Source of the DNA: Anaerolineaceae bacterium
Lineage (GTDB): Bacteria; Chloroflexota; Anaerolineae; Anaerolineales; Anaerolineaceae
Assembly (NCBI GenBank): GCA_016841445.1
Contig: JAENZD010000002.1
Coordinates: forward strand, 1 to 64,000
Reading direction: 5' to 3'
Length of the DNA stretch: 64,000 bases
Program-made: the position numbers and the translations under genes
Notes under the pieces: generated by a model
Told to the model about the DNA's origin: nothing
The model's database searches: none
What the model saw: the letters and a program-made list of their open reading frames with translations, nothing else
In this document: piece after piece, positions 1-64,000 of the stretch
How the letters are laid out: each line of letters begins with the position of its first letter
Position numbering within the stretch: the first letter of the stretch is position 1

Positions 1-130
1 AGAATCCCCCATTTAAAACCCTTAAAAAGTGTCCAAAAAAACACCCGCAGTACATTTCCTTCCCTTTCACCTTTCACCTTACACCCTTTACCTTTGAGCT
101 TTTAGCTTTCTTATTTCCCCCATCCACCAC

Positions 131-406
131 TTATCCTTCAAACATAAATTCCTCGGGTAACAAATTCTCTTCCGCCATTCTGACCTTACGGGCATGCCCT
201 AACTTCTTGATCACCGCCTCACGCTTCAAGGCTGAGATATGATCTTCAACTTCTTCCACGTACACCAGCTCCACGGGTCCGTGCATGCGGGTATAGCGCG
301 CACCCCTGCCGGCATTATGTTCCTTCACACGGCGGATGGGATCGGTCGTCCAGCCCGTATAATAGGCATCATTGGCGCACTTTACCATATAGCAGAAAAA
401 CGCCAT
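131..406 (-). CDS. GIY-YIG domain protein (UPF0213/YhbQ-like)
   Basis: A 91-residue single-domain protein. The N-terminal CYMVKC...YYTG stretch corresponds to the GIY-YIG core strands. It is followed by the RRVKEHN segment and the KREAVIKKL segment with the conserved Arg-Glu and Lys expected for this nuclease superfamily. Length matches stand-alone UPF0213-type proteins (about 80-100 residues), whose cellular role is poorly defined. It starts 3 bases after the stop of the upstream membrane protease gene, so the two are almost certainly cotranscribed. Assignment to the superfamily is firm. Nuclease activity is inferred. Confidence 0.85.
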   Translation of the reverse strand: MAFFCYMVKCANDAYYTGWTTDPIRRVKEHNAGRGARYTRMHGPVELVYVEEVEDHISALKREAVIKKLGHARKVRMAEENLLPEEFMFEG

Positions 407-409
407 CGA

Positions 410-1060
410 TCAATTCCACCCGATCAAAAATCTTGCAAAGCTGGTCATCGGCCGCCAGATAATGATGTTGAGTAGATCAAACCCGATCATTGGCAGAATA
501 AACACAATCGCCAGCAGGATAAATGCACTGTATGGCCGGATGCGATCAAAGGCGTCCGCCCAGCGTGGCGGCAGGAAATACGTGATGACCTTCTCCCCAT
601 CCAATGGCGCCAGCGGGATCAGGTTGAACAGGAACAAAACCAGGTTGATCATCAGGAAGTTGAGCAAAAAATCGCTCATCGAAGGCAGAAAAGCGCTGGT
701 CGTTGGCTGGAAAGGCACCCAACCAAAGCGCAGCGGAATCGCAGCCAGCAGCCCCAACAGCAAGTTGGTCGCCGGACCAGCTAATGAAACCAACATCATC
801 CCGGCTTTGCTTTTCCGACGAACGGCATATGGGTTGACCGGCACTGGCTTTGCCCAACCAAAACCAGCTACCAGCAGCATGATCGTGCCCATAATATCAA
901 GATGTGCGAACGGGTTCAAAGTCAGCCGCCCGTTCATTTTAGGCGTCGAGTCACCCAGGGCAGTCGCCGTGGCGGCATGGGCAAACTCATGAAAAGTGAA
1001 AGCGATCATCAATGTGATGATGCGGGTGATGACCGTGGGGAGTGTGAGATTGAACAACAT
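410..1060 (-). CDS. Site-2 protease family (M50) membrane metallopeptidase
   Basis: A 216-residue polytopic membrane protein. The zinc motif HEFAH lies at about residues 24-28 inside the first membrane segment. The second family signature, NLIPLAPLDG (the N-x-x-P-x-x-x-LDG type carrying the third ligand Asp), lies near residue 150. The NPFAHLD motif between them is also typical of compact rhomboid-sized S2P proteins. Such proteases cleave substrates within the membrane. The substrate cannot be read from context. It is the first gene of a two-gene unit with the GIY-YIG protein and diverges from the rhodanese gene. Confidence 0.88.
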   Translation of the reverse strand: MLFNLTLPTVITRIITLMIAFTFHEFAHAATATALGDSTPKMNGRLTLNPFAHLDIMGTIMLLVAGFGWAKPVPVNPYAVRRKSKAGMMLVSLAGPATNLLLGLLAAIPLRFGWVPFQPTTSAFLPSMSDFLLNFLMINLVLFLFNLIPLAPLDGEKVITYFLPPRWADAFDRIRPYSAFILLAIVFILPMIGFDLLNIIIWRPMTSFARFLIGWN

Positions 1061-1158
1061 ATAAGAATAATTTTCCTTTTTTCCTTGCGAATCAACCCTT
1101 TCATTATAGCATGCAGGTCTATTCGCTTACATTTTGATGTGATTCGTTATATTGTTAT

Positions 1159-1187
1159 TTTACCTATTTGGATAAATTTAGTATAAT
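1159..1187 (+). promoter_or_regulatory. Sigma-70-type promoter for the rhodanese lipoprotein gene
   Basis: A perfect TATAAT lies at 1182-1187. TTTACC at 1159-1164 matches the -35 consensus at four of six positions, with a 17-base spacer. The start codon follows about 24 bases later, so the leader would be very short. Seen by eye; no transcript data. Confidence 0.6.
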
Positions 1188-1210
1188 TAGGAAAACTAAC
1201 TGAAAGGTGA

Positions 1211-1627
1211 ATGATGAAAAAAACAATTAATTTAATTTTACTCATTATGGGATTGGCATTGGCAGGCTGCGCAGCTCAGACGGTTGCCAATGAATCCAGC
1301 ACGCCCTATGTTGACATCAGCCCAGAGGAGCTTTCTCTCATGATGGCAGAACGCCGGGATTCTTTTGTACTGGTCAACACGCATATCCCCTATGAGGGCG
1401 ATATTCCTGACACCGATCTATCCATCCCGTATAACGAGATTTCAGCTTACCTGGACCAATTACCAGCAGATAAAGATGCGGAGATTGTTCTTTACTGCCG
1501 GAGTGACAATATGTCCCGCGACGCCGCGGAAACCCTGGCGGAGTTAGGGTATACCAACCTCAAAAATTTGGATGGTGGATTCAATGCCTGGAGAGACGCA
1601 GGATTCCCCTTTGAGATTGAGCCATGA
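1211..1627 (+). CDS. Rhodanese-like domain lipoprotein
   Basis: A 138-residue exported protein. Residues 1-19 form a lipoprotein signal ending in the lipobox LAGC, so it should be anchored in the membrane by lipidated Cys. The rest is a single rhodanese fold with the active-site loop beginning at the Cys of YCRSDNMS (around residue 96), followed by a helix and the GGFNAW signature common near the C-terminus. Extracytoplasmic rhodanese-like domains usually bind or transfer sulfane sulfur. The physiological substrate is unknown. Two adjacent ATG codons (1211 and 1214) are both possible starts after the AAAGGTG ribosome-binding sequence. It sits directly upstream of msrPQ, a redox repair system, which may be meaningful. 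Confidence 0.85.
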   Translation: MMKKTINLILLIMGLALAGCAAQTVANESSTPYVDISPEELSLMMAERRDSFVLVNTHIPYEGDIPDTDLSIPYNEISAYLDQLPADKDAEIVLYCRSDNMSRDAAETLAELGYTNLKNLDGGFNAWRDAGFPFEIEP

Positions 1628-1706
1628 TCTCTCTAGCATTTGAATGTTGCCATTAAAAGTTGTAAACTTACTTAAAAGTTGACATAAGATCTAGTTGAGG
1701 TGCAGT

Positions 1707-2675
1707 ATGAAGAAGCAAGAAAAATATAATTCTGTCCCCGTCAAGCCTGATGAGATCACACCCAAGCATATTTATCAAAACCGCCGTACATTTCTTAAAC
1801 AAATGGGTGTGGTAGGTTTAGGCGCGCTGCTTGCCAGTTGTGCGCCTGGCGTCACCTCAACACCCTCAACCTCGGAAACCCTTTCTGATATTACACCCAG
1901 TGGTATTGGAAGTGAATTAGAAAACCAGCTTACATCTAAAGAAGCGATCAAAGGATACAACAACTACTATGAGTTCACCACCAACAAAGAAAGGGTTGCA
2001 GAACTAGCCCAGGATTTTGTGACTGAACCCTGGTCAGTGAATGTTGATGGCTTAGTCGAAAATCCGGGGACTTACAGCACCGAAGATCTGCTAAGCAATT
2101 TTGAACAAGAGCAGCGCATCTACCGGATGCGTTGTGTTGAAGCCTGGTCAATGGTCATCCCCTGGGTCGGGTTCCCGCTTCATAAGCTCCTGGAGGAGGT
2201 CAAACCCACATCAGAAGCGAAGTATGTCATGTTTGAGAGCGCACTTGTGCCTGAACAGATGGATGGCGCTAACTCCGGCATGTTCCCCTTCCCTTACACC
2301 GAGGGGCTGCGGCTGGATGAAGCCATGCATGATCTGACCATCCTTGCCACAGGAATTTATGATGAACCATTAGCCCCACAAAACGGTGCCCCCATCCGAT
2401 TGGTAGTGCCATGGAAATATGGTTTTAAGAGCATTAAATCGATTATAAAGATTTCTCTCGTGGTCGATGAACCACCAACCCTGTGGAATATTGTTGCTCC
2501 CCAGGAATATGGTTTCTATGCCAATGTCAACCCAAATGTGGATCACCCGCGCTGGTCACAAGCTACAGAACGACGAATTGGTGAATCTGGTAGAATTGAT
2601 ACATTGTTCATGAACGGATATGCAGAAGAAGTTATGCCCCTTTACGAAGGCTTGGATCTCACTGAAAATTTTTAA
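1707..2675 (+). CDS. msrP: Protein-methionine-sulfoxide reductase catalytic subunit MsrP
   Basis: Molybdopterin-dependent oxidoreductase of the YedY/MsrP family, which repairs oxidised methionines in exported proteins. I chose the ATG at 1707 (322 residues) rather than the in-frame TTG at 1695, because a GAGG ribosome-binding sequence ends 6 bases upstream of it. Residues 26-27 form a twin-arginine motif (NRRTFLKQ) followed by a hydrophobic stretch ending LLASC, so the protein looks like a Tat substrate that may also be lipidated. The Cys of RMRCVEAW (about residue 143) is the expected molybdenum ligand. The membrane haem partner MsrQ follows after 18 bases. Function follows from the family. 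Confidence 0.93.
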
Positions 2676-2693
2676 GATTGTAGAAATTATCGA

Positions 2694-3356
2694 ATGACTG
2701 GCAGGAAGAAACGATTTAACACGGTAAAATGGCTGCGCATACTGGTCAATGTGGGCGGCTGGGTACCCCTGCTGATCTTAACCATTAAATATTTCACAAA
2801 CAATCTCGGCTTTGACCCAATCCAATCCGCGCTCCTGCGAACAGGCAGATACGCAGTCCTTTTCCTTATCCTCTCATTAACCTGTACTCCCATTCGAAAG
2901 ATCCTGAAGATATATGTTGTGAGTGTTCTGAGAAAACCGCTGGGTATGTTTGCCGCCCTTTACGCCGGTTTACATTTCGCGATCTATGCGATTTGGGATT
3001 TCCAACTCAACTTCAAACTCATCTGGCAGGCGATCATTGAATTTCCTTTTATCATCCTAGGCGCAATTACACTGCTCATTCTGGCCATCCTGGCTGCAAC
3101 CTCTTTTCAGAAAATTCAGAGAAAAATGGGAAAGAAATGGGATTTACTGCAGCGAACCGTCTATATTGCTGCAGTCCTGGATATCATCCACTATCTTCTA
3201 GCGATCAAAGGTGATCTGCTCAGCTTGCAGGGTAATTATACATGGCCGCTCATTGCGGCAAGCGCCCTGCTGATCCTGTTCATATTAAGAATCCCCTGGG
3301 TCATTCGCACATTGAAAAACCTGATCTTTCTAAGGAAAGAAACAAGGCAACGATAG
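2694..3356 (+). CDS. msrQ: Haem-binding membrane subunit MsrQ
   Basis: A 220-residue protein with about six membrane spans, of the ferric-reductase-like transmembrane family that supplies electrons from the quinone pool or cytoplasmic flavin to MsrP. Histidines in the central helices (GLHFAIY near residue 93 and DIIHYLL near 162) are candidate haem ligands. It begins 18 bases after msrP, so the two form an operon. Length and order match the standard msrPQ pair. It is convergent with galE, with only about 23 bases between the stop codons. Confidence 0.9.
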   Translation: MTGRKKRFNTVKWLRILVNVGGWVPLLILTIKYFTNNLGFDPIQSALLRTGRYAVLFLILSLTCTPIRKILKIYVVSVLRKPLGMFAALYAGLHFAIYAIWDFQLNFKLIWQAIIEFPFIILGAITLLILAILAATSFQKIQRKMGKKWDLLQRTVYIAAVLDIIHYLLAIKGDLLSLQGNYTWPLIAASALLILFILRIPWVIRTLKNLIFLRKETRQR

Positions 3357-3379
3357 CTAAGCCAACGAACACCTGATCT

Positions 3380-4393
3380 TTATCCGAAATTCAGAACCTG
3401 GTTCCTTTTTTCCCCCCACTTGAGAGCATCACTGATACCTTGATCTATCGAAAGTCCTGCTTCCCAGCCTAATAGCTCCCTGGCTTTATCCGCATTTGCA
3501 TAAGCGCCGGCGACATCACCGGGGCGGGGTGGTTTTTCGGCTCTTTTGATCGTTTCGCCATTCACGCGCTCAAAAGCATCCACCATCTCACACACAGTCA
3601 CACCATTGCCGGTACCCAGGTTGATCACAACATAAGGAACATCCGAATCCGCGTCCGCATCAATCACCACATCAAATTTTTCAACTGCTCTGACATGCGC
3701 CAATGCAAGATCCCATACATGGATGTAATCCCGGATACCCGTACCATCCCTGGTCGGCCAGTCTGTACCGGTGATATTGAACTGCGGCAGGTTCCCCAAA
3801 GCAACATCAACCAGTTTGCCAAGGATATGGCTGGGCTTCTCAATATGCATCCCCGTACGCATCTGTGGGTCAGCCCCAATCGGGTTGAAATACCGCAGCG
3901 CAATCCCCTTCAGGTTATAAGCTGCGCTGAAATCCTGTAAGACCATCTCCATCATATACTTAGTGCGTGCATACGGGCTGGTTGGCTTGAGTGGGGATTC
4001 TTCCGTAACCATAAAACCCGGGACTACATCATAGATAGCCGCTGATGAACTGAACACTATCCGTGGATAGCCTAATTTAGAAATTTGGTAAAAGAACTGC
4101 ATCGACTTGACCACGTTTTCGTGGTAGTACTCGTAAGGTTTTTCGACCGATTCGGGTACAACAATTAACGCTGCGCAGTGGATCGTAGCAAAAATATCTG
4201 GATGTTCACTAAAAACCTTCTGGACAAAAACCTCATTACCAATATCCCCTTGATAAAAGATATGACCTCGCGTAAAGGCTTCAGGTCCGGTCACCAAAGA
4301 ATCCAGGATGACAGGCACGTGGCCATGATCCTTAAGGGCATTGCAAATCGTGCTGCCGATATAACCCGCGCCGCCGGTAACCAGTACTTTCAT
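3380..4393 (-). CDS. galE: UDP-glucose 4-epimerase
   Basis: Extended short-chain dehydrogenase that interconverts UDP-glucose and UDP-galactose. The ATG at 4393 (337 residues) is preceded by an AGGAGA ribosome-binding sequence; a longer open frame upstream adds no family-like sequence. The NAD-binding motif TGGAGYIGS is at residues 7-15. The catalytic Ser-Tyr-Lys triad is visible as SSSAAIY and, further on, SPYARTK. The C-terminal PGDVAGAYANADKA segment is typical of GalE. It is an isolated gene here, without other galactose genes. Substrate specificity for UDP-GlcNAc as well cannot be excluded. Confidence 0.92.
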   Translation of the reverse strand: MKVLVTGGAGYIGSTICNALKDHGHVPVILDSLVTGPEAFTRGHIFYQGDIGNEVFVQKVFSEHPDIFATIHCAALIVVPESVEKPYEYYHENVVKSMQFFYQISKLGYPRIVFSSSAAIYDVVPGFMVTEESPLKPTSPYARTKYMMEMVLQDFSAAYNLKGIALRYFNPIGADPQMRTGMHIEKPSHILGKLVDVALGNLPQFNITGTDWPTRDGTGIRDYIHVWDLALAHVRAVEKFDVVIDADADSDVPYVVINLGTGNGVTVCEMVDAFERVNGETIKRAEKPPRPGDVAGAYANADKARELLGWEAGLSIDQGISDALKWGEKRNQVLNFG

Positions 4394-4701
4394 AAAAATT
4401 TCTCCTGAAACAATGTAAATATTTTCTTGATTGTAACATTGAAATTGCACAACCACGGCAGAAATCCACCCACAGTTCTTTACCTTACACATCAGAAACT
4501 AGGGTAAGCAGCGCTGTAATGAAGCGCGTAGTGGTTACTTAAAATCTTGAGATCACAAAGAAAACAGCCAAAAACAGGTGAAATTACACTAAAAACCATT
4601 TTATTAATAATTTCTTAACGTAATTCCTGATATTAATTCACCTTCCGTTAATGTAATTCATTTATAATCGTGGAAATCAGTTACTTCTATAGGATAAAAT
4701 A
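4394..4701. other. Intergenic region between galE and a small membrane ORF
   Basis: About 300 bases without a recognised gene. It would contain the galE promoter on the minus strand and, on the plus strand, a TATAAT at 4663-4668 without a convincing -35 box. A short imperfect GCGC inverted repeat lies near 4512-4527. I see no RNA gene or riboswitch here. Confidence 0.4.
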
Positions 4702-4830
4702 TTGTTTCAACTTTTGAGCACTTCCTTGATTATTACCGTTTCCATCATCTGGGCAATTCATATGATGATCTATATTATTACGTATTTAAACCATCATAAA
4801 ATGGTTGGGACGGTAAAGGTCAGAATTTGA
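4702..4830 (+). CDS. Candidate 42-residue membrane peptide
   Basis: A short open frame starting at TTG, with AGGA at 4691-4694 placed 7 bases upstream. The predicted peptide has one strongly hydrophobic segment of roughly 22-25 residues (from about LLSTSLIIT to MIYIITYL) followed by a short basic tail ending in KVRI. A TATAAT-like -10 lies about 35 bases upstream and an intrinsic terminator follows 26 bases after the stop, so promoter, ribosome-binding site, frame and terminator form a self-contained unit. I do not recognise a family. The non-ATG start and short length keep confidence moderate. Confidence 0.45.
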   Translation: MFQLLSTSLIITVSIIWAIHMMIYIITYLNHHKMVGTVKVRI

Positions 4831-4856
4831 AATAAAAAATTGACCGGACAGAGAGC

Positions 4857-4886
4857 AAAAGCCACCCAACCAGGGAGGCTTTTTTA
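4857..4886 (+). terminator. Intrinsic terminator after the small membrane ORF
   Basis: An inverted repeat pairs AAAAGCC and CCC with GGG and GGCTTTT around a five-base loop, with one internal A-A mismatch, and is followed by a run of T. It separates the small ORF from the liv operon. Confidence 0.75.
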
Positions 4887-5005
4887 TTATATGTAGAAAT
4901 TCCTGTTCGGACAGAAATGTAGGAGGTGAACTTCACAGCGATTAAAAAATTAGTAATGGTCATTAAGAATTCTAATTAACCCTTATCTATTTAGAGGAGA
5001 AGATA

Positions 5006-6310
5006 ATGAAGTTGAAAAGTGTTTTTGTTTTGTTAGTTGTGTTTGTTTTGGCCTTAACGGCTTGTCAACCTTCCCAGGATGTAGAGGAAACAGAAGTTTC
5101 CGTAGAAGAAACAGAAGTTTCCGTAGAAGAAACAGAAGGTGTCGTTGAAGAAACAGAGGCTGTCGCAGAAGAAACAGAAGAATCTGATAGCAGCCTTCCT
5201 GCAGCTTGTCTGGAAGATGAGCTTGGATGTGCTGTGATCCAAGCCGGTGAAACCATTAAAATCGGTATGGGCGCACCATTACTGGGTGACTATGCCATGT
5301 TTGGCATTGATATCAGCCAGGGTGTCTCATTAGCATTTCAAATGGATGATGGCTTTGAGGGTTGGACTTATGAACTCGTTGCTGAAGACACCGGTGGTTC
5401 ACCTGAAGCTGGGGCTGCAGTCGCCAACAAGATGGTTACAGACCCAACCGTTGTCGCCATTGCCGGTCATATTTTCTCCGGCTCCACAGAAGCTGCCATG
5501 CCAATCTATGAAAAAGCTGGCTTACCAATGATGTCTCCATCAGCTACTGAACCAACGCTCACACAGCGTGGCTCAACGGTGTTCAACAGACTTGCCTTCA
5601 CTGATGCTGATCAAGGAAAATTTGCTGCAGATTTACTGTTTAATGAACTCGGTTTTACAAAGATTGCGGTGATGCATGATGGAGGCTCATACGGTCAGGG
5701 TCTGGCTGATGTGGTTAGGGCTGAATTTGAAGCTCTCGGCGGCGAGGTTGTAGCCTATGAGGCGATCACAACCGGTGAAGCCGATTATGTTGCTCCCCTT
5801 TCTGCTGTAGCTGCAGCTGAACCTGAAGCGGTTTATTTTGGCGGCTACGCTGCTGAAGCAATTGTCATGATGAACCAATGGTCACAAGCCGGTTTGGATG
5901 GCGTATTATTCTTTGGTTGTGATGGCACTTACGGTGTAGAATTTACCGATAAGACCGGACCCAACGGTGAAGGCGCGATTGCCGTTTCTTTGGTACCACC
6001 AGATTCCGATGAAAAGACTGCATTTGATCAAGCGTATTTTGATGCATTCGGCACAGAAGCAGGTGAATTAAGTGCTTTCTCCTGGTCATCCTATGACACA
6101 GGTGGTGTATTGATTGCCGCCATTGAAAAAGTTGCTTTTGTCGAAGGTGATACACTCTTCGTCCCTCGGAGCGCTCTGGTTGAAGCAGTCCGTACTTCAG
6201 ATTACGTTGGCTTGACAGGGTTAATCAAATGTGATGCGGTCGGTGAATGTAATGCATCTGGACCCACCTTCTATGAAGTTGTAGATGGTGTCTGGGTACC
6301 CCTTGACTAA
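5006..6310 (+). CDS. livK: Branched-chain amino-acid ABC transporter substrate-binding lipoprotein
   Basis: A 434-residue exported periplasmic-binding protein of the Leu/Ile/Val type I fold (Peripla_BP_6). Residues 1-20 form a lipoprotein signal with lipobox LTAC. Residues about 26-59 are an acidic linker of near-identical seven-residue repeats (VEETEVS type), encoded by about five 21-base units. The binding domain follows from about residue 78 (IKIGMGAPLLGDY). A GAGGAG ribosome-binding site precedes the ATG. It is the first gene of livKHMGF and is separated from livH by a strong hairpin, which usually goes with higher expression of the binding protein. The ligand is inferred from the family and could be another amino acid or amide. 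Confidence 0.92.
   Translation: MKLKSVFVLLVVFVLALTACQPSQDVEETEVSVEETEVSVEETEGVVEETEAVAEETEESDSSLPAACLEDELGCAVIQAGETIKIGMGAPLLGDYAMFGIDISQGVSLAFQMDDGFEGWTYELVAEDTGGSPEAGAAVANKMVTDPTVVAIAGHIFSGSTEAAMPIYEKAGLPMMSPSATEPTLTQRGSTVFNRLAFTDADQGKFAADLLFNELGFTKIAVMHDGGSYGQGLADVVRAEFEALGGEVVAYEAITTGEADYVAPLSAVAAAEPEAVYFGGYAAEAIVMMNQWSQAGLDGVLFFGCDGTYGVEFTDKTGPNGEGAIAVSLVPPDSDEKTAFDQAYFDAFGTEAGELSAFSWSSYDTGGVLIAAIEKVAFVEGDTLFVPRSALVEAVRTSDYVGLTGLIKCDAVGECNASGPTFYEVVDGVWVPLD
5081..5184 (+). repeat. Tandem 21-base repeats encoding an acidic linker
   Basis: About five head-to-tail units reading GTAGAAGAAACAGAAGTTTCC or close variants. They encode the Glu/Thr/Val-rich linker between the lipid anchor and the binding domain of the LivK-like protein. 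The first units are nearly identical and the later ones drift, as expected for slippage-driven expansion. Confidence 0.8.
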
Positions 6311-6336
6311 GTTGATTAATATTTATTAAAATATAT

Positions 6337-6365
6337 AAATGGGGAAGGTAATACCTTCCCCATTT
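6337..6365. terminator. Strong hairpin between livK and livH
   Basis: A perfect 13-base inverted repeat (AAATGGGGAAGGT and its complement) around a three-base loop. No proper T run follows, so it is more likely an mRNA-stabilising or partial-termination element than a full terminator. This fits unequal expression of binding protein and permeases. Confidence 0.7.
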
Positions 6366-6391
6366 ATCAATTATGCAATTGGGTATCTTCT

Positions 6392-7486
6392 ATGATTAAT
6401 AAGATTAAAGAACTTAAAATAACCTGGGGTTCAGCAATACGAGTCATTGTAGGATCGGTTGTTGCTGTTTACCTGATTTGGCGAGTCGTAATCATCACGT
6501 TTGGCAGTGGGGAGTTCGGACCCGATACATGGGTCCGGTTTTTAATTACTGGTTTGGTAATTGGTGGGATATATGCCCTGATTGCGATAGGCTACACACT
6601 TGTTTATGGCATTTTATTTATGATCAACTTCGCTCATGGCGAAGTAATGATGTTAGGCACCTTTGCAGGGTATTTTGTATTAGAGGCACTCTCTGCAATG
6701 CCTGCGCCTGGCACTGATGCAAATATTAACTTTTTAAATGCACAACCGGTCTTATCTATATTATTAACTTTTCTTGCAGGAGCTGGTGTTTCAGCTTTAG
6801 CTGGATATTTGCTTGAAAAAATTGCCTATCGCCCCTTAAGGAAAGCACCCCGGTTGATCCCATTGATCAGTGCTATAGGTGCATCTATTTTCCTACAAAA
6901 TGCAGCCCAATTATTATTTGGACCTCAGCGCCGCCAGTATATTAATCCGGATTTATTATGGCGAGGTCAAGGTTGGATGATCCCTGTAAGTGGTAAATCT
7001 GTTATGCTAACCTACACTGGCGGGTTCTCTTTCGTCCTCTCAATTTTGTTAATGATTGGCTTATTTATTTTGGTCAGGAAAACAAAGTTGGGAAAATCAA
7101 TGCGTGCAGTGGCCGAAAACAAACAAGCGGCAGCTTTGATGGGTATCGATGTTGATTCTGTGATAAGTAAAACATTTATCATCAGTGGCATTTTAGCTGG
7201 ATCAGCAGGAGTCATGTGGGGAATTCATAATGGCCTCTTTAATCACTATGTTGGATTTTTGCCTGGCATCAAAGCCTTCACAGCAGCAGTTATGGGCGGA
7301 ATCGGAAATATCCCTGGTGCGATGATAGGGGGGATGTTGTTGGGTCTGATGGAATCCCTGGGGCCAGCCTTGCTTGGCCTGGATTTCCAACTAAAAGATG
7401 TGATCGCCTTCGCCATTTTGATTTTCGTCCTCATTATTCGCCCTTCAGGTATTCTGGGCGAAGCCCTCACAGAGGAAAAAGTATGA
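6392..7486 (+). CDS. livH: Branched-chain amino-acid ABC transporter permease LivH
   Basis: Inner-membrane permease of 364 residues, somewhat longer than the usual 290-300 because of an N-terminal membrane span (about residues 13-37) before the conserved GLVIGGIYALIAIGYTLVYG core. The FAHGEVMMLG and GALLGGMESLG-like segments of the family are present. A canonical ribosome-binding site is not obvious before the ATG, so translation may be weak or coupled. The stop codon overlaps the start of livM (ATGA), indicating translational coupling within the operon. Confidence 0.92.
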   Translation: MINKIKELKITWGSAIRVIVGSVVAVYLIWRVVIITFGSGEFGPDTWVRFLITGLVIGGIYALIAIGYTLVYGILFMINFAHGEVMMLGTFAGYFVLEALSAMPAPGTDANINFLNAQPVLSILLTFLAGAGVSALAGYLLEKIAYRPLRKAPRLIPLISAIGASIFLQNAAQLLFGPQRRQYINPDLLWRGQGWMIPVSGKSVMLTYTGGFSFVLSILLMIGLFILVRKTKLGKSMRAVAENKQAAALMGIDVDSVISKTFIISGILAGSAGVMWGIHNGLFNHYVGFLPGIKAFTAAVMGGIGNIPGAMIGGMLLGLMESLGPALLGLDFQLKDVIAFAILIFVLIIRPSGILGEALTEEKV

Positions 7487-9048
7487 AACAAAATAAAATT
7501 AAACAGGGCGTAATAACTGGCTTAACTTTTGGACTTATTTTCATATTCTTGATACTGACCGGATTCACGCAGGTCGGCAGCGATATGATCGGCAACCTGT
7601 TAGGTAATTTCGAGAAAGCAGGCGCAGAAAACGCTCTGCCTGTTATCAATTTGATATTATTCACAGGACTCATCGGTCTGCTCATGGGACTGTCAACATC
7701 CAAAGCCAATCTCTCAAATACATGGCTGGCATCCCTGTTAAACAGTATCCTGGCAGGGTTGATCGCTGGGCTGTTAGTGGGTGCCGTTATCCTGGTGACC
7801 GGATCATTTCATTCACAGGGTGTTGATTTCCGCAATTATCTACCCAAACTTGGCTCGGAGCAAATGAACTACTTGCTTCACTACACAACACCACTTGCAG
7901 CCGGCACAACCTACCTCATAACGTCGACCGTGGCCAGCTTAATAGGCGGCGCCATAGGGAAAGCTTTCCGGCAGCAAAGTTGGACTGCGCATTCCATGAC
8001 ATGGACAAAAAATACGGTCAAGAATATCGGTAAAAAATTGAAACTTGGCCAATCCCCTCAGCGAAAAATTATCACGATACTAGGATTGATCGTTGCGGGT
8101 GGACTGCTCTATCTTCTCCCGCTTGTCTGGGGATCATACTGGAATTACACGATGGGAACTGTCGCCATCTATATCCTTTTAGGGATTGGATTGAACATCA
8201 TCGTAGGTTTTTCGGGACAGCTAGTGTTGGGTTATGTCGCCTTTTTCGCGACGGGTGCATATACTTTTGCCCTCCTGACTGCCCCTCAACCACATGCCAT
8301 TCTTATGAACGTATGGCTGGCTGTTGGTATATCGGTAATCGTTTCAACCCTGACTGGGTTATTGTTAGGGTTGCCGATCCTCAACCTGCGAGGCGATTAC
8401 CTGGCAATTGTGACCCTGGGGTTCGGCGAAATAGTACGAATTCTGATCAGGAGTGACCTCCTGACCTTTCTGACCAATGGGCCAAAAGGTGTCACCAACG
8501 TTGTTCAACCTTCCTGGTTAGGGAAAGTTTTCTCTGATGTTAACTATACACACTTCCTATTCTTGCTGGTGTTAATTGCCCTGTTCATAGCCAAACGGCT
8601 GAAGGATTCACGGACAGGCCGGTCGTGGATTGCCATACGCGAAGATCAAACTGTTGCGCAAGCAACCGGTATCAACACGTTTAAATCAAAGCTCCTGGCA
8701 CTGGCACTTGGCGCCGCACTGGCTGGTCTGGCGGGCGCATTGTTTGCTTCACGAAATCAGTTTACCGGACCCGAGGATTTCACACTGATGGTGTCTGTGA
8801 ACGTCCTGTGTATTGTCATCGTAGGCGGCATGGGAAGTTTGCCCGGTATTGTTGTTGGCGCGATGGTATTGAAGGGGCTCCCTGAAATCCTACGTGAGTT
8901 GGATGATTACAGGCTGTTGGTATTTGGAGCGCTGCTGATCGCCATGATGATCATTCGACCGCAGGGTCTCTGGCCGGCAAAAAAGGTTAGCCTTGAATTA
9001 CAACGAAAAGACTCCCTTGGAGATAACATCCAGGAGGTAGAACCATGA
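7483..9048 (+). CDS. livM: Branched-chain amino-acid ABC transporter permease LivM with N-terminal membrane extension
   Basis: The LivM permease core begins at about residue 205 (TMGTVAIYILLGIGLNIIVG) and carries the family signatures GQLVLGYVAFFATGAY, NLRGDYLAIVTLGFGEI and GGMGSLPGIVVGA. Ahead of it is an extra part of roughly 200 residues with about four predicted membrane spans and no similarity I recognise, making the protein 521 residues instead of about 320. Start overlaps the livH stop and the stop overlaps the livG start, so the extension is in frame and not an artefact of start choice. It may add a regulatory or assembly module. Confidence 0.92.
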   Translation: MKQNKIKQGVITGLTFGLIFIFLILTGFTQVGSDMIGNLLGNFEKAGAENALPVINLILFTGLIGLLMGLSTSKANLSNTWLASLLNSILAGLIAGLLVGAVILVTGSFHSQGVDFRNYLPKLGSEQMNYLLHYTTPLAAGTTYLITSTVASLIGGAIGKAFRQQSWTAHSMTWTKNTVKNIGKKLKLGQSPQRKIITILGLIVAGGLLYLLPLVWGSYWNYTMGTVAIYILLGIGLNIIVGFSGQLVLGYVAFFATGAYTFALLTAPQPHAILMNVWLAVGISVIVSTLTGLLLGLPILNLRGDYLAIVTLGFGEIVRILIRSDLLTFLTNGPKGVTNVVQPSWLGKVFSDVNYTHFLFLLVLIALFIAKRLKDSRTGRSWIAIREDQTVAQATGINTFKSKLLALALGAALAGLAGALFASRNQFTGPEDFTLMVSVNVLCIVIVGGMGSLPGIVVGAMVLKGLPEILRELDDYRLLVFGALLIAMMIIRPQGLWPAKKVSLELQRKDSLGDNIQEVEP

Positions 9049-9860
9049 AACCACCTGCCATACAAACTAAAAATGTCACAAAACGGTTTGGGGGATTAAC
9101 GGCGGTAGATGCTGTTAATCTCGTAGTGCCTGAGTCCTCAATCTCAAGTATTATCGGCCCAAATGGTGCGGGGAAGACTACACTGTTTAACTGCGTTTCC
9201 GGATTTTATACACCTGAAGAAGGTGAAATCCTTTTTTTTGGCGAACCTATTCAAGGTTTACCCACACACCGCATTTGCAAAATGGGTATTGCCCGAACCT
9301 ATCAAAACATTCGGTTGTTCAAGGAAATGACAGCAGTTGAAAATATCCTTGTAGGCCAGCACTGCTCCATGACCAATAACTGGGCTGACGCCATTTTCCA
9401 TGACAGACGCTTTCGTAGAGAAGAAGAAAACGCTCTCAACACAGCTTGTGAACTCCTGGATTTTATTGGGCTTTCAGGTTTAGGCGATTCACTGGCTCTG
9501 AACCTGCCATATGGCGCTCAGCGGCGATTGGAAATTGCTCGAGCCTTAGCCAGCCATCCCTCTTTGCTATTGCTGGATGAACCAACTGCAGGGATGAACC
9601 CACAAGAAACAGAGGAAATGAAAGCACTTATTAAGAACTTGCGTGACCAGCTCAAGATCACCATTTTACTGATTGAACATGACATGCGAGTGGTCATGGA
9701 TATCTCAGATAAGATCACCGTTTTGGATTATGGTGTGAAAATTGCAGAAGGCATCCCCTCCGAGATTCAAAATAATGATAAGGTCATTGAAGCCTATTTA
9801 GGACCTGGTACAGCTAAGATGACAGAGAAACTAAAACAAAAGAATAACAACTATGCTTAA
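9045..9860 (+). CDS. livG: Branched-chain amino-acid ABC transporter ATP-binding protein LivG
   Basis: Cytoplasmic ATPase of 271 residues. Walker A is GPNGAGKTT near residue 38. The LivG-specific PYGAQRRLEIARALA segment stands for the ABC signature, and Walker B is LLLLDEPTAGMNP, followed by the switch His in LLIEHDMRVVMD. Start overlaps the livM stop (ATGA), and an AGGAGG ribosome-binding site lies just upstream. Pairs with LivF to power the transporter. Confidence 0.95.
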   Translation: MKPPAIQTKNVTKRFGGLTAVDAVNLVVPESSISSIIGPNGAGKTTLFNCVSGFYTPEEGEILFFGEPIQGLPTHRICKMGIARTYQNIRLFKEMTAVENILVGQHCSMTNNWADAIFHDRRFRREEENALNTACELLDFIGLSGLGDSLALNLPYGAQRRLEIARALASHPSLLLLDEPTAGMNPQETEEMKALIKNLRDQLKITILLIEHDMRVVMDISDKITVLDYGVKIAEGIPSEIQNNDKVIEAYLGPGTAKMTEKLKQKNNNYA

Positions 9861-10557
9861 TATCAATTCACTTAACGTTTCTTACGGCGCAATTCATGCC
9901 CTCAAAGGCATCAGTATCTCACTGAACGAAGGAGAGATTGTCGCCTTAATCGGCGCTAACGGGGCAGGTAAGAGCACAACCCTCAATGCCATTTCAGGTA
10001 TCCTCCATCCAGACTCGGGTGAAATCAACTTTGATGGCCGTAGTATCGCACAATCAAAACCTGGCGAAATTGTAAAACAGGGCATCATTCAGGTTCCTGA
10101 AGGTCGAAAAATCTTTTCCCGAATGAGTGTTTATGAAAATTTGGAAATGGGGGGATACTCACTCAGCAATAAAAATCAACTGCGAGAAAACATGGCGCAG
10201 GTTTTTGAGATTTTCCCCAGGCTCAAGGAACGCCAGAAGCAGTTGGGGGGAACCCTTTCAGGCGGTGAGCAGCAAATGCTATCTATGGGACGTGGGCTGA
10301 TGGCAGAACCAAGGCTTTTACTGCTTGATGAGCCATCAATGGGTTTAGCCCCAATGCTTGTGGAACAAATTTTTACCACAATTGCTAAAATTAATAACGA
10401 AGGGGTCAGCATTCTCCTGGTAGAACAGAATGCCCAGATGGCCCTTGCCCTTTCAAATCGAGCTTATGTGATGGAAACCGGGAAGATCGTCCTTTCAGGT
10501 CCTTCAGAGACACTGATGGAAAACCAAATGGTCAAAGAAGCTTATCTTGGGGGATAG
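9853..10557 (+). CDS. livF: Branched-chain amino-acid ABC transporter ATP-binding protein LivF
   Basis: Cytoplasmic ATPase of 234 residues with Walker A GANGAGKST, signature LSGGEQQMLSMGRGLM, Walker B LLLLDEPSMGLAP and switch region LLVEQNAQMAL. It overlaps the end of livG by eight bases and closes the livKHMGF operon. Length and motifs are standard for LivF. Confidence 0.95.
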   Translation: MLNINSLNVSYGAIHALKGISISLNEGEIVALIGANGAGKSTTLNAISGILHPDSGEINFDGRSIAQSKPGEIVKQGIIQVPEGRKIFSRMSVYENLEMGGYSLSNKNQLRENMAQVFEIFPRLKERQKQLGGTLSGGEQQMLSMGRGLMAEPRLLLLDEPSMGLAPMLVEQIFTTIAKINNEGVSILLVEQNAQMALALSNRAYVMETGKIVLSGPSETLMENQMVKEAYLGG

Positions 10558-10663
10558 CAAAATCTGACAAAATATTTTTTTGTTTGGAAGAGATTTTCAC
10601 CCATGTAACTCAGGAGAAAATCAAACATTTCTGGAGGTTCTGCGAGAATTTCACTGATATTGT

Positions 10664-10700
10664 TGCAGTTTCTCAATTCGAAAGGATATGAGAAACTGCA
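10664..10700. repeat. 12-base inverted repeat at the livF/thiolase-like convergence
   Basis: TGCAGTTTCTCA at 10664-10675 is perfectly complementary to TGAGAAACTGCA at 10689-10700, with a 13-base loop. It overlaps the stop codon and last codons of the minus-strand thiolase-like gene. Neither strand has a T run, so it may be a 3-prime end stabiliser or Rho-associated end rather than an intrinsic terminator. Confidence 0.6.
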
Positions 10701-11830
10701 GTTGCTGCCATACCACCCAAACTCTGAATTAGCCCCAACTTTGCACCTTCAACCTGATTTTTACCTGCTTTCCCGCGTAACTGTAATGTTGCTTCAACCG
10801 CCTGGTATACACCTGCTGCACCCAGCGGGAATCCTCGGGCTTTCAAGCCACCAAATGTTGCTACTGGAATCTCGCCCGCCAACCCAATCACTTCAGGTTT
10901 GGCAAGCATCCAGCCCTGCCCCTGCGAAGCATATCCAGCCGCTTCAAGGGATAAGGCCGCATGCAGGGATGTCGCATCGTGATATTCAAAGAAATCCATA
11001 TCCTTGGGCATAACGCCTGCCTTCCGGCATGCGCGTTCTATTGAAAGACGCGCCGCATCCCATACCAGGGGTTGGTGGCGATCATGGATGGAAAGGGTAT
11101 CTGTCACCAGGCTCGAACCCAGGATCCAAACCGGTTTTTGATCATTACGTTGTGGATCATTTCCCCGTGTCAGCAGAACCGCTGCTGCACCGTCAGCATA
11201 AGGCGCAACATCAAACAGGTTCAGGATTTCAGCAGCTTTTGCCACCGTTCTTTCGTATGTACCCTCACCCATCGCTCGTTGGAACATCGCGTTGCGGTTC
11301 GTAGCTGCATTAGCATGCGCAACCTCCGGGAAGCCAGCAAAGGCATTCCGCTCAGGTTGATATTCCTGCAGGTAGCGGTGGAAGAGCAATCCCGCCAGAC
11401 TGAGCGGTGTCAGTCCCTGTGCGGCTTCAAAATCTGCGTCCAGCATTTGGGAAACAAAAGTTTCGGATTCTGGACCAATCACGTCCGTATATTTCTCAAC
11501 GCCTATCGCCAGCGCACTATCAACCGCACCGGAAAGTACAGCCAGGTAAGCCATCCGCAAAGCAGCCCCACCCGAGGCATCAGCCGCTTCAACCGTCACC
11601 CCTTCTACACCTGTCAAACCCACATCTTCCGTCAGTAGTGCACCTAAATTTGCCTGCAGTGAAGCTGAAGCTGCCAGCATATTGCCGATATACATCACCT
11701 GAGGTTTTATTCCGCCTGAATCTTCAATCGCTGCCAGGATGGCCCTTGCTGCCAACTGTCTGATCGATTTGTCCCAAAATTCCCCAACCTGAGTCTGCCC
11801 AATCCCTGCAACCATTACATCTGAATGCAT
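10673..11830 (-). CDS. Thiolase-fold protein lacking catalytic Cys, in HMG-CoA operon
   Basis: A 385-residue member of the SCP-x/archaeal-type thiolase family. The nucleophile motif that normally reads EAACASGG is EAADASGG here, with Asp at residue 84 (codon 11579-11581). The GHP motif is GFP, with Phe at 334 (codon 10829-10831). The central YHDAT His at 284 and the GGLKARG loop remain. With two core residues missing, normal Claisen condensation is unlikely; related Cys-less homologues act as retro-aldolases (Ltp2 type) or structural subunits. It is the last gene of the HMGR-HMGS unit, 17 bases behind HMGS, where archaea carry the true acetoacetyl-CoA thiolase. The usual small DUF35 partner is not present nearby. 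Confidence 0.85.
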   Translation of the reverse strand: MHSDVMVAGIGQTQVGEFWDKSIRQLAARAILAAIEDSGGIKPQVMYIGNMLAASASLQANLGALLTEDVGLTGVEGVTVEAADASGGAALRMAYLAVLSGAVDSALAIGVEKYTDVIGPESETFVSQMLDADFEAAQGLTPLSLAGLLFHRYLQEYQPERNAFAGFPEVAHANAATNRNAMFQRAMGEGTYERTVAKAAEILNLFDVAPYADGAAAVLLTRGNDPQRNDQKPVWILGSSLVTDTLSIHDRHQPLVWDAARLSIERACRKAGVMPKDMDFFEYHDATSLHAALSLEAAGYASQGQGWMLAKPEVIGLAGEIPVATFGGLKARGFPLGAAGVYQAVEATLQLRGKAGKNQVEGAKLGLIQSLGGMAATAVSHILSN

Positions 11831-11847
11831 CTTTTTAGACTTCTCCT

Positions 11848-12927
11848 TTATCGCATTGCAATCTTATTGCGGAAACGGGTATAGGTGGCATAATCGATTT
11901 CAGTCCGTCGAGCGATGTAATCCTGCGTTGCTAATGCAGCGTTTCTACGCTCAATCAAGGCATCCTGGGTGGTAAAAATGAAGGCATCAGAGCCAGCACC
12001 GGAGCCATAAGATGTGATCAATATACGATCACCGGGTTCAGCGATATCCAGCACAGCTGTTAGCCCGACCAGTGAAGCACCTGCGTAGGTGTTGCCAATC
12101 ACCGGTGAAAGTAATCCCGCTTTGATCTGTTCGGGTTTAAAACCAAGCTGCTTGCCAACCCGCACTGGGAATTTCTCATTGGGTTGATGAAAAACAGCAT
12201 ACTTGAAGTCTTCTGGATTCATACCCTCTACTTCCATCAGCGTGCTGGCAGCAGAGAGAGTGTGATCAAAATAAGCCGGCTCCCCAGTGAAACGCTGTCC
12301 GTGTTCAGGGTATTTTTGATGTGCTCGACGCCAAAAATCAGGGGTATCTGTGACATAGGAATAATGCGCATCAACCGTCGCAAGGGACTCTTCCGCCGGA
12401 CCAATGATAAATGCCGCACCCCCGGAGGATGCTGTATATTCGAGGGCATCACCCGGTTTACCCTGGGCAGTATCCATCCCAATTGCCAGGGCATAATCGC
12501 CCATTTGTGACCCGACCAAACCCATGGCGGCTACAAAAGCCTCGGTACCTGCTTTACATGCAAACTCCCAGTCCCCTGCCTGGATGTGCTCTGATGCCCC
12601 AATCGCTTCTGCAACGATCGTCCCGGAAGGTTTAACGGCATAAGGATGTGATTCCGAACCCACCCACACAGCCCGAAGCAGCCTTGCATCGATACCAGCT
12701 CTTGCAAGGGCATTCCTTGCCGCTTCAATTGACATCGTGATCACATCTTCGTCCAGCCCCGCTACTGCTTTTTCTATCACAGGACCAGGCAGAGGTTCCC
12801 CTTTCCAAACCCGTGAAATCTCTGTGCCGGGTAGGCGGTAGCGAGGGATATAGGCCCCATAGCCTACAATCCCAACCGCTCGCGCAGGCTTGTTAACCAA
12901 ATTGTTATGGCTCACCGAATCAGTCAT
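11848..12927 (-). CDS. Hydroxymethylglutaryl-CoA synthase, archaeal type
   Basis: A 359-residue enzyme condensing acetyl-CoA with acetoacetyl-CoA to HMG-CoA in the mevalonate pathway. Motifs follow the archaeal form: Glu in [12 protein letters not shown] (about residue 92), nucleophilic Cys in FACKAGT (about 124), His in FHQPNEKFP (about 247), and NTYAGAS near the C-terminus. All key residues are intact, unlike in the neighbouring thiolase-like protein. It begins 6 bases after the HMG-CoA reductase stop and uses a GGAG sequence inside that gene as ribosome-binding site, so the genes are translationally linked. Confidence 0.92.
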
Positions 12928-12933
12928 CAGGTC

Positions 12934-14217
12934 TTAACTCCATTTCTTCAAGATTTCCCGAGCATGGTCAATCCGTATCATTTTATCACTCACCAGTTTT
13001 TCCGCTAAGCGGTCAATTTGTGCGCCTTTTGCACCTGCAGCGGCGGCAACCTGCCGGGCATGCAAAGCCATATGCCCTTTTTGGATGCCCTCAGTCGCTA
13101 GCGCGCGCAGGGCAGCCAAGTTTTGAGCCAGGCCAACCGAAACAATGATTTCCGCAAGCTCTCCAGCTGTTTTAACACCCATCAGTTTCAAATTTGCTTT
13201 CGCAGCGGGGTGTACGCGGGTTGCTCCGCCGATAATACCTACCGCCATTGGCATTTCAAGCTTACCAACCAAGTTGCCCTCTGAGTCTTTATGCCAGGTG
13301 GAGAGGCTGGTGTACTTTCCGTTCCGTGCGGCATAGGCGTGCGCACCGGCTTCAATGGCACGCCAGTCGTTGCCTGTTGCGATCACAATGGGGTCAATCC
13401 CATTCATGATGCCCTTATTGTGGGTGGCTGCCCGGTAAGGATCAGAAACCGCAAACGCCCAGGCTTCTATGATACCATCACGGACTTCTTCACCAGAAAA
13501 ATCACCAAAGGCTAAATCCTTCGTCCGGATCCTCACCTGTGATATCGCTGTCCGCCGGTCTGCCAGGTTTGAGAGGATCCGCAAAAGCACCCGCCCCCCG
13601 GTTATACGCTCAATTTGCAGCGCTAATCGCTCTACGGCTGTGTTCACAGCATTCGCGCCCATGGCATCCCTGACATCATAGATGAGGTGAATGACCAAAA
13701 ATTCACCAATGGGTGAATCTTTGATCAACCGTACTTCCAGGTCCCGGGGCCCGCCGCCTAATTCTTTCAAGACTGGGTCAACCTCAGCAGTCGACGAAAG
13801 CAAAGCCTCCTGTTCTGACAGGATTCTCAAACGTGCAGAAGATGGATCAGAAATATCCAAAACCTGTATCTGGCCGATCATTTCCGGGGCGCTGGCTTGA
13901 GCAATAAAACCGCCTGTGCTGAGCGCTAGCTTTGCCATAAACGACGCCCCAGCCACGATTGATGGTTCTTCAACAACCATAGGTATCGGTACATCGCGCC
14001 CGTTGATCCGGAAGTGCTGTGCGATCCCCAGGGGCAGGCCAAACGTCCCCACAACATTTTCGATCATATGATCAGCATCGGACGAGGTTAACCCTGCCTC
14101 CCCGCTGATGACCGCCAGATCTTCTTCGGAAAGACCAAATTCTTCACCTAATAGGGCCAAACGCTCTTTAATTGATAGGTTGTAAAATTTCTTAATTTTA
14201 TCTGATCCTGAAGGCAT
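12934..14217 (-). CDS. mvaA: Hydroxymethylglutaryl-CoA reductase, class II
   Basis: A 427-residue soluble HMG-CoA reductase. Class II features are visible: ENVVGTFGLPLGIA, the Glu of VVEEPSIVAGAS, DAMGANAVNT, the Lys-containing KGIMNGID stretch and a late His in GHMALHARQ. Class II enzymes were first described as degradative (Pseudomonas mevalonii), but many bacteria use them for isoprenoid synthesis. Here the company of HMG-CoA synthase supports synthesis of mevalonate. It is the promoter-proximal gene of a three-gene minus-strand operon and is divergent from the histidine kinase gene. No mevalonate kinase genes are in the window. Confidence 0.92.
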   Translation of the reverse strand: MPSGSDKIKKFYNLSIKERLALLGEEFGLSEEDLAVISGEAGLTSSDADHMIENVVGTFGLPLGIAQHFRINGRDVPIPMVVEEPSIVAGASFMAKLALSTGGFIAQASAPEMIGQIQVLDISDPSSARLRILSEQEALLSSTAEVDPVLKELGGGPRDLEVRLIKDSPIGEFLVIHLIYDVRDAMGANAVNTAVERLALQIERITGGRVLLRILSNLADRRTAISQVRIRTKDLAFGDFSGEEVRDGIIEAWAFAVSDPYRAATHNKGIMNGIDPIVIATGNDWRAIEAGAHAYAARNGKYTSLSTWHKDSEGNLVGKLEMPMAVGIIGGATRVHPAAKANLKLMGVKTAGELAEIIVSVGLAQNLAALRALATEGIQKGHMALHARQVAAAAGAKGAQIDRLAEKLVSDKMIRIDHAREILKKWS

Positions 14218-14450
14218 CAGGTTAGTTCTCCTTGTTAGCTAATCATCCTTGATACGCTTTAGCAAATCACTGGACCTTTACGGGGTGCCAGCGCATATTC
14301 TGTTACTATATATACCGGATTCAACCTCCCAAAACCTATCAAAATCTTACTTGGGGCTATGTGATGGATAAAATAATAATTTCTAAGGTGGTTTATGATG
14401 AAATCTAAATGATTACACCATCCTTTTATTCGAGGTAAAATGAACCCGTT

Positions 14451-16163
14451 ATGATCACTGAAACGACCTTATCCTGCGAGCAGCTCGAAGAACGGTTAGC
14501 CGCGTTACACCGCGCCAGCCTGGAACTCGTCCAGGATATATCAGTCGATTCCCTGCTCAAAAGAATTGCCAGAATCGCTTGTGAGCAAGCAGGAGCGACT
14601 TATGCCACGATTGGTGTCCGCGGTGATGATGGAGAAATGGCGCGTTTCATAACCATCAATAAAGATCAGGATGAGATCCTGGACATCCCCAAATCACCTT
14701 CCGGGTTGGAACTGCTCAGCGTTGTGGCTGAATCTGAAGAGGCCATCCGGATTGATTATGTCAGGAAAATTCCAAATCGCAGCGGCGATAACAGCGGAAG
14801 GGCGCAGTTAAAGTCATTGCTGGGAATGCCCATTCACCTTGGCTCCCGGCGATTAGGGCAAATTTACCTGGCAGACAAAATAGATGGTGATGCATTCACC
14901 GCTGATGACGAACAGGTGATTGAAACACTAGCAGCCTATGCAGCCGTTGCTATTTCAAACGCCCGTTCTTACGATGAACTTCATAAACGGGATCGAACCC
15001 TCACACGCCGCAACCAGGACCTGGCATTATTAAACAACCTGGCTTCTGCACTGGCATCCATAACCGAATTAAACGAACTCCTAAAAACTGCATTATCTCG
15101 GGTCATAACGTATTTCAATGTGCAGATCGGTGAAATCTTCTTAAGCGAAGAAGACCATAACACACTCTACAAAGTACTTCAGGAAGGTAATTCCCCAACG
15201 GGACTATGGACAAAGGATCGTTTTTCTCACCATGAATCACTGATCGGGCAGACTGCTCTTAATGGTCAATCCACCCTGGTTAGCTTGCCTTATGAGGATG
15301 ACCCTTTTTTACAAAATCAAGCATTAATGGATGCAGGCATTCTGCAGGTCGCCTGTTTTCCACTGACCAGCCGCAGCGAAGTTCTGGGCGTTATGGGCAT
15401 TGCAACTTGCCAGGAACAACCCTTGGATGCAATGGACCAGCAGTTGCTTTCATCGATTGCATCGTGGGTTGGTACCGCCATTGAAAACGTTAAGTTGAAT
15501 ATCCAGGGACGCAGGCTGGCAGTTTTGGAAGAACGTGAACGGATCGGGATGGACCTGCATGACGGCGTGATCCAATCGATATATGCTGTTGGTTTGACCC
15601 TTGAACATGCCCGTCTCCTCTTGAAGGAAGAACCTGATCAATCCAGGAAACGGATCAACCAATCCATAGAAGATCTCAACAGCACCATTCGTGACCTGCG
15701 CGCTTTCATCATGGACATGCGTCCAAGGCAGCTCTACGAAGAAGACTTAATGGACGGATTGCAGCGACTGATCAATGAGTTCCGAGCCAATTCCCTGGTG
15801 GAAGCCTCGCTCAGCGGTCCTTCAAAAGGATTAGATGGCCTGCCCGATTCCCATGCCATCGCTCTGTTCCATATCTGCCAGGAAGCACTGGCAAACATCG
15901 CTAAACATGCCCACGCAAAGAAGGTTCAAGTTCTGGTCTGGACCACACCTGACAGGGTCGTAATGGAAGTCAATGATGACGGTCGGGGATTCAATCCGCA
16001 AAAAGTGCAGCTGACGCTGGGGCATGGTATCTCCAATATGCAAACCCGAGCCCGGAATGTAGGCGGTGATCTTGAAATTTCTTCCGAACCAGGGCTGGGC
16101 ACAACCATCATGGTCTGGATGCCTTATGTCCAGGATACCGATCAAAAAGAAAACGGGGCGTAA
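14451..16163 (+). CDS. Cytoplasmic GAF-domain sensor histidine kinase (HisKA_3 type)
   Basis: A 570-residue protein without membrane spans. Two GAF domains (about residues 28-165 and 195-355) are followed by a HisKA_3 dimerisation domain with the phospho-acceptor His at about 370 in MDLHDGVIQ. A GHKL ATPase domain follows (EALANIAKHAHA, then the DDGRGF and GHGISNMQ boxes). This is the NarX/DesK-like class that normally partners with a LuxR-type response regulator. None is adjacent, and a methyltransferase follows 3 bases later instead. The ligand for the GAF domains is unknown. The ribosome-binding site before the ATG is weak. Confidence 0.9.
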   Translation: MITETTLSCEQLEERLAALHRASLELVQDISVDSLLKRIARIACEQAGATYATIGVRGDDGEMARFITINKDQDEILDIPKSPSGLELLSVVAESEEAIRIDYVRKIPNRSGDNSGRAQLKSLLGMPIHLGSRRLGQIYLADKIDGDAFTADDEQVIETLAAYAAVAISNARSYDELHKRDRTLTRRNQDLALLNNLASALASITELNELLKTALSRVITYFNVQIGEIFLSEEDHNTLYKVLQEGNSPTGLWTKDRFSHHESLIGQTALNGQSTLVSLPYEDDPFLQNQALMDAGILQVACFPLTSRSEVLGVMGIATCQEQPLDAMDQQLLSSIASWVGTAIENVKLNIQGRRLAVLEERERIGMDLHDGVIQSIYAVGLTLEHARLLLKEEPDQSRKRINQSIEDLNSTIRDLRAFIMDMRPRQLYEEDLMDGLQRLINEFRANSLVEASLSGPSKGLDGLPDSHAIALFHICQEALANIAKHAHAKKVQVLVWTTPDRVVMEVNDDGRGFNPQKVQLTLGHGISNMQTRARNVGGDLEISSEPGLGTTIMVWMPYVQDTDQKENGA

Positions 16164-16166
16164 ACC

Positions 16167-16904
16167 ATGACAGAGCCCCGTGACTTACAAAAAGCTGCCC
16201 TGCGCGGTGAACCCTCCTACGTCTGGCGGGATGGCCAGCGGCGGCGCCTGGATATGATCCTCAACGCTGCAGATGAGAGGGTGACTGGCACAGCACTGAT
16301 TGACGGCTGCGGTGTGGGAATGTACCTTGACCACATGGGGCGCTGTTTTGAGGAGATTGTTGGGCTGGATATTGAGTTTGATCGTTTGGTAGAGGCTCGG
16401 ACCCGTCAGGATAAAGTGTTAGAAGGAGCTGGGGAAGCCCTGCCATTCCCCTCAAACACCTTCGATTTCATCTTGAGCCATGAAGTATTAGAACATGTCA
16501 GTGATGACCAAGAGACCATTGATGAAATCGTAAGGGTGCTTCGACCCGGTGGACGGCTGGCTTTGTTCTGCCCCAACCGTGGCTATCCCTTTGAGACCCA
16601 CGGCATTTACTGGCGCGGTCAATACCATTTTGGGAATAAACCCGTGGTGAACTACCTGCCCCGCCGCTGGCGAGATAAACTCGCCCCCCATGTGAATGTT
16701 TATACCCGTCACGATCTCGTCAAACTATTTAAGGGTCACCCGGTTAAGTTCATAAAACGAACAATCATTTTTGGGGCTTACGACAATATCATTGGACGGC
16801 ATCCTGCTGTGGGGAAAATAATTCGCTGGATCCTGCATATCCTTGAAAGAACGCCATTAAAGCTGTTTGGGTTGTCGCATTTCTGGGTTGTCGAAAAAAT
16901 TTAG
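16167..16904 (+). CDS. SAM-dependent class I methyltransferase
   Basis: A 245-residue protein with a Methyltransf_11-like domain. Motif I is degenerate but recognisable as LIDGCGVGMYLDHM around residue 46, an acidic residue ends strand two (IVGLDIEFDRL), and DFILSHEVLEHVSDD marks motif IV. The C-terminal third is basic and hydrophobic, as in methyltransferases acting on lipid or sugar-linked substrates near the membrane. It is separated from the histidine kinase gene by 3 bases and so is cotranscribed. The substrate is unknown. Confidence 0.82.
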   Translation: MTEPRDLQKAALRGEPSYVWRDGQRRRLDMILNAADERVTGTALIDGCGVGMYLDHMGRCFEEIVGLDIEFDRLVEARTRQDKVLEGAGEALPFPSNTFDFILSHEVLEHVSDDQETIDEIVRVLRPGGRLALFCPNRGYPFETHGIYWRGQYHFGNKPVVNYLPRRWRDKLAPHVNVYTRHDLVKLFKGHPVKFIKRTIIFGAYDNIIGRHPAVGKIIRWILHILERTPLKLFGLSHFWVVEKI

Positions 16905-17055
16905 TGGGATTTCCTGGGGGAAATTAAACCGTCTTCTGAGGACATTTTTAGCCATAAAAATTTAATATTTCGCATACTTTCTTTTGATATTTTTCTTACA
17001 AAAATGCTTTAACTTTTAAGTGTAACCAATTCAAAAGTTCAGATAGGAGGAAAAA

Positions 17056-17547
17056 ATGGCTAATTTAATTCGACGTGATCCTGTTCGTGAAATGCTTTCC
17101 TGGAACCGTGCGATGGAGCGCATGTTGAACAACTTTTATGACGATGGTGAAATGGGCTTTGGGGAGCCATTAAACCTGCGCATGCCATTGGACGTGATTG
17201 AGAAGGACGAGGAATTCATCGTTAAGGCAGATGTAGCCGGGATCGACCCGGACAATATTGAAATCACCTATACAGACAATAACCTCTCAATCAAGGGAGA
17301 AGTTTCACAGGAGCGAGATGAAAAAGGTGAGGAAGGACGCTATCACCTGCGCGAGCGGCGATATGGCACTTTCTCACAAACGATCTCCATGCCCGGATCG
17401 GTAGATGTAGGAAACATCGAAGCAGAAACTGAAAACGGCGTCCTTCATATTCATCTTCCCAAGAAAGAAGAAGTCAAACCCCGCCGGATTGAAATCAAAG
17501 GCGGAGAACAATCCAAGGTGATCGAAGGCAAATCAAAGAATAAATAG
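17056..17547 (+). CDS. Small heat-shock protein Hsp20
   Basis: A 163-residue alpha-crystallin-type chaperone. The alpha-crystallin domain spans about residues 45-145, with the IEITYTDNNLSIKGE, REFGTFS-like (RRYGTFSQTISMPG) and AETENGVLHIHLPK segments typical of the family. The usual IxI tail is represented by PRRIEIK. It has a good AGGAGG ribosome-binding site. It stands alone, with its own terminator. No CIRCE or other recognised heat-shock operator was seen upstream. Confidence 0.93.
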   Translation: MANLIRRDPVREMLSWNRAMERMLNNFYDDGEMGFGEPLNLRMPLDVIEKDEEFIVKADVAGIDPDNIEITYTDNNLSIKGEVSQERDEKGEEGRYHLRERRYGTFSQTISMPGSVDVGNIEAETENGVLHIHLPKKEEVKPRRIEIKGGEQSKVIEGKSKNK

Positions 17548-17567
17548 GATCAACAATAGCACAGGAT

Positions 17568-17601
17568 AAGAGGTGGCTAAAAATGATCAGCCACCTCTTT
17601 T
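17568..17601 (+). terminator. Intrinsic terminator after hsp20
   Basis: An 11-base perfect stem (AAGAGGTGGCT and complement) with a ten-base loop, followed by TTTTGATTTTT. It lies 20 bases after the hsp20 stop. Confidence 0.88.
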
Positions 17602-17622
17602 GATTTTTAAAACAATCAGTTT

Positions 17623-18477
17623 TTAATTTGCTGGCTCTGCAGGCACCAGCAGAATTTCAAAAACTTTCGGCCAGAATTTACCGGTGATGAATAGGCGATC
17701 TGTCTCCGGGTCATATGCAATGCCATTCAAGACGTCCGTTTGGGCAGTCCGCTCGGATTCCGGCAGGATCCCGCTCAGGTCAATTTCACCCAGAACCTCC
17801 CCAGTTTGCGGGTCAATTCGGATGATCGTTTCCGTCTGCCAGAGGTTAGCAAATACCTCGCCAAGAACAAATTCCAACTCGTTGATCCGGACAACCTCCT
17901 GGCCGTTGTTGGTCACTCTAACCTGGTCAATCACCTGGAACGACTCAGGATCCAGGAAAAACAGGTCGGATGAGCCGTCGCTCATGATCAAGCGCTCCCC
18001 ATCATGTGTTAATCCCCATCCCTCAGTTGGATAGCTGAACTGCTCTAGGAAGAGAAAATCCTGAAGATCATAAACAAAACCAGTATTCTCACGCCAGGTC
18101 AGCTGGACCAAGTGCCCCTCCCAATAGGTAAGTCCCTCAGCAAAATATTCTGAAGATAGTTCAATTTGCTGCAAGATCTCACCACTTTCAATCTCGACCT
18201 TACGCAAACTGGAGTGGCCGTACAGCCCGGTGCTTTCGTAAAAATACCCATCCAGGTAAATCAACCCCTGGGTGAATGCATCCGGATCATGGGGGAATTC
18301 ATTGATAGCCTCGAAGGTCATCTTGGGGGTCAGCGTATCAGGAATAGAAGAAATGGTACGTTGGGGTTTTAAATAATTCCTACCAATGATAAAGGCAATT
18401 AAACCCAGCATTAAAACAATTAAGAACACCAGCAAAATTCGGAAAAATAAGCTTCTGTTCTTTGTATCGCTTACCAT
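17623..18477 (-). CDS. Glutaminyl-peptide cyclotransferase
   Basis: A 284-residue protein of the plant/bacterial type glutaminyl cyclase family, a five-bladed beta-propeller forming N-terminal pyroglutamate. One N-terminal membrane span (about residues 10-29) suggests anchoring with the propeller outside. Family signatures seen are FPHDPDAFTQGLIY, YESTGLYGHSSLRK, EGWGLTHDGERLIMSDGS, NELEFVLGEVFANLW and LNGIAYDPETDRLFITGK. It is divergent from pepT. It may protect exported proteins from aminopeptidases (inference). Confidence 0.88.
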   Translation of the reverse strand: MVSDTKNRSLFFRILLVFLIVLMLGLIAFIIGRNYLKPQRTISSIPDTLTPKMTFEAINEFPHDPDAFTQGLIYLDGYFYESTGLYGHSSLRKVEIESGEILQQIELSSEYFAEGLTYWEGHLVQLTWRENTGFVYDLQDFLFLEQFSYPTEGWGLTHDGERLIMSDGSSDLFFLDPESFQVIDQVRVTNNGQEVVRINELEFVLGEVFANLWQTETIIRIDPQTGEVLGEIDLSGILPESERTAQTDVLNGIAYDPETDRLFITGKFWPKVFEILLVPAEPAN

Positions 18478-18673
18478 AAAACACCCTCATGGATCTTCTT
18501 GTATCCATTTCAAACTTAATTTCAACTTTTATTATACTCTTGCAACTATCGCCCTTCATCAACGTCATCCATTCAACAGAAAGAACAAATCGAATAGAAC
18601 TCCATTGGTTCGTGTTACAATCAAAACGATTAATTTAACAATTCCGCATTCAGGCATAGAAATCGAGGGCCCT

Positions 18674-19900
18674 ATGGAACCAGTTGTAGACCGCTTTATT
18701 CGATACATAAAAATCGATACCGAATCCGCACGCAAATCGGATACTTACCCCAGCACAAATAAACAGCTCAAATTGGCAAAGCTGCTTGAAGCAGAGCTCA
18801 AGGGATTGCGCCTGGAAGATACCGCCACGGACCAGTATGGCTATGTGACAGCAACCCTCCCGGCAAATGTCGAGCGTCAGGATGTGCCTGTTGTAGGCTT
18901 CCTGGCCCACATGGGCACCAGCCCTGACTTTTCAGGGGCGGACGTCAACCCGCAGTTCATTGAAAATTATGACGGTGGCACGGTTATCTTGAACAAAGAA
19001 AAAACCATCATCATGTCACCCGAGGAATTTCCCGACCTGAAGAAATATGTTGGCGAGACCCTCATTACCACCGATGGCACCACGCTCCTAGGTGCAGACG
19101 ATAAAGCCGGTATCGCTGAAATTTTGGCAGCAGTGGAATACCTCATCGAGCACCCTGAAATCAAACACGGTACCCTCAAAATCGGCTTCACCCCGGACGA
19201 GGAGGTTGGCAGCGGCGTTGATTATTTTGATGTTGAAAAGTTCGGCGCTGATTTTGCATATACCGTTGATGGCGGCGAGGTTGGTGAAGTGCAGTTTGAA
19301 AACTTCAATGCGTCCAGCGCAGAAATCAGCATCCAGGGGCGCAATGTCCACCCTGGTAAATCAAAACTTAAAATGCGCAACGCCCTTCTGATAGGCATGG
19401 AATTCAACGACCTGCTGCCGGTTTTTGAGCGCCCCGAATACACTGAGAAATACGAAGGTTTCTACCATCTTTACCAGTACGGCGGCACGGTGGAACAGGC
19501 ATCCATGACCTATATCATCCGCGACCACGACCGGGAGAAATTTGAGGCAAAGAAATCAATGGTCCTCCAGGCTGCAGCTTTTATCAACGCGAAATACGGT
19601 GATGAAATCATCACGGTAAAAATAGAAGACCAGTATTACAACATGCGCGAGAAAGTGGAACCCCACCCGGAGATCATGGGGATCGCTATCCAGGCTGTCA
19701 AGGCTGTGGGGATTGAACCCAAGATCGAACCTGTTCGCGGTGGCACCGATGGCAGCAGGCTTTCCTATATGGGGCTGCCCACACCCAACCTGTTCACCGG
19801 CGGACATTACGCCCATGGAAAATATGAGTTTATCCCGGTATTCGCCCTGAAAAAAGCAGTGGAGGTTTTGATCAAGATTGCGGAATTGGTCAAAAAATAG
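18674..19900 (+). CDS. pepT: Peptidase T-like tripeptide aminopeptidase with altered HxD motif
   Basis: M20 family peptidase of 408 residues, the normal PepT length. I chose the ATG at 18674, preceded by GAGGG, because homology starts there; the open frame extends further upstream but that part overlaps the divergent gene. Metal and catalytic motifs present are LLGADDKAG, FTPDEEVG, VDGGEVG and HGKYEF. The first metal motif, normally HxD (HVDTSPD in enterobacterial PepT), reads HMGTSPD here, with Gly at residue 81 (codon GGC at 18914-18916). That Asp orients the zinc-ligand His, so activity may be lowered. It is a single gene. Confidence 0.88.
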   Translation: MEPVVDRFIRYIKIDTESARKSDTYPSTNKQLKLAKLLEAELKGLRLEDTATDQYGYVTATLPANVERQDVPVVGFLAHMGTSPDFSGADVNPQFIENYDGGTVILNKEKTIIMSPEEFPDLKKYVGETLITTDGTTLLGADDKAGIAEILAAVEYLIEHPEIKHGTLKIGFTPDEEVGSGVDYFDVEKFGADFAYTVDGGEVGEVQFENFNASSAEISIQGRNVHPGKSKLKMRNALLIGMEFNDLLPVFERPEYTEKYEGFYHLYQYGGTVEQASMTYIIRDHDREKFEAKKSMVLQAAAFINAKYGDEIITVKIEDQYYNMREKVEPHPEIMGIAIQAVKAVGIEPKIEPVRGGTDGSRLSYMGLPTPNLFTGGHYAHGKYEFIPVFALKKAVEVLIKIAELVKK

Positions 19901-19971
19901 TTAACAAAAAGTATTCGAATTATCAAAAACGCCCCTTTGAGGATGTTTTTTACAATAATGTGATTTCCAGA

Positions 19972-20682
19972 TTACCAGAATACACAGTCCATGCCATGGA
20001 CATATTTAGAGTTTTTATACACTGTGAAAGGGAAACTGCTGGCAATCCGTGATGCCAGCAGGTCATCCTCCTTCTGATATTTCAGTTCAACCACCTTCAG
20101 CCGTTCTTCATGGTGGGAATAACGAAATTGGTTGTTGAGCAAGCCAACGTGATAAAAGCCCAATTGTGTATCTACTGTCACCCGGAATCGACCATCAGCA
20201 GTCGCAAAGTACCAACGTTTATAACGATTAAACAGCACTGGGATTTGTCTCTTTAGGATCATTTTCACTTCAGGCGGCAAATCTGAAGCCATAAAATAGT
20301 CTTTCAGAAGTTTACTGTTAAATGACTCGTCCAATTTAAATGGATTGATCGGATATTGCAATTTTCTCCCCACAAGACCTTGCTTGATCTTAAATTCCAG
20401 TATCATCCTTTCAGGTTGATCGAACATTTCATGATACCATCGCAAGCGAAGTTTACACCGATTAACCGCACCGTTGACATTATCTACATAATTATCAAGC
20501 TGCGGTGTATCAAGGTAGATGTTATTGACCCAACGGGGGGGATAGGGCATTACAAACATAGCCGGGTGCAGGCGGATGAGCAAACGGATTTGGTGATCAT
20601 CCAATCCCTCAACCAGATATTTCCGCTCATAGCGAAATGCCTCAAGAGGCTGATCAGCTACCTTTTGAAGAGTTTTCACCAA
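19972..20682 (-). CDS. VTC domain protein (polyphosphate polymerase-like)
   Basis: A 236-residue cytoplasmic protein of the VTC/CYTH-like tunnel fold. Characteristic charged pairs are present: FRYERKYLVE near residue 16, RCKLRLRWY, ILEFKIKQG, FNRYKRWYF, FRVTVDTQLG and VVELKYQKE. These resemble the triphosphate-binding residues of the yeast polyphosphate polymerase Vtc4. It overlaps the end of the upstream DUF4956 gene by a few bases, placing it last in a three-gene operon with CotH and DUF4956 proteins, a combination also known from other bacteria. Polyphosphate synthesis is inferred, not shown. Confidence 0.82.
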   Translation of the reverse strand: MVKTLQKVADQPLEAFRYERKYLVEGLDDHQIRLLIRLHPAMFVMPYPPRWVNNIYLDTPQLDNYVDNVNGAVNRCKLRLRWYHEMFDQPERMILEFKIKQGLVGRKLQYPINPFKLDESFNSKLLKDYFMASDLPPEVKMILKRQIPVLFNRYKRWYFATADGRFRVTVDTQLGFYHVGLLNNQFRYSHHEERLKVVELKYQKEDDLLASRIASSFPFTVYKNSKYVHGMDCVFW

Positions 20683-22037
20683 ATACCCTTATTATCCAGG
20701 AATGTGACTGAAACATGTGGGGCAAGTGCTTGAACGGCGGATTTAGCTTGATTCAAATCCTCAATCGCCCTGAATTCCACCAGAAAGTCAGCTTCCAGAA
20801 CCTGATCCGTCTCATCCAGGCGCATCAATTTGATTTTGGAGGTGTGGGGATCAAGGGCTGTTATGATCCTCTCCAGGGTAAGATCCCCATCCGTTTTCCC
20901 TGAAACAGTCAGGTGCAAGTTAACATCAGCACTCCCATGTCTGAAAAGTTTAAGCAGCCCAAGAACCAGGATAGCCACACCAAAGGCAACCAGGGTGATC
21001 AGCCGTTGATTGTCACCCAACCCAATCCCAAGCCCAATCGCGAAAAACAGATAGGCTAATTCCTCCGGCTCTTTAACTGCGGTCCTAAAACGCACAATGG
21101 ATAAAGCGCCAACCAAACCCAGGGACAAGGCAACCGATGAGCGTACAACCAGGATAATGAAAGTTGTAGTCACCGTCATCAGCATAAAGTTGGATGCAAA
21201 CTTTCGCCGGTTGGAAAGCGAACCACCCCAATGTATATAAACCCGTCCGAGGATAAAAGCCATAACAACCGATAAAATCAGATTAGTAACAAAGGTCAAC
21301 AAATCAATCTGGGTATCACGGGTCGTAAAAAGACTCTGGAGCGTATCAAGGAATTGGCCTTCTGACTGTGGCAGTACTGGGACAGTTGTTTCGGTTGGCT
21401 CAGCCTCTACATCTTCTTCCAGTACTGGCACTCCCGCAGTCTCTCCCAATACATTTAGGGTAATGCTATCGATATCCAGGTAGTCAGGGCCAAAATATCT
21501 GAAACCAAAACCTCCTGGTTGTAAGGGATCGGGGTCAATGGCAGAAAGGATTTCCTCTTCTCCTATGGATACAGAATGTGAGCCATTCTCAACTCTTAAT
21601 TTCAATTCCACCCAATCCCCAACAGGGCGTTGGAAAGGCGCATCTGCCAAGACCAACACGTTTTCAGGTCCAAAACCTTTTTCAAGGATCAACCTATCAG
21701 GTACCAGGATTAAATTATAGGAGATGCCTTCATTCGCAAAATAATGAATGATGATTTCTCCTTCTTCGGCAGTAACCCAGAGACGGATTTGAGTCTCCTG
21801 GTCGCCCCATCGCCCCGGTTTCAAAGCAAAACTACCCCCATAAAGCCGCAATTTTCCATCCACAGTCGTCGCTTCTGGTGCGATGTCCCATCCTTGTAAA
21901 CCATCTTCATCAAACCCCTGTTCAAAGTCCTCCTGCTGTACAGGGACAGCATTGACGGTCGGTAACGATGATCCGAACACCAGGCATAAACCAAAGAATG
22001 AAATAAATAGCCATTTGATTTTTATGGTTCTTCCCAT
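20676..22037 (-). CDS. DUF4956 membrane protein with extracytoplasmic beta-sandwich domain
   Basis: A 453-residue protein. Residues 1-30 form a signal peptide. Residues about 35-190 look like a concanavalin/LamG-type beta-sandwich (repeated GxW and short beta segments ending in DIDSITLNVLG). After an acidic-Pro linker come four or so membrane spans and the DUF4956 core, with ALSLGLVGALSIVRFRTAVKEPEELAYLFFAI broken into membrane and conserved RFRTAVKEPEE segments. A cytoplasmic alpha/beta tail follows from about residue 370. DUF4956 proteins are commonly linked to VTC-domain genes. The added secreted sensor-like domain is less usual. Confidence 0.8.
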   Translation of the reverse strand: MGRTIKIKWLFISFFGLCLVFGSSLPTVNAVPVQQEDFEQGFDEDGLQGWDIAPEATTVDGKLRLYGGSFALKPGRWGDQETQIRLWVTAEEGEIIIHYFANEGISYNLILVPDRLILEKGFGPENVLVLADAPFQRPVGDWVELKLRVENGSHSVSIGEEEILSAIDPDPLQPGGFGFRYFGPDYLDIDSITLNVLGETAGVPVLEEDVEAEPTETTVPVLPQSEGQFLDTLQSLFTTRDTQIDLLTFVTNLILSVVMAFILGRVYIHWGGSLSNRRKFASNFMLMTVTTTFIILVVRSSVALSLGLVGALSIVRFRTAVKEPEELAYLFFAIGLGIGLGDNQRLITLVAFGVAILVLGLLKLFRHGSADVNLHLTVSGKTDGDLTLERIITALDPHTSKIKLMRLDETDQVLEADFLVEFRAIEDLNQAKSAVQALAPHVSVTFLDNKGIW

Positions 22038-22078
22038 AATAACACTCCTAATTTATCAAGCAAACAATGATCAGTTAA

Positions 22079-23785
22079 TTACTCCCCATCGGGGGGTGGT
22101 TCTGAAAATTCCTGGCTTCTCATTATGAGACTGGCCCAGCGCGGGGCTTGTTGGTAGTCCCATAGCCTGGATTGAAGATTCTCACTGCGCCGTTCCACAA
22201 GGTCTGCGATATCCCGCCAGCTATTTTTAAACTCATCCTCGTTAATTTCTTGGGGATTGAAGTACATCTTATCTCCGCTGCCCTGGTTGAGTAAAGGCGC
22301 TATCATCGCCTGCAGCTCCTTCGCACGGCCACCGATGAACTGAGCATTAAAAAAATGGCGCATAAGAAGATCTAAGTATGCGGCGTAACGCAAGCGATAT
22401 TCAGGCACCTGGAAGACGCGGGTGTGCAGCGGTGTCCGATCGACCAGACCTGGTTCTGAAGTCTCAAATAGAGGATGCTGCGGGTTATCTCCCCAAGCAA
22501 GATCCCAGGGAATCCATTCAAATTTCCCCGTGTTGGGGTTATTGAAAAGGTAATAATTATTCCCGGTATAGGGATAAATGTCCCAATTCATAGTAGCGTC
22601 TACTACCGCCATATAACGCAGGAATTGATCGACATTAAAAACCGCTTCAAGGGCTTGAGCAAATTCCTCGGGTGTACCATATTGAACGCCGTCAATGACC
22701 CTGGTTAGTTGAATAATATCTGTGTAGTCTGCCTCTTCTTCATTCGTCATCTTGCCGTAAGCCACCTGCCCATTTTGGATCGGGAAATCTTCAATAGAAT
22801 CACCATAATAAATCAAGTCCATAGGCCCTCTTTGGGCATGGCTGGCTTTATATAGATTGCCCGACTTTGCATCTTGACCAAACCGGTTAGCCAGAAATTT
22901 ACGATCCACTCGCTCGATCATCGTATATACACCCCAGAATTCTGGGGGCAGAGTGTCATCGGTGATCTCCACCCAAACCTGGGTATAACAGGTAAAACTG
23001 GCCGGCAATCCGGCAAACGCCATCATCTCATAGGCTAATTTTTCTCTGACCAATGTCATATCCCCAAAGTTATTAATAAAAAGCAATTGTTTCAGGTTTT
23101 GATATTCCTGTCCCTCAATAAAATAATCTGTGTCAATTTTCCAGGGCTTTTTCTGGCCAGCCTCTCGTAATGAGAATTGTCCCCGCATTCGCAGCCCAAC
23201 ATTTGTTATCCGTTTACCAAAAAGCAGAACATCAGCAGGAACAGTGACTTTGGATTCGATATCCTCCCACATTTTATCCCAGTTTTCTTGTGTGAGTTCA
23301 AAGGTCACTTTACGAACAGCGGAATCATCGAAAACCTGCCAGTAATTCACACTGCTGTCGGTTGGGTGCAGGATTTCCACCACAACCGAATCCGTGGCTT
23401 GCCTGCCCTGAATGTCGGTTACCCGTAGATGTATCGTGTAAATCCCTGGCTTGGAATAAGTGTACTGAGCATAACCACCTTGGGTAGTGATGACGGTATC
23501 AAAATGGCCGTTGCCGTCCAGATCCCATTCATACTTCACAATCTGCCCAGAGGCACTGGTTGATCCGAATGATGAATAATACACTGTTAGAGGAACCCAA
23601 CCTCTGCCAGGCATAGCATGAGCATAAGCGGCTACGTCTGGATCCTCTCTGAGTAAAGCAGTTTCTGAAGTAGATCCGATCCCACTTACCAAACCCAGTG
23701 TGAATACCAGAACCAGGAAAATGTAAATACTGGCTTTCTCAAAATATCTAAATAAAGGCTGTCGCTTTATAGGTATGTTACCCAT
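22079..23785 (-). CDS. CotH kinase family protein with PKD domain, exported
   Basis: A 568-residue exported protein. A hydrophobic segment at about residues 15-33 acts as signal or anchor. A PKD-type Ig fold spans roughly residues 55-135 (YEWDLDGNGHFD is the hallmark), and a CotH domain spans about 145-520, including VTFELTQENWDKMW, LRMRGQFSLRE, YKASHAQRG and the FEWIPWDLAWG segment. CotH proteins are atypical kinases that phosphorylate secreted or coat proteins in Bacillus. It is the first gene of the CotH-DUF4956-VTC unit, suggesting a surface or polyphosphate-linked phosphorylation role (inference). Confidence 0.88.
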   Translation of the reverse strand: MGNIPIKRQPLFRYFEKASIYIFLVLVFTLGLVSGIGSTSETALLREDPDVAAYAHAMPGRGWVPLTVYYSSFGSTSASGQIVKYEWDLDGNGHFDTVITTQGGYAQYTYSKPGIYTIHLRVTDIQGRQATDSVVVEILHPTDSSVNYWQVFDDSAVRKVTFELTQENWDKMWEDIESKVTVPADVLLFGKRITNVGLRMRGQFSLREAGQKKPWKIDTDYFIEGQEYQNLKQLLFINNFGDMTLVREKLAYEMMAFAGLPASFTCYTQVWVEITDDTLPPEFWGVYTMIERVDRKFLANRFGQDAKSGNLYKASHAQRGPMDLIYYGDSIEDFPIQNGQVAYGKMTNEEEADYTDIIQLTRVIDGVQYGTPEEFAQALEAVFNVDQFLRYMAVVDATMNWDIYPYTGNNYYLFNNPNTGKFEWIPWDLAWGDNPQHPLFETSEPGLVDRTPLHTRVFQVPEYRLRYAAYLDLLMRHFFNAQFIGGRAKELQAMIAPLLNQGSGDKMYFNPQEINEDEFKNSWRDIADLVERRSENLQSRLWDYQQAPRWASLIMRSQEFSEPPPDGE

Positions 23786-23998
23786 TGGTCGCCTTTGGTT
23801 TTTCTCGGTTTTCCATCCTCCGGGAAAACCAGTAATAATACGATGTTCCCCAATATTGAATCAATTATAGGTTTAGTATGTATCAGTGTCAATTGGGCTT
23901 GTACAGTGTCCAGCACAATTCAATGTTTACAATTCACACTCTTTTATTATAGAATTGAAATGATAACCAAAACTCAAAAACTACAATGGAGTTGGATT

Positions 23999-24355
23999 AT
24001 GCCGATAGGTGAATATGTTCGAGTCTTCTTTACGCAACTGGCATTTTACATTCCTTTGATGATTGTGTGGTTGATCGGATTAATCCTGGCAATTGTCACC
24101 TGGAAGCAGCATCCGAAAGCATCACTTCTTGCGTTGAGAGCCTTCGTGATCTTTTTAATCAATATCCTGTTATCTACCGCAAATTCATTACTGCCATTGT
24201 ATCTTCACAACAATGCAAATATGTCTTCTGCCAGCATCAGTACGATCTCAATGATCGCTGGTATCGTAATCCAGATCATTTCTGTGGCGGCCTGGATTTT
24301 GATCATTGTTGCAATTTTCTCCCGCCGAAAAGCAATAGACAGCCAGTCTATCTAG
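23999..24355 (+). CDS. Small three-span membrane protein, unrecognised
   Basis: A protein of about 118 residues. I chose the ATG at 23999 because GGAG lies 7 bases before it; an in-frame ATG at 23960 would add 13 residues but lacks a ribosome-binding site. Three hydrophobic segments are visible (about residues 10-35, 47-68 and 83-110), with a short polar loop LHNNANMSS between the second and third. The tail is basic (SRRKAIDSQSI). I do not recognise the family. It stands alone between two minus-strand operons. Confidence 0.6.
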   Translation: MPIGEYVRVFFTQLAFYIPLMIVWLIGLILAIVTWKQHPKASLLALRAFVIFLINILLSTANSLLPLYLHNNANMSSASISTISMIAGIVIQIISVAAWILIIVAIFSRRKAIDSQSI

Positions 24356-24372
24356 AGAAGAACTGAAAAGTA

Positions 24373-24393
24373 TGTCAGGTTTCCAACCTGACA
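24373..24393. repeat. Perfect 9-base palindromic hairpin
   Basis: TGTCAGGTT and its complement around a three-base loop, 17 bases after the stop of the small membrane protein gene. No T run follows on the plus strand. Such compact hairpins in a convergent gap may be transcript ends or dispersed palindromic repeats. Confidence 0.55.
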
Positions 24394-24458
24394 AAACGAA
24401 GATATCACATAGATTCCTGCGCAACCACATGTGACCTACTCATAGCATGAATTTTTTT

Positions 24459-24505
24459 GGGGCAAACCTGTGCGAAGCCACCGAGGGGTGGACAGTGTTT
24501 GCCCC
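24459..24505. other. Long two-tier hairpin in convergent gap
   Basis: The outer arm GGGGCAAAC pairs with GTTTGCCCC, and an inner CCACC pairs with GGTGG. The hairpin is flanked by seven T on the 5-prime side and TTATT on the 3-prime side. It lies between the stops of the small membrane protein and the DUF92 gene. A terminator or a dispersed structured repeat are both possible. Confidence 0.5.
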
Positions 24506-24578
24506 TTATTGAAAATTAGCAGAATAAGCTGTATTTTTTGAGATCAACTTCAATGATCAAATTTTTTTAACTGGCGAA

Positions 24579-25430
24579 CTAGAATTTCCCCAAAACTATC
24601 CCCAATACAATGCCCAGAATACCCGCACTCATTGTGCAAAATCCATTCACCCAATCATTATTCAACCATCGAACCCCACGCATCAAGGTTGTTGATGTTC
24701 CACATATATGAGTGGGGTGTTTTTCGGTCTCCTTTTTACATGTTGGACAGTAATAAATGCACTGCGCTGTTGCCCCCAATAGAGAATCCACCAGCGCTCC
24801 CACAAATCCCCCAATCGTGATGATTAAGAACTGTACACCCAATGAAATGGCGTTTGCAGGTGCCCACCCCAAATAATCCACAAGCACTGAAACCCCACCT
24901 ACCAGTGCCGCCCCTGACAGGGCTGCCAGCGTGCCCACCCAACTCACGCCGCCTGAGGTCCCTTTGGGAACGCGTTTTAATGTGGTTAGTAACACCGGTT
25001 GTACGCGGTTAAGCACACCAATTTCCGTGCCCCAGGTATCAGCATTCGCACCTGCCAGGCTGGCGGCAAATCCCAGCCACAGCACATCCAGCAATGCTGT
25101 GTTTGGGAAAATTTTAAAAAGAACACCAAACAACAATGTCAGAACACCAGCCACTCCGCCGTTAGCAGCAACCTGCCAGCTATCACGACGCGATCCTTTT
25201 TCAAATAGCTGATCAAACTGTTTCTTGTCGGATTTAAACAGCCTGGAAAGCAAACTGGAAGAAATAAAAAAAGTCAGCAAAACCAGCGCCCATCCCGTAC
25301 CCCTGAGGCCAAACACGATCGTGCCCAGGATACCGGCTGCAATCCCACCGCTACCATTCAGTGCACGCACTCTGAACGCCAAATAAGCAATAATGATACT
25401 GACTATCAAACCAATCAGAAATTTAATCAT
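24579..25430 (-). CDS. DUF92 family membrane protein
   Basis: A 283-residue polytopic membrane protein of the DUF92/TIGR00297 family, which includes plant VTE6 phytyl-phosphate kinase. Conserved pieces are RALNGSGGIAAGILGTIVFG, ANADTWGTEIGVL, GTSGGVSWVGTLA, a loop CPTC...HICG and the NNDWVN segment. I chose the ATG at 25430; a TTG at 25439 directly after the upstream stop is less likely. It is probably the last gene of the aminotransferase/PH-domain/DUF92 unit. A role in prenyl-alcohol phosphorylation is only a family-level suggestion. Confidence 0.85.
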   Translation of the reverse strand: MIKFLIGLIVSIIIAYLAFRVRALNGSGGIAAGILGTIVFGLRGTGWALVLLTFFISSSLLSRLFKSDKKQFDQLFEKGSRRDSWQVAANGGVAGVLTLLFGVLFKIFPNTALLDVLWLGFAASLAGANADTWGTEIGVLNRVQPVLLTTLKRVPKGTSGGVSWVGTLAALSGAALVGGVSVLVDYLGWAPANAISLGVQFLIITIGGFVGALVDSLLGATAQCIYYCPTCKKETEKHPTHICGTSTTLMRGVRWLNNDWVNGFCTMSAGILGIVLGIVLGKF

Positions 25431-25439
25431 AATGAACAA

Positions 25440-26324
25440 TTAAAAGATGAGAAGAATGCTCGCAACCAGCAGCAGGATTCCCGCGAGCCCTCCACTGCCC
25501 CACAGTAAATAAGCAGCTATTCGAAATTGCGCTCCCCTTCGGAATAAGAATATGCCTACTAGAAGGTTGACCAGCCAGATCAAGCCGTCCAAAACAGGCA
25601 GTAACAATAACCGCTCTGCCGGGGCGGATGCACCTAGAACTACCCATTCAATGCTGTCTAAACCGGGGATTGAAAATGCAGTCACACCTAAAAGGATAAG
25701 CCCTACTCCAAAACTTACCAGGATCAACCAGCGAGCAATCGGGTTGTCCCAAATCCTGCTGATCAACAGGGTTGGGTTATCAGATTTCGCCTGAAGCGGT
25801 GCCAGGCTTCCCAACTCATTGATCTCCCTGAAAACCCGCATAAATTGGCTGTTCTGCCGCGGTGAAATTGCATAGACCTTTTCAGGTGTCGCCACAAGCA
25901 CCATGTGACGGATATCTGAGGCCAGAAACTCTACCTGTCCCAATTCAACAATTCGCCTTCTGCCGAGGATACTCCCCGAAAACCTCAGCCATGGTAATGG
26001 AAATCGAAACCCCAGCTCGGCAGCCGGGCGGATCCAATCAATCTGGACAATCGGTATATCCTCACGCCGCAGCCCCCAGCGGATCAACAAGCCATCCCGG
26101 CGCAGGATATAAACCGCATTGAGTAAGGCATACAGGCGGTACAGTAAAAATGGCAGGGGTGCAAAAAATACCAGGGCGATCAACATATACAGCAAAAACC
26201 GCACACCTGATGGATCCCGGATAGCCATGAAGAAAAAATAGCCGCTGGAAATGATCATAAGGAATGAAATCACCCCCTGGATAATCAAACCCTTACGCCT
26301 GGGTGGAAGGAATTCGTTTTCCAT
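25440..26324 (-). CDS. Bacterial PH-domain membrane protein
   Basis: About 294 residues from the ATG at 26324. Two membrane spans lie near residues 11-58. They are followed by a soluble domain (about 65-165) with the pattern of bacterial PH domains of the bPH_5/DUF304 kind, including VLVATPEKVYAISPRQ. Three or four further spans follow to the C-terminus. The stop codon lies 9 bases ahead of the DUF92 start, and the aminotransferase stop is 15 bases upstream, so the three genes form one transcript. Function unknown. Confidence 0.72.
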   Translation of the reverse strand: MENEFLPPRRKGLIIQGVISFLMIISSGYFFFMAIRDPSGVRFLLYMLIALVFFAPLPFLLYRLYALLNAVYILRRDGLLIRWGLRREDIPIVQIDWIRPAAELGFRFPLPWLRFSGSILGRRRIVELGQVEFLASDIRHMVLVATPEKVYAISPRQNSQFMRVFREINELGSLAPLQAKSDNPTLLISRIWDNPIARWLILVSFGVGLILLGVTAFSIPGLDSIEWVVLGASAPAERLLLLPVLDGLIWLVNLLVGIFLFRRGAQFRIAAYLLWGSGGLAGILLLVASILLIF

Positions 26325-26339
26325 AATCAAAAATAAATG

Positions 26340-27539
26340 TTAAATCGATTTTTCAGCCGCGATGATCGATTCAGCAATCCCCTGGCAAACAGTCACTACT
26401 TCTTCTTCAGTCATAGACCCGGAAAATGGCAGCGCCAGGCTGCGATTGCCTAAATCCTCAGTGACCGGGTAGTCACCTTGTTGGTAGCCAAACATTTCAA
26501 CCATATAGGGTTGGAGGTGGATTGGGGCAAAATAAGGTCGAACCGGAACCTCCTTTTCTTGAAGGAGAAGTGCCAAACGGTCACGGTCAACAGATTTGGC
26601 AACCTTGATCACATATACGAACCAGCTGACCGCGGTGGTGTTGGGGACAATCTGGGGTGGGGTCACTTCTTCGATCTCTGCCAGATAAGTGTCATACCAG
26701 CGTGCCACCTGCGCTCGCTTTTGTAACAGCTCATCCAGCCTGCCCATCTGCGATAGCCCCAATGCTGCGCTCATCTCATCCAACCGGTAGTTGTAACCGA
26801 GATGGGTATGCTGAAGCCAGGTGTCTCCCGGGGCGCGCCCCTGGTTGCGCAGCGCACGCATGAAATCAGCCGCGCCATCATCATTCGTGACGATCATCCC
26901 GCCTTCACCAGTTGTGATCTGTTTGTTGGGATAAAATGCAAACACGCCGTAATCGCCCAGGGTGCCGGCTACCTTACCCTTATATTCGCCACCCAATGCC
27001 TCACAGGAATCTTCAATGACCGTCAAGCCATACTGGCTCGCGATCTTGTTGATAGGGTCGTAATCCGCAGGCTGGCCAAAAACGTCAATTGGCAATATCG
27101 CTTTGACGGAATTCAACCCGCTGCGGTTAACTGCCGGCAGATCTCGGGGCAGCCAGCGCCGTGCTGCTTCACCGCCAAAAGAAAGATCTTCCACAACTTG
27201 CTCAAGAAGTTCAGTATTCATGTTCCCCGTAGCCGGGTCCACATCAACAAAGACGGGCACTGCTTTTTCAAACAGGATCACATTGGTCGATGCCACAAAT
27301 GAGAAAGGCGTTGTGATCACCAGGTCACCCACCCCAATATCCGCCGCACGGACGCATAAGTGCAGCCCGGCAGTCCCGGAATTAACCCCGATGGCGTGCT
27401 TCGCGCCGGTCAGGTCACAAAAAGCCTGTTCAAAAGCATCGATCTTTGGCCCCATGCTCAGATTGGGTGTTTGAACGACCTGGTAGACAGCCTCTCGGTC
27501 AGCATCATTCAGGTCAGGCGAGGACATACGGATTTTCAT
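26340..27539 (-). CDS. DegT/DnrJ/EryC1/StrS family sugar aminotransferase
   Basis: A 399-residue PLP enzyme. The PLP-binding Lys is at about residue 206 in FYPNKQITTGEGG, with the aspartate of VIEDSCEALGG pairing with the pyridine nitrogen. The C-terminal substrate region includes YNYRLDEMSAALG and VRPYFAPIHLQPY, usual for enzymes that transfer an amino group to a nucleotide-linked keto-sugar. No other sugar-nucleotide biosynthesis genes are beside it. It is first in a unit with the PH-domain and DUF92 membrane proteins. The sugar substrate is unknown. Confidence 0.9.
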   Translation of the reverse strand: MKIRMSSPDLNDADREAVYQVVQTPNLSMGPKIDAFEQAFCDLTGAKHAIGVNSGTAGLHLCVRAADIGVGDLVITTPFSFVASTNVILFEKAVPVFVDVDPATGNMNTELLEQVVEDLSFGGEAARRWLPRDLPAVNRSGLNSVKAILPIDVFGQPADYDPINKIASQYGLTVIEDSCEALGGEYKGKVAGTLGDYGVFAFYPNKQITTGEGGMIVTNDDGAADFMRALRNQGRAPGDTWLQHTHLGYNYRLDEMSAALGLSQMGRLDELLQKRAQVARWYDTYLAEIEEVTPPQIVPNTTAVSWFVYVIKVAKSVDRDRLALLLQEKEVPVRPYFAPIHLQPYMVEMFGYQQGDYPVTEDLGNRSLALPFSGSMTEEEVVTVCQGIAESIIAAEKSI

Positions 27540-27790
27540 AACACCTTCCAGTCAGTTAGAAATTTCTCAATCGAATTCTACTCCAGAACTAAATTTTACG
27601 CTCTGAAGAACTCAACATACTTTTTCTCAGGTAATAGGAACGACTAAGTTACGTCCGATTACTTACACTAAAACAGAAAAAAGCTTATCCAGTTCAAGAA
27701 CAAGCTCTAAGAAATCCCCTTAATCAGTTGATAGACAAAAGTCTCGATCAGAAGGGTTGGTATTTAGATTCGGGATCAATCAACATCATC
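27540..27790. other. Intergenic gap, aminotransferase to zinc-ribbon gene
   Basis: About 250 bases. It should hold the aminotransferase promoter and the 3-prime end of the zinc-ribbon operon, both on the minus strand. I see no convincing terminator, RNA gene or small coding sequence. Confidence 0.4.
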
Positions 27791-28591
27791 TCATTCAATA
27801 ATAATTTCACAGCCCGATGTCCACTCATCCCCTGCCAAATATGTATCAAATCCATCAAATATCTCGCTTGTGATCATGCGGGTATAAGTTACATAATGCG
27901 ACCCGGGTTCTAACAACCCGATATTCTTCTTCCATTGAACAATATAGCCAGCTTCATCTTCTATCCAACCTTCAGGCCATGGACCCGAGTATTCTGCAAT
28001 CGGATCCATTTCGAAACCTGAGACCAGTACATCATCAAGAAAAACAGCATGCTCTGAGCCATTAATATAAGCTCCGATCTGTTCTTCCGTGACAGCCAAC
28101 CAGCCATATTTCAAGATAACATCCTGGTCCTGATTGATGGGTTCAACATAATTGACCTCACTCCCTAATGAATCTTGACAGTAGGCTAATACTTCAATGG
28201 TTTGCCGGGTTGGCTCAGGTTGTTGATTCAGAGATGCCAGGTGCAGGTTGGTTTGCCTGATCCATAATAAGACGGCAATAACAACAGCTGAAACAAAAAC
28301 CAGAGGCAAGATGATCTCAAGCAAGCGGCGTTTCTTTTTCGGCTTTTTTGTCCCAGCTTCTATTCCGATCTCTTTCGTTTCACTCGCGACTGGGGGCTGC
28401 AGCTTATCTTGAATGGTGGATTTCAAGGGAGAAGCAATTTCCTGTCCTTTACACTCCACTGCTGATTTTTCCTCACCCAAATACTCCACTTTTTCGATTT
28501 TTTCGGCTTTCATCCTCTCCAATCTTGCACCGCAGAACCCACAGAATTTTTTATTTTCAGGAATATCATTAATGCAATTTGGACATTTCAT
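27791..28591 (-). CDS. Zinc-ribbon single-span membrane protein (a)
   Basis: A 266-residue protein. Residues 3-20 form a zinc ribbon (CPNC...CGFC). A charged linker leads to one membrane span at about 90-111. The remaining roughly 155 residues would lie outside the cell, with two Cys (AYCQDS and SGCEII) that could pair. The zinc ribbon and span resemble those of the two genes immediately upstream, but the outer domains differ. It is the last gene of the set. No enzymatic motif was recognised. Confidence 0.75.
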   Translation of the reverse strand: MKCPNCINDIPENKKFCGFCGARLERMKAEKIEKVEYLGEEKSAVECKGQEIASPLKSTIQDKLQPPVASETKEIGIEAGTKKPKKKRRLLEIILPLVFVSAVVIAVLLWIRQTNLHLASLNQQPEPTRQTIEVLAYCQDSLGSEVNYVEPINQDQDVILKYGWLAVTEEQIGAYINGSEHAVFLDDVLVSGFEMDPIAEYSGPWPEGWIEDEAGYIVQWKKNIGLLEPGSHYVTYTRMITSEIFDGFDTYLAGDEWTSGCEIIIE

Positions 28592-28661
28592 GGAATTGCC
28601 TTCCCAAGTTTATATTTTGCTGAGTTTTTACAGCAGCATTTCATCGAAATAGTTTTTTCGC

Positions 28662-29360
28662 TTACTTATGCTCCAAAATCCCTGAAGCAATCGAAATATC
28701 ACCACTTGGAAGTTCTTGCCTAAACGACCAGTTGAGTTTCTGATCTTCAAATGTGGTTAAATTCATGGTCTGATATCCCGGCCCTGAGACGTTTTCCTCT
28801 TCAATAGGATGTTCAAGAAATCGGTACCCAAACCCTAATACCTCAACCAACTCCAATTTTCCTCGAGATTCATAATCCAACAACCGGTATGTGCCGCAGA
28901 TCGATCCAATTTCACAGTATTCATCAATCGCAATTTCGATGGTTGCTGACCAATCCTCATTTCCGATTTCGCCCACCCATTCACCAGCGACATTGATGCT
29001 CAACCCTTCCTCAACTACTGTCTTTTCCACCGGAGTCTGAGCTTTTGGGAACAAACCCCAAATCCCTTGTCTTGGTATCCAATTAAATAAGACGGCCAAT
29101 GCCATGCCAATCACAATAAAAAAGATTGGGATTGCCCAAAGCAACCATTTACGCTTAGAATGGGAGCGCTTTTTAAGTGGAGCAGCTGGCGTATGCTTAT
29201 CTGGTTCAGGGGCAACAGGTTCTTGATTATCTTGCTCTGTTATTACTGGTTTGGGCCTCGCATCATTTTCCTTTGAAGAAGGTGCCTTAAGTTTTACACC
29301 ACAGAAACCACAAAATTTCTTCCCCTCAGGAATTTTCTCACCACAATTTGGACATTCCAT
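28662..29360 (-). CDS. Zinc-ribbon single-span membrane protein (b)
   Basis: A 232-residue protein. The N-terminal ribbon CPNCGEKI...FCGFCG is nearly identical to that of the downstream paralogue, with a Pro/Glu linker and a membrane span at about 72-93. The outer domain (about 110-232) starts with a GEWVGEIG strand and contains EYCEIGSICGTYRL, which looks like a small beta-barrel with one possible disulfide; I cannot name the family. It starts 15 bases after the upstream stop. Confidence 0.75.
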   Translation of the reverse strand: MECPNCGEKIPEGKKFCGFCGVKLKAPSSKENDARPKPVITEQDNQEPVAPEPDKHTPAAPLKKRSHSKRKWLLWAIPIFFIVIGMALAVLFNWIPRQGIWGLFPKAQTPVEKTVVEEGLSINVAGEWVGEIGNEDWSATIEIAIDEYCEIGSICGTYRLLDYESRGKLELVEVLGFGYRFLEHPIEEENVSGPGYQTMNLTTFEDQKLNWSFRQELPSGDISIASGILEHK

Positions 29361-29375
29361 CAGTCCTCCTCAGAC

Positions 29376-30338
29376 TCAGTATGCACTTAATATTTCGAAA
29401 TCACCTTTTGAGCGATTGACTCTGATCACAATATATCTTGTAAATTCCACCTCCACACCCCCCTCAATCGTACCGGTCACATTCTTTGAATAGGAAAATG
29501 TGCTTAACCGCTGGCGGCCTTCCTTGGTGTGTTCAACATAAGGTTTGACACCTTCAAACTCTGGATAGGTGGAATAGACAACAGAATTAGATAACTGCTG
29601 GGCTTCGTAGCGGGTCAATTTCACGACCATGGAGCTTATCACAAAATAACCGGCTGCGAGCACAGCGATGCCAACCAGTATCCACATTGTTGAGCGAGTT
29701 GACAGCTTGGGGATTTCCAGCTTTCTACGTTTTTCCACCCCAACCTTAGGCGCCCGTTCCATTTTCTCATTTTCTGCTTTCTTAACCTGCTTTTCCTTCT
29801 TGACAGGGGTGAACGAATAACCGCATCCGACACACAACTTAGCTTTTCTATTATTATCAGCACCGCACTCCGGACAGGTCTTCAACCGCTTGCCTGGGGC
29901 TTTAGTCTTTCTTTCCGTTGGTATCAGCAGAGATTCCCCACATTCTTCACAAAATATGACACTTTTCGGATTTTTATGTCCACAATTTCCACAAGTAACA
30001 GTTTCTGGTATTTTTGGAATCGGTTTTACTGGCTTTTCATCCTCCTGATGTGTATTGGGAATGACCTCTTCCACAGTCTGAATTTCAGGAATTGATTCTT
30101 CCGTAACCTGATCTGGGATTTCTTTTCTTTCTTCTTCAAGTAACACCAAAGGCGTACCACATTCCTCACAGAACTTCACCCCCTCCCGGTTTTCAACACC
30201 ACAATTCTTACAGATGACATCTTGAGGAATTGAGGGTTTTTCTGGAAGTTCGCTCGTCAATTCAAGAGGTTCGCCGCAGTTCTCACAAAACTTGAGACCA
30301 GGCTGATTTTCTTCGCTGCAACTTTTACATTTCATCAT
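29376..30338 (-). CDS. Zinc-ribbon single-span membrane protein (c) with four ribbons
   Basis: A 320-residue protein. Four zinc ribbons of the C-x2-C...C-x2-C type lie at about residues 4-21, 43-60, 116-133 and 155-172, separated by acidic linkers. A basic stretch and one membrane span at about 217-238 follow. Around 80 residues lie outside, with no recognised motif. Arrays of ribbons at the cytoplasmic face suggest binding of protein or nucleic acid. The start lies 12 bases after the stop of the 1345-residue protein gene, so cotranscription is likely. Confidence 0.75.
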   Translation of the reverse strand: MMKCKSCSEENQPGLKFCENCGEPLELTSELPEKPSIPQDVICKNCGVENREGVKFCEECGTPLVLLEEERKEIPDQVTEESIPEIQTVEEVIPNTHQEDEKPVKPIPKIPETVTCGNCGHKNPKSVIFCEECGESLLIPTERKTKAPGKRLKTCPECGADNNRKAKLCVGCGYSFTPVKKEKQVKKAENEKMERAPKVGVEKRRKLEIPKLSTRSTMWILVGIAVLAAGYFVISSMVVKLTRYEAQQLSNSVVYSTYPEFEGVKPYVEHTKEGRQRLSTFSYSKNVTGTIEGGVEVEFTRYIVIRVNRSKGDFEILSAY

Positions 30339-30350
30339 TTCTCTCCTGTA

Positions 30351-33300
30351 TCAAAATTCAATCTGCCAACTAGGCGTGATGTACCACAGCTTGCCCATCG
30401 GCCCGCCGCAGGGGCCAGGTTCCGCCAGTCCTGGAGCAGCATCCAAACTGCCGCAGAAATAATCCTTTTCCCCCTTTGCCCAAACATTCTCACCGGGGAA
30501 GACCGGCCCCATATCCTCGAAAAGATGGGCATCTGCTTCACCAACATTTAGATCATCCAGAATGAGCGTCCGGATAGGATTCTCACGAGTGTAAACCGGA
30601 TGCCCGGAGCAGTGTTCGAAACTGATCTTGCAGTATTCTTTAATATTCATCTCATACCCCTCGCAATACTCATGGGTGGGGTACATGGCATGTTTATCCT
30701 CTGAGACATACAACAAGGGATGGGAATGTTCAAAGAATTCCAGCCCGTCAGCTTTGGCTTCCGCCACGGTTTGAAGGTGGCTTTCATAATCAAATCCTTC
30801 ATGATGGCGCTTCCAGTTAACGTGAGTCAATGACCAGGTCCCATTATTCTTTACCACAAACACCCTGAATGCTTCATTATCACCAGGATGGAAAGAAAGC
30901 CATTGTGAAACGTTATAATTCACACCAAAATCAGAGAGCTGGTCAATCCCAATCTCAATTGCCGTGCATGCGTTCCCAGTTTGGGTCAGAGCAACCGTCA
31001 CACCAGCTGGAAAGGTGATAACTTTTGATAAACAGCACAATGCATCCTTTGTCCAGGGTGGCCAGGGGTCACATTCACAGTAATCGATCACCGTCCCTGC
31101 AAAACACTTGGCACAATCCGGGAAATCAACATCAAAGTCATGCGTCCCGCCATCGCTGGTATAGCTGAATACATAAGTAATCCAGGCACCTTCCTTACCA
31201 TCTACATTCGCAGGACTGACCTGCCAAAATACAGCGAAGGGGTCTTGCCCTTCCGAGTGGTAGATGGGGAGTTGATTTTCATCCTCATCAGGGATCAGGT
31301 ACGGAACGTAAGTACTTGCCAGGCGATACTCCATTTCGTCAGGGATTGTATCGCCATCACAATCATCAAAATCACCAGAAGGACAGCCGGTTGGCTGAGG
31401 GGGTATTGATACTGTTGAACCCTTGGGGTGCGGCAGTCGGACAACAAGCTTGTAGATTCCAAAGGCACCATCATTCCGTTCAGGCAATCCTAAATAAAGA
31501 AAGTACCGTCCTGATGGATCATTCTCTGCATACATAAGTTGTTTGGCATCCCAGAAGCTGGTCGCCGGATCGTCTGAAGTGGTTCGGAAGAACTCCGCTG
31601 CGAACCTGCCGGCAGATTGGGTCAGATCCAGATCCCAGTAAGAACGGTCATCCAGCTCAAACTTCTTTTCTGCATACGTTGGAAGTTGATCGGTTCGTCC
31701 AATGAAATATTGCACGCCGGCATTCAATGCAGCAATTGGGATGATATTCCCATTTTTACCGGGATCATCCAGGAGCGCACTTTTAGCGGTCAGCGAAAAC
31801 ACCTGCGCCCCTTCAGGGAAATAAGCAGCATCGGCGTAACTAAAGGGGCTGTACAAGGTCGGTGAAGCCTCTTGGGTTGAGACATTTGAAAGGTAGTAGC
31901 CAAGGTCATTGGAGATGGCAAAATCACCGAAAACGATCAAACTATTATCCAGTTGACCTCTTACCCCTGAGGCGGCTTGGGAGCTGTTCATCTGTGTGGC
32001 AATAGCGGGATCAGCATTGGCCAGGTCATCCACCCGAAGCAGATCTTCATACTCCGTGCCAAACGTCCGGTACTGGCTGACCTGGGGCGGGGTCAGTAAA
32101 TTCGTGATATCCCCAGGTTTTTGCAATGCTATATAATCTTCCAGGAACCGATCATCTGAAAAACTCGCTGTTTCCGTAATAGAAGCTGACCTCTGGGCAT
32201 AATTCAGTTTATGAGCCGAGTTTTTCAGGTCTGTGACCAGCAGAGCCCCGCCCGATGGTGTTCTCCCACCTAGTAGAGCATTGATGTAATTGATCAGCAC
32301 ATCTTTTGACCCGCCATCGGGCAAGCGTGTGATCACCGTATCCGGAGAATGTAGTTTGTCATGATCAAAATCTGCATAAATATCATCGGAAACACCGTGG
32401 AATGGATCGAGTTCAGCCGGCGGTTCATGGGGGATCACATTCGGTCCACCGATGATTGCGACAGCTGCAGGAAGATCAACCTGCATATCCTTGATGAAAT
32501 CTTCAATTTGCTTGTCAATGAATTTATAAGTGGGATTGGTATCTTTCTTCAACTGGGCAATATCTAAGAATATCGCCTTCCCCATGCATTGATCTGCAGA
32601 AGAATCGTAATAATCCTCTAATGCCACCTTTACATCTTTCCAAGTTGTGTTATTGCCGGTAGATCGATTCAGCAGTTCCGAATCCGTCACAATCAAGATG
32701 AAGCCGCCCTGCCTTCGGCAGCTGAGTTCCACCACAGCAATAGTGATTGTAGAAGCCAATCCATTACCATTTGCATCGTAAGCTTCCAACCGATAATCCG
32801 TCGTTGTTTCGGGGCAAACGACTTGAGAGTCTTTAAAATCTTTTCGTTCACCATCAACATAAACTCTTTCTGCATCAACCACATCCCAATAGATCGTGGT
32901 GCATTCACCTTCAGTGATCTGATAATCGTCCGCCCAAAATTCAATGTCCGGCTCCAGCACAGGCGACTCATCAACATTAATAGTGATCGTTTCCAAATAT
33001 GTCTCGCCATCAATCCCCCTGACTTCCAGTGCGTATTCTATGGTTGTTTCAGGGCAAACCACCAGGCTGTCAGAATTGCCAACCAAATCCCCGTCAAAAT
33101 ACACCTTCTCAGCATCCCGGACTTCCCAATAGATCGTGGTGCAATCCCCCTCAAAAATATCATAAGCATCGGCATACAAGGAGATGTTCGGAGGCGGAAT
33201 GATCTCTTCTTCAACATAAATGATGAATGAGCTTGCATACCAGTACCCATCATCACCAAGCACATCCAGGATAAATTCAGTTGTCACTTCGGGGCAAACG

Positions 33301-34388
33301 ATCTCATTACCGTAATAATTCACCCATTCTCCATTAAAATAGACTTCCGCTGCGTTTATGGCTTCCCAATAAATTTCAGTACAATCACCAGTGGATAGGT
33401 CATAAGAATCCGCATTAAAAATGATGTCTGGTGGATCTATATCTACTTCCTCAAGAGTGATTGTCAGGAACTCTGAATACCAATAGCCATCATCACCAAG
33501 CACATCCAAAATATATTCGGTTGTGCTTTCCGGACAGACATCATTGACACCGCTATCGTAAACCCACTCACCCTCAAAATATACTTCCGAAGCGTTATAA
33601 ACTTCCCAGTAAATTGTCGTGCATTCCCCAAATTCCAGAAAGGTGTCATTCGCCCAAAAATTAACCTCAGGCGGGGGTTGAGGGTCCTCCTCAACGTAAA
33701 TTGTGAGTGTCCTTGAATACCAATACCCATCATCCCCCAGCACATCTAAAACATAATCCGTTGTGTAGTTCGGGCACACATTTTGGTAGCCGTAATCACT
33801 GACCCATGAACTTTCAAAATAAACTTCTGAAGCATATGTTACATCCCAGTTAATGTACGTACAGCTCCCCTGGGAAATCGTCTGTTCATCTGCCCATAAA
33901 TCAATGATCGGACTAAGTGTGACCGGTGCCTCCCCTTCAACAAGGATTTCAATCTCGAACCAACCTGGAATTTCATCATAACAATAATGCGAAATGTCAA
34001 AATCAATCTGATCAACATCTATTGATACGTATACTTCTAACCAATCCGTCCAACCCCCATCGGCTTCACCATCCACATATTCTTGGATCCAATTATCATA
34101 AGCATCTACAGCTGTAAGAAAACCGCTGTAATAACAGCTATCGGAATCATCCAGATGCAAATTGAGACGGATTGAGACTGTACGAGAATCAAAAGAAGAC
34201 CAATCATCCATTTGCAGATCAATTTCATAAGTGCGATCATTTGGATAAAACGAATCAAAATATGTCTGACCCAAAGTTAAATAATAAATATCGTCTGTAA
34301 ATTGTCTGGAAGGGTGGGGAAGGGAATTTGCGGAAATTGAAAAAACTACGGATAAAAGTACGATAAGATGGATTACCTGTTTCTTCAC
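30351..34388 (-). CDS. Large secreted protein: Ig-like repeats, C25 peptidase-like and Vps62-like domains
   Basis: A 1345-residue exported protein, starting at a GTG behind AGGAGAGAGG. A signal peptide ends near residue 21. A beta-rich N domain spans about 30-155. Five Ig-like repeats of exactly 80 residues span 161-555, each with a WxV core and two Cys 29 residues apart (176/205, 256/285, 336/365, 416/445, 496/525). Residues about 561-985 resemble gingipain-like C25 peptidases (GVSDDIYADFDHD, then a TRLPDGG segment), but I cannot find the catalytic His-Gly and Cys. Residues about 1020-1245 resemble the Vps62 family (TYVPYL, HPGDNEAFRV, LLYVSEDKHAMYP). Substrate and function are unknown. Confidence 0.8.
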   Translation of the reverse strand: MKKQVIHLIVLLSVVFSISANSLPHPSRQFTDDIYYLTLGQTYFDSFYPNDRTYEIDLQMDDWSSFDSRTVSIRLNLHLDDSDSCYYSGFLTAVDAYDNWIQEYVDGEADGGWTDWLEVYVSIDVDQIDFDISHYCYDEIPGWFEIEILVEGEAPVTLSPIIDLWADEQTISQGSCTYINWDVTYASEVYFESSWVSDYGYQNVCPNYTTDYVLDVLGDDGYWYSRTLTIYVEEDPQPPPEVNFWANDTFLEFGECTTIYWEVYNASEVYFEGEWVYDSGVNDVCPESTTEYILDVLGDDGYWYSEFLTITLEEVDIDPPDIIFNADSYDLSTGDCTEIYWEAINAAEVYFNGEWVNYYGNEIVCPEVTTEFILDVLGDDGYWYASSFIIYVEEEIIPPPNISLYADAYDIFEGDCTTIYWEVRDAEKVYFDGDLVGNSDSLVVCPETTIEYALEVRGIDGETYLETITINVDESPVLEPDIEFWADDYQITEGECTTIYWDVVDAERVYVDGERKDFKDSQVVCPETTTDYRLEAYDANGNGLASTITIAVVELSCRRQGGFILIVTDSELLNRSTGNNTTWKDVKVALEDYYDSSADQCMGKAIFLDIAQLKKDTNPTYKFIDKQIEDFIKDMQVDLPAAVAIIGGPNVIPHEPPAELDPFHGVSDDIYADFDHDKLHSPDTVITRLPDGGSKDVLINYINALLGGRTPSGGALLVTDLKNSAHKLNYAQRSASITETASFSDDRFLEDYIALQKPGDITNLLTPPQVSQYRTFGTEYEDLLRVDDLANADPAIATQMNSSQAASGVRGQLDNSLIVFGDFAISNDLGYYLSNVSTQEASPTLYSPFSYADAAYFPEGAQVFSLTAKSALLDDPGKNGNIIPIAALNAGVQYFIGRTDQLPTYAEKKFELDDRSYWDLDLTQSAGRFAAEFFRTTSDDPATSFWDAKQLMYAENDPSGRYFLYLGLPERNDGAFGIYKLVVRLPHPKGSTVSIPPQPTGCPSGDFDDCDGDTIPDEMEYRLASTYVPYLIPDEDENQLPIYHSEGQDPFAVFWQVSPANVDGKEGAWITYVFSYTSDGGTHDFDVDFPDCAKCFAGTVIDYCECDPWPPWTKDALCCLSKVITFPAGVTVALTQTGNACTAIEIGIDQLSDFGVNYNVSQWLSFHPGDNEAFRVFVVKNNGTWSLTHVNWKRHHEGFDYESHLQTVAEAKADGLEFFEHSHPLLYVSEDKHAMYPTHEYCEGYEMNIKEYCKISFEHCSGHPVYTRENPIRTLILDDLNVGEADAHLFEDMGPVFPGENVWAKGEKDYFCGSLDAAPGLAEPGPCGGPMGKLWYITPSWQIEF
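32724..33908 (-). repeat. Five tandem 240-base units encoding Ig-like domains
   Basis: Each unit codes for 80 residues with the same spacing: Cys, then a W-E/D-V core, a VYF segment, a second Cys followed by PE-x-TT, then a strand and DDGYWY or similar. Units one to three are most alike (DVLGDDGYWY is shared); units four and five have diverged. The exact periodicity suggests duplication of a whole domain cassette. Confidence 0.85.
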
Positions 34389-34435
34389 CTATTACACCTC
34401 TCTCCTAAGATAAATGAACACCCCTTAAAAAATAA

Positions 34436-34453
34436 AAAAGGGAACCCCCTTTT
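34436..34453 (-). terminator. Terminator-like hairpin in the leader of the large secreted protein gene
   Basis: On the minus strand, AAAAGGG pairs with CCCTTTT around a four-base loop and is followed by TTATTTTTT. It lies between the promoter at 34558-34587 and the start codon at 34388, about 36 bases before translation starts, so it could attenuate the operon. Confidence 0.55.
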
Positions 34454-34557
34454 GGAATAAAGATACAAACAATGTAATTTATTATGTTATCCAGGAAGTG
34501 AAGTCATCGATGGTGCGGAAAACAATAATATATAAAGAACGCTATATAATGAGTACT

Positions 34558-34587
34558 ATTATATATAAATTCTTGATTTTTTGTCAA
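34558..34587 (-). promoter_or_regulatory. Strong sigma-70 promoter for the secreted-protein/zinc-ribbon operon
   Basis: On the minus strand, a perfect TTGACA (34582-34587) and a perfect TATAAT (34558-34563) are 18 bases apart. The expected transcript start near 34551 gives a leader of about 160 bases. Confidence 0.75.
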
Positions 34588-34672
34588 CTTGAGCACTCTG
34601 TAGATGCTCAGAAAATTTTACCGAAAAATAAGTCTTGACTCTTCCAAACTTTGGTTAATCTGCTGCCAAATT

Positions 34673-34703
34673 AAAAATCCCGGGGTATATCACCTCGGGA
34701 TTT
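34673..34703 (-). terminator. Intrinsic terminator of another minus-strand operon (2-oxoacid oxidoreductase)
   Basis: On the minus strand, AAATCCCG with GG pairs with CC and CGGGATTT, followed by TTTTT. It lies 24 bases past the gamma-subunit stop. Confidence 0.85.
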
Positions 34704-34726
34704 GGAAACCTGTGTAAGTATCGATA

Positions 34727-35281
34727 TCAAGCCATGACGGGTTCGCTCACTTCATACGCTGCACCTCTTCGCAAGGCTTGCTTGTTGCCTTCAAGGAACT
34801 TCTGCTGCCTTTGTGGCATATGCTTTTCAAGGGCTTTCTCAACCGCATCTAGGGATAAAAGTTCCAGATTGCCCAGCAAGGCACCCAGCATGACCATGTT
34901 CGCAGACCGGGTACTGCCCAGTTCTTCCGCAATATCATTGGCCGGGATGCTCACTACCTTAATGTCATCCCGCTTGACTGACCGGTTTACCATGGATGCA
35001 TTGACCACCAGCACACCACCTGGTTTGACCATATCCTCGTATTTATCCAAGGAAGGCAGGTTCATAGCGATCACTGCTGTTGGATTTTTTACAAAGGGCG
35101 AACCAATTTCTTCATCCGAAACAACGACGGTGCAGTTTGCCGTTCCGCCCCGCATTTCCGGACCATAGGATGGTATCCAGGTGACTTCTTTATCTTCATC
35201 TAACCCGGTGTAGGCTAAGAGCTTGCCAATAAAGAGCACACCCTGCCCGCCAAAGCCTGAAATAATGACTTCTTTTTGCAT
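34727..35281 (-). CDS. korC: 2-oxoacid:ferredoxin oxidoreductase, gamma subunit
   Basis: A 184-residue subunit with the gamma-domain signature SGFGGQGVLFIGKLLAYTG and the PSYGPEMRGGTANCTV segment. It is the last of four genes in the order ferredoxin, alpha, beta, gamma, as in KorDABC and related branched-chain (Vor) enzymes. The complex decarboxylates a 2-oxoacid to acyl-CoA with reduction of ferredoxin. The substrate (2-oxoglutarate or branched-chain oxoacids) cannot be decided from sequence alone. An intrinsic terminator follows. Confidence 0.9.
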   Translation of the reverse strand: MQKEVIISGFGGQGVLFIGKLLAYTGLDEDKEVTWIPSYGPEMRGGTANCTVVVSDEEIGSPFVKNPTAVIAMNLPSLDKYEDMVKPGGVLVVNASMVNRSVKRDDIKVVSIPANDIAEELGSTRSANMVMLGALLGNLELLSLDAVEKALEKHMPQRQQKFLEGNKQALRRGAAYEVSEPVMA

Positions 35282-35292
35282 TCTAACCCTCC

Positions 35293-36072
35293 TTAAACCT
35301 TGAGATCCGCGACTGCGGATGAAATCTTGTAATCACCTAAAGGAAATACCGGCATCATACGTTCTTCGATCCAGTCCCGCGCTTCAACAGGCGTCAGATG
35401 CCAGTTCGTGGGGCAGGTCGAGAGCAGTTCCACCAGTGCAAATCCCAGGCCCTTTTTCTGAACCTCAAACGCCGTCCTGATGGCTTTTTTAGCACGTCGG
35501 ATTTCCCGGGAATTATGCAAGCTGCGCCGCACAATATAAGCCGAACCTTCCAGGGTTGAAAGCAGTTCCGCAGTTTGGATGGGGTAGCCCTGGCGTTTCA
35601 CATCACGTCCGGTTGGTGAAGAGGTCGTCTTCTGGCCGGGGAGCGTGGTCGGTGCCATCTGTCCGCCAGTCATACCATAGTTGGCATTGTTGATGAAAAC
35701 AACGGTAATCAGCTCGCCGCGTGATGCCGCCCCGACAATTTCACCCATGCCGATCGAAGCTAGGTCACCATCACCCTGGTAAGTAAAAACAGTTTTGTCA
35801 GGTAAAACACGTTTAATACCTGTAGCCATCGCAGGGGCTCGTCCATGTGCAGCTTCAACAAAGTCAAAATCAAAATAATTATAGGCAAAGACGGAGCATC
35901 CTACCGATGCAACGCCGATGGTGTTGCCGACCTCACTCATTTCTTCTAAGACCTCAGCCACCAGCCGGTGTGCTACCCCATGGGTGCATCCGGGACAGTA
36001 ATGCGTTACTGTCGTTCCGAGGGCTTCAGGCCGTTCATATACAAGTTTTGCAGGGGTATCTGTTAGTACCAT
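35293..36072 (-). CDS. korB: 2-oxoacid:ferredoxin oxidoreductase, beta (TPP) subunit
   Basis: A 259-residue subunit. The thiamine-diphosphate motif is GDGDLASIG followed about 25 residues later by [23 protein letters not shown] near the N-terminus is the Cys motif typical of the Kor/Vor beta subunit. It starts 11 bases after the alpha-subunit stop and ends 11 bases before the gamma subunit, within one operon. Confidence 0.93.
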
Positions 36073-36083
36073 GATTCTCTCCT

Positions 36084-37199
36084 CTACCCTATTGTCTTTT
36101 CCAGTCGTGCCAGCCAGCGGTCCCGTGGGTGACCTTCCGTGGTGAGGAGACCTTCAACCAGTTGGTTGATCTCGGTCAGGATCTCATCCGGGAACGGCAC
36201 TACACCGCCCATCCTGCCGAAGAACTCCACCGGTTTCCGGCCGCGCACCACCAGGCGCACATCTTCCAGCATCATCCCTGAATTCATTTCAACCACCAGG
36301 AAAGCCTTGACCTTCCCGGTCAGTTCCTCCAGGATGTCCTTCGGGAACGGAGCAACGGTGATCGGTCGCAAGAGACCGACTTTGATTCCTTTTTCACGGG
36401 CAGCCCGTACAGCGGATAAGGCGATCCGGCCAGCCGTGCCGAAACCAACCACCACGTATTCGGCATCATCCAGGAAATATTCCTTGTACCGCACTTCGTT
36501 TTGCTCAATTTCCTGCCAGCGTTTCATCAACCGCAGATTCATTACTTCCTGCGCGGGTGGGTCAAGGTTGATGGAGGTCAGCACACGTTTTTCGCCGCCA
36601 TTCGTCCCACGCACTGCCCAATCGGGGACATCCGTTTTCAGGGGCTGCATGGGAGGTAGCTCCGCAGGTTCCATCATCTGGCCAATGCTGCCATCCAACA
36701 AAATTGTGACAATATAACGATATTTTTCAGCCAGGTCAAACGCCAAGCCTGTCATATCCACCGCTTCCTGTACGCTGGCGGGAGCAAGCACAATCATGTG
36801 GTAATCACCATGACCACCACCGTGGACGATCTGGTTGTAGTCACCCTGTGCCGGGGCAATATTCCCTAATCCCGGACCGCCGCGCACCACATCCACAAGC
36901 ACCGCTGGTATTTCTGTGCCTGCAATATAAGAAAGGCCTTCCATCATCAGGCTGACGCCCGGGCTGGAGGAAGAGGTCATCACACGCTTGCCGGTGCAGG
37001 CTGCACCATAGACCATATTGATAGCGCCGAGCTCACTTTCCGCCTGGACGAACGGGCGTCCCAATTCAGGCATTCGAGCTGAGAGGTGCTCCAGTAATTC
37101 GGTCTGGGGGGTGATGGGATAGCCAAAATAGGCTTCAAGTCCAGCGCGCAAGGCGGCTTCAGCAACCGCGGTATTCCCTTTGATCAGTTCTTTCGCCAT
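36084..37199 (-). CDS. korA: 2-oxoacid:ferredoxin oxidoreductase, alpha subunit
   Basis: A 371-residue subunit from the ATG at 37199, which follows a GGAGG ribosome-binding site inside the ferredoxin gene; an upstream open extension overlaps that gene and is rejected. Features are [32 protein letters not shown] split over the N-terminus, the [17 protein letters not shown] region and [14 protein letters not shown], typical of the pyrimidine-domain subunit. Its stop and the neighbouring genes are separated by a few bases. Confidence 0.93.
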
Positions 37200-37200
37200 G

Positions 37201-37440
37201 CTACGCCTCCGCCTTCTTTCTGTCATAACGATAAACGGTGATGGCTGCGTCCGGGCAAACCGTTGCACAAATACCGCAGCCTGTGCAGGCATCCGGATTG
37301 ACCATATACGCCGGATGGTAGCCTTTGGGCGTTAAACGCTCCATATCCAAAGCCAGTACATCGAATGGGCAATCCGTTACGCATATTTCGCAAGCCTTGC
37401 AAAACAGCTCATTGACTTCGATATATCCCTTTGCGGGCAT
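37201..37440 (-). CDS. korD: 2-oxoacid:ferredoxin oxidoreductase, delta (2[4Fe-4S] ferredoxin) subunit
   Basis: A 79-residue ferredoxin with two Cys clusters, [12 protein letters not shown] and [12 protein letters not shown], each able to hold a [4Fe-4S] centre. It is the first gene of the oxidoreductase operon and ends directly before the alpha subunit. It delivers electrons from the TPP site to soluble ferredoxin (family knowledge). Confidence 0.93.
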
Positions 37441-37612
37441 TAACGAACCTCCTTAATAGGTTAACGATAGAAATGTCCTGGATATTGTATTGGTGAGTAC
37501 TTTCAGGACTTTGCGATAATAGTATACTCTAAAACCCCATAATGGAGACAAGAGAACTGCTGAGCGTGTCATGATTCTACTGTGAGGTTAATCATTCAAA
37601 ATTTTTCAACAC

Positions 37613-38386
37613 TTATACGATGGAAAGCATGGTTTGGAACAGCAAACTTAAATCTGATGCTATTGATTCATCCTGCAATGCCAGGAAGTTGATATAAACT
37701 TCTCCGCCAGCATAAAATAAAACACGGCTGTAAGGCTGTTCCAAACCCTTTCTGTTGTCTTGCATACCTAACTTTTGATTAACCCTGTTCTCAATCCACC
37801 GGGCAAAACCTTCCTTCCACTCCTGCCAGACCATGTATTCAAAATCATGCAGACCAAGGTAATTCTTCAACTCCTGCCTGGTATGCCGAACATCTTCCAT
37901 TGAATTTTCTAAAGCTGCTGAGAGGAACTTCTGGTAAGGGCGGATGAAATCCAGTGCCTGGTAGGGAAAGGGGTGTTCAATCTCCCACATAAAATCCCCA
38001 ACCTCCTGGGCTTTGCGGGCAACATCCAATGACATTTTCATCTCCTGTTCGCATGTCTCAAACTGGTAGCAGTGTACAAATTCATGCAGGATAGTCACAT
38101 ACCCTTCAGGCGTCTCAAAAACGTTGGGGGTTACAACACAGGCCATTCTTCCGCCATAATCATCAAGGGGAAAAGCTGCCCGAATTCCCTGAGGAATTGG
38201 CATCAGCAAAGGCAGATCTTTTCGGAAGGTGTATTGCCTTTCTTCTTGATCAATGTCATAGACATAAAAGCGCTCATCCTGAACTATCGCAATTGGATAT
38301 AAACCATCTAAAGCTGGGTGAATACGCCTTGCTTTCTGGTGTAGATCGATCAATTGGCCACACTTGTTTGCAAAATCCTTGCTCAT
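37613..38386 (-). CDS. Putative HExxH metallopeptidase, unrecognised family
   Basis: A 257-residue protein from the ATG at 38386, preceded by AGGAGA; an upstream extension of 19 codons is less likely. HEFVHCYQFE at about residues 101-110 contains an HExxH zinc motif. A later EWKEGFARWIE segment (Glu about 191) could give the third ligand. There is no signal peptide, so it should be cytoplasmic. I do not recognise the family. It stands alone between the oxidoreductase operon and the thiolase gene. Peptidase activity is inferred from the motif only. Confidence 0.65.
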   Translation of the reverse strand: MSKDFANKCGQLIDLHQKARRIHPALDGLYPIAIVQDERFYVYDIDQEERQYTFRKDLPLLMPIPQGIRAAFPLDDYGGRMACVVTPNVFETPEGYVTILHEFVHCYQFETCEQEMKMSLDVARKAQEVGDFMWEIEHPFPYQALDFIRPYQKFLSAALENSMEDVRHTRQELKNYLGLHDFEYMVWQEWKEGFARWIENRVNQKLGMQDNRKGLEQPYSRVLFYAGGEVYINFLALQDESIASDLSLLFQTMLSIV

Positions 38387-38594
38387 GAGCAGAATCTCTC
38401 CTGATGGTACATTACCTTCTCGAAATTGATTGGAACAAGCCAATTCAATGACTGCAACCTAATTGTAATCTGAGATTTTCTCTCAAATGTAAAAATCTCA
38501 TACGCTCTTTGTTCAATGAATCAAGCTGTAAGAAAGAACAACTTGAATTCATAGTGGTAGAATCTAATCACTTTGATAAAAACAGGAGAAATTT

Positions 38595-39806
38595 ATGCCC
38601 GAAGCTGTGATTGTTGATGCTATCCGAAGCCCGATTGGCAACCTGGGAGGCGCATTATCTTCCGTTCGTCCGGATGACCTGGCAGCGTTGGTCATCAAAG
38701 CAATTGCAGAGAGAAATGATCTCAACCCGTCCTTGATCGAAGAGGTTTATCTTGGCTGTGCAAACCAGGCGGGGGAGGACAACCGCAACATCGCCCGGAT
38801 GGCCGCCTTATTGGCAGGACTGTCTGTGAATGTCCCTGGGGTTACGATCAACCGTTTGTGTGCGTCAGGACTAACAGCTATCAATACTGCAGCGCGTTCA
38901 ATTCGTGCAGGAGATGGTGATGTTTTCATCGCGGGCGGTGTTGAAAGTATGAGCCGCGCCCCATATGCCATGCCCAAATCCAGTCGACCCGTTGGAAACC
39001 TCACCGCTTATGACACCACCCTGGGCTGGCGTTTCGTCAATCCACGGATGGAGGAATTGTACGGTACAGATCCCCTGGGGATCACCGCTGAGAACATCGC
39101 TGAGATGACGGGTATCACACGAGAAAGTCAAGATCAGTTTGCCCTCGTCAGCCACCAAAGGGCAGTTGCAGCCATTGATTCAGGAAAATTCGAGCAGGAA
39201 ATTCTACCCATCCCTGTGAAACAGCGCAAAGGTGAGCCCATCATTTTTGATACAGATGAACGCCCTCGCAGGGATACGACAATTGAAGCCCTCAGCCGGC
39301 TGCGGCCTGCATTTAAAGAAAACGGTACTGTCACCGCCGGGAACAGCTCCGGCCTTAATGACGGCGCAGCCGCCTTATTGGTGATGAGCGAAGAAAAAGC
39401 CAGGGCGCTGGGGCTCAAGCCCATGGCACGGATTGTAAGCATGGCGTCTGCCGGCGTTCCCCCCCGCACAATGGGTCTGGGTCCCATCCCTGCCACAGAA
39501 AAAGCCCTGCAGCGGGCAGGGCTGGAAGTGAAAGACATTCAACTCGTTGAACTTAATGAGGCGTTTGCTGTCCAGGCGCTAGCCGCCATGGATGGTCTGG
39601 GGCTTGAGCATGAGATCTCGAATGTCAACGGCGGTGCGGTTGCTTTAGGACACCCGTTGGGCTGCTCCGGCGCCCGGATCATGACGACATTGTTATACGA
39701 AATGCGCCGAAGAGCAAAGAATGCTCATAAACCTTTTTACGGTCTGGCAACCCTCTGCGTAGGCGTCGGACAGGGTGAAAGCACCATCGTCCAGTGGATG
39801 GATTAA
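38595..39806 (+). CDS. Acetyl-CoA acetyltransferase (thiolase)
   Basis: A 403-residue thiolase of the biosynthetic/degradative PcaF-AtoB group with an intact active site. Nucleophilic Cys is at about residue 89 (NRLCASGL), [11 protein letters not shown] carries the His, and CVGVGQG carries the second Cys. It has an AGGAGA ribosome-binding site. The gene is alone; its stop overlaps that of htpG on the opposite strand. It could make acetoacetyl-CoA for the mevalonate pathway, compensating for the inactive-looking paralogue in that operon, or act in beta-oxidation or butyrate metabolism. Confidence 0.93.
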
Positions 39807-41692
39807 TCCCCGTTTGAGTTTTGACCGCTCTTCACAACATCGATCATCAGTTCCTGGATTCGTCCAACCATACTGACCGGATCTGGATGTAAACCCTCGA
39901 CCAACAGCGTATTCTCAAATACCTGTTCTGCAAGTAAATTGAACCTTGGGTCCTCCTGGTCTAGGTCGGCCATCCCTTTGATGATCGGGTGTTTAGGGTT
40001 GAGCTCAAGTACTTTCTTCGGCAGCTCAAATTTCTTATCCATCATCTGGTAAACCCGCTGGACGGATTGGTCCGGTGCACCTTCCGGATCCACCAGGCGG
40101 GCTGGTGAATCGGATAAGCGATTGGTGGTCCGGACATCACTCACCTTTTCCTCCAATATCGCCTTGAATTTCGTCACCAAATCTGTCACAACAGCCTGAT
40201 CCAGGGCTTCAACATCCTCCTCCCCCGGTTCCGAAGTTTCGGTATCCGGCAGGTCTGCATCAGCAATGTTGACCAGGGAATGTTCATTGAATTCCTTCAG
40301 CTGAAGCAGCATGAAGGGATCGACGGTATCCGTCATCAGCAGCACATCGATATCAGCTTTGCGAAAGGCATCCATGTGGGGGCTGAAGCGGACAGCGCTG
40401 GGGTCATCGCCCAGGAAGTAATAAATTTGTTTTTGTTCTGATCCTGCCTGCTCAATGTAATCCTCCAGCGAAACCCAACCAGAAAGATCATTGCTGGTAT
40501 GGAATCTCAGCAGGGGGAATAACTTGTCAGGGGAATCCTGTTCAACAGCCACACCTTCTTTTATCCGAGTGCCGTAGGTTTCCCAGAAAGTTTGGTATTT
40601 TTCTGGCGTCTCCTTACCGAGACTCTCAAGCATATCCAAAGCCTTGCCCGTCACCAGGCGTTCAAGCAGGGACATGATCCGGTTGGATTGGATGCTCTCA
40701 CGGGAGACGTTCAAGGGCAGGTCCTCTGAATCCACCACGCCCTGGATAAAGTTCAGATACTGCGGTAAAAGATCTGTGCAGAACTCCTGGATCAGCACTT
40801 TTTTGGCATAAAGTTTCAACCCGGGTTCCTTACGCGGTGAAAAGACCAGCCGCTGCGGATCTTCCGGAACATACAGTACTGCGTACATCTGTGCCGGGGC
40901 ATCAGCTACCATGTGGGTATGCACAAGGGGATCCGAAAAATCCAGGGTGAGCTGTTTATAGAATTCGTTGTACGCCTCTTCTTCAGTTTCACGCGGACTT
41001 AGCCGCCATAAAGCTGTCTGGCGGTTGACAGGTTCTTCAGAATCACCGACCAGGATTGGGTATTGGATAAAGTCCGAATGGCGTTTGATGACCTGGCGCA
41101 AGCGGGATTCATCCAGAAATTCCTTTGCGTCATCCTTAAGGGTGATGCGCACTTCTGTCCCACGCTGCTCGCGGTCTCCTTCTTCCAGTCGGTACGTATC
41201 CTCCCCGGTAGCAATCCAGGCAGCGGATTCTGCATCCGGATCGTAGGACCGGGACACAACCTTAATCGAGTCTGCAACCATAAAAGCAGAGTAAAAACCA
41301 ACACCAAATTGACCAATAATATCGCCAAGGCTGCGGTCAGTGTTTTTTGAGGCCTCTACAAAAGCCCTGGCACCTGAGCGGGCAATCGTTCCCAGGTTAT
41401 CGATTAATTCCTGGCGTGTCATGCCGAGACCAGTGTCTTCTATAACCAATAAATTGGCTTCCTTGTCCGTGTGGATCCGAATCTGAAGCGGCACTTCGGA
41501 GTCCAGGACCTCTCGCTCGGTCAGCATCACAAATGCCAGACGCGCCAGGGCATCAGATGCGTTAGAAATCAATTCTCGCAAAAAGATCTCTCGCTCGGTG
41601 TATAAAGAATGGATGAGAATATTTAATAATTGCTGAGTTTCCGCTTTGAAGGGGATAGCTTGCCCTTCGACTGGGGTGTTATTTTCAGACAT
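39803..41692 (-). CDS. htpG: Molecular chaperone HtpG (Hsp90)
   Basis: A 629-residue Hsp90. The ATP-binding GHKL motifs are present: [30 protein letters not shown] and [10 protein letters not shown]. The middle-domain segment LPLNVSRE and the C-terminal dimerisation region are also complete. Length is standard. It is a single gene, convergent with the thiolase gene (4-base overlap of stop codons). No CIRCE element was found in the upstream gap, so the heat-shock control is not evident. Confidence 0.96.
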
Positions 41693-41872
41693 AAGTCACT
41701 TCTCCCTGATCTGATGTGATTAAAATGCTTTTATTACTATAATGAATATCGATAAGAATTATATAAGAAGAATGAGTTTATCTGGAAACTCCTTGAGAAA
41801 CGCGAGATGATTTTTTAATCCCTACAATTCCGTGATAAAATCCGATCACACCTCATCATCAAAGGGGTCTCC

Positions 41873-42421
41873 ATGACAACTTCACTGCCCGAATCCGCAT
41901 TGATCCTGGTCGCCATCCTCCCAAACCAACGGGATTTTGATATCGCCCGTCTGTTTGGCTGGTACCGCATTCCTCTGAAGAGCGCTCCTAAAGTCATCTC
42001 TGTGGACTATCTCGCTTTTTACCAGACCAAGTCCTTCGGCGAAGGGGAACGCTGGCAAATCGCTTATATCGCTGAGATCCTGGGCCACGAGCTCACCCGG
42101 CGCGGCGACCTGCTCCGCAGTGAAGCGGACCACCCGCGAGCCCACGAAGAGTACTTTAAACTCCAGATCGGCCCCATCCAGCGATTGGAAAAGCCTATCC
42201 CGGCGGGAGACTGGAAGCGGATCACATTCTTCTATACAACAGGCGAACAATTCATTGATGCAAAAACAGTCAATGACCTGGTGATCAAATCCCAGGATGA
42301 ACGTGAGATCCTGTGGCATACCCTGCGTGAACGGGCACTTAAAGCAAACGAATATAAAGCGCAGGATTTGCCTGATTCGATCCTTGACCCCATTATCCTG
42401 GCCCTATTGGGAAAGCTGTAA
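41873..42421 (+). CDS. Conserved-looking protein, unrecognised
   Basis: A 182-residue soluble protein without signal peptide or membrane span. It is rich in Arg and Glu and contains WYRIPLKSAPKVISVDYLAF and a conserved-looking WKRITFFYTTGEQFI segment. I do not recognise the family and see no catalytic motif I can defend. It is divergent from htpG and followed by a hairpin terminator. Codon use and the clear start after GGTCTCC-type sequence support a real gene. Confidence 0.65.
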   Translation: MTTSLPESALILVAILPNQRDFDIARLFGWYRIPLKSAPKVISVDYLAFYQTKSFGEGERWQIAYIAEILGHELTRRGDLLRSEADHPRAHEEYFKLQIGPIQRLEKPIPAGDWKRITFFYTTGEQFIDAKTVNDLVIKSQDEREILWHTLRERALKANEYKAQDLPDSILDPIILALLGKL

Positions 42422-42501
42422 AAAAGCTTCGTAAAGCGTGATCTAATAATGTTGTAAGTGTTCAGTACGCTGAAAACTTACAAGATATAGTTTAAATAAA
42501 A

Positions 42502-42535
42502 ACCGGTCAGTTTGCGGAAACCTGACCGGCATTTT
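42502..42535. terminator. Bidirectional intrinsic terminator
   Basis: ACCGGTCAG pairs with CTGACCGG, with an 11-base loop. There is ATTTTT on the plus side and TTTTTATTT on the minus side. It serves the unknown protein gene (plus) and the cold-shock gene (minus). Confidence 0.85.
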
Positions 42536-42558
42536 TCTAATTTATCAGTCTTAGGGGA

Positions 42559-42768
42559 CTACAGGGGTTGAACGTCTTTTGCTTGGAGGCCCTTTGGACC
42601 TTGTTCCACGGAGAATTCGACCTGTTGTTCTTCGCGCAGTGATTTGAATCCTGAACCCAGGATTGCGGTGTGATGAACAAATACATCGTCACCAGACTCA
42701 CGAGCGATAAAACCAAAACCTTTTGCATCATTGAACCATTTCACGGTTCCAATTTCTTTTTCTGCCAT
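42559..42768 (-). CDS. Cold-shock domain protein (CspA family)
   Basis: A 69-residue single cold-shock domain. Both RNA-binding motifs are seen: [15 protein letters not shown] (RNP1 region) and DVFVHHTAI (RNP2 region). It binds single-stranded RNA or DNA and acts as RNA chaperone. An AAGGAAG ribosome-binding site precedes the ATG. It has a strong promoter and an approximately 125-base leader holding an intrinsic-terminator-like hairpin, suggesting transcriptional or structural control of expression. Confidence 0.96.
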
Positions 42769-42792
42769 TCGTATTACTTCCTTTGTATGTTA

Positions 42793-42867
42793 CTAAAAAA
42801 TGTTAATTTTGGGAGTTAGCTCAGTAAAAACAAAAAAAGTCCAGCCTCCGCAAGTCTGGACGGTCAT
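42793..42867 (-). CDS. Candidate 24-residue leader peptide upstream of csp
   Basis: A short open frame on the minus strand starting with ATG, beginning MTVQTCGGWTFF and ending TAG at 42793. The terminator hairpin 42831-42861 lies entirely within it, so translation would melt the hairpin. The GGTAAAGGT sequence before the ATG is a weak ribosome-binding site. It could be a chance frame. Confidence 0.3.
   Translation of the reverse strand: MTVQTCGGWTFFVFTELTPKINIF
42831..42861 (-). terminator. Terminator-like hairpin inside the csp leader
   Basis: On the minus strand, GTCCAG pairs with CTGGAC and is followed by TTTTTTTG. It lies about 35 bases after the predicted transcript start and 63 bases before the csp start codon, a position expected for an attenuator. 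The loop includes a GGAGG sequence. Confidence 0.7.
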
Positions 42868-42900
42868 ACCTTTACCAAAACTAACTTCACTTCATGCATA

Positions 42901-42928
42901 ATAATACCATCTAAAATAAATTTGTCAA
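42901..42928 (-). promoter_or_regulatory. Sigma-70 promoter of the csp gene
   Basis: On the minus strand, TTGACA at 42923-42928 and TATTAT at 42901-42906 have a 16-base spacer. The predicted start is near 42894. Confidence 0.75.
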
Positions 42929-43081
42929 ACGATTCATTATTTTTGATAGCAAACATTCCAAATATGGATAACAAGAAATCATAGACCCATATTAACCCGA
43001 TATACATATTCACCTTTCTCGATATAATCTGCTAGAATTATTTTAATCTTTAGTCCTTTGTGATATCAAGGAGCGAGACTT

Positions 43082-44503
43082 ATGGCTACCCTCATTAAGA
43101 ACGGCATATTGATCACCGCCAGTGAAAGTTTTAAGGCGGATATCCTGATCGAGGGGGAGAAAATTAAATTAATTGGGCAGGATTTAACCTATCCCAATTC
43201 AGAAATAGTCGATGCTGAAGGCAAATACATCCTGCCCGGCGGGGTTGACGCGCATGTCCACTTGGACCTGCCGATGTTCAATACCATCTCTTCCGATGAC
43301 CACTATACCGGCGGTAAAGCAGCGGCCTTTGGCGGCACCACCACGGTGATCGATTTCGTCCCTCAGGATGAAGGCACCCTGGAAGAGAATATCAACCGCT
43401 GGCATGCCAAAGCAGACCCCAACGCATCGATTGATTTTGGCTTCCACATGAATATCACCCGCTTTAATAAGGAAGTTGCTAAAGAGATCTTCAGCCTGCC
43501 CGACATGGGAATCACCAGCCTGAAAGTTTTCACAGCCTATAACGGGAGGCTGCGCTTATCCGATGGTGAGATCTTCCGCGTCATGCGCCTTGCCCGATCA
43601 GCAGGTTTGCTGACCCTGGTACATGCCGAGAACGGGGATGTAATCGATATCCTGGTCGAAGAGGCCCTCCAGGCCGGCAATAAAGACCCCTTCTTCCATG
43701 CTAAAACACGGCCAGCCTGGGGTACCGTCGAAGCCTCCTTGCGAGCCGCTGCCCTGGCAGCACAGGCTGGCGACGCACCGCTGTACCTCGTGCATATGAA
43801 CACTGCCGGCGAGGTTGATCAGTTGACTTATGCGCGTGATCATGGGCTGAATATGATGGGTGAAACCTGCCCGCAGTACTTATTTTTTACGGAAAATGAC
43901 CTGCGCAGAGAGGATGGCGCAAAGTGGATTTGTTCCCCGCCAATGCGCTCCGAAGCGGATAATGAGCGGATATGGGAAGGCGTCGCAAACAGTACTATCC
44001 AGGTCATGTCCACCGATCACTGCCCGTTCTTTTTTGATGGCACAAAACCGATTGAATATGAAGGCAAATTGGTTGCGATCCCTGGGAAAGAGCTGGGAAA
44101 AGATGACTTCACAAAAATCCCCAACGGCCTTCCTGGTGTGGGTGACCGGATGCCCGTCCTTTGGACAGAAGGTGTGGTAAGCGGCAGGATCACCCCCAAC
44201 CAATTTGTTGCGATGCACTGTACCAATCCGGCCCGAATTTTCGGGTTGTATCCCCAAAAAGGTGCATTGATCCCTGACGCAGACGCGGATATTGCTGTTT
44301 GGGACCCTGAAAAAGAGGTCCATTACGGGGTAGGGGTCGCCCAGCATCGCACGGATTACAACCTTTACGAAGGTTGGCATCTCAAAGGCTTCCCGGTCAT
44401 GGTCTTCCTGCGGGGTCAAAAAATCGTCGATGGCGAAAATTGGCTTGGAAAACCCGGGATGGGTCACTATTTGCACCGCCACGAAGGTGAGATCCTGGTT
44501 TGA
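43082..44503 (+). CDS. hydA: Dihydropyrimidinase / D-hydantoinase
   Basis: A 473-residue cyclic amidohydrolase that opens dihydropyrimidine or hydantoin rings. Metal ligands are visible: the HxH motif in GGVDAHVHLDLPM, the carbamylated Lys in TSLKVFTAYNG, His in VHAENGD and the Asp in STDHCPFFF. Length is normal. It is followed after 16 bases by a three-gene membrane module, so it is likely the first gene of that unit, an unusual partnership. It could act in pyrimidine degradation for nitrogen. The specificity between dihydropyrimidine and hydantoin cannot be told. Confidence 0.92.
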   Translation: MATLIKNGILITASESFKADILIEGEKIKLIGQDLTYPNSEIVDAEGKYILPGGVDAHVHLDLPMFNTISSDDHYTGGKAAAFGGTTTVIDFVPQDEGTLEENINRWHAKADPNASIDFGFHMNITRFNKEVAKEIFSLPDMGITSLKVFTAYNGRLRLSDGEIFRVMRLARSAGLLTLVHAENGDVIDILVEEALQAGNKDPFFHAKTRPAWGTVEASLRAAALAAQAGDAPLYLVHMNTAGEVDQLTYARDHGLNMMGETCPQYLFFTENDLRREDGAKWICSPPMRSEADNERIWEGVANSTIQVMSTDHCPFFFDGTKPIEYEGKLVAIPGKELGKDDFTKIPNGLPGVGDRMPVLWTEGVVSGRITPNQFVAMHCTNPARIFGLYPQKGALIPDADADIAVWDPEKEVHYGVGVAQHRTDYNLYEGWHLKGFPVMVFLRGQKIVDGENWLGKPGMGHYLHRHEGEILV

Positions 44504-44519
44504 AGCATAAGATTTTTCC

Positions 44520-46130
44520 ATGATCATTTTCATTCCAATCGGATTGCTCCTGCTGGGAGCCCTGAGTATTCTCATCCTTGCCCGGATCCGGCCAAGATTT
44601 GGAACGAGCTGGTTGATCGCGGCGATATCCAGTGTATTTGCCTGGATAGCCATTTTCTTCTTTCGACTGCGTTTGCCAACATCCTTCGAGATCTTCTCCT
44701 GGCAGCCATCCAACCTGAACTTGCTTGGGCAATTCTCCCTCATCATGGATTATGATAATTGGCCGTACCTGCTGAGCTTGATCACGATTTGCCTGGCAGT
44801 TATTCTCTCTGATGCCGCCCGTACGCGCTATGAAACGACGTCTCAATCCTGGGTTGCCAGCCTGGTGATCACAGCCTTTGGATTGCTGGCGATCTTATCA
44901 GGCACAAGCCTGTCCTTGATGATGACCTGGATCATCGTCGATATTTACGAGCTTCTCTACCTGCTGCGTCTTCAGGATGACAGTCAATCCTTACAATGCA
45001 TCATCCAATCTTATGCTGTACGAGTCGCATCTATCCTGCTGCTTGTGTTGGCCACACTCCAGGGATGGCGTGATGGTGGCACATTTGATCTCACGCAGAT
45101 TCCCCAACGGGCCAGTTTCATATTCTTATTGGCTGCCGGCTTACGCTTAGGTGCCTTTCCCCTAAACCTGCCCTTTCTACAGGAACCTGCATTAAGACGT
45201 GGCGCTGGGAATATCATCCGCCTGGCACCTATCGCAGCCAGCTTAAGTCTGCTGTCTCGCCTTCCAGCCGATGTGCTTCCCGCTCAATTGATCCCCTGGA
45301 AGCCTTTTTTCATGGGTTTGCTGGCAGCAGCCGCGCTTTATGCTGCCGTTCGCTGGTTGTTATCATCGGACGAAATCGAAGGCCGGCCATTTTGGATCAT
45401 CACCTGGGCTTCAATGGCAACTGCCTCTGTTCTCAACGGCGCGCCAGGGGCCAGCCTGGCATGGGGTGCTGCGTTACTCTTACCGGGGAGCCTTTTATTC
45501 CTTTATTTCCCGCGAATTCAGCGGATGAACTTCCTGCTTTATTTTGGTCTGATCGGGATCATCGGTTTGCCGTTCACACCTGCAGCTAGTGGATGGGTTG
45601 GCTTTGTTGCCAATGGTGTCACAATCTGGACAATTTTATTCATCCTGGCACACGCCATCATGGTTTTAGGATACCTGGATCGCATCATGCAGTCCGGTGG
45701 TGAAGCAGGTGCGCTTGAATCCTGGGCCAGACTGGTGTTCCCATTAGGTCTTATCATTATTATCCAGGCTGTCATTAGTTTGGGATTGGTTGGCTGGCCA
45801 GGCTCACTCACCCTTGGTGTATGGTGGCTGGGTGCTGCCAGCGGTGTTATCGTGATGGGTGCGGTGTTCCTCATTCGCCGTTTGGGATTGACCTCCCCAT
45901 ATTTCCAGTTTCCATCGTCCGGGAAAATCTCGGCAGCCCTCAACAAAATCCTGCCGATATTAGAGAAAGTTTTCCGCCTGGGCTGGTTATATCGTTTTCT
46001 TTGGCTGGTATTTCAGTTTCTGACAAGGATCTTAAAAGGGTTTTCATCAATCCTGGAAAGCGAAGGCGGTATCTTATGGACGATCCTCCTTCTTGTTTTA
46101 CTCATTTCTGCGATATTAGGCGGTGGGTGA
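44520..46130 (+). CDS. NuoL/NuoN-like antiporter-family membrane protein (first of three)
   Basis: A 536-residue polytopic membrane protein with about 14 predicted spans, resembling the proton-conducting subunits of complex I and Mrp antiporters. Family-like features are limited: MMTWIIVDIYELLYL resembles the TM5 Glu region and LRLGAFPLNLPF stands in for the PLHxWLP motif of TM7. It begins 16 bases after the dihydropyrimidinase stop and leads directly to the two other membrane genes. No hydrophilic complex I, hydrogenase or Mrp partner subunits are adjacent, so the complex it belongs to is unclear. Confidence 0.72.
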   Translation: MIIFIPIGLLLLGALSILILARIRPRFGTSWLIAAISSVFAWIAIFFFRLRLPTSFEIFSWQPSNLNLLGQFSLIMDYDNWPYLLSLITICLAVILSDAARTRYETTSQSWVASLVITAFGLLAILSGTSLSLMMTWIIVDIYELLYLLRLQDDSQSLQCIIQSYAVRVASILLLVLATLQGWRDGGTFDLTQIPQRASFIFLLAAGLRLGAFPLNLPFLQEPALRRGAGNIIRLAPIAASLSLLSRLPADVLPAQLIPWKPFFMGLLAAAALYAAVRWLLSSDEIEGRPFWIITWASMATASVLNGAPGASLAWGAALLLPGSLLFLYFPRIQRMNFLLYFGLIGIIGLPFTPAASGWVGFVANGVTIWTILFILAHAIMVLGYLDRIMQSGGEAGALESWARLVFPLGLIIIIQAVISLGLVGWPGSLTLGVWWLGAASGVIVMGAVFLIRRLGLTSPYFQFPSSGKISAALNKILPILEKVFRLGWLYRFLWLVFQFLTRILKGFSSILESEGGILWTILLLVLLISAILGGG

Positions 46131-46135
46131 GTTAA

Positions 46136-46741
46136 ATGGAAATATTATCCAACGTCTCATTTGTCATTATCGTCATCACTGCCATGATCATCCTCATTTT
46201 TCGGGATTGGCGGGTCAATGCCGTTGCACTTGGTCTGCAGTATCTGGCAGATTTCTTCCTGTTTAACTTATCATTTCCCATTGGAATTTCAGTTGTTAAA
46301 TTAATTGTGGGTTGGATGGCCACTGCAGCAATTGGAATCACCTGCATCCGCCAAATGGAAATTAAAGATACTTCCGAACCCACCAGCAGTTTATTTTTCA
46401 GGGCAATGATTGGCCTGATGAGCATCATCGTCGTTTTCATCCTGGCACCTACCATACAGGAAAATATCTTTCCAGGGGTTACACTGGTCATTTTGCAAAG
46501 TGGCTTGATGTTAATGACTTTAGCTTTAATGCAGCTCGGAACCACAGCTGACCCATACCTGACCATCATCAGCTTGCTAAGCTTTATGGCAGGTTTTGAA
46601 ATCATCCATGCTGCCCTCGAAATTTCCACCTTATTGAACAGCCTGCTGGTAGTAGTAAACCTTGGACTGGCACTGGTTGGGATTTATTTCATCGCCAAAG
46701 GTGGTGAAAGAGAACCTGCGGATGAGGGAGGACTGGAATGA
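46136..46741 (+). CDS. HyfE-like small membrane protein (second of three)
   Basis: A 201-residue protein with about seven predicted spans, matching the size and topology of hydrogenase-4 component E (HyfE) or NuoK-like relatives rather than full antiporters. It lies 5 bases after the first gene, and its stop overlaps the third (ATGA). I base the assignment on topology and context; sequence similarity to a known family is weak by eye. Confidence 0.5.
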   Translation: MEILSNVSFVIIVITAMIILIFRDWRVNAVALGLQYLADFFLFNLSFPIGISVVKLIVGWMATAAIGITCIRQMEIKDTSEPTSSLFFRAMIGLMSIIVVFILAPTIQENIFPGVTLVILQSGLMLMTLALMQLGTTADPYLTIISLLSFMAGFEIIHAALEISTLLNSLLVVVNLGLALVGIYFIAKGGEREPADEGGLE

Positions 46742-48150
46742 CTCTCAGTACACCGCTGATATGGGTTGTTGTACCCTTAATCATCGCTGCAATCTGCGGA
46801 ATCCTTTTTAGTCGCGATAAAACAAATATCCTCCTGGCCGGGCTGACGGCCCTTGGGCTGGCTCTGCTTGCAGTTTTTTTCCCGGAAGATATGACCCTTC
46901 AAATCGGACCTCTTACCCTTGTCTTTGAAGAAAACCTGGGCATATTAGGCCGGCAGATATCCATCAGTTATGAAATCTTGCCATTCATTGCATTTGTCTT
47001 CGCCATGAACTGCCTGTGGATATTCAGCAGCGCAATACCCGGGGTTCCGTTGACGTTCAGGCCCAGCAGTTTGGTCATCACAGCCTTACTGACGGCATCC
47101 CTGGGAGTGGAACCCTTCCTGTATGCTGCATTATTGATCCAGGTCATCATTCTGGTTTCAATTCCGATGCTATCTCCACTGAAAACCAAGACCCACCCAG
47201 GCATCCTGCGTTACATCAGCCTCCAAACCCTGGCGCTTCCCCTGATCCTGCTGGCTGGTTGGCTGCTGTCAGGTGTGGAAACTTTGCCGGCAGACAGCCC
47301 ATTGGTTGGGCAATCCATGATACTGCTGGGGTTAGGTTTTGCTATCTGGTTAAGCGTTTTTCCATTCCACAACTGGGTTCCCATGGTCAGCAAAAATAGC
47401 CAATCCACCGTGATCAGCTACCTGCTGTTCATCTTCCCCACCACAATCCTGATGTTCAGCCTGAATTTCCTTAACCGCTATGCCTTCCTGCGGACATCAG
47501 AAGATCTTTTTACAATCTTGAGGCTTTTTGGCACCGTGATGATCGTTGTCGGGGGCATATTAACCGCCATACAGAACGATATAAAACGTGCTTTCGGTTT
47601 TACCGTCCTGTCTGAAACGGGCTTCTCCCTCCTGTCCATCGGCATGGCATCAAGCGGCGGCATATCCTGGATGCTGGCGCTGCTCCCAGCTCGAGCGTTG
47701 GGGTTTCTATTATGGTCTTATACAATGTCCCTCATAGAACATCATGCTGTCTCTACGGATTTCAGCAAATTAAAAGGGCACGCTCATTTTTTTCCTTTCC
47801 TTTCCCTGGGACTGATCCTGGCACAATTCAGTATTGGTGGTCTGCCCCTCCTGGCATCCTTCCCGATTAAAGGAATCTTATTGGTTGAAACATTTAACGC
47901 CAGCTCTGCCCTCGGGGGCTGGAGTCTCGTTGGAAATCTTGGCATTTTCATCTTCTCCCTGCGGCTGATTATCGTGTTTGTGATGCCTAAGGATAAATCC
48001 ATTCCCATTAAGTGGAATCATACTGAAAAAGTCTATGAATTCATTCCAACGCTGATCATTATCCTGGTCCTGATCCTAATGGGACTTTTCCCAAACACTT
48101 TCCTCACAGGAATTACACAGGCATTGAGCACATTCGGTCAATTACAATAA
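46738..48150 (+). CDS. NuoN/MrpD-like proton-conducting membrane protein (third of three)
   Basis: A 470-residue polytopic membrane protein. Clear PF00361-like features are FPFHNWVPMVSKNSQSTVIS (the PLHxWLPdAh region) and QNDIKRAFGFTVLSETGFSL (the Q-x-D-x-K-R-x-LAYSTiS region). A Glu within SLGVEPFLYAALL is a candidate for the TM5 Glu. It is the best recognised member of the three-gene module. It starts within the stop of the HyfE-like gene. The likely job is ion translocation in a complex not encoded here. Confidence 0.78.
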   Translation: MTLSTPLIWVVVPLIIAAICGILFSRDKTNILLAGLTALGLALLAVFFPEDMTLQIGPLTLVFEENLGILGRQISISYEILPFIAFVFAMNCLWIFSSAIPGVPLTFRPSSLVITALLTASLGVEPFLYAALLIQVIILVSIPMLSPLKTKTHPGILRYISLQTLALPLILLAGWLLSGVETLPADSPLVGQSMILLGLGFAIWLSVFPFHNWVPMVSKNSQSTVISYLLFIFPTTILMFSLNFLNRYAFLRTSEDLFTILRLFGTVMIVVGGILTAIQNDIKRAFGFTVLSETGFSLLSIGMASSGGISWMLALLPARALGFLLWSYTMSLIEHHAVSTDFSKLKGHAHFFPFLSLGLILAQFSIGGLPLLASFPIKGILLVETFNASSALGGWSLVGNLGIFIFSLRLIIVFVMPKDKSIPIKWNHTEKVYEFIPTLIIILVLILMGLFPNTFLTGITQALSTFGQLQ

Positions 48151-48296
48151 ACTTTAAGTGGGCAGAATTTACCCTGATTCTAGTTGGTTAGGGTTAAAAT
48201 GATTGTAATTATGTAGTATTCTTTCATAACGAAACAAAAGCCCCTGAATTGTGATCATAATTTCAGGAAAAACCTTAGTATCAAAAGGTAAATCAA

Positions 48297-49484
48297 ATGG
48301 AAAACACAGTAGATTTCGACCAATTACAGAAACGCATTGAATGGCTGGATAATGAGAGACGGCATGACAAAACCATTATCGCAGCTTTACAAAGCAAAAT
48401 TGATAATTCAGAAAATGAGAGTACGAAACTTAGAACCCGGCTGACAGAGATGGAAAGTGAGATCACCCATCTAAACACAATGATGGCACGCCTGGAGCAG
48501 TTTGAACAGGATATTACGTCGGTTAGAACAGAAACGATGCGCCAGGTTGATGATTTCAAGGGATCAGTCCAGGAAAAACACATCCAGACAGAACGCAACG
48601 CCAAAAAGCTGGAAGACATCAGTGAAGCACTGACAGGATTGCGAAAAAAGGTTCAAAATATTGAAGAAGTTGATATCGATAAGGTCCTCGAAGCGCGGAA
48701 AGAAGAGGACATCCGCCTGGCCCGGTTGATTGAGGAATTGAAAGCGAACGTAAGTGACATCACGCATTTCGATGAGGATTACAAACGCTCCTTAAAAATG
48801 GTTGAAGAGAACCGACGCCAGGACGTAAAACGATTAACCGATATTCAGGGTGAAATTGCCTCAATCCGGAAGCGCTCTGATGAGACACGCGGTAAGCAAG
48901 ACCTGGTCAGTGATAATATGCGGAAATTAGAAGTGCGAATCAAAGAACTGATCGATGCAGAATCCGAAAGGCGGGAAGCGCAAATAGCGTTCATTGAAAA
49001 GATCAACTTAACCCAGATCACTCGTGACCGGACTTTTACAGAATGGGCAGATCGGTTTGATCGGATGGAAAAGATCACAGCCAATCTTGAAGAAGAAATA
49101 TCAGGGTTAGAAGAAACGCATCGCTCAGTTAAACAATCCCAGGCAGCCCTGGATGACGTTACCCAACGTTTCGAACGCCGCATCAATGAGATCACCGAAG
49201 TTCAACGTCTGAGCGAGGATCGCTTCCGCCAGGAATGGACCACCTTCAAATCAGATGACCAGAAACGCTGGTCGAATTACATCATATCCCAGGATGAGCA
49301 GCATCGTGAAATGAACCGGAATCTTGATTCGCTCACTAACCGGATTGCCAACCTCGAAGACCATCTTGAAACGCTTCAAGATACCCTGCAGCAGCTTGGT
49401 AAAGAAGATATCAAGCGAATGCAAGCATCACTGGCAAGTTTCCGGGATTCCATCGATAAATATAACAATCTCTTCAAAGATTAA
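48297..49484 (+). CDS. Long coiled-coil protein
   Basis: A 395-residue protein, almost entirely heptad-rich and charged (Glu/Arg/Lys/Gln), with no membrane span, no signal peptide and no catalytic motif. It reads as one or a few long coiled coils from about residue 15 to the end. It lies between the membrane module and selB, 146 bases after the former and 21 before the latter. A structural or scaffolding role is the default guess. I do not recognise a named family. Confidence 0.6.
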   Translation: MENTVDFDQLQKRIEWLDNERRHDKTIIAALQSKIDNSENESTKLRTRLTEMESEITHLNTMMARLEQFEQDITSVRTETMRQVDDFKGSVQEKHIQTERNAKKLEDISEALTGLRKKVQNIEEVDIDKVLEARKEEDIRLARLIEELKANVSDITHFDEDYKRSLKMVEENRRQDVKRLTDIQGEIASIRKRSDETRGKQDLVSDNMRKLEVRIKELIDAESERREAQIAFIEKINLTQITRDRTFTEWADRFDRMEKITANLEEEISGLEETHRSVKQSQAALDDVTQRFERRINEITEVQRLSEDRFRQEWTTFKSDDQKRWSNYIISQDEQHREMNRNLDSLTNRIANLEDHLETLQDTLQQLGKEDIKRMQASLASFRDSIDKYNNLFKD

Positions 49485-49505
49485 TGCTCTGAAAGGTTCA
49501 CTGCT

Positions 49506-51386
49506 TTGCAAGTCATAGGCACAGCGGGTCATGTAGACCATGGTAAATCAACCCTCATCAATCGCCTGACAGGTATAAACCCTGACAGGTTGAAGGTTGA
49601 GCAGGACCGGGAGATGAGCATTGAGCTTGGCTTTGCCTGGCTCACACTGCCAAACGGTGAAGATGTTGGCATTGTCGACGTCCCCGGGCATCGTGACTTC
49701 ATTGAAAATATGCTTTCCGGTATCGGTGGGATTGATGCTGCATTGTTCGTTGTTGCAGCGGATGAAGGTGTCATGCCGCAAACACGCGAGCATCTCGCCA
49801 TCCTTGACCTGCTCCAGGTACCGACTGGGATCATCGCACTCACAAAAATTGACCTGATCGAAGAACCGGAATGGCTTGACCTGGTGGAAGCAGAGTTGCG
49901 AGAAACGTTAGCGGGGACAGTCCTCGAAGATGCCCCCCTTATCAGGGTCAGCGCCCGATCCGGGGCTGGCATAGAGCAGCTAATATCAGCCCTCCAGGAA
50001 ACACTTTCCAAACACCCCCATCGCCCAGATCTGAATCGCCCCCGCTTGCCGATCGACAGGGTGTTTACATTGCCTGGTTTTGGTACAATCGTAACTGGCA
50101 CATTAATGGACGGTCAGCTTGCCGTTGGGGACGCGGTCGAAATCCTCCCATCCGGGATACCAAGCCGGGTCCGGGGACTGCAAACCCATAAGCAGGCTGA
50201 AAATAACGCACAGCCAGGAAGTCGAACAGCAGTTAATATCACAGGCGTCAGCGTCAACCAGGTTGAACGCGGCAATGTCCTTGTGCGTCCCAACACATTT
50301 ATCCCCACAAAGATGATCGATATCTGGTGCACCCTGCTTTCAGATGTCGAAAATCCATTGAAACATAATACCGAGGTTAAATTCTTCCTTGGCGCGGCTG
50401 AAGTGATGGCGAGAGTTCGGGTGCTGGGTGCAACACAGCTGGAGCCAGGACGTGACGGTTTCTTGCAGCTCATGCTAAAAGATCCAGTCGTCGCCTTGCG
50501 CGGAGATCGTTTTATCCTCCGCCTGCCCTCTCCGGCTGCCACCATCGGCGGGGGACAAATTGTGGATCCCCATCCAAAACGCCGCCATAAACGCTTTAAT
50601 ACCCAAAGGTTGGACGAACTTGAGCAATTACTGGTAGGCACACCGGAAGAGATCATGCTTCAAGCCGCACAAAAGTTGGGCCCTGCCTCACAGGATGCTT
50701 TGGTTCATGAATCAGGGTTGGAGGCCGGACCTGCTCAAAATGCCATTGAGCAGTTGATCTCCCAGGGCGATCTTATTGAGTTGAAAGGGAGACGGTTGAT
50801 CCTGAGCGCAGGTACTTATCATCTTTTGAAAGACCGCCTCGCAGAATCCCTGACCGCTTTTCACCAGCAGTTTCCGCTGCGCCCCGGTATGCCCCGGGAG
50901 AGCCTGAAGTCACAGCTTGGGTTGAGCAACGAAGTTTTTGATGCTGTTCTGCGAAGCTTGGCAGAAGAAAATAGTCTCGTCGAATCCGCTGCGCTCGTAC
51001 ATAAAACGGGTCATGAAGTCTCTTTCAGCGCCAGCCAGCAAAATCAGATCAATATGCTTCTAAAAAATATCAAAGATCAGCCCTACAGTCCGCCCTCGGT
51101 CAAGCAAGCTGAAGAAATCGTCGGGGAAGAATTATTAACCGCTCTGATTGAAACCGGGCAGCTTATCCGTTTAGGAGAAGATGTCCTGTTCACCATGGAT
51201 ATTTATCAGGAAATGAAGGACGCAGTTATCTCACACATTGAAGCGCATGGCAATATGACATTAGCTGAACTGCGTGATCAATTTAACACCAGCCGGAAAT
51301 ACGCGGTTGCCGTCCTTGAGCACCTGGACCAAACCGGCGTCACCATACGTAAAGGGGATGCGCGCCAGTTGAGACGCAGAGGATAA
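49506..51386 (+). CDS. selB: Selenocysteine-specific elongation factor SelB
   Basis: A 626-residue GTPase delivering Sec-tRNA to UGA codons with a SECIS element. G1 is GTAGHVDHGKST at the N-terminus, followed by DVPGHRDF (G3) and TKIDLIE (G4). The EF-Tu-like domains and C-terminal winged-helix repeats are complete. I accept the TTG at 49506, because the G domain begins there with the typical MQVIGTAGHVDHG and no ATG upstream fits. The selA, selD and tRNA-Sec genes are not in this window. Confidence 0.93.
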   Translation: MQVIGTAGHVDHGKSTLINRLTGINPDRLKVEQDREMSIELGFAWLTLPNGEDVGIVDVPGHRDFIENMLSGIGGIDAALFVVAADEGVMPQTREHLAILDLLQVPTGIIALTKIDLIEEPEWLDLVEAELRETLAGTVLEDAPLIRVSARSGAGIEQLISALQETLSKHPHRPDLNRPRLPIDRVFTLPGFGTIVTGTLMDGQLAVGDAVEILPSGIPSRVRGLQTHKQAENNAQPGSRTAVNITGVSVNQVERGNVLVRPNTFIPTKMIDIWCTLLSDVENPLKHNTEVKFFLGAAEVMARVRVLGATQLEPGRDGFLQLMLKDPVVALRGDRFILRLPSPAATIGGGQIVDPHPKRRHKRFNTQRLDELEQLLVGTPEEIMLQAAQKLGPASQDALVHESGLEAGPAQNAIEQLISQGDLIELKGRRLILSAGTYHLLKDRLAESLTAFHQQFPLRPGMPRESLKSQLGLSNEVFDAVLRSLAEENSLVESAALVHKTGHEVSFSASQQNQINMLLKNIKDQPYSPPSVKQAEEIVGEELLTALIETGQLIRLGEDVLFTMDIYQEMKDAVISHIEAHGNMTLAELRDQFNTSRKYAVAVLEHLDQTGVTIRKGDARQLRRRG

Positions 51387-51540
51387 ACCCTGGTGCCATC
51401 CTAAATTCCCCTTCTATCAAAAAACTTACAAAACTGGGGGCACATAAACCCACCTTATTGCTGGTCGAAAACAAAATTAAATTTACGGTAAAATTATCTG
51501 GCACTCACCTAATTTAACACCAAAAGGAGACATCCAATTT

Positions 51541-52479
51541 ATGAAATGGAAAATTCTACTTACAGACGGTCTTGCACCAATCTCTGACCAGGAACTGCTT
51601 GATCGGGTCATCCTGGACGATAAGAAAGGTATTTCAGCAGAGGAACTGCTGGCGATCATTGGCGATTATGATGCCGTCATCGTTCGCGGCCGCACCAAGA
51701 TATCCGACACCGTCCTTGAATCTGCCGGTGATCTGAAAGTCGTCGGCCGGATGGGCGTTGGGGTCGATAACATTGACCTCAAAGCCGCGAAAGCGCATGG
51801 GGTCACCGTTGTCAATGCACCGGTTGCCACAACCGTTTCCGTTGCGGAGCTAACCATGGGGCTCATGCTCAGCCTGGTCCGGGACATCGCCAAGGTCGAT
51901 GCGGGGATGAAAAAGGGAGAATGGCTGAAGAAAGCGTGTGTGGGCACAGAGCTTTACCAAAAAACGCTGGGCGTGATTGGATATGGCCACATCGGCGAAG
52001 CCGTTGGAAAACGCGCCATGGCTTTTGGTATGCGAGTGATCGCCTACGATCCAATCCGTCCTCCTGAAGAGATCAAAGCTTCGGGCGCTGAACCCGTCAG
52101 TTTTGAAGAACTCATCAAGAGCGCGGATATCATCACCATGCACATCCCCCACATCGAAGCGACCCATTACCTGCTGAATGAAGAAGCTTTCTTGTTAATG
52201 AAAGACGGCGTACAAATCATCTGTGCCGCTCGTGGCGGTGTGATCGATGAGCAAGCACTCTTGGCAGCCCTTGAAAGTGGAAAAGTTGCTGGTGCAGCCC
52301 TGGATGTTTATGAGAAAGAGCCGCCGGTAGAATCAGCGCTTGCAATGCATCCCAACGTCGTCGGGACACCTCATGTTGGTGCGCAAACAAAAGAAGCCCA
52401 GTTGCGAGCCGGCCATGACATCCTTGAAGAAGTCATTGCTGCGCTGGATGGAAAGCCGCTTCGCTGGAAAATCGTCTAA
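51541..52479 (+). CDS. D-2-hydroxyacid dehydrogenase (phosphoglycerate dehydrogenase-like)
   Basis: A 312-residue NAD-dependent dehydrogenase. The nucleotide-binding GYGHIGEAVGKRA loop, the catalytic Arg (ICAARGGVIDE), Glu and His (GTPHVGAQT) are visible. Sequence pattern near the N-terminus (VVGRMGVGVDNIDL) points to 3-phosphoglycerate dehydrogenase-like enzymes without the ACT regulatory domain of longer SerA forms. It is a single gene followed after 42 bases by the carboxypeptidase gene. Hydroxypyruvate or glyoxylate reduction remains possible. Confidence 0.85.
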   Translation: MKWKILLTDGLAPISDQELLDRVILDDKKGISAEELLAIIGDYDAVIVRGRTKISDTVLESAGDLKVVGRMGVGVDNIDLKAAKAHGVTVVNAPVATTVSVAELTMGLMLSLVRDIAKVDAGMKKGEWLKKACVGTELYQKTLGVIGYGHIGEAVGKRAMAFGMRVIAYDPIRPPEEIKASGAEPVSFEELIKSADIITMHIPHIEATHYLLNEEAFLLMKDGVQIICAARGGVIDEQALLAALESGKVAGAALDVYEKEPPVESALAMHPNVVGTPHVGAQTKEAQLRAGHDILEEVIAALDGKPLRWKIV

Positions 52480-52521
52480 TCAAGGCTAAAAAAGACCTTC
52501 GATAATAAAAAAGGATAAATA

Positions 52522-54042
52522 ATGACAGACAACCCCCAAGTTTCAGATAAAATGCAGCAATTGTTGGATCTGGCAGCAGAAATTGATGACCTCGGCCATA
52601 TCCAGGCTTTGATGGGATGGGACCAGCAGGTTTATATGCCCCCCAACGGCGCAGAAGAACGTGGTCTGCAGTCCGCTGCCCTGGGCAAGATCGTGCATGA
52701 AAAATTCACATCGGATGAAGTCGGTCAATTGATCGCTGACCTCGAAGAAGAAGTCGGTGACCTGAACGCCGAGACTGATGAAGCACGTTCGGTCAAAGTC
52801 GCTAAAAGAGCGTATGAAAAGCAGACTAAAGTGCCGCTGCCCATGCTGATGGAGCGGATCAAAGCGACCACCATGGCACACGAAGCCTGGGTAGAAGCCA
52901 AAACCAAATCTGATTTCTCCATCTTCCAGCCGCACCTTGAAAAGATTGTGGACCTGACCAAACAATACGCTGACCTTTTCAAACCCTACGACCATGTCTA
53001 TGATCCACTTTTGGATAATTTCGAGCCGGGGATGAAAACAGCTGATGTCAAGAAGATTTTTGAGGAACTTCGCCCGCAGCAGGTCACATTGCTCCAGGCG
53101 ATAGCAGAAAAAGAAGCCCCTGATAACAGCTTCCTTAAACAGTACTATCCAGAAGCCGACCAGGAACGCTTTGGCCGGTATGTCATCTCCCAATTTGGGT
53201 ATGATTTTAAGCGCGGCCGCTTGGATGTCACAGCCCATCCATTCACCACCAGCTTTGGCCAGGGCGATGTCCGCATCACCACCCGCTACCTGAAGGATGA
53301 TGCAGGTTCTGCGTTGTTCAGCACCATGCATGAGGCCGGTCACGCCATGTACGAGCAAGGGGTGCCGCCCAAATACCGAAGGCATCCCCTCAGCGGCGCC
53401 GCCTCTCTTGCAATCCATGAATCCCAATCCCGTCTGTGGGAAAACCTGGTTGGGCGCAGCAAAGAATTCTGGACATTCTTCTATCCCTCACTGCAGATGC
53501 TCGTCCCGCAGTACTTAGGTGATGTCAGTCTTGAAACCTTTTACCGGGGAATCAACCGAGTTGAACCATCCATGATCCGCGTGGAAGCCGATGAAGCCAC
53601 CTATAACATGCATATCATGCTCCGCTTGGAAATTGAGATCGGTTTGATGGAAGGGACAGTCGAGGTGAAAGACCTGCCGGAGATCTGGAACACCAATATG
53701 CGGGAATACCTGGGGATCACACCGCCCAATGATGCACAGGGTGTTTTGCAGGATGTCCACTGGTCCAGCGGCTTGATCGGTTACTTCCCGACCTATGCCC
53801 TGGGCAACCTGGCCTCCGTTCAATTGTGGGATAAGCTGCTGGAAGAAAACCCCAACGTACCTGATGAGATTGCGAAAGGTAACTTCGAAACGGTGCTGGG
53901 CTGGATGCGAGAAAATGTGCACCAGTACGGGGTCAAATTCGAACCCCAGGAGATCATGCTCAAAGCAACGGGCAGCAAGATCACCCCGGAACCCTATATG
54001 GCTTATCTGCAAAAGAAATACGGCGAGATTTACGATCTTTAA
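52522..54042 (+). CDS. Carboxypeptidase Taq, M32 family
   Basis: A 506-residue zinc metallocarboxypeptidase. The HEAGH motif is at about residues 270-274 (TMHEAGHAMYEQG), followed by HESQSRLWENLVGRS with the third ligand Glu and the conserved Arg region, and IRVEADEATYNMH. Full length for the family (about 500). Cytoplasmic; it trims C-terminal residues from peptides. Clear terminator after the gene. Confidence 0.94.
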   Translation: MTDNPQVSDKMQQLLDLAAEIDDLGHIQALMGWDQQVYMPPNGAEERGLQSAALGKIVHEKFTSDEVGQLIADLEEEVGDLNAETDEARSVKVAKRAYEKQTKVPLPMLMERIKATTMAHEAWVEAKTKSDFSIFQPHLEKIVDLTKQYADLFKPYDHVYDPLLDNFEPGMKTADVKKIFEELRPQQVTLLQAIAEKEAPDNSFLKQYYPEADQERFGRYVISQFGYDFKRGRLDVTAHPFTTSFGQGDVRITTRYLKDDAGSALFSTMHEAGHAMYEQGVPPKYRRHPLSGAASLAIHESQSRLWENLVGRSKEFWTFFYPSLQMLVPQYLGDVSLETFYRGINRVEPSMIRVEADEATYNMHIMLRLEIEIGLMEGTVEVKDLPEIWNTNMREYLGITPPNDAQGVLQDVHWSSGLIGYFPTYALGNLASVQLWDKLLEENPNVPDEIAKGNFETVLGWMRENVHQYGVKFEPQEIMLKATGSKITPEPYMAYLQKKYGEIYDL

Positions 54043-54061
54043 ATAAAAAACTGATCACGAC

Positions 54062-54093
54062 CAGGCTGTCCACTACCATGGGCAGCCTGTTTT
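54062..54093 (+). terminator. Intrinsic terminator after the M32 carboxypeptidase gene
   Basis: CAGGCTG and CC pair with GG and CAGCCTG around an eight- to ten-base loop, followed by TTTTGATTT. It begins 20 bases after the stop codon. Confidence 0.82.
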
Positions 54094-54172
54094 GATTTAA
54101 TACCCATTTTTCAACAAATCAATTCTACAACAATACTCAATTTTGATTTTTCAAATAAAATGAAGGAAGCGC

Positions 54173-54198
54173 TGTAATGAAACCCAGCTTTCCTCGTC
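54173..54198 (+). promoter_or_regulatory. Possible ECF-type promoter in front of the sigma factor gene
   Basis: TGTAAT at 54173-54178 and CGTC at 54195-54198 have a 16-base spacer, an arrangement similar to ECF-dependent promoters whose -10 is CGTC. It would suggest autoregulation. Based on pattern only. Confidence 0.3.
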
Positions 54199-54213
54199 TT
54201 ATAAGGTAGAGAT

Positions 54214-54789
54214 ATGCAAAAACCGGATGAAAGTCCAGAAAATCGCTTGCTCAAATTAGCAGCACAAGGCGATAAACAAGCATTTGGCATCCTTTACACC
54301 CAATATCTGGATGAAATTTTCCGTTTTGTCTATTTCAAGGTTGGCAGGACGCTCACCGCAGAAGACCTCACAGAGGATTCTTTCATTAAAGCCTGGGAAC
54401 ACCTGCCAAGAATCTACAAGCGAGATGAAACTGTCAAGAATTTTCGTGCTTTGCTGTATCGGATTGCGAACAACCTGGTGATTGATCATTACCGAAAAAA
54501 GAAGCCTGTTGAAAACCTCACTGATGACAAGCCAGCGCATTCCCCAAAACCGGAAGCAATCGCGATTGAAAGCCAGGAAATTGAACAGATCACACAGGCT
54601 CTCAGGAAGTTAAAACCTGTTGAACAGCAGATCATCATCCTGCGTTTGATCAACGACCTGCCGCACAAAGAAGCAGCAACGATCATGAATATCAGTGAAA
54701 ACCACGCCAGGGTGCTCCTGCACCGGTCGCTGAAAAAATTGAGAACAATTGTAATAAATGATGGAGGCATGAATGCCGAAGAAGTTTGA
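54214..54789 (+). CDS. ECF RNA polymerase sigma factor
   Basis: A 191-residue sigma-70 family protein with region 2 (YTQYLDEIFRFVYFK...AEDLTEDSFIKAW) and region 4 (LPHKEAATIMNISENHARVLLHRSLKKL) and no region 3, as in ECF factors. The stop codon lies within the next gene, with a 17-base overlap, so the two products are translationally coupled. The partner should be its regulator. Targets are unknown. Confidence 0.93.
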   Translation: MQKPDESPENRLLKLAAQGDKQAFGILYTQYLDEIFRFVYFKVGRTLTAEDLTEDSFIKAWEHLPRIYKRDETVKNFRALLYRIANNLVIDHYRKKKPVENLTDDKPAHSPKPEAIAIESQEIEQITQALRKLKPVEQQIIILRLINDLPHKEAATIMNISENHARVLLHRSLKKLRTIVINDGGMNAEEV

Positions 54790-55768
54790 TGAAGTATTTG
54801 AAATTTGTCTGGAAAAAATAAAAAATGGAAAAGGGACGATACAAACCTGCATTAAAGATTTCCCTGATTTTGCACACGAACTGCGTGAGACGCTCCCATT
54901 AGCTGTTAGGTTTAACAGCGCGCGGCAAGTCAAACCCTCCACCCAATTTATAAAGAACACAGGCTCCCGGATTTCGGCAAAATTACCAGAGCGTTCTGTA
55001 ACATTTTGGGGATTCATCCGTCGTAGTTTTACAGAACCCAAATTATTCACGACCAGGAGGTTTGGTATGTCCCAGATCATCATAACTATAGTTTTAGCTA
55101 TCGGGTTGCTGACAGGCGGATCCTTTGCCTTGCAGGCTGCCGGACCCGGTGATATGCTGTACGGCGTTGATTTAGCGGTAGAACAAGCCCGGCTCAAGCT
55201 GACAGCCAATCCCGAACAGCAGGCTGCACTTCAATTGAAATTCGCTTCGGAACGGTTGCTTGAAGCTGAGAAAAAATTGGCAGCCGGGAAATTAGAAAAT
55301 GCTGAGCAGGCCTTAGCCGCTCACAACCAGCTGATGACGGAACTGGCAGCCTTCATCCAAAATGCAGGCGAGCTCGATCATATCGCCTTACGGACAATGC
55401 TCCAGGAAGAGCTTGCTTTCCAACAGGGTATTTTAGATCGGCTGCGGCTCAACTGGCCGGAAGACGCCCAGGCGCGGAATGCCTACCAAACCGCACTGGA
55501 GCGAGCAAATATGGGTGTGGAAATCCTTTTAGGACCACCAGAATCCGCACCGCAAGGCCCCGCGGAAGATGTACCGCAAGGGTCTGACTCAGAGAACGCC
55601 CAGGGGCCAGCGGAAGATGCCCCACAAGGGCCTGCTGAGGATGCACCCCAGGGACCGGATGAGATCGAACCAGGCGGCCCATCAGAAGAAGCACCCCAGG
55701 GACCAACAGAGGAAGCGCCTCAGGGATCAGAAGAGGCTCCAAACGGACCGGGAAACGGCAAGCCATAA
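54773..55768 (+). CDS. DUF5667-like membrane protein, partner of the ECF sigma factor
   Basis: A 331-residue protein. The N-terminal cytoplasmic part of about 90 residues carries the kind of sequence seen on anti-sigma partners (KFDEVFEICLEKI). One span lies at about residues 100-120 (IIITIVLAIGLLTGG). An outer helical region follows, with the DUF5667 pattern MLYGVDLAVEQARLKLT and ASERLLEAEKKL. From about residue 263 a Pro/Gly/Glu repeat tail (APQGP units) fills the C-terminus. Anti-sigma function is inferred from context, not shown. Confidence 0.75.
   Translation: MPKKFDEVFEICLEKIKNGKGTIQTCIKDFPDFAHELRETLPLAVRFNSARQVKPSTQFIKNTGSRISAKLPERSVTFWGFIRRSFTEPKLFTTRRFGMSQIIITIVLAIGLLTGGSFALQAAGPGDMLYGVDLAVEQARLKLTANPEQQAALQLKFASERLLEAEKKLAAGKLENAEQALAAHNQLMTELAAFIQNAGELDHIALRTMLQEELAFQQGILDRLRLNWPEDAQARNAYQTALERANMGVEILLGPPESAPQGPAEDVPQGSDSENAQGPAEDAPQGPAEDAPQGPDEIEPGGPSEEAPQGPTEEAPQGSEEAPNGPGNGKP
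55550..55765 (+). repeat. Degenerate tandem repeats encoding a Pro-Gln-Gly tail
   Basis: About eight units of roughly 24 bases code for EDAPQGPA-like octads at the C-terminus of the sigma-partner protein. Such low-complexity tails are exported and may contact the cell wall. The DNA is only partly conserved between units. Confidence 0.75.
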
Positions 55769-55857
55769 ATTAAACCATCGCTTATAGAACAAGGCATGAC
55801 CGAATAGAAAACAAACAATTAACCAGGGATCATCTCCTGAAGATCCTTTCCTATAAA

Positions 55858-55887
55858 AAAGAGACTGCCCAACACAGCAGTCTCTTT
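55858..55887. terminator. Bidirectional terminator between the sigma-partner and SorC genes
   Basis: AAAGAGACTGC is perfectly complementary to GCAGTCTCTTT around an eight-base loop. The minus-strand side has six T, so it probably ends the SorC regulator transcript; the plus side has a weaker TTGGTTT tail. It lies about 90 bases after the plus-strand stop and about 175 bases past the SorC stop. Confidence 0.8.
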
Positions 55888-56062
55888 GGTTTATTAAATT
55901 CATACTTCAAACTGAAGATTAATGATTTGGAAAGTCGTAAATCCTGAGGATGCAACCCTTGGCAGCAGATATTGGAAGCTCATTTCAGGCTGTTAATTTC
56001 CATTTAGATACAATATCAAACAAACGTCATTTCCCCAGGAAATAAGAACTCAGCGCCAGGCT

Positions 56063-57028
56063 TTATTCAGAATAGAACAATTTGATCAACTGTTGCGCTG
56101 TAGGTTCATCCACAATCAACTCTTTGATAAATCCCCCCTTGAGCGCAGAAAATAGCCCATTAACTTTTGCCAATCCAGAGACTACGCAGATTCCATATTT
56201 ATTTTGAAAAAAGCTTAAATCAGGTCCACTCGCTCTTTTATTAAGAGGGATGTTCTTATAACTGCCGTTAGACCTAAAAAACACTGTCGCAATATCCCCG
56301 GCAATATCCATTTCTTTTAATTCGCGGTAATCTTGCTCGATCAAATAACCGCCGCTGTAAACATGGCTGGGGATGCCCGCATTGACCGCGCCAATGCTGT
56401 ATAAAAGCAGATCAGCTTGTTCCTGGATTTTCAAGATCCTCTGGATGCTCTTTTCCTGCCAGAAGGCTCGCTTTGTCTCTGCATAATCAAAGAAGGTCGG
56501 CAGCGGGAAAAGATGGGCGCGCGCCTGGTAGTTTTCTGCAAATCTCATGATGATCTCGCTGGCATATTCATTGCCCAAGGAAAGCGTGTTGCCCGTCCCA
56601 TTCAGTTGAACAATGTGGGAATTTTGTGTCGTTTTTTTGATCAGATGTTTCGATACAGCGGTTAAAGTTGTACCCCAGGCAATTCCCAAAGTCATTTCTG
56701 ATTCAAAGACGGTGTTCAGATACCTGGCTGTATACTGCGCGACACGATTTAACCATTCCGCTTCACCGGCAATCTCAGGCACCTGGACCACATGAACCCG
56801 TTCAATATGGAATTGATCAATGATCTTCTTTTCCATCAAACGGGGTTCTTCAGCCGGGTCCACAATGCTGATATTGACCAACCCCTCTTCTCTTGCAAAT
56901 TTAAGCAGCCGAGAGATCGTAGACCGTGATACATTCATTTCATTAGCAATGTCTTTGGTGCTTCTATCCTGGTAATAATAGAGACGTGCGGCCTTGATCG
57001 CCTCATTGATTTTGTTGTATACTGCCAT
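56063..57028 (-). CDS. SorC/DeoR-type sugar-binding transcriptional regulator
   Basis: A 321-residue regulator. An N-terminal helix-turn-helix lies at about residues 22-45 (KDIANEMNVSRSTISRLLKFA), followed by a SorC-type sugar-phosphate-binding domain (about 60-320) with GIAWGTTL and NGTGNTLSLGNEYASE. It is divergent from the membrane hydrolase and upstream of glycerol genes, so it may control them. The effector is unknown. A palindromic candidate operator TGCAC-ATTC-GTGCA lies in the gap. Confidence 0.9.
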   Translation of the reverse strand: MAVYNKINEAIKAARLYYYQDRSTKDIANEMNVSRSTISRLLKFAREEGLVNISIVDPAEEPRLMEKKIIDQFHIERVHVVQVPEIAGEAEWLNRVAQYTARYLNTVFESEMTLGIAWGTTLTAVSKHLIKKTTQNSHIVQLNGTGNTLSLGNEYASEIIMRFAENYQARAHLFPLPTFFDYAETKRAFWQEKSIQRILKIQEQADLLLYSIGAVNAGIPSHVYSGGYLIEQDYRELKEMDIAGDIATVFFRSNGSYKNIPLNKRASGPDLSFFQNKYGICVVSGLAKVNGLFSALKGGFIKELIVDEPTAQQLIKLFYSE

Positions 57029-57588
57029 CCTTACGTCTCCTTAAAAAATAATTCATCTCAATCGAAATTTTCATGCACAGTTGTTAAATAATTAGGTATG
57101 TCAATTATAATCTAACTGCACATTCGTGCAACTTGTCTGAAATTTTTCCAATTGCTATATTAATTCATATATAATCGACATTGTATAGACCTGTTTACAT
57201 CGTAGCGATAATTTTACTGGTGGTTTTGCAATGATTTAAACAAAACGACAGGGGATGGGGGCTTCGATCGAAAATCTTATATTACTGGTATCTCTTTATT
57301 TGTATATTTAAAATTTACCTCTCTTTACCGATATCAAGGTTCGAGAAACACTTTGCTATTTTCTGAAATATTTCAATACCGACCATTAACCAATCAGAAG
57401 AGGTGAATAATTTAAACTAAATCAAACGAAATAAAAGCTTAATCCACCCAAAAAGGAGGTTAATCGGATTATTTGAAGTTTTTCAACGGTTTACCTTCTT
57501 AATATTGAAAGGAGAGATTATATAGTTATTTTTGTACAACAGTATTTCAAGTTTCTAATCAAATTCATCAATATTTATTTAGGAGAGA
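57029..57588. other. Long divergent regulatory gap upstream of the membrane hydrolase
   Basis: About 560 bases without a confident gene. It holds a palindrome (57117-57130), a TATAAT at 57106-57111, and several ribosome-binding-like sequences (AAGAGG near 57400, AAGGAGG near 57451, AAGGAGAG near 57507) with no proper open frame behind them. It may be a long structured leader or the remains of lost genes. Confidence 0.5.
57117..57130. promoter_or_regulatory. Candidate operator for the SorC-type regulator
   Basis: Inverted repeat TGCAC-ATTC-GTGCA, located directly downstream of a TATAAT (57106-57111) and about 90 bases upstream of the regulator start. Placement at a promoter in a divergent gap fits autoregulation plus control of the hydrolase gene. 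Not verified. Confidence 0.4.
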
Positions 57589-57594
57589 ATGATC

Positions 57595-59535
57595 ATGAAA
57601 AAATTAAGTAAGCCTGTACGTAATCTAATAATTGGATTGATATTAATATTGGTTGGCAGCATCTTTGCAAGTATGCTGCAGACAGATTTCTATAGAGTAC
57701 GAGTTAAGGATTACACGATTGGAATAGAAAAGCAACAAACATTGCACGCGCTTGCCTTTATTCCTAAGGAATGTACTGCTGAAAATCAGTGTCCTGCAGT
57801 CGTCACCAGCCATGGATGGCTAAACAGTGGCGAAGTTCAGGATGCAGCCTCCATTGAGCTCTCACGTCGAGGCATCGTTGTAATAGCAATGGATGCAGTG
57901 GGCCATGGGATGTCAAGTAACAGCATAGGGGTTCCTTCATCTGTAGATGCAATGGGAATGATCCCTTGGGTTGAATACCTAACAAGTGGACTTGTTGACT
58001 ATGTTGACACATCCAAGATTGGTGTGATGGGACACTCAATGGGAGGGTCTAACGCATGGCACACTCTCCGGCATTACGGTAACATGTATTATGCAGCCAT
58101 CGAAGAAGCAAAACTACCTGACTCAGATGGTGGTGAAGAGGTCACCACAGAAGAGCAAGTATACGCTGATTCCCTCAACAAGGTTTTTGCCGGTCTCCCA
58201 ACTGGATCCAGTCCATTGACAATTACTGAAGATACAAACCCCTATACAGAAATATATGCAAATCTAGGCGACCTTTACGGATACTACGAGGAAGGTGGCT
58301 ATCGGATGTCAACAGGAACTGCGGTTATCATTGGGGAATCCAAAGAAGCTTACGGTTTGATTAACTATCCGTTTGGCGTGGAGAAAGAAAATCCAGTAAC
58401 CTATGTTGAAGAGGGTGTTTTCTATGGAGATAAAGCAGATAGGAGCTTGCGCGTACTATATCAGCCGAAAACAACCCACCCTTTGATCCACTTCATGCCC
58501 AACGCAACCCGCGATGTAATCGAATTCTTCACACATGTATTCGATATCAATACCAGCCTATCTGCAGGAAACCAAACCTTCCTGATCAAGGAACTGCTGA
58601 ACTTTGTCGCCATGATTGGTTTATTTGTCATCATGGTGCCCATTGCTCAGCTGGCAATGGCCTGCCCCGCTTTTGCAGACTTGAAGGGTGAAGAAGGTCC
58701 TAAAGTTCCAGCGATCACTAAAGAGTCAAGAAAGATGTGGGTCTTTGGTATCTTGCTAACAGGGCTACTTTCATTCCTGTCTGCGTTATTAACCTGGGTG
58801 ATTTATGACAAAATATTTACTGTAAGTTTTGGTGCAGCAGGCCAATTTTGGTTCCCCTCTATTACAGCTAACAACGTGATGACGTGGACGGCGATTATGG
58901 CAGCATGGAGTATGTTCTGGTTCTGGTTCAACTTCAAACGGGATAAGAAAAAGGGTGTCCGCACAGATGCCATGATCGGTTGGAAATTAACTGTCAAACA
59001 ATGGTGGAAAACTCTTGGATTAGCGGTTATTGTTATTGCTGGTGTTTACATCGTGGTTTGGTTTACAAAGTGGGCTTTCAATACGGATTTCCGGATATGG
59101 ACTCCTGCCATCAAGACCTTCAACCCCGATAAACTGCTGTACTTTTTCCAATACCTACCGATATTCTTCCTGTTCTACCTTTCTAACTCACTCATCGTTA
59201 ACGGCGCTATGCGGGTTGAAGGCATGAGTGAGAAGAAGAATCTCTTCATCTGCGGTATTGCAAACATCATTGGTGCTGGCACATTGGGGATTATCCAATA
59301 CGGTAAACTGTTCTTCATCGACCATAATGTGATGTGGGGAAGCGGTCAGACATGGACCATGTGGATAGATCCCTTGGTGATCATATTTGCCGTTCCTGTT
59401 TTGTTCCTCGCCCCTTATATACTCAGGGCATTCTATAAAGCCACCGGAAAAGTTTGGCTAGGTGCTTGGGTATACTCCACGATGGCAGTGATGATGCTGG
59501 TCATGCACAACGCGATCTACGGATTGTTCTTCTAA
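57595..59535 (+). CDS. Membrane-anchored alpha/beta hydrolase with multi-span C-terminus
   Basis: A 646-residue protein from the ATG at 57595, with AGGAGA 8-9 bases upstream; an ATG at 57589 is also in frame. One N-terminal span (about residues 8-28) leads to an alpha/beta hydrolase domain (about 35-325). The nucleophile Ser is at about 148 in GHSMGG, and a candidate catalytic His lies in KTTHPLIHF. From about residue 335 on there are roughly eight membrane spans with a polar loop. I know no named family with this exact arrangement. It lies just upstream of glpK, so a role in releasing an alcohol or acyl group from a membrane or lipid substrate is possible but unproved. Confidence 0.8.
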   Translation: MKKLSKPVRNLIIGLILILVGSIFASMLQTDFYRVRVKDYTIGIEKQQTLHALAFIPKECTAENQCPAVVTSHGWLNSGEVQDAASIELSRRGIVVIAMDAVGHGMSSNSIGVPSSVDAMGMIPWVEYLTSGLVDYVDTSKIGVMGHSMGGSNAWHTLRHYGNMYYAAIEEAKLPDSDGGEEVTTEEQVYADSLNKVFAGLPTGSSPLTITEDTNPYTEIYANLGDLYGYYEEGGYRMSTGTAVIIGESKEAYGLINYPFGVEKENPVTYVEEGVFYGDKADRSLRVLYQPKTTHPLIHFMPNATRDVIEFFTHVFDINTSLSAGNQTFLIKELLNFVAMIGLFVIMVPIAQLAMACPAFADLKGEEGPKVPAITKESRKMWVFGILLTGLLSFLSALLTWVIYDKIFTVSFGAAGQFWFPSITANNVMTWTAIMAAWSMFWFWFNFKRDKKKGVRTDAMIGWKLTVKQWWKTLGLAVIVIAGVYIVVWFTKWAFNTDFRIWTPAIKTFNPDKLLYFFQYLPIFFLFYLSNSLIVNGAMRVEGMSEKKNLFICGIANIIGAGTLGIIQYGKLFFIDHNVMWGSGQTWTMWIDPLVIIFAVPVLFLAPYILRAFYKATGKVWLGAWVYSTMAVMMLVMHNAIYGLFF

Positions 59536-59546
59536 AACCTAACAAT

Positions 59547-59580
59547 AATGATTCACCTCCGATATCGGGGGTGAATCATT
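59547..59580. terminator. Hairpin between the membrane hydrolase and glpK
   Basis: AATGATTCACC pairs with GGTGAATCATT, and an inner CCGATATCGG completes the stem. No clear T run follows, so termination would be partial and glpK may still be read through. Confidence 0.6.
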
Positions 59581-59623
59581 CAATTCAAAATTATTATTAA
59601 AACCTTTTACATTGGAGGTTAAT

Positions 59624-61129
59624 ATGCCAAATTATATCGCGTCCGTAGACCAGGGCACGACCAGCACACGCTGTATCTTATTCAACCACAGCGGCCAGAT
59701 CGTCAGCAGCCATCAATTGGAACATGAACAAATCTATCCCAAACCCGGCTGGGTGGAGCACGATCCCTATGAGATCTGGGAGCGCACCCAGGTCGTGATC
59801 AAGGGGGCCATGCGCCAGGCCAACGCAAAAGCCGCAGATATTGCCGCTGTCGGCATCACCAACCAGCGCGAGACCACCATCGTCTGGGATAAATTCACGG
59901 GTGAAATTTACTATAATGCCATCGTCTGGCAGGACACCCGCACAGACAAGATCATCACTGAGCTGGCTAAAGAAGGCGGCCAGAACCGCTTCCAGGCGCG
60001 AGTTGGCCTGCCGCTGGCAACCTATTTTTCAGGCCCGAAGATCCGCTGGATCCTGGATAACGTGGAAGGCGTCCGAAAAGCCGCTGAGGGCGGCAGGGCT
60101 GTATTTGGCAACATTGATACCTGGGTCATCTGGAATCTGACGGGCGGCGTTGAGGGCGGCCTGCATATCACCGATGTGACCAACGCCAGCCGCACCATGC
60201 TGATGGAGCTCAAAACGCTGAAATGGGATCAGAACATCTGCAAGATCATGGGCATCCCGGTTAAAATGCTGCCTGAAATCAGGCCGTCATCCCAGGTTTA
60301 CGGCTATACCCGGGCGAACGGTCCTTTTGGCGGCGTGATCCCTGTTGCCGGCGATCTGGGAGACCAGCAAGCCGCCACCGTGGGCCAGACATGTTTCGAC
60401 CCCGGTGAAGCAAAGAACACCTACGGCACCGGCTGTTTTATGATCCTCAATACAGGGGGCGAGATCGTTATTTCTGAGAACGGCCTCCTGACGACCCTCT
60501 GCTACCAGTTTGAGGGTGAAAAACCCGCCTATGCCTTGGAAGGCTCCATCGCTATCACCGGCGCACTGGTGCAGTGGCTGCGGGATAACCTCGGCTTGAT
60601 CGAAAAAGCACCACAAATTGAAGACCTGGCCAAGACGGTAGAAGACAACGGCGGGATCTATTTCGTGCCGGCTTTCTCCGGGCTGTTTGCACCCTACTGG
60701 CGTTCTGATGCACGCGGCGTGATCGTTGGGATGACCCGCTTTATCAACCGTGGCCACATCGCCCGGGCAGCCCTGGAAGCGACCGCTTTCCAAACCAGGG
60801 AAGTATTGGACGTGATGAATATCGATTCCGGTGTGGACCTAAAGGTCCTCAAGGTCGATGGCGGGATGGTCCAAAATGACCTGCTGATGCAGATCCAGTC
60901 GGATGTGCTACAGGTGCCCGTGATCCGGCCGAAAGTCGCTGAAACGACAGCATTAGGAGCTGCTTACGCCGCCGGGTATGCTGTTAAATTCTGGAGTGAT
61001 AAAGCTGAAATGCGCGCCAACTGGCAGCAGGATAAATTATGGGAACCTGATAAGAACAGCCCCTTATTTGAGACCAGCTACAAGCAGTGGAAAAAAGCGG
61101 TTACCCGGACCTTCAATTGGATCGATTAG
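59624..61129 (+). CDS. glpK: Glycerol kinase
   Basis: A 501-residue FGGY kinase from the ATG at 59624 (GGAGG 6-7 bases upstream; the TTG at 59612 is part of the ribosome-binding region). Family motifs are [38 protein letters not shown] and [11 protein letters not shown]. It phosphorylates glycerol to glycerol 3-phosphate. GlpA-like and GlpB-like flavoproteins follow, so the set forms a glycerol route. No glycerol facilitator (GlpF) is present here. Confidence 0.95.
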
Positions 61130-61280
61130 AGGTCATTAAAAGATCAAACTTTCAGTCTGATGCATTACTTGATGGGTACAATAAAAATAAGTTCTAACCA
61201 ATTGATATTAGGGAATACCTGACCTGAGATCACCTGAAACCAGGGAAATTAATTAAATCTTAGCGATATAAAAATTGAAA

Positions 61281-62021
61281 ATGGCTGCAATCAAACTGAC
61301 ATGGCAGATCTTATGGATATTATCCCTGCTGGCGATCCCAACAGCAGGACAGGGAGTAGCACAACCTGCTCCGATGATTGCTTTATTAACCCCCACCGAA
61401 GGCTCTATCATGATTTCGCCCATTGCAGTCAGCGCGGAAATGACCCTTGGGGAGGCTAGCCTCGTGCGTTTAGAGATGACCAACGGGCAGAACCAAACGA
61501 TCGCTCGCCAGCTTCACCGGGTAAACGCTTCAACTGATGACTTGTTTGAGTACGCCGCTTCCTTGCCTTTTGAAATTCCAACAGAAAGCGCGCCTGCCCG
61601 GTTATCCCTGATGCTGATCGACAGTCAGAACCGCCCATTATGCCTGCGGTCTGCCGCGCTGACCTTACAATCCGATGGAAATGCTGTGTTCCAAACCCTC
61701 ACCCCATCATCTCCCTGGCTGGTGATCACCTCCCCGGAACCAGATGATTTGATCTCGGGCGGGGAAATCGAGGTGACAGGGCAGGTCACGCCCCTGACAG
61801 ATAACCCGGTATTTTTCGAGCTTTATTCTAACAGCGGACGGATCCTCATGACCATTCAACTGGCCGTAGAACAACCAGGCACGGCAGTGGATTTCACATT
61901 AACCATTCCCTATACAATCCCCGCTGAGCAGGCGGATGCCCTTTTGGTCATCCGTCAATCCACCAGTCCATATAACGAAACCATCATCCTGGATAGCCTT
62001 TCGTTCACAATTTCACCTTAG
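61281..62021 (+). CDS. Secreted protein with two Ig-like domains, unrecognised
   Basis: A 246-residue protein from the ATG at 61281. A signal peptide ends near residue 26 (IPTAGQGVAQ). Two beta-sandwich regions follow (about 32-130 and 148-245). The second begins with LVITSPEPDDLISGGEIEVTG split over a Gmad2-like opening. No Cys pairs or enzymatic motif are present. It is embedded between glpK and the GlpA-like gene, so it may belong to the same transcript. Function unknown. Confidence 0.65.
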   Translation: MAAIKLTWQILWILSLLAIPTAGQGVAQPAPMIALLTPTEGSIMISPIAVSAEMTLGEASLVRLEMTNGQNQTIARQLHRVNASTDDLFEYAASLPFEIPTESAPARLSLMLIDSQNRPLCLRSAALTLQSDGNAVFQTLTPSSPWLVITSPEPDDLISGGEIEVTGQVTPLTDNPVFFELYSNSGRILMTIQLAVEQPGTAVDFTLTIPYTIPAEQADALLVIRQSTSPYNETIILDSLSFTISP

Positions 62022-62139
62022 GAAATCAATAATCTTTGCAAATAATTTCAATATTACCAACGATGAATTTTCCTCAAGGGCTTAAGGGTATAATTTTTGG
62101 CGCTGACATGAAACATCTTAATTTAATTTGGAGCATTTC

Positions 62140-63657
62140 ATGAAAAAACGATACGATGTCATCATCATCGGTGCCGGGATCATCGGCAGTATGGTGGCGC
62201 GTTTCCTCTCAAAATACAAACTAGATATCTTGCTGATCGATAAAGAAGTTGATGTGGGTATGGGCACCAGTTCTGCCAACTCAGCCGCGATCCATGCCGG
62301 CTATGATGCCATCCCTGGATCAAACAAAGCGCTGACCAATGTTATGGGTGTTGAAATGTGGCCGCAGGTATCCCGGGAACTGGGGATTAATTATGATCGC
62401 TGCGGAGACTACGTCGTCGCCGTGAACGATCAAGAACTGCTCGTATTGGAAGAGCTGCTGGCACGCGGTGTGGAGAATGGCGTGCCGGGTCTGCAAATCA
62501 TCGACGGAGATGAAATGCGCCGCAGAGAGCCAAAGATCCGCCCGGACGTTGTGGGAGCTTTGTGGGCGCCCACCGGCGGCATCGGCGACCCCTTCGCTGC
62601 GACCATTGCAGCCGCAGAAAACGCTGTTATGAACGGTGTCGATTTAAAATTAAATACCGCTTTCGAAGAATTCCTAATTGAAGATAATAAAATAACAGGT
62701 GTCCGCACCAGCCAGGGTGACTTTGAATCCCGCTGGGTGGTCAACGCCGCTGGGCTGTATGCCGATGAGGTCATGCATAAAGCTGGCGTCCGACCCGAGT
62801 TCAATATCCAACCGCGCCGCGGTGAATACCTGATCCTGGACAAGGCTGACTTTCAATTGACCAGCACCACCATCCTGTTCCCCAGCCCATCGACCAAAGG
62901 CAAAGGTATCCTGGTGGCTTCAACCCTTCACGGTAACGTGATCGTTGGGCCCAATGCCAACTTCGTGGAGAGCAAACAGAATAAAGATGTCACAAAAGAG
63001 GGCATCGAAGAAATCTGGTCGGGCGGTCATAAACTCGTGCCGGGCATCAACCACCGCCACATCATCGCCGAGTTCGCCGGGCTGCGTGCCACAGGCAACG
63101 CACCAAGCCCAAATCCCGCTGTTGATTACAACCAGGACTTTATCATCGAAATTCCGGATGACGTTCAGGGTTTGGTCAACCTGGGCGGGATTGAATCCCC
63201 CGGTTTTACAGCCGCCCCGGCAATTGCTGTAAAAGTTATCGAACTGCTTGAAGAAGCGGGTGAAGCCCTTGAAGAAAGACCCGATTGGAACCCCATCCGT
63301 GTACCCAGGCCGGTCTTCAGACACCTGGACCGCGAAGAACAGGCCGCGCTGATCGCCAAGGACCCCGCCTACGGGCGGATCGTCTGCCGCTGTGAAACCG
63401 TCACAGAAGGCGAGATCCGGGCTGAAATTCACGCACCAATCCCTGCAGACACCTACGACGCCCTCAAACGCCGCACTTGGCTGGGCACGGGGCGCTGCCA
63501 GGGTGGGTTTGACATGCCGCGGGTCGTGGCAATCCTTTCTGAAGAGTTAGGCCTTCCATCCGAAGCGATCACCAAGAAAGGGCAGGGCTCAGAACTGCTT
63601 TTCCGCCGTACCAAGGATGTCGAACAGGATCATCTGACAGTGGAGGACCTGCTATGA
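62140..63657 (+). CDS. glpA: GlpA-like FAD oxidoreductase with modified Fe-S domain
   Basis: A 505-residue flavoprotein from the ATG at 62140 (GGAG 7 bases upstream). A Rossmann FAD motif DVIIIGAGIIGSMVA starts the protein. The core resembles glycerol-3-phosphate dehydrogenase/DAO. The C-terminal BFD-like [2Fe-2S] domain has Cys at 416, 418 and 453, but the fourth Cys of the CxC...CxxxxC pattern is Asp at 458 (codon 63511-63513, GRCQGGFD). The order glpK, then this gene, then a second flavoprotein is like the Thermotoga glycerol cluster. It overlaps the next gene at ATGA. The electron acceptor is unknown. Confidence 0.85.
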   Translation: MKKRYDVIIIGAGIIGSMVARFLSKYKLDILLIDKEVDVGMGTSSANSAAIHAGYDAIPGSNKALTNVMGVEMWPQVSRELGINYDRCGDYVVAVNDQELLVLEELLARGVENGVPGLQIIDGDEMRRREPKIRPDVVGALWAPTGGIGDPFAATIAAAENAVMNGVDLKLNTAFEEFLIEDNKITGVRTSQGDFESRWVVNAAGLYADEVMHKAGVRPEFNIQPRRGEYLILDKADFQLTSTTILFPSPSTKGKGILVASTLHGNVIVGPNANFVESKQNKDVTKEGIEEIWSGGHKLVPGINHRHIIAEFAGLRATGNAPSPNPAVDYNQDFIIEIPDDVQGLVNLGGIESPGFTAAPAIAVKVIELLEEAGEALEERPDWNPIRVPRPVFRHLDREEQAALIAKDPAYGRIVCRCETVTEGEIRAEIHAPIPADTYDALKRRTWLGTGRCQGGFDMPRVVAILSEELGLPSEAITKKGQGSELLFRRTKDVEQDHLTVEDLL

Positions 63658-64000
63658 AGCAGCAATATGATGTAATCGTGATTGGCAGCGGTCCGGGCGG
63701 GCTGGCAGCAGCGATTGCAGCCAAAGAAAACGGTGCTGATGATGTTCTGATCATCGAACGCGATATTGAACTGGGCGGGATCCTCCTGCAGTGCATCCAC
63801 AACGGCTTTGGCCTTGAATTATTTGATGAGGATATGCCCGGGCCTGCTTACGCCCAGCATTTTATTGAAAAAGCAGCAGGGTTGGGGATTGAGACCCTGA
63901 TGGATACGATGGTGCTGGATATTACACCGGATCGCAAAGTGTATGCCATCAACAAAGACCAGGGTTATATTGACCTGAAAGCTCGAGCGATCGTGCTGGC
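63654..64000 (+). CDS. GlpB-like FAD/NAD(P)-binding oxidoreductase, cut by window end
   Basis: Only the first 115 codons are in the window. The reading frame starts at ATG overlapping the GlpA-like stop and opens with a dinucleotide-binding motif (DVIVIGSGPGGLAAAIAA), followed by CIHNGFGLE. This is the usual partner flavoprotein of the GlpA-like dehydrogenase, often followed by a DUF1667 protein that would lie beyond this window. No stop codon was reached. Confidence 0.8.
   Translation, partial: MKQQYDVIVIGSGPGGLAAAIAAKENGADDVLIIERDIELGGILLQCIHNGFGLELFDEDMPGPAYAQHFIEKAAGLGIETLMDTMVLDITPDRKVYAINKDQGYIDLKARAIVL

Follow-up and report, generated by a model that had tools for sequence, protein, structure and literature searches.

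A Cys-less thiolase-fold protein in the mevalonate operon of Anaerolineaceae may be retained as a structural partner of HMG-CoA synthase

In the one solved complex, that of Methanothermococcus thermolithotrophicus (6ESQ, 6ET9), an archaeal-type HMG-CoA synthase (HMGS) and an active thiolase have a CoA site in common, and in 6ESQ thiolase, HMGS and DUF35 all contribute residues to CoA binding (PMC6392133). The same source describes the PhlABC complex of Pseudomonas protegens (5M3K), which also combines thiolase-like, HMGS-like and DUF35-type subunits and in which one condensing fold is deprived of catalytic residues: the HMGS-like PhlA has neither Cys nor Glu and is considered necessary for the complex to assemble, whereas the thiolase-like PhlC is active and bears the Cys. 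MucABC (9VBO) may be a comparable system. The steroid aldolases Ltp2 and Sal possess a thiolase fold with other catalytic residues and without normal thiolase chemistry, are bound to DUF35 and use a catalytic Tyr within a YDHF/YDCY motif (PMC12329534); they associate with a steroid hydratase. Finally, PMC13001223 cites a report (Kanno 2024) on a Chloroflexota bacterium with a mevalonate pathway of the archaeal type. We found no description of a mevalonate-operon thiolase that lacks the Cys in the titles and abstract beginnings of the open-licence literature, which is a weak indication of novelty.

Here, we analysed a 64,000-nucleotide stretch of the genome of an Anaerolineaceae bacterium (hereafter, the window). 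On its minus strand, three genes follow one another in the order HMG-CoA reductase (HMGR; 12934..14217, 427 aa), archaeal-type HMGS (11848..12927, 359 aa) and a thiolase-fold protein of 385 aa that we call ThlA (10673..11830), with gaps of 6 and 17 bases, respectively, and with an AGGAG a little upstream of the ThlA start codon. The first two products are readily recognized (HMGR: PF00368, 363.7 bits, and TIGR00532, 409.6 bits; HMGS: NF003274, 528.8 bits at a cut-off of 244, and TIGR00748, 515.9 bits at a cut-off of 353.35), and HMGS carries Glu92, Cys124 and His247, the established catalytic triad. ThlA exceeds the Pfam cut-offs for Thiolase_C_1 (126.6 bits) and Thiolase_N (50.1 bits) and stays below the cut-off for all 23 NCBIfam matches listed. 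Two side observations concern the annotation of the window: TIGR00532, the model matching the HMGR that adjoins an archaeal-type HMGS, is named degradative, and a 1345-aa frame with a GTG start (30351-34388) has no Pfam match at 0.001.

The AF2 model of ThlA (mean pLDDT 94.6) was compared with solved structures. With VIA-align it came closest to the thiolase subunits in the M. thermolithotrophicus structures, 6et9_C (Z 59.5, rmsd 1.7, 378 positions aligned) and 6esq_A (Z 59.2), which ThlA also resembles in length; the Pyrococcus furiosus thiolase 7YVY, with a VIA-align Z of 57.2, was the top Foldseek match. ThlA is thus predicted to adopt the fold that the thiolase has in the archaeal thiolase/HMGS/DUF35 complex, and the likeness extends to the position of its gene beside an archaeal-type HMGS and to the DUF35 encoded in many order-level operons. 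PhlABC (5M3K), MucABC (9VBO) and the aldolase structures 6ok1 and 9myr also appear among the fold matches, and in ST0096 from Sulfolobus tokodaii (4YZO), a thiolase-like protein with 28% identity in the structural alignment, a Ser is aligned to Asp84 of ThlA. Unlike the archaeal complex and P. furiosus thiolases, which have Cys, His and His at positions 84, 284 and 334 (C-H-H in 7YVY and 6ESQ), ThlA is devoid of the nucleophilic Cys and of the His of the GHP motif, and it reaches 280 bits against the NCBIfam equivalog NF053570, the cut-off of which is 600.

Just as the original prediction stated, codon 84 of ThlA (11579..11581) is GAT, which puts Asp in the place of the nucleophile (VEAADASGGA), codon 334 (10829..10831) is TTC, which puts Phe in the place of the GHP His (KARGFPLG), and codon 284 (10979..10981) is CAC, so that the His of the HD motif is retained (EYHDAT). 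The two substitutions behave differently in the genus, where we compared 12 members (11 loci and the window; a partial copy in one genome was left out). Asp84 is present in all 12, whereas position 334 is His in seven, Asn in four and Phe only in the window, such that the predominant pattern is D-H-H (7/12). The loss of both residues is therefore true of the window sequence, and only the loss of the Cys is common to the genus members read; the alternative considered in advance, namely that homologues keep Cys and GHP, holds for the GHP His in 7/12 members and for the Cys in none. The suspicion of base-call errors is rejected for Asp84 and unlikely to be true for Phe334, since getting from any Cys codon to GAT, or from any His codon to TTC, takes two substitutions, and since all 12 genus members carry Asp84.

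We further followed the family through other genomes. Of the 61 genomes searched, our own included, at least 60 contain a match. One set of loci comprised the 80 most similar to a ThlA alignment out of 411; at the class level, where at least 239 genomes have a match, stretches came from 51 hand-chosen genomes plus 1 plus 9, and most of the genomes sampled are drafts. Because the loci were picked by ThlA similarity or by hand, the counts given below are not frequencies. After removal of sequences shorter than 300 aa upon trimming and of identical cores, 216 of 231 homologues remained and were placed, along with the window protein and two archaeal references, in a FastTree phylogeny of 219 rows from which the three catalytic columns had been removed. 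In this tree, 127 rows form a single Cys-less clade (local support 0.67), 126 of which adjoin HMGS or HMGR. Cys84 is missing from 127 of 159 operon-linked homologues and from 8 of 58 unlinked ones in this sample, which leans towards ThlA. Nine further class loci (of ten) analysed outside the trees are also all Cys-less. Other Anaerolineae families bear a canonical thiolase in the equivalent operon slot: among the 32 operon-linked rows with Cys, 30 are C-H-H. Two operon thiolases (L266 and L267) have Cys84 together with Asn334 (GNP) and may represent a decay intermediate.

When 94 selected rows were analysed under a mixture model, all Cys-less operon copies but L216 likewise grouped together (support 85). 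Four loci (L209, L210, L272 and L273) stand apart from the main Cys-less clade in a FastTree including other-class rows and lie at the base of this clade in the mixture-model tree (support 85, not starred). The single clade is moderately supported, one tree splitting it. One nested case, L216, looks like an independent Cys loss, though a single clade including it is not rejected by the AU test (p 0.341); we do not adopt repeated independent losses. Nor do the trees uphold a set sequence of losses, with the Cys first, the GHP His second and the HD His last, because some early branches keep both His residues and L287 and L274-L280 are without His284.

Does the Cys-less protein maintain a chemistry of its own? 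The original prediction had allowed for an aldolase, and more generally ThlA might be active with changed chemistry, either as an Ltp2/Sal-like aldolase or as a hydrolase or decarboxylase acting through Asp84 and the remaining His. The existence of Ltp2 and Sal sets a precedent, and the constancy of Asp84 and the D-H-H pattern in the genus also speak for it; because 7 of 12 members have this pattern, part of the ThlA site may still be used. Over the clade, however, the residues vary: the Cys-less operon copies of the order and class have G, D, E, Q, N, S or A at position 84, His284 is kept in 80 of 127 members, and all three catalytic residues are gone in 46. Tyr, which would correspond to the catalytic Tyr of the aldolases if the YDHF and HDAF motifs are place-matched, occurs at position 284 in only 6 of 127, the window protein having His there. 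We therefore reject the Ltp2/Sal-type aldolase for the clade and regard changed chemistry in general as quite unlikely. As for the steroid hydratase with which these aldolases associate, the other operon genes of the window encode HMGR and HMGS.

The pattern of change within the clade leads to the same view. Inside ThlA, Fitch parsimony counted 22, 28 and 29 changes at positions 84, 284 and 334, compared with a median of 6 over the 121 positions that both canonical groups conserve, which served as the reference set; therefore, no single new chemistry is being maintained in the clade. The corresponding counts are 0/0/0 in the stand-alone paralogue ThlB and 0/0/1 in the canonical operon thiolases, on smaller trees (lengths 11.3 and 6.2, respectively, vs. 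34.1 for ThlA). Per unit tree length, the rates in ThlA are 0.64, 0.82 and 0.85, near the median position (0.62; percentiles 0.51 to 0.65 of all positions). The three positions rank 25th, 15th and 13th among the 121; with 24 canonical positions outranking position 84, ThlA has sites that change more readily than its catalytic ones. Of these 121, ThlA retains 73 at a level of at least 90%, while 19 have fallen to 50% or below; the GHP His is retained in 8% and the HD His in 54%, and Cys84 in 0% by construction, the group having been chosen as Cys-less. Among the positions that the two canonical groups share, ThlA has lost 28, compared with 12 that both operon groups keep and ThlB lacks.

Such erosion, with all three catalytic residues gone in more than a third of the Cys-less operon members, might be expected of a decaying gene without function. 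ThlA is, however, under purifying selection. For G006-G013, the least saturated among the pairs listed (dS in the genus being mostly saturated), dN/dS was 0.044 for ThlA, 0.034 for HMGS, 0.087 for HMGR and 0.057 for ThlB, and the genus median pN/pS was 0.229, 0.167, 0.242 and 0.161, respectively. The operon place of the gene is kept across classes and no internal stop was seen among the matches listed, so gene decay is rejected on the grounds of selection and has a very small probability.

In the same operons, the partners of ThlA look intact. HMGS Glu92, Cys124 and His247 are kept in all 122 ThlA-type operons aligned, and the four Cys of DUF35 in all 67. DUF35 lies near 73 of the 127 members of the Cys-less clade; adjoining the operon it was not found in the 11 genus loci (L036-L046). 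The genome to which the window belongs encodes its DUF35 on another contig (C5:43627-43815), unlinked to the operon, with a median identity of 74% to the copies from ThlA-type operons.

We also looked beyond the Anaerolineae. A match at 1e-60 is present in 50 of 151 Chloroflexota genomes, and 20 loci were read. Nine loci of other classes adjoin a close HMGS homologue (L274-L281 and L287), and all nine have Gly84 in the thiolase and the three catalytic residues in HMGS. One HMGS-linked locus from the class of the window (L293) is C-H-H, and so are the remaining ten, which have no close HMGS homologue adjoining (one of them, L292, has a 27% one). The DUF35 adjoining the Cys-less thiolase has no zinc-ribbon Cys in L274-L281 (all four absent, 8/8), L287 keeping them; for this reason the complex may differ outside the Anaerolineae. 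Despite the loss of all four Cys, a C-terminal TAQLTD...YGYKFRP-like region is retained in the DUF35 of L274-L281.

If ThlA makes no acetoacetyl-CoA, another enzyme should, and candidates are at hand. The window itself encodes an ordinary thiolase II on the plus strand (38595..39806; CASG, NEAF, GHP and CVG motifs; TIGR01930, 484.1 bits; also matched by Pfam), which lies outside the operon and, related to it by function, is a possible source of acetoacetyl-CoA. A TIGR01930 thiolase above the cut-off was present in all 26 genomes checked. The new wiring of the upper mevalonate pathway put forward in the original prediction is supported in this sense, that acetoacetyl-CoA would come from another thiolase. 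A second candidate is ThlB, whose clade of 47 is C-H-H throughout and adjoins HMGS or HMGR in only three cases. The ThlB of our own genome (C3:1079766-1080905) is 46% identical to ThlA, is C-H-H and has neither HMGS nor HMGR adjoining. Other variants were seen in the family: L237, L242, L243, L247, L260 and L261 have Thr for the nucleophilic Cys with both His kept and HMGS/HMGR not adjoining, and a homologue in L073 (5997-7229; C3:1565047-1566216 of our own genome) has PASG, i.e., Pro at the nucleophile, both His residues and a DUF35 directly after it.

The presence of ThlB suggests one more possibility, a mixed oligomer in which ThlB would perform the catalysis and HMGS and DUF35 would dock onto ThlA. 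Among 40 hand-assigned genomes with an operon ThlA (at least 90% complete, among the matches listed, one fragmented genome left out), 31 also carry a C-H-H ThlB; one locus (L055) has both in one stretch with DUF35 between them; and 12 positions kept in both operon groups are lost in ThlB, though this may reflect branching order. On the other hand, three of the 40 genomes have the Thr version only and six have neither, the eight other-class genomes of L274-L281 show one match each at E 1e-60, and ThlB is mostly unlinked. Obligatory ThlA-ThlB pairing is thus not general, ThlB being absent from some ThlA genomes, and we consider the mixed oligomer unlikely.

The mevalonate pathway is probably the only isoprenoid route of this bacterium: its genome encodes three GHMP kinases, and DXR, GcpE and LytB were not found in it, although the search recovered each of them from 9 or 10 genomes of a control set of 14.

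Taken together, the data lead us to propose, with a probability of about 0.6, that ThlA is a pseudothiolase kept as a structural, probably CoA-site, partner of HMGS. The non-condensing scaffold or CoA-binding partner envisaged in the original prediction gains support from the clade-wide loss of the Cys within an HMGS operon, from purifying selection, from the predicted fold and from the intact HMGS. The ancestor of ThlA would have been an active thiolase working within a thiolase/HMGS/DUF35 complex of the archaeal type; its nucleophilic Cys would have been lost early in Chloroflexota evolution, and the other catalytic residues piecemeal. The protein would have been retained because HMGS still needs a thiolase-fold partner, which would form a dimeric scaffold with DUF35 and probably line one side of the CoA site that is shared. 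Judging from its residues, ThlA would possess no thiolase activity; acetoacetyl-CoA would be provided by ThlB or thiolase II, and HMGS would draw it from the pool and no longer by channelling. Formation of the ThlA/HMGS/DUF35 complex, the role of ThlA as a CoA half-site and the dependence of HMGS on it are what we infer from these comparisons. By analogy, ThlA looks like a mirror image of PhlABC (PMC6392133): there an HMGS-like subunit is catalytically stripped and the thiolase-like one is active, whereas here a dead thiolase, with Asp84, would be kept for a live HMGS. A sensor of CoA or acetoacetyl-CoA that regulates HMGS, instead of a passive half-site, would equally fit the predicted thiolase fold, the 73 canonical positions kept and the variable catalytic residues; by sequence it is indistinguishable from a scaffold, and we give it little weight.

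The structural role proposed for ThlA bears on the purpose of the complex itself. Lineages with a dead-looking but kept thiolase offer a direct test of whether the complex serves structure and CoA binding or channelling. Two cultured carriers make the reading testable, namely Leptolinea tardivitalis YMTK-2 (L110, identical to L052), which is G-C-N at the three catalytic positions, and Longilinea arvoryzae KOME-1 (L125), which is E-W-F. If the reading is true, annotations and pathway models that assign the first step of the mevalonate pathway in these bacteria to ThlA would be wrong. More tentatively, and at somewhat less than even odds, HMGS across much of Chloroflexota may work only as a holoenzyme with a dead thiolase completing its CoA site, the complex having been kept and channelling given up; a central enzyme of isoprenoid synthesis would then have a pseudoenzyme among its obligatory subunits.
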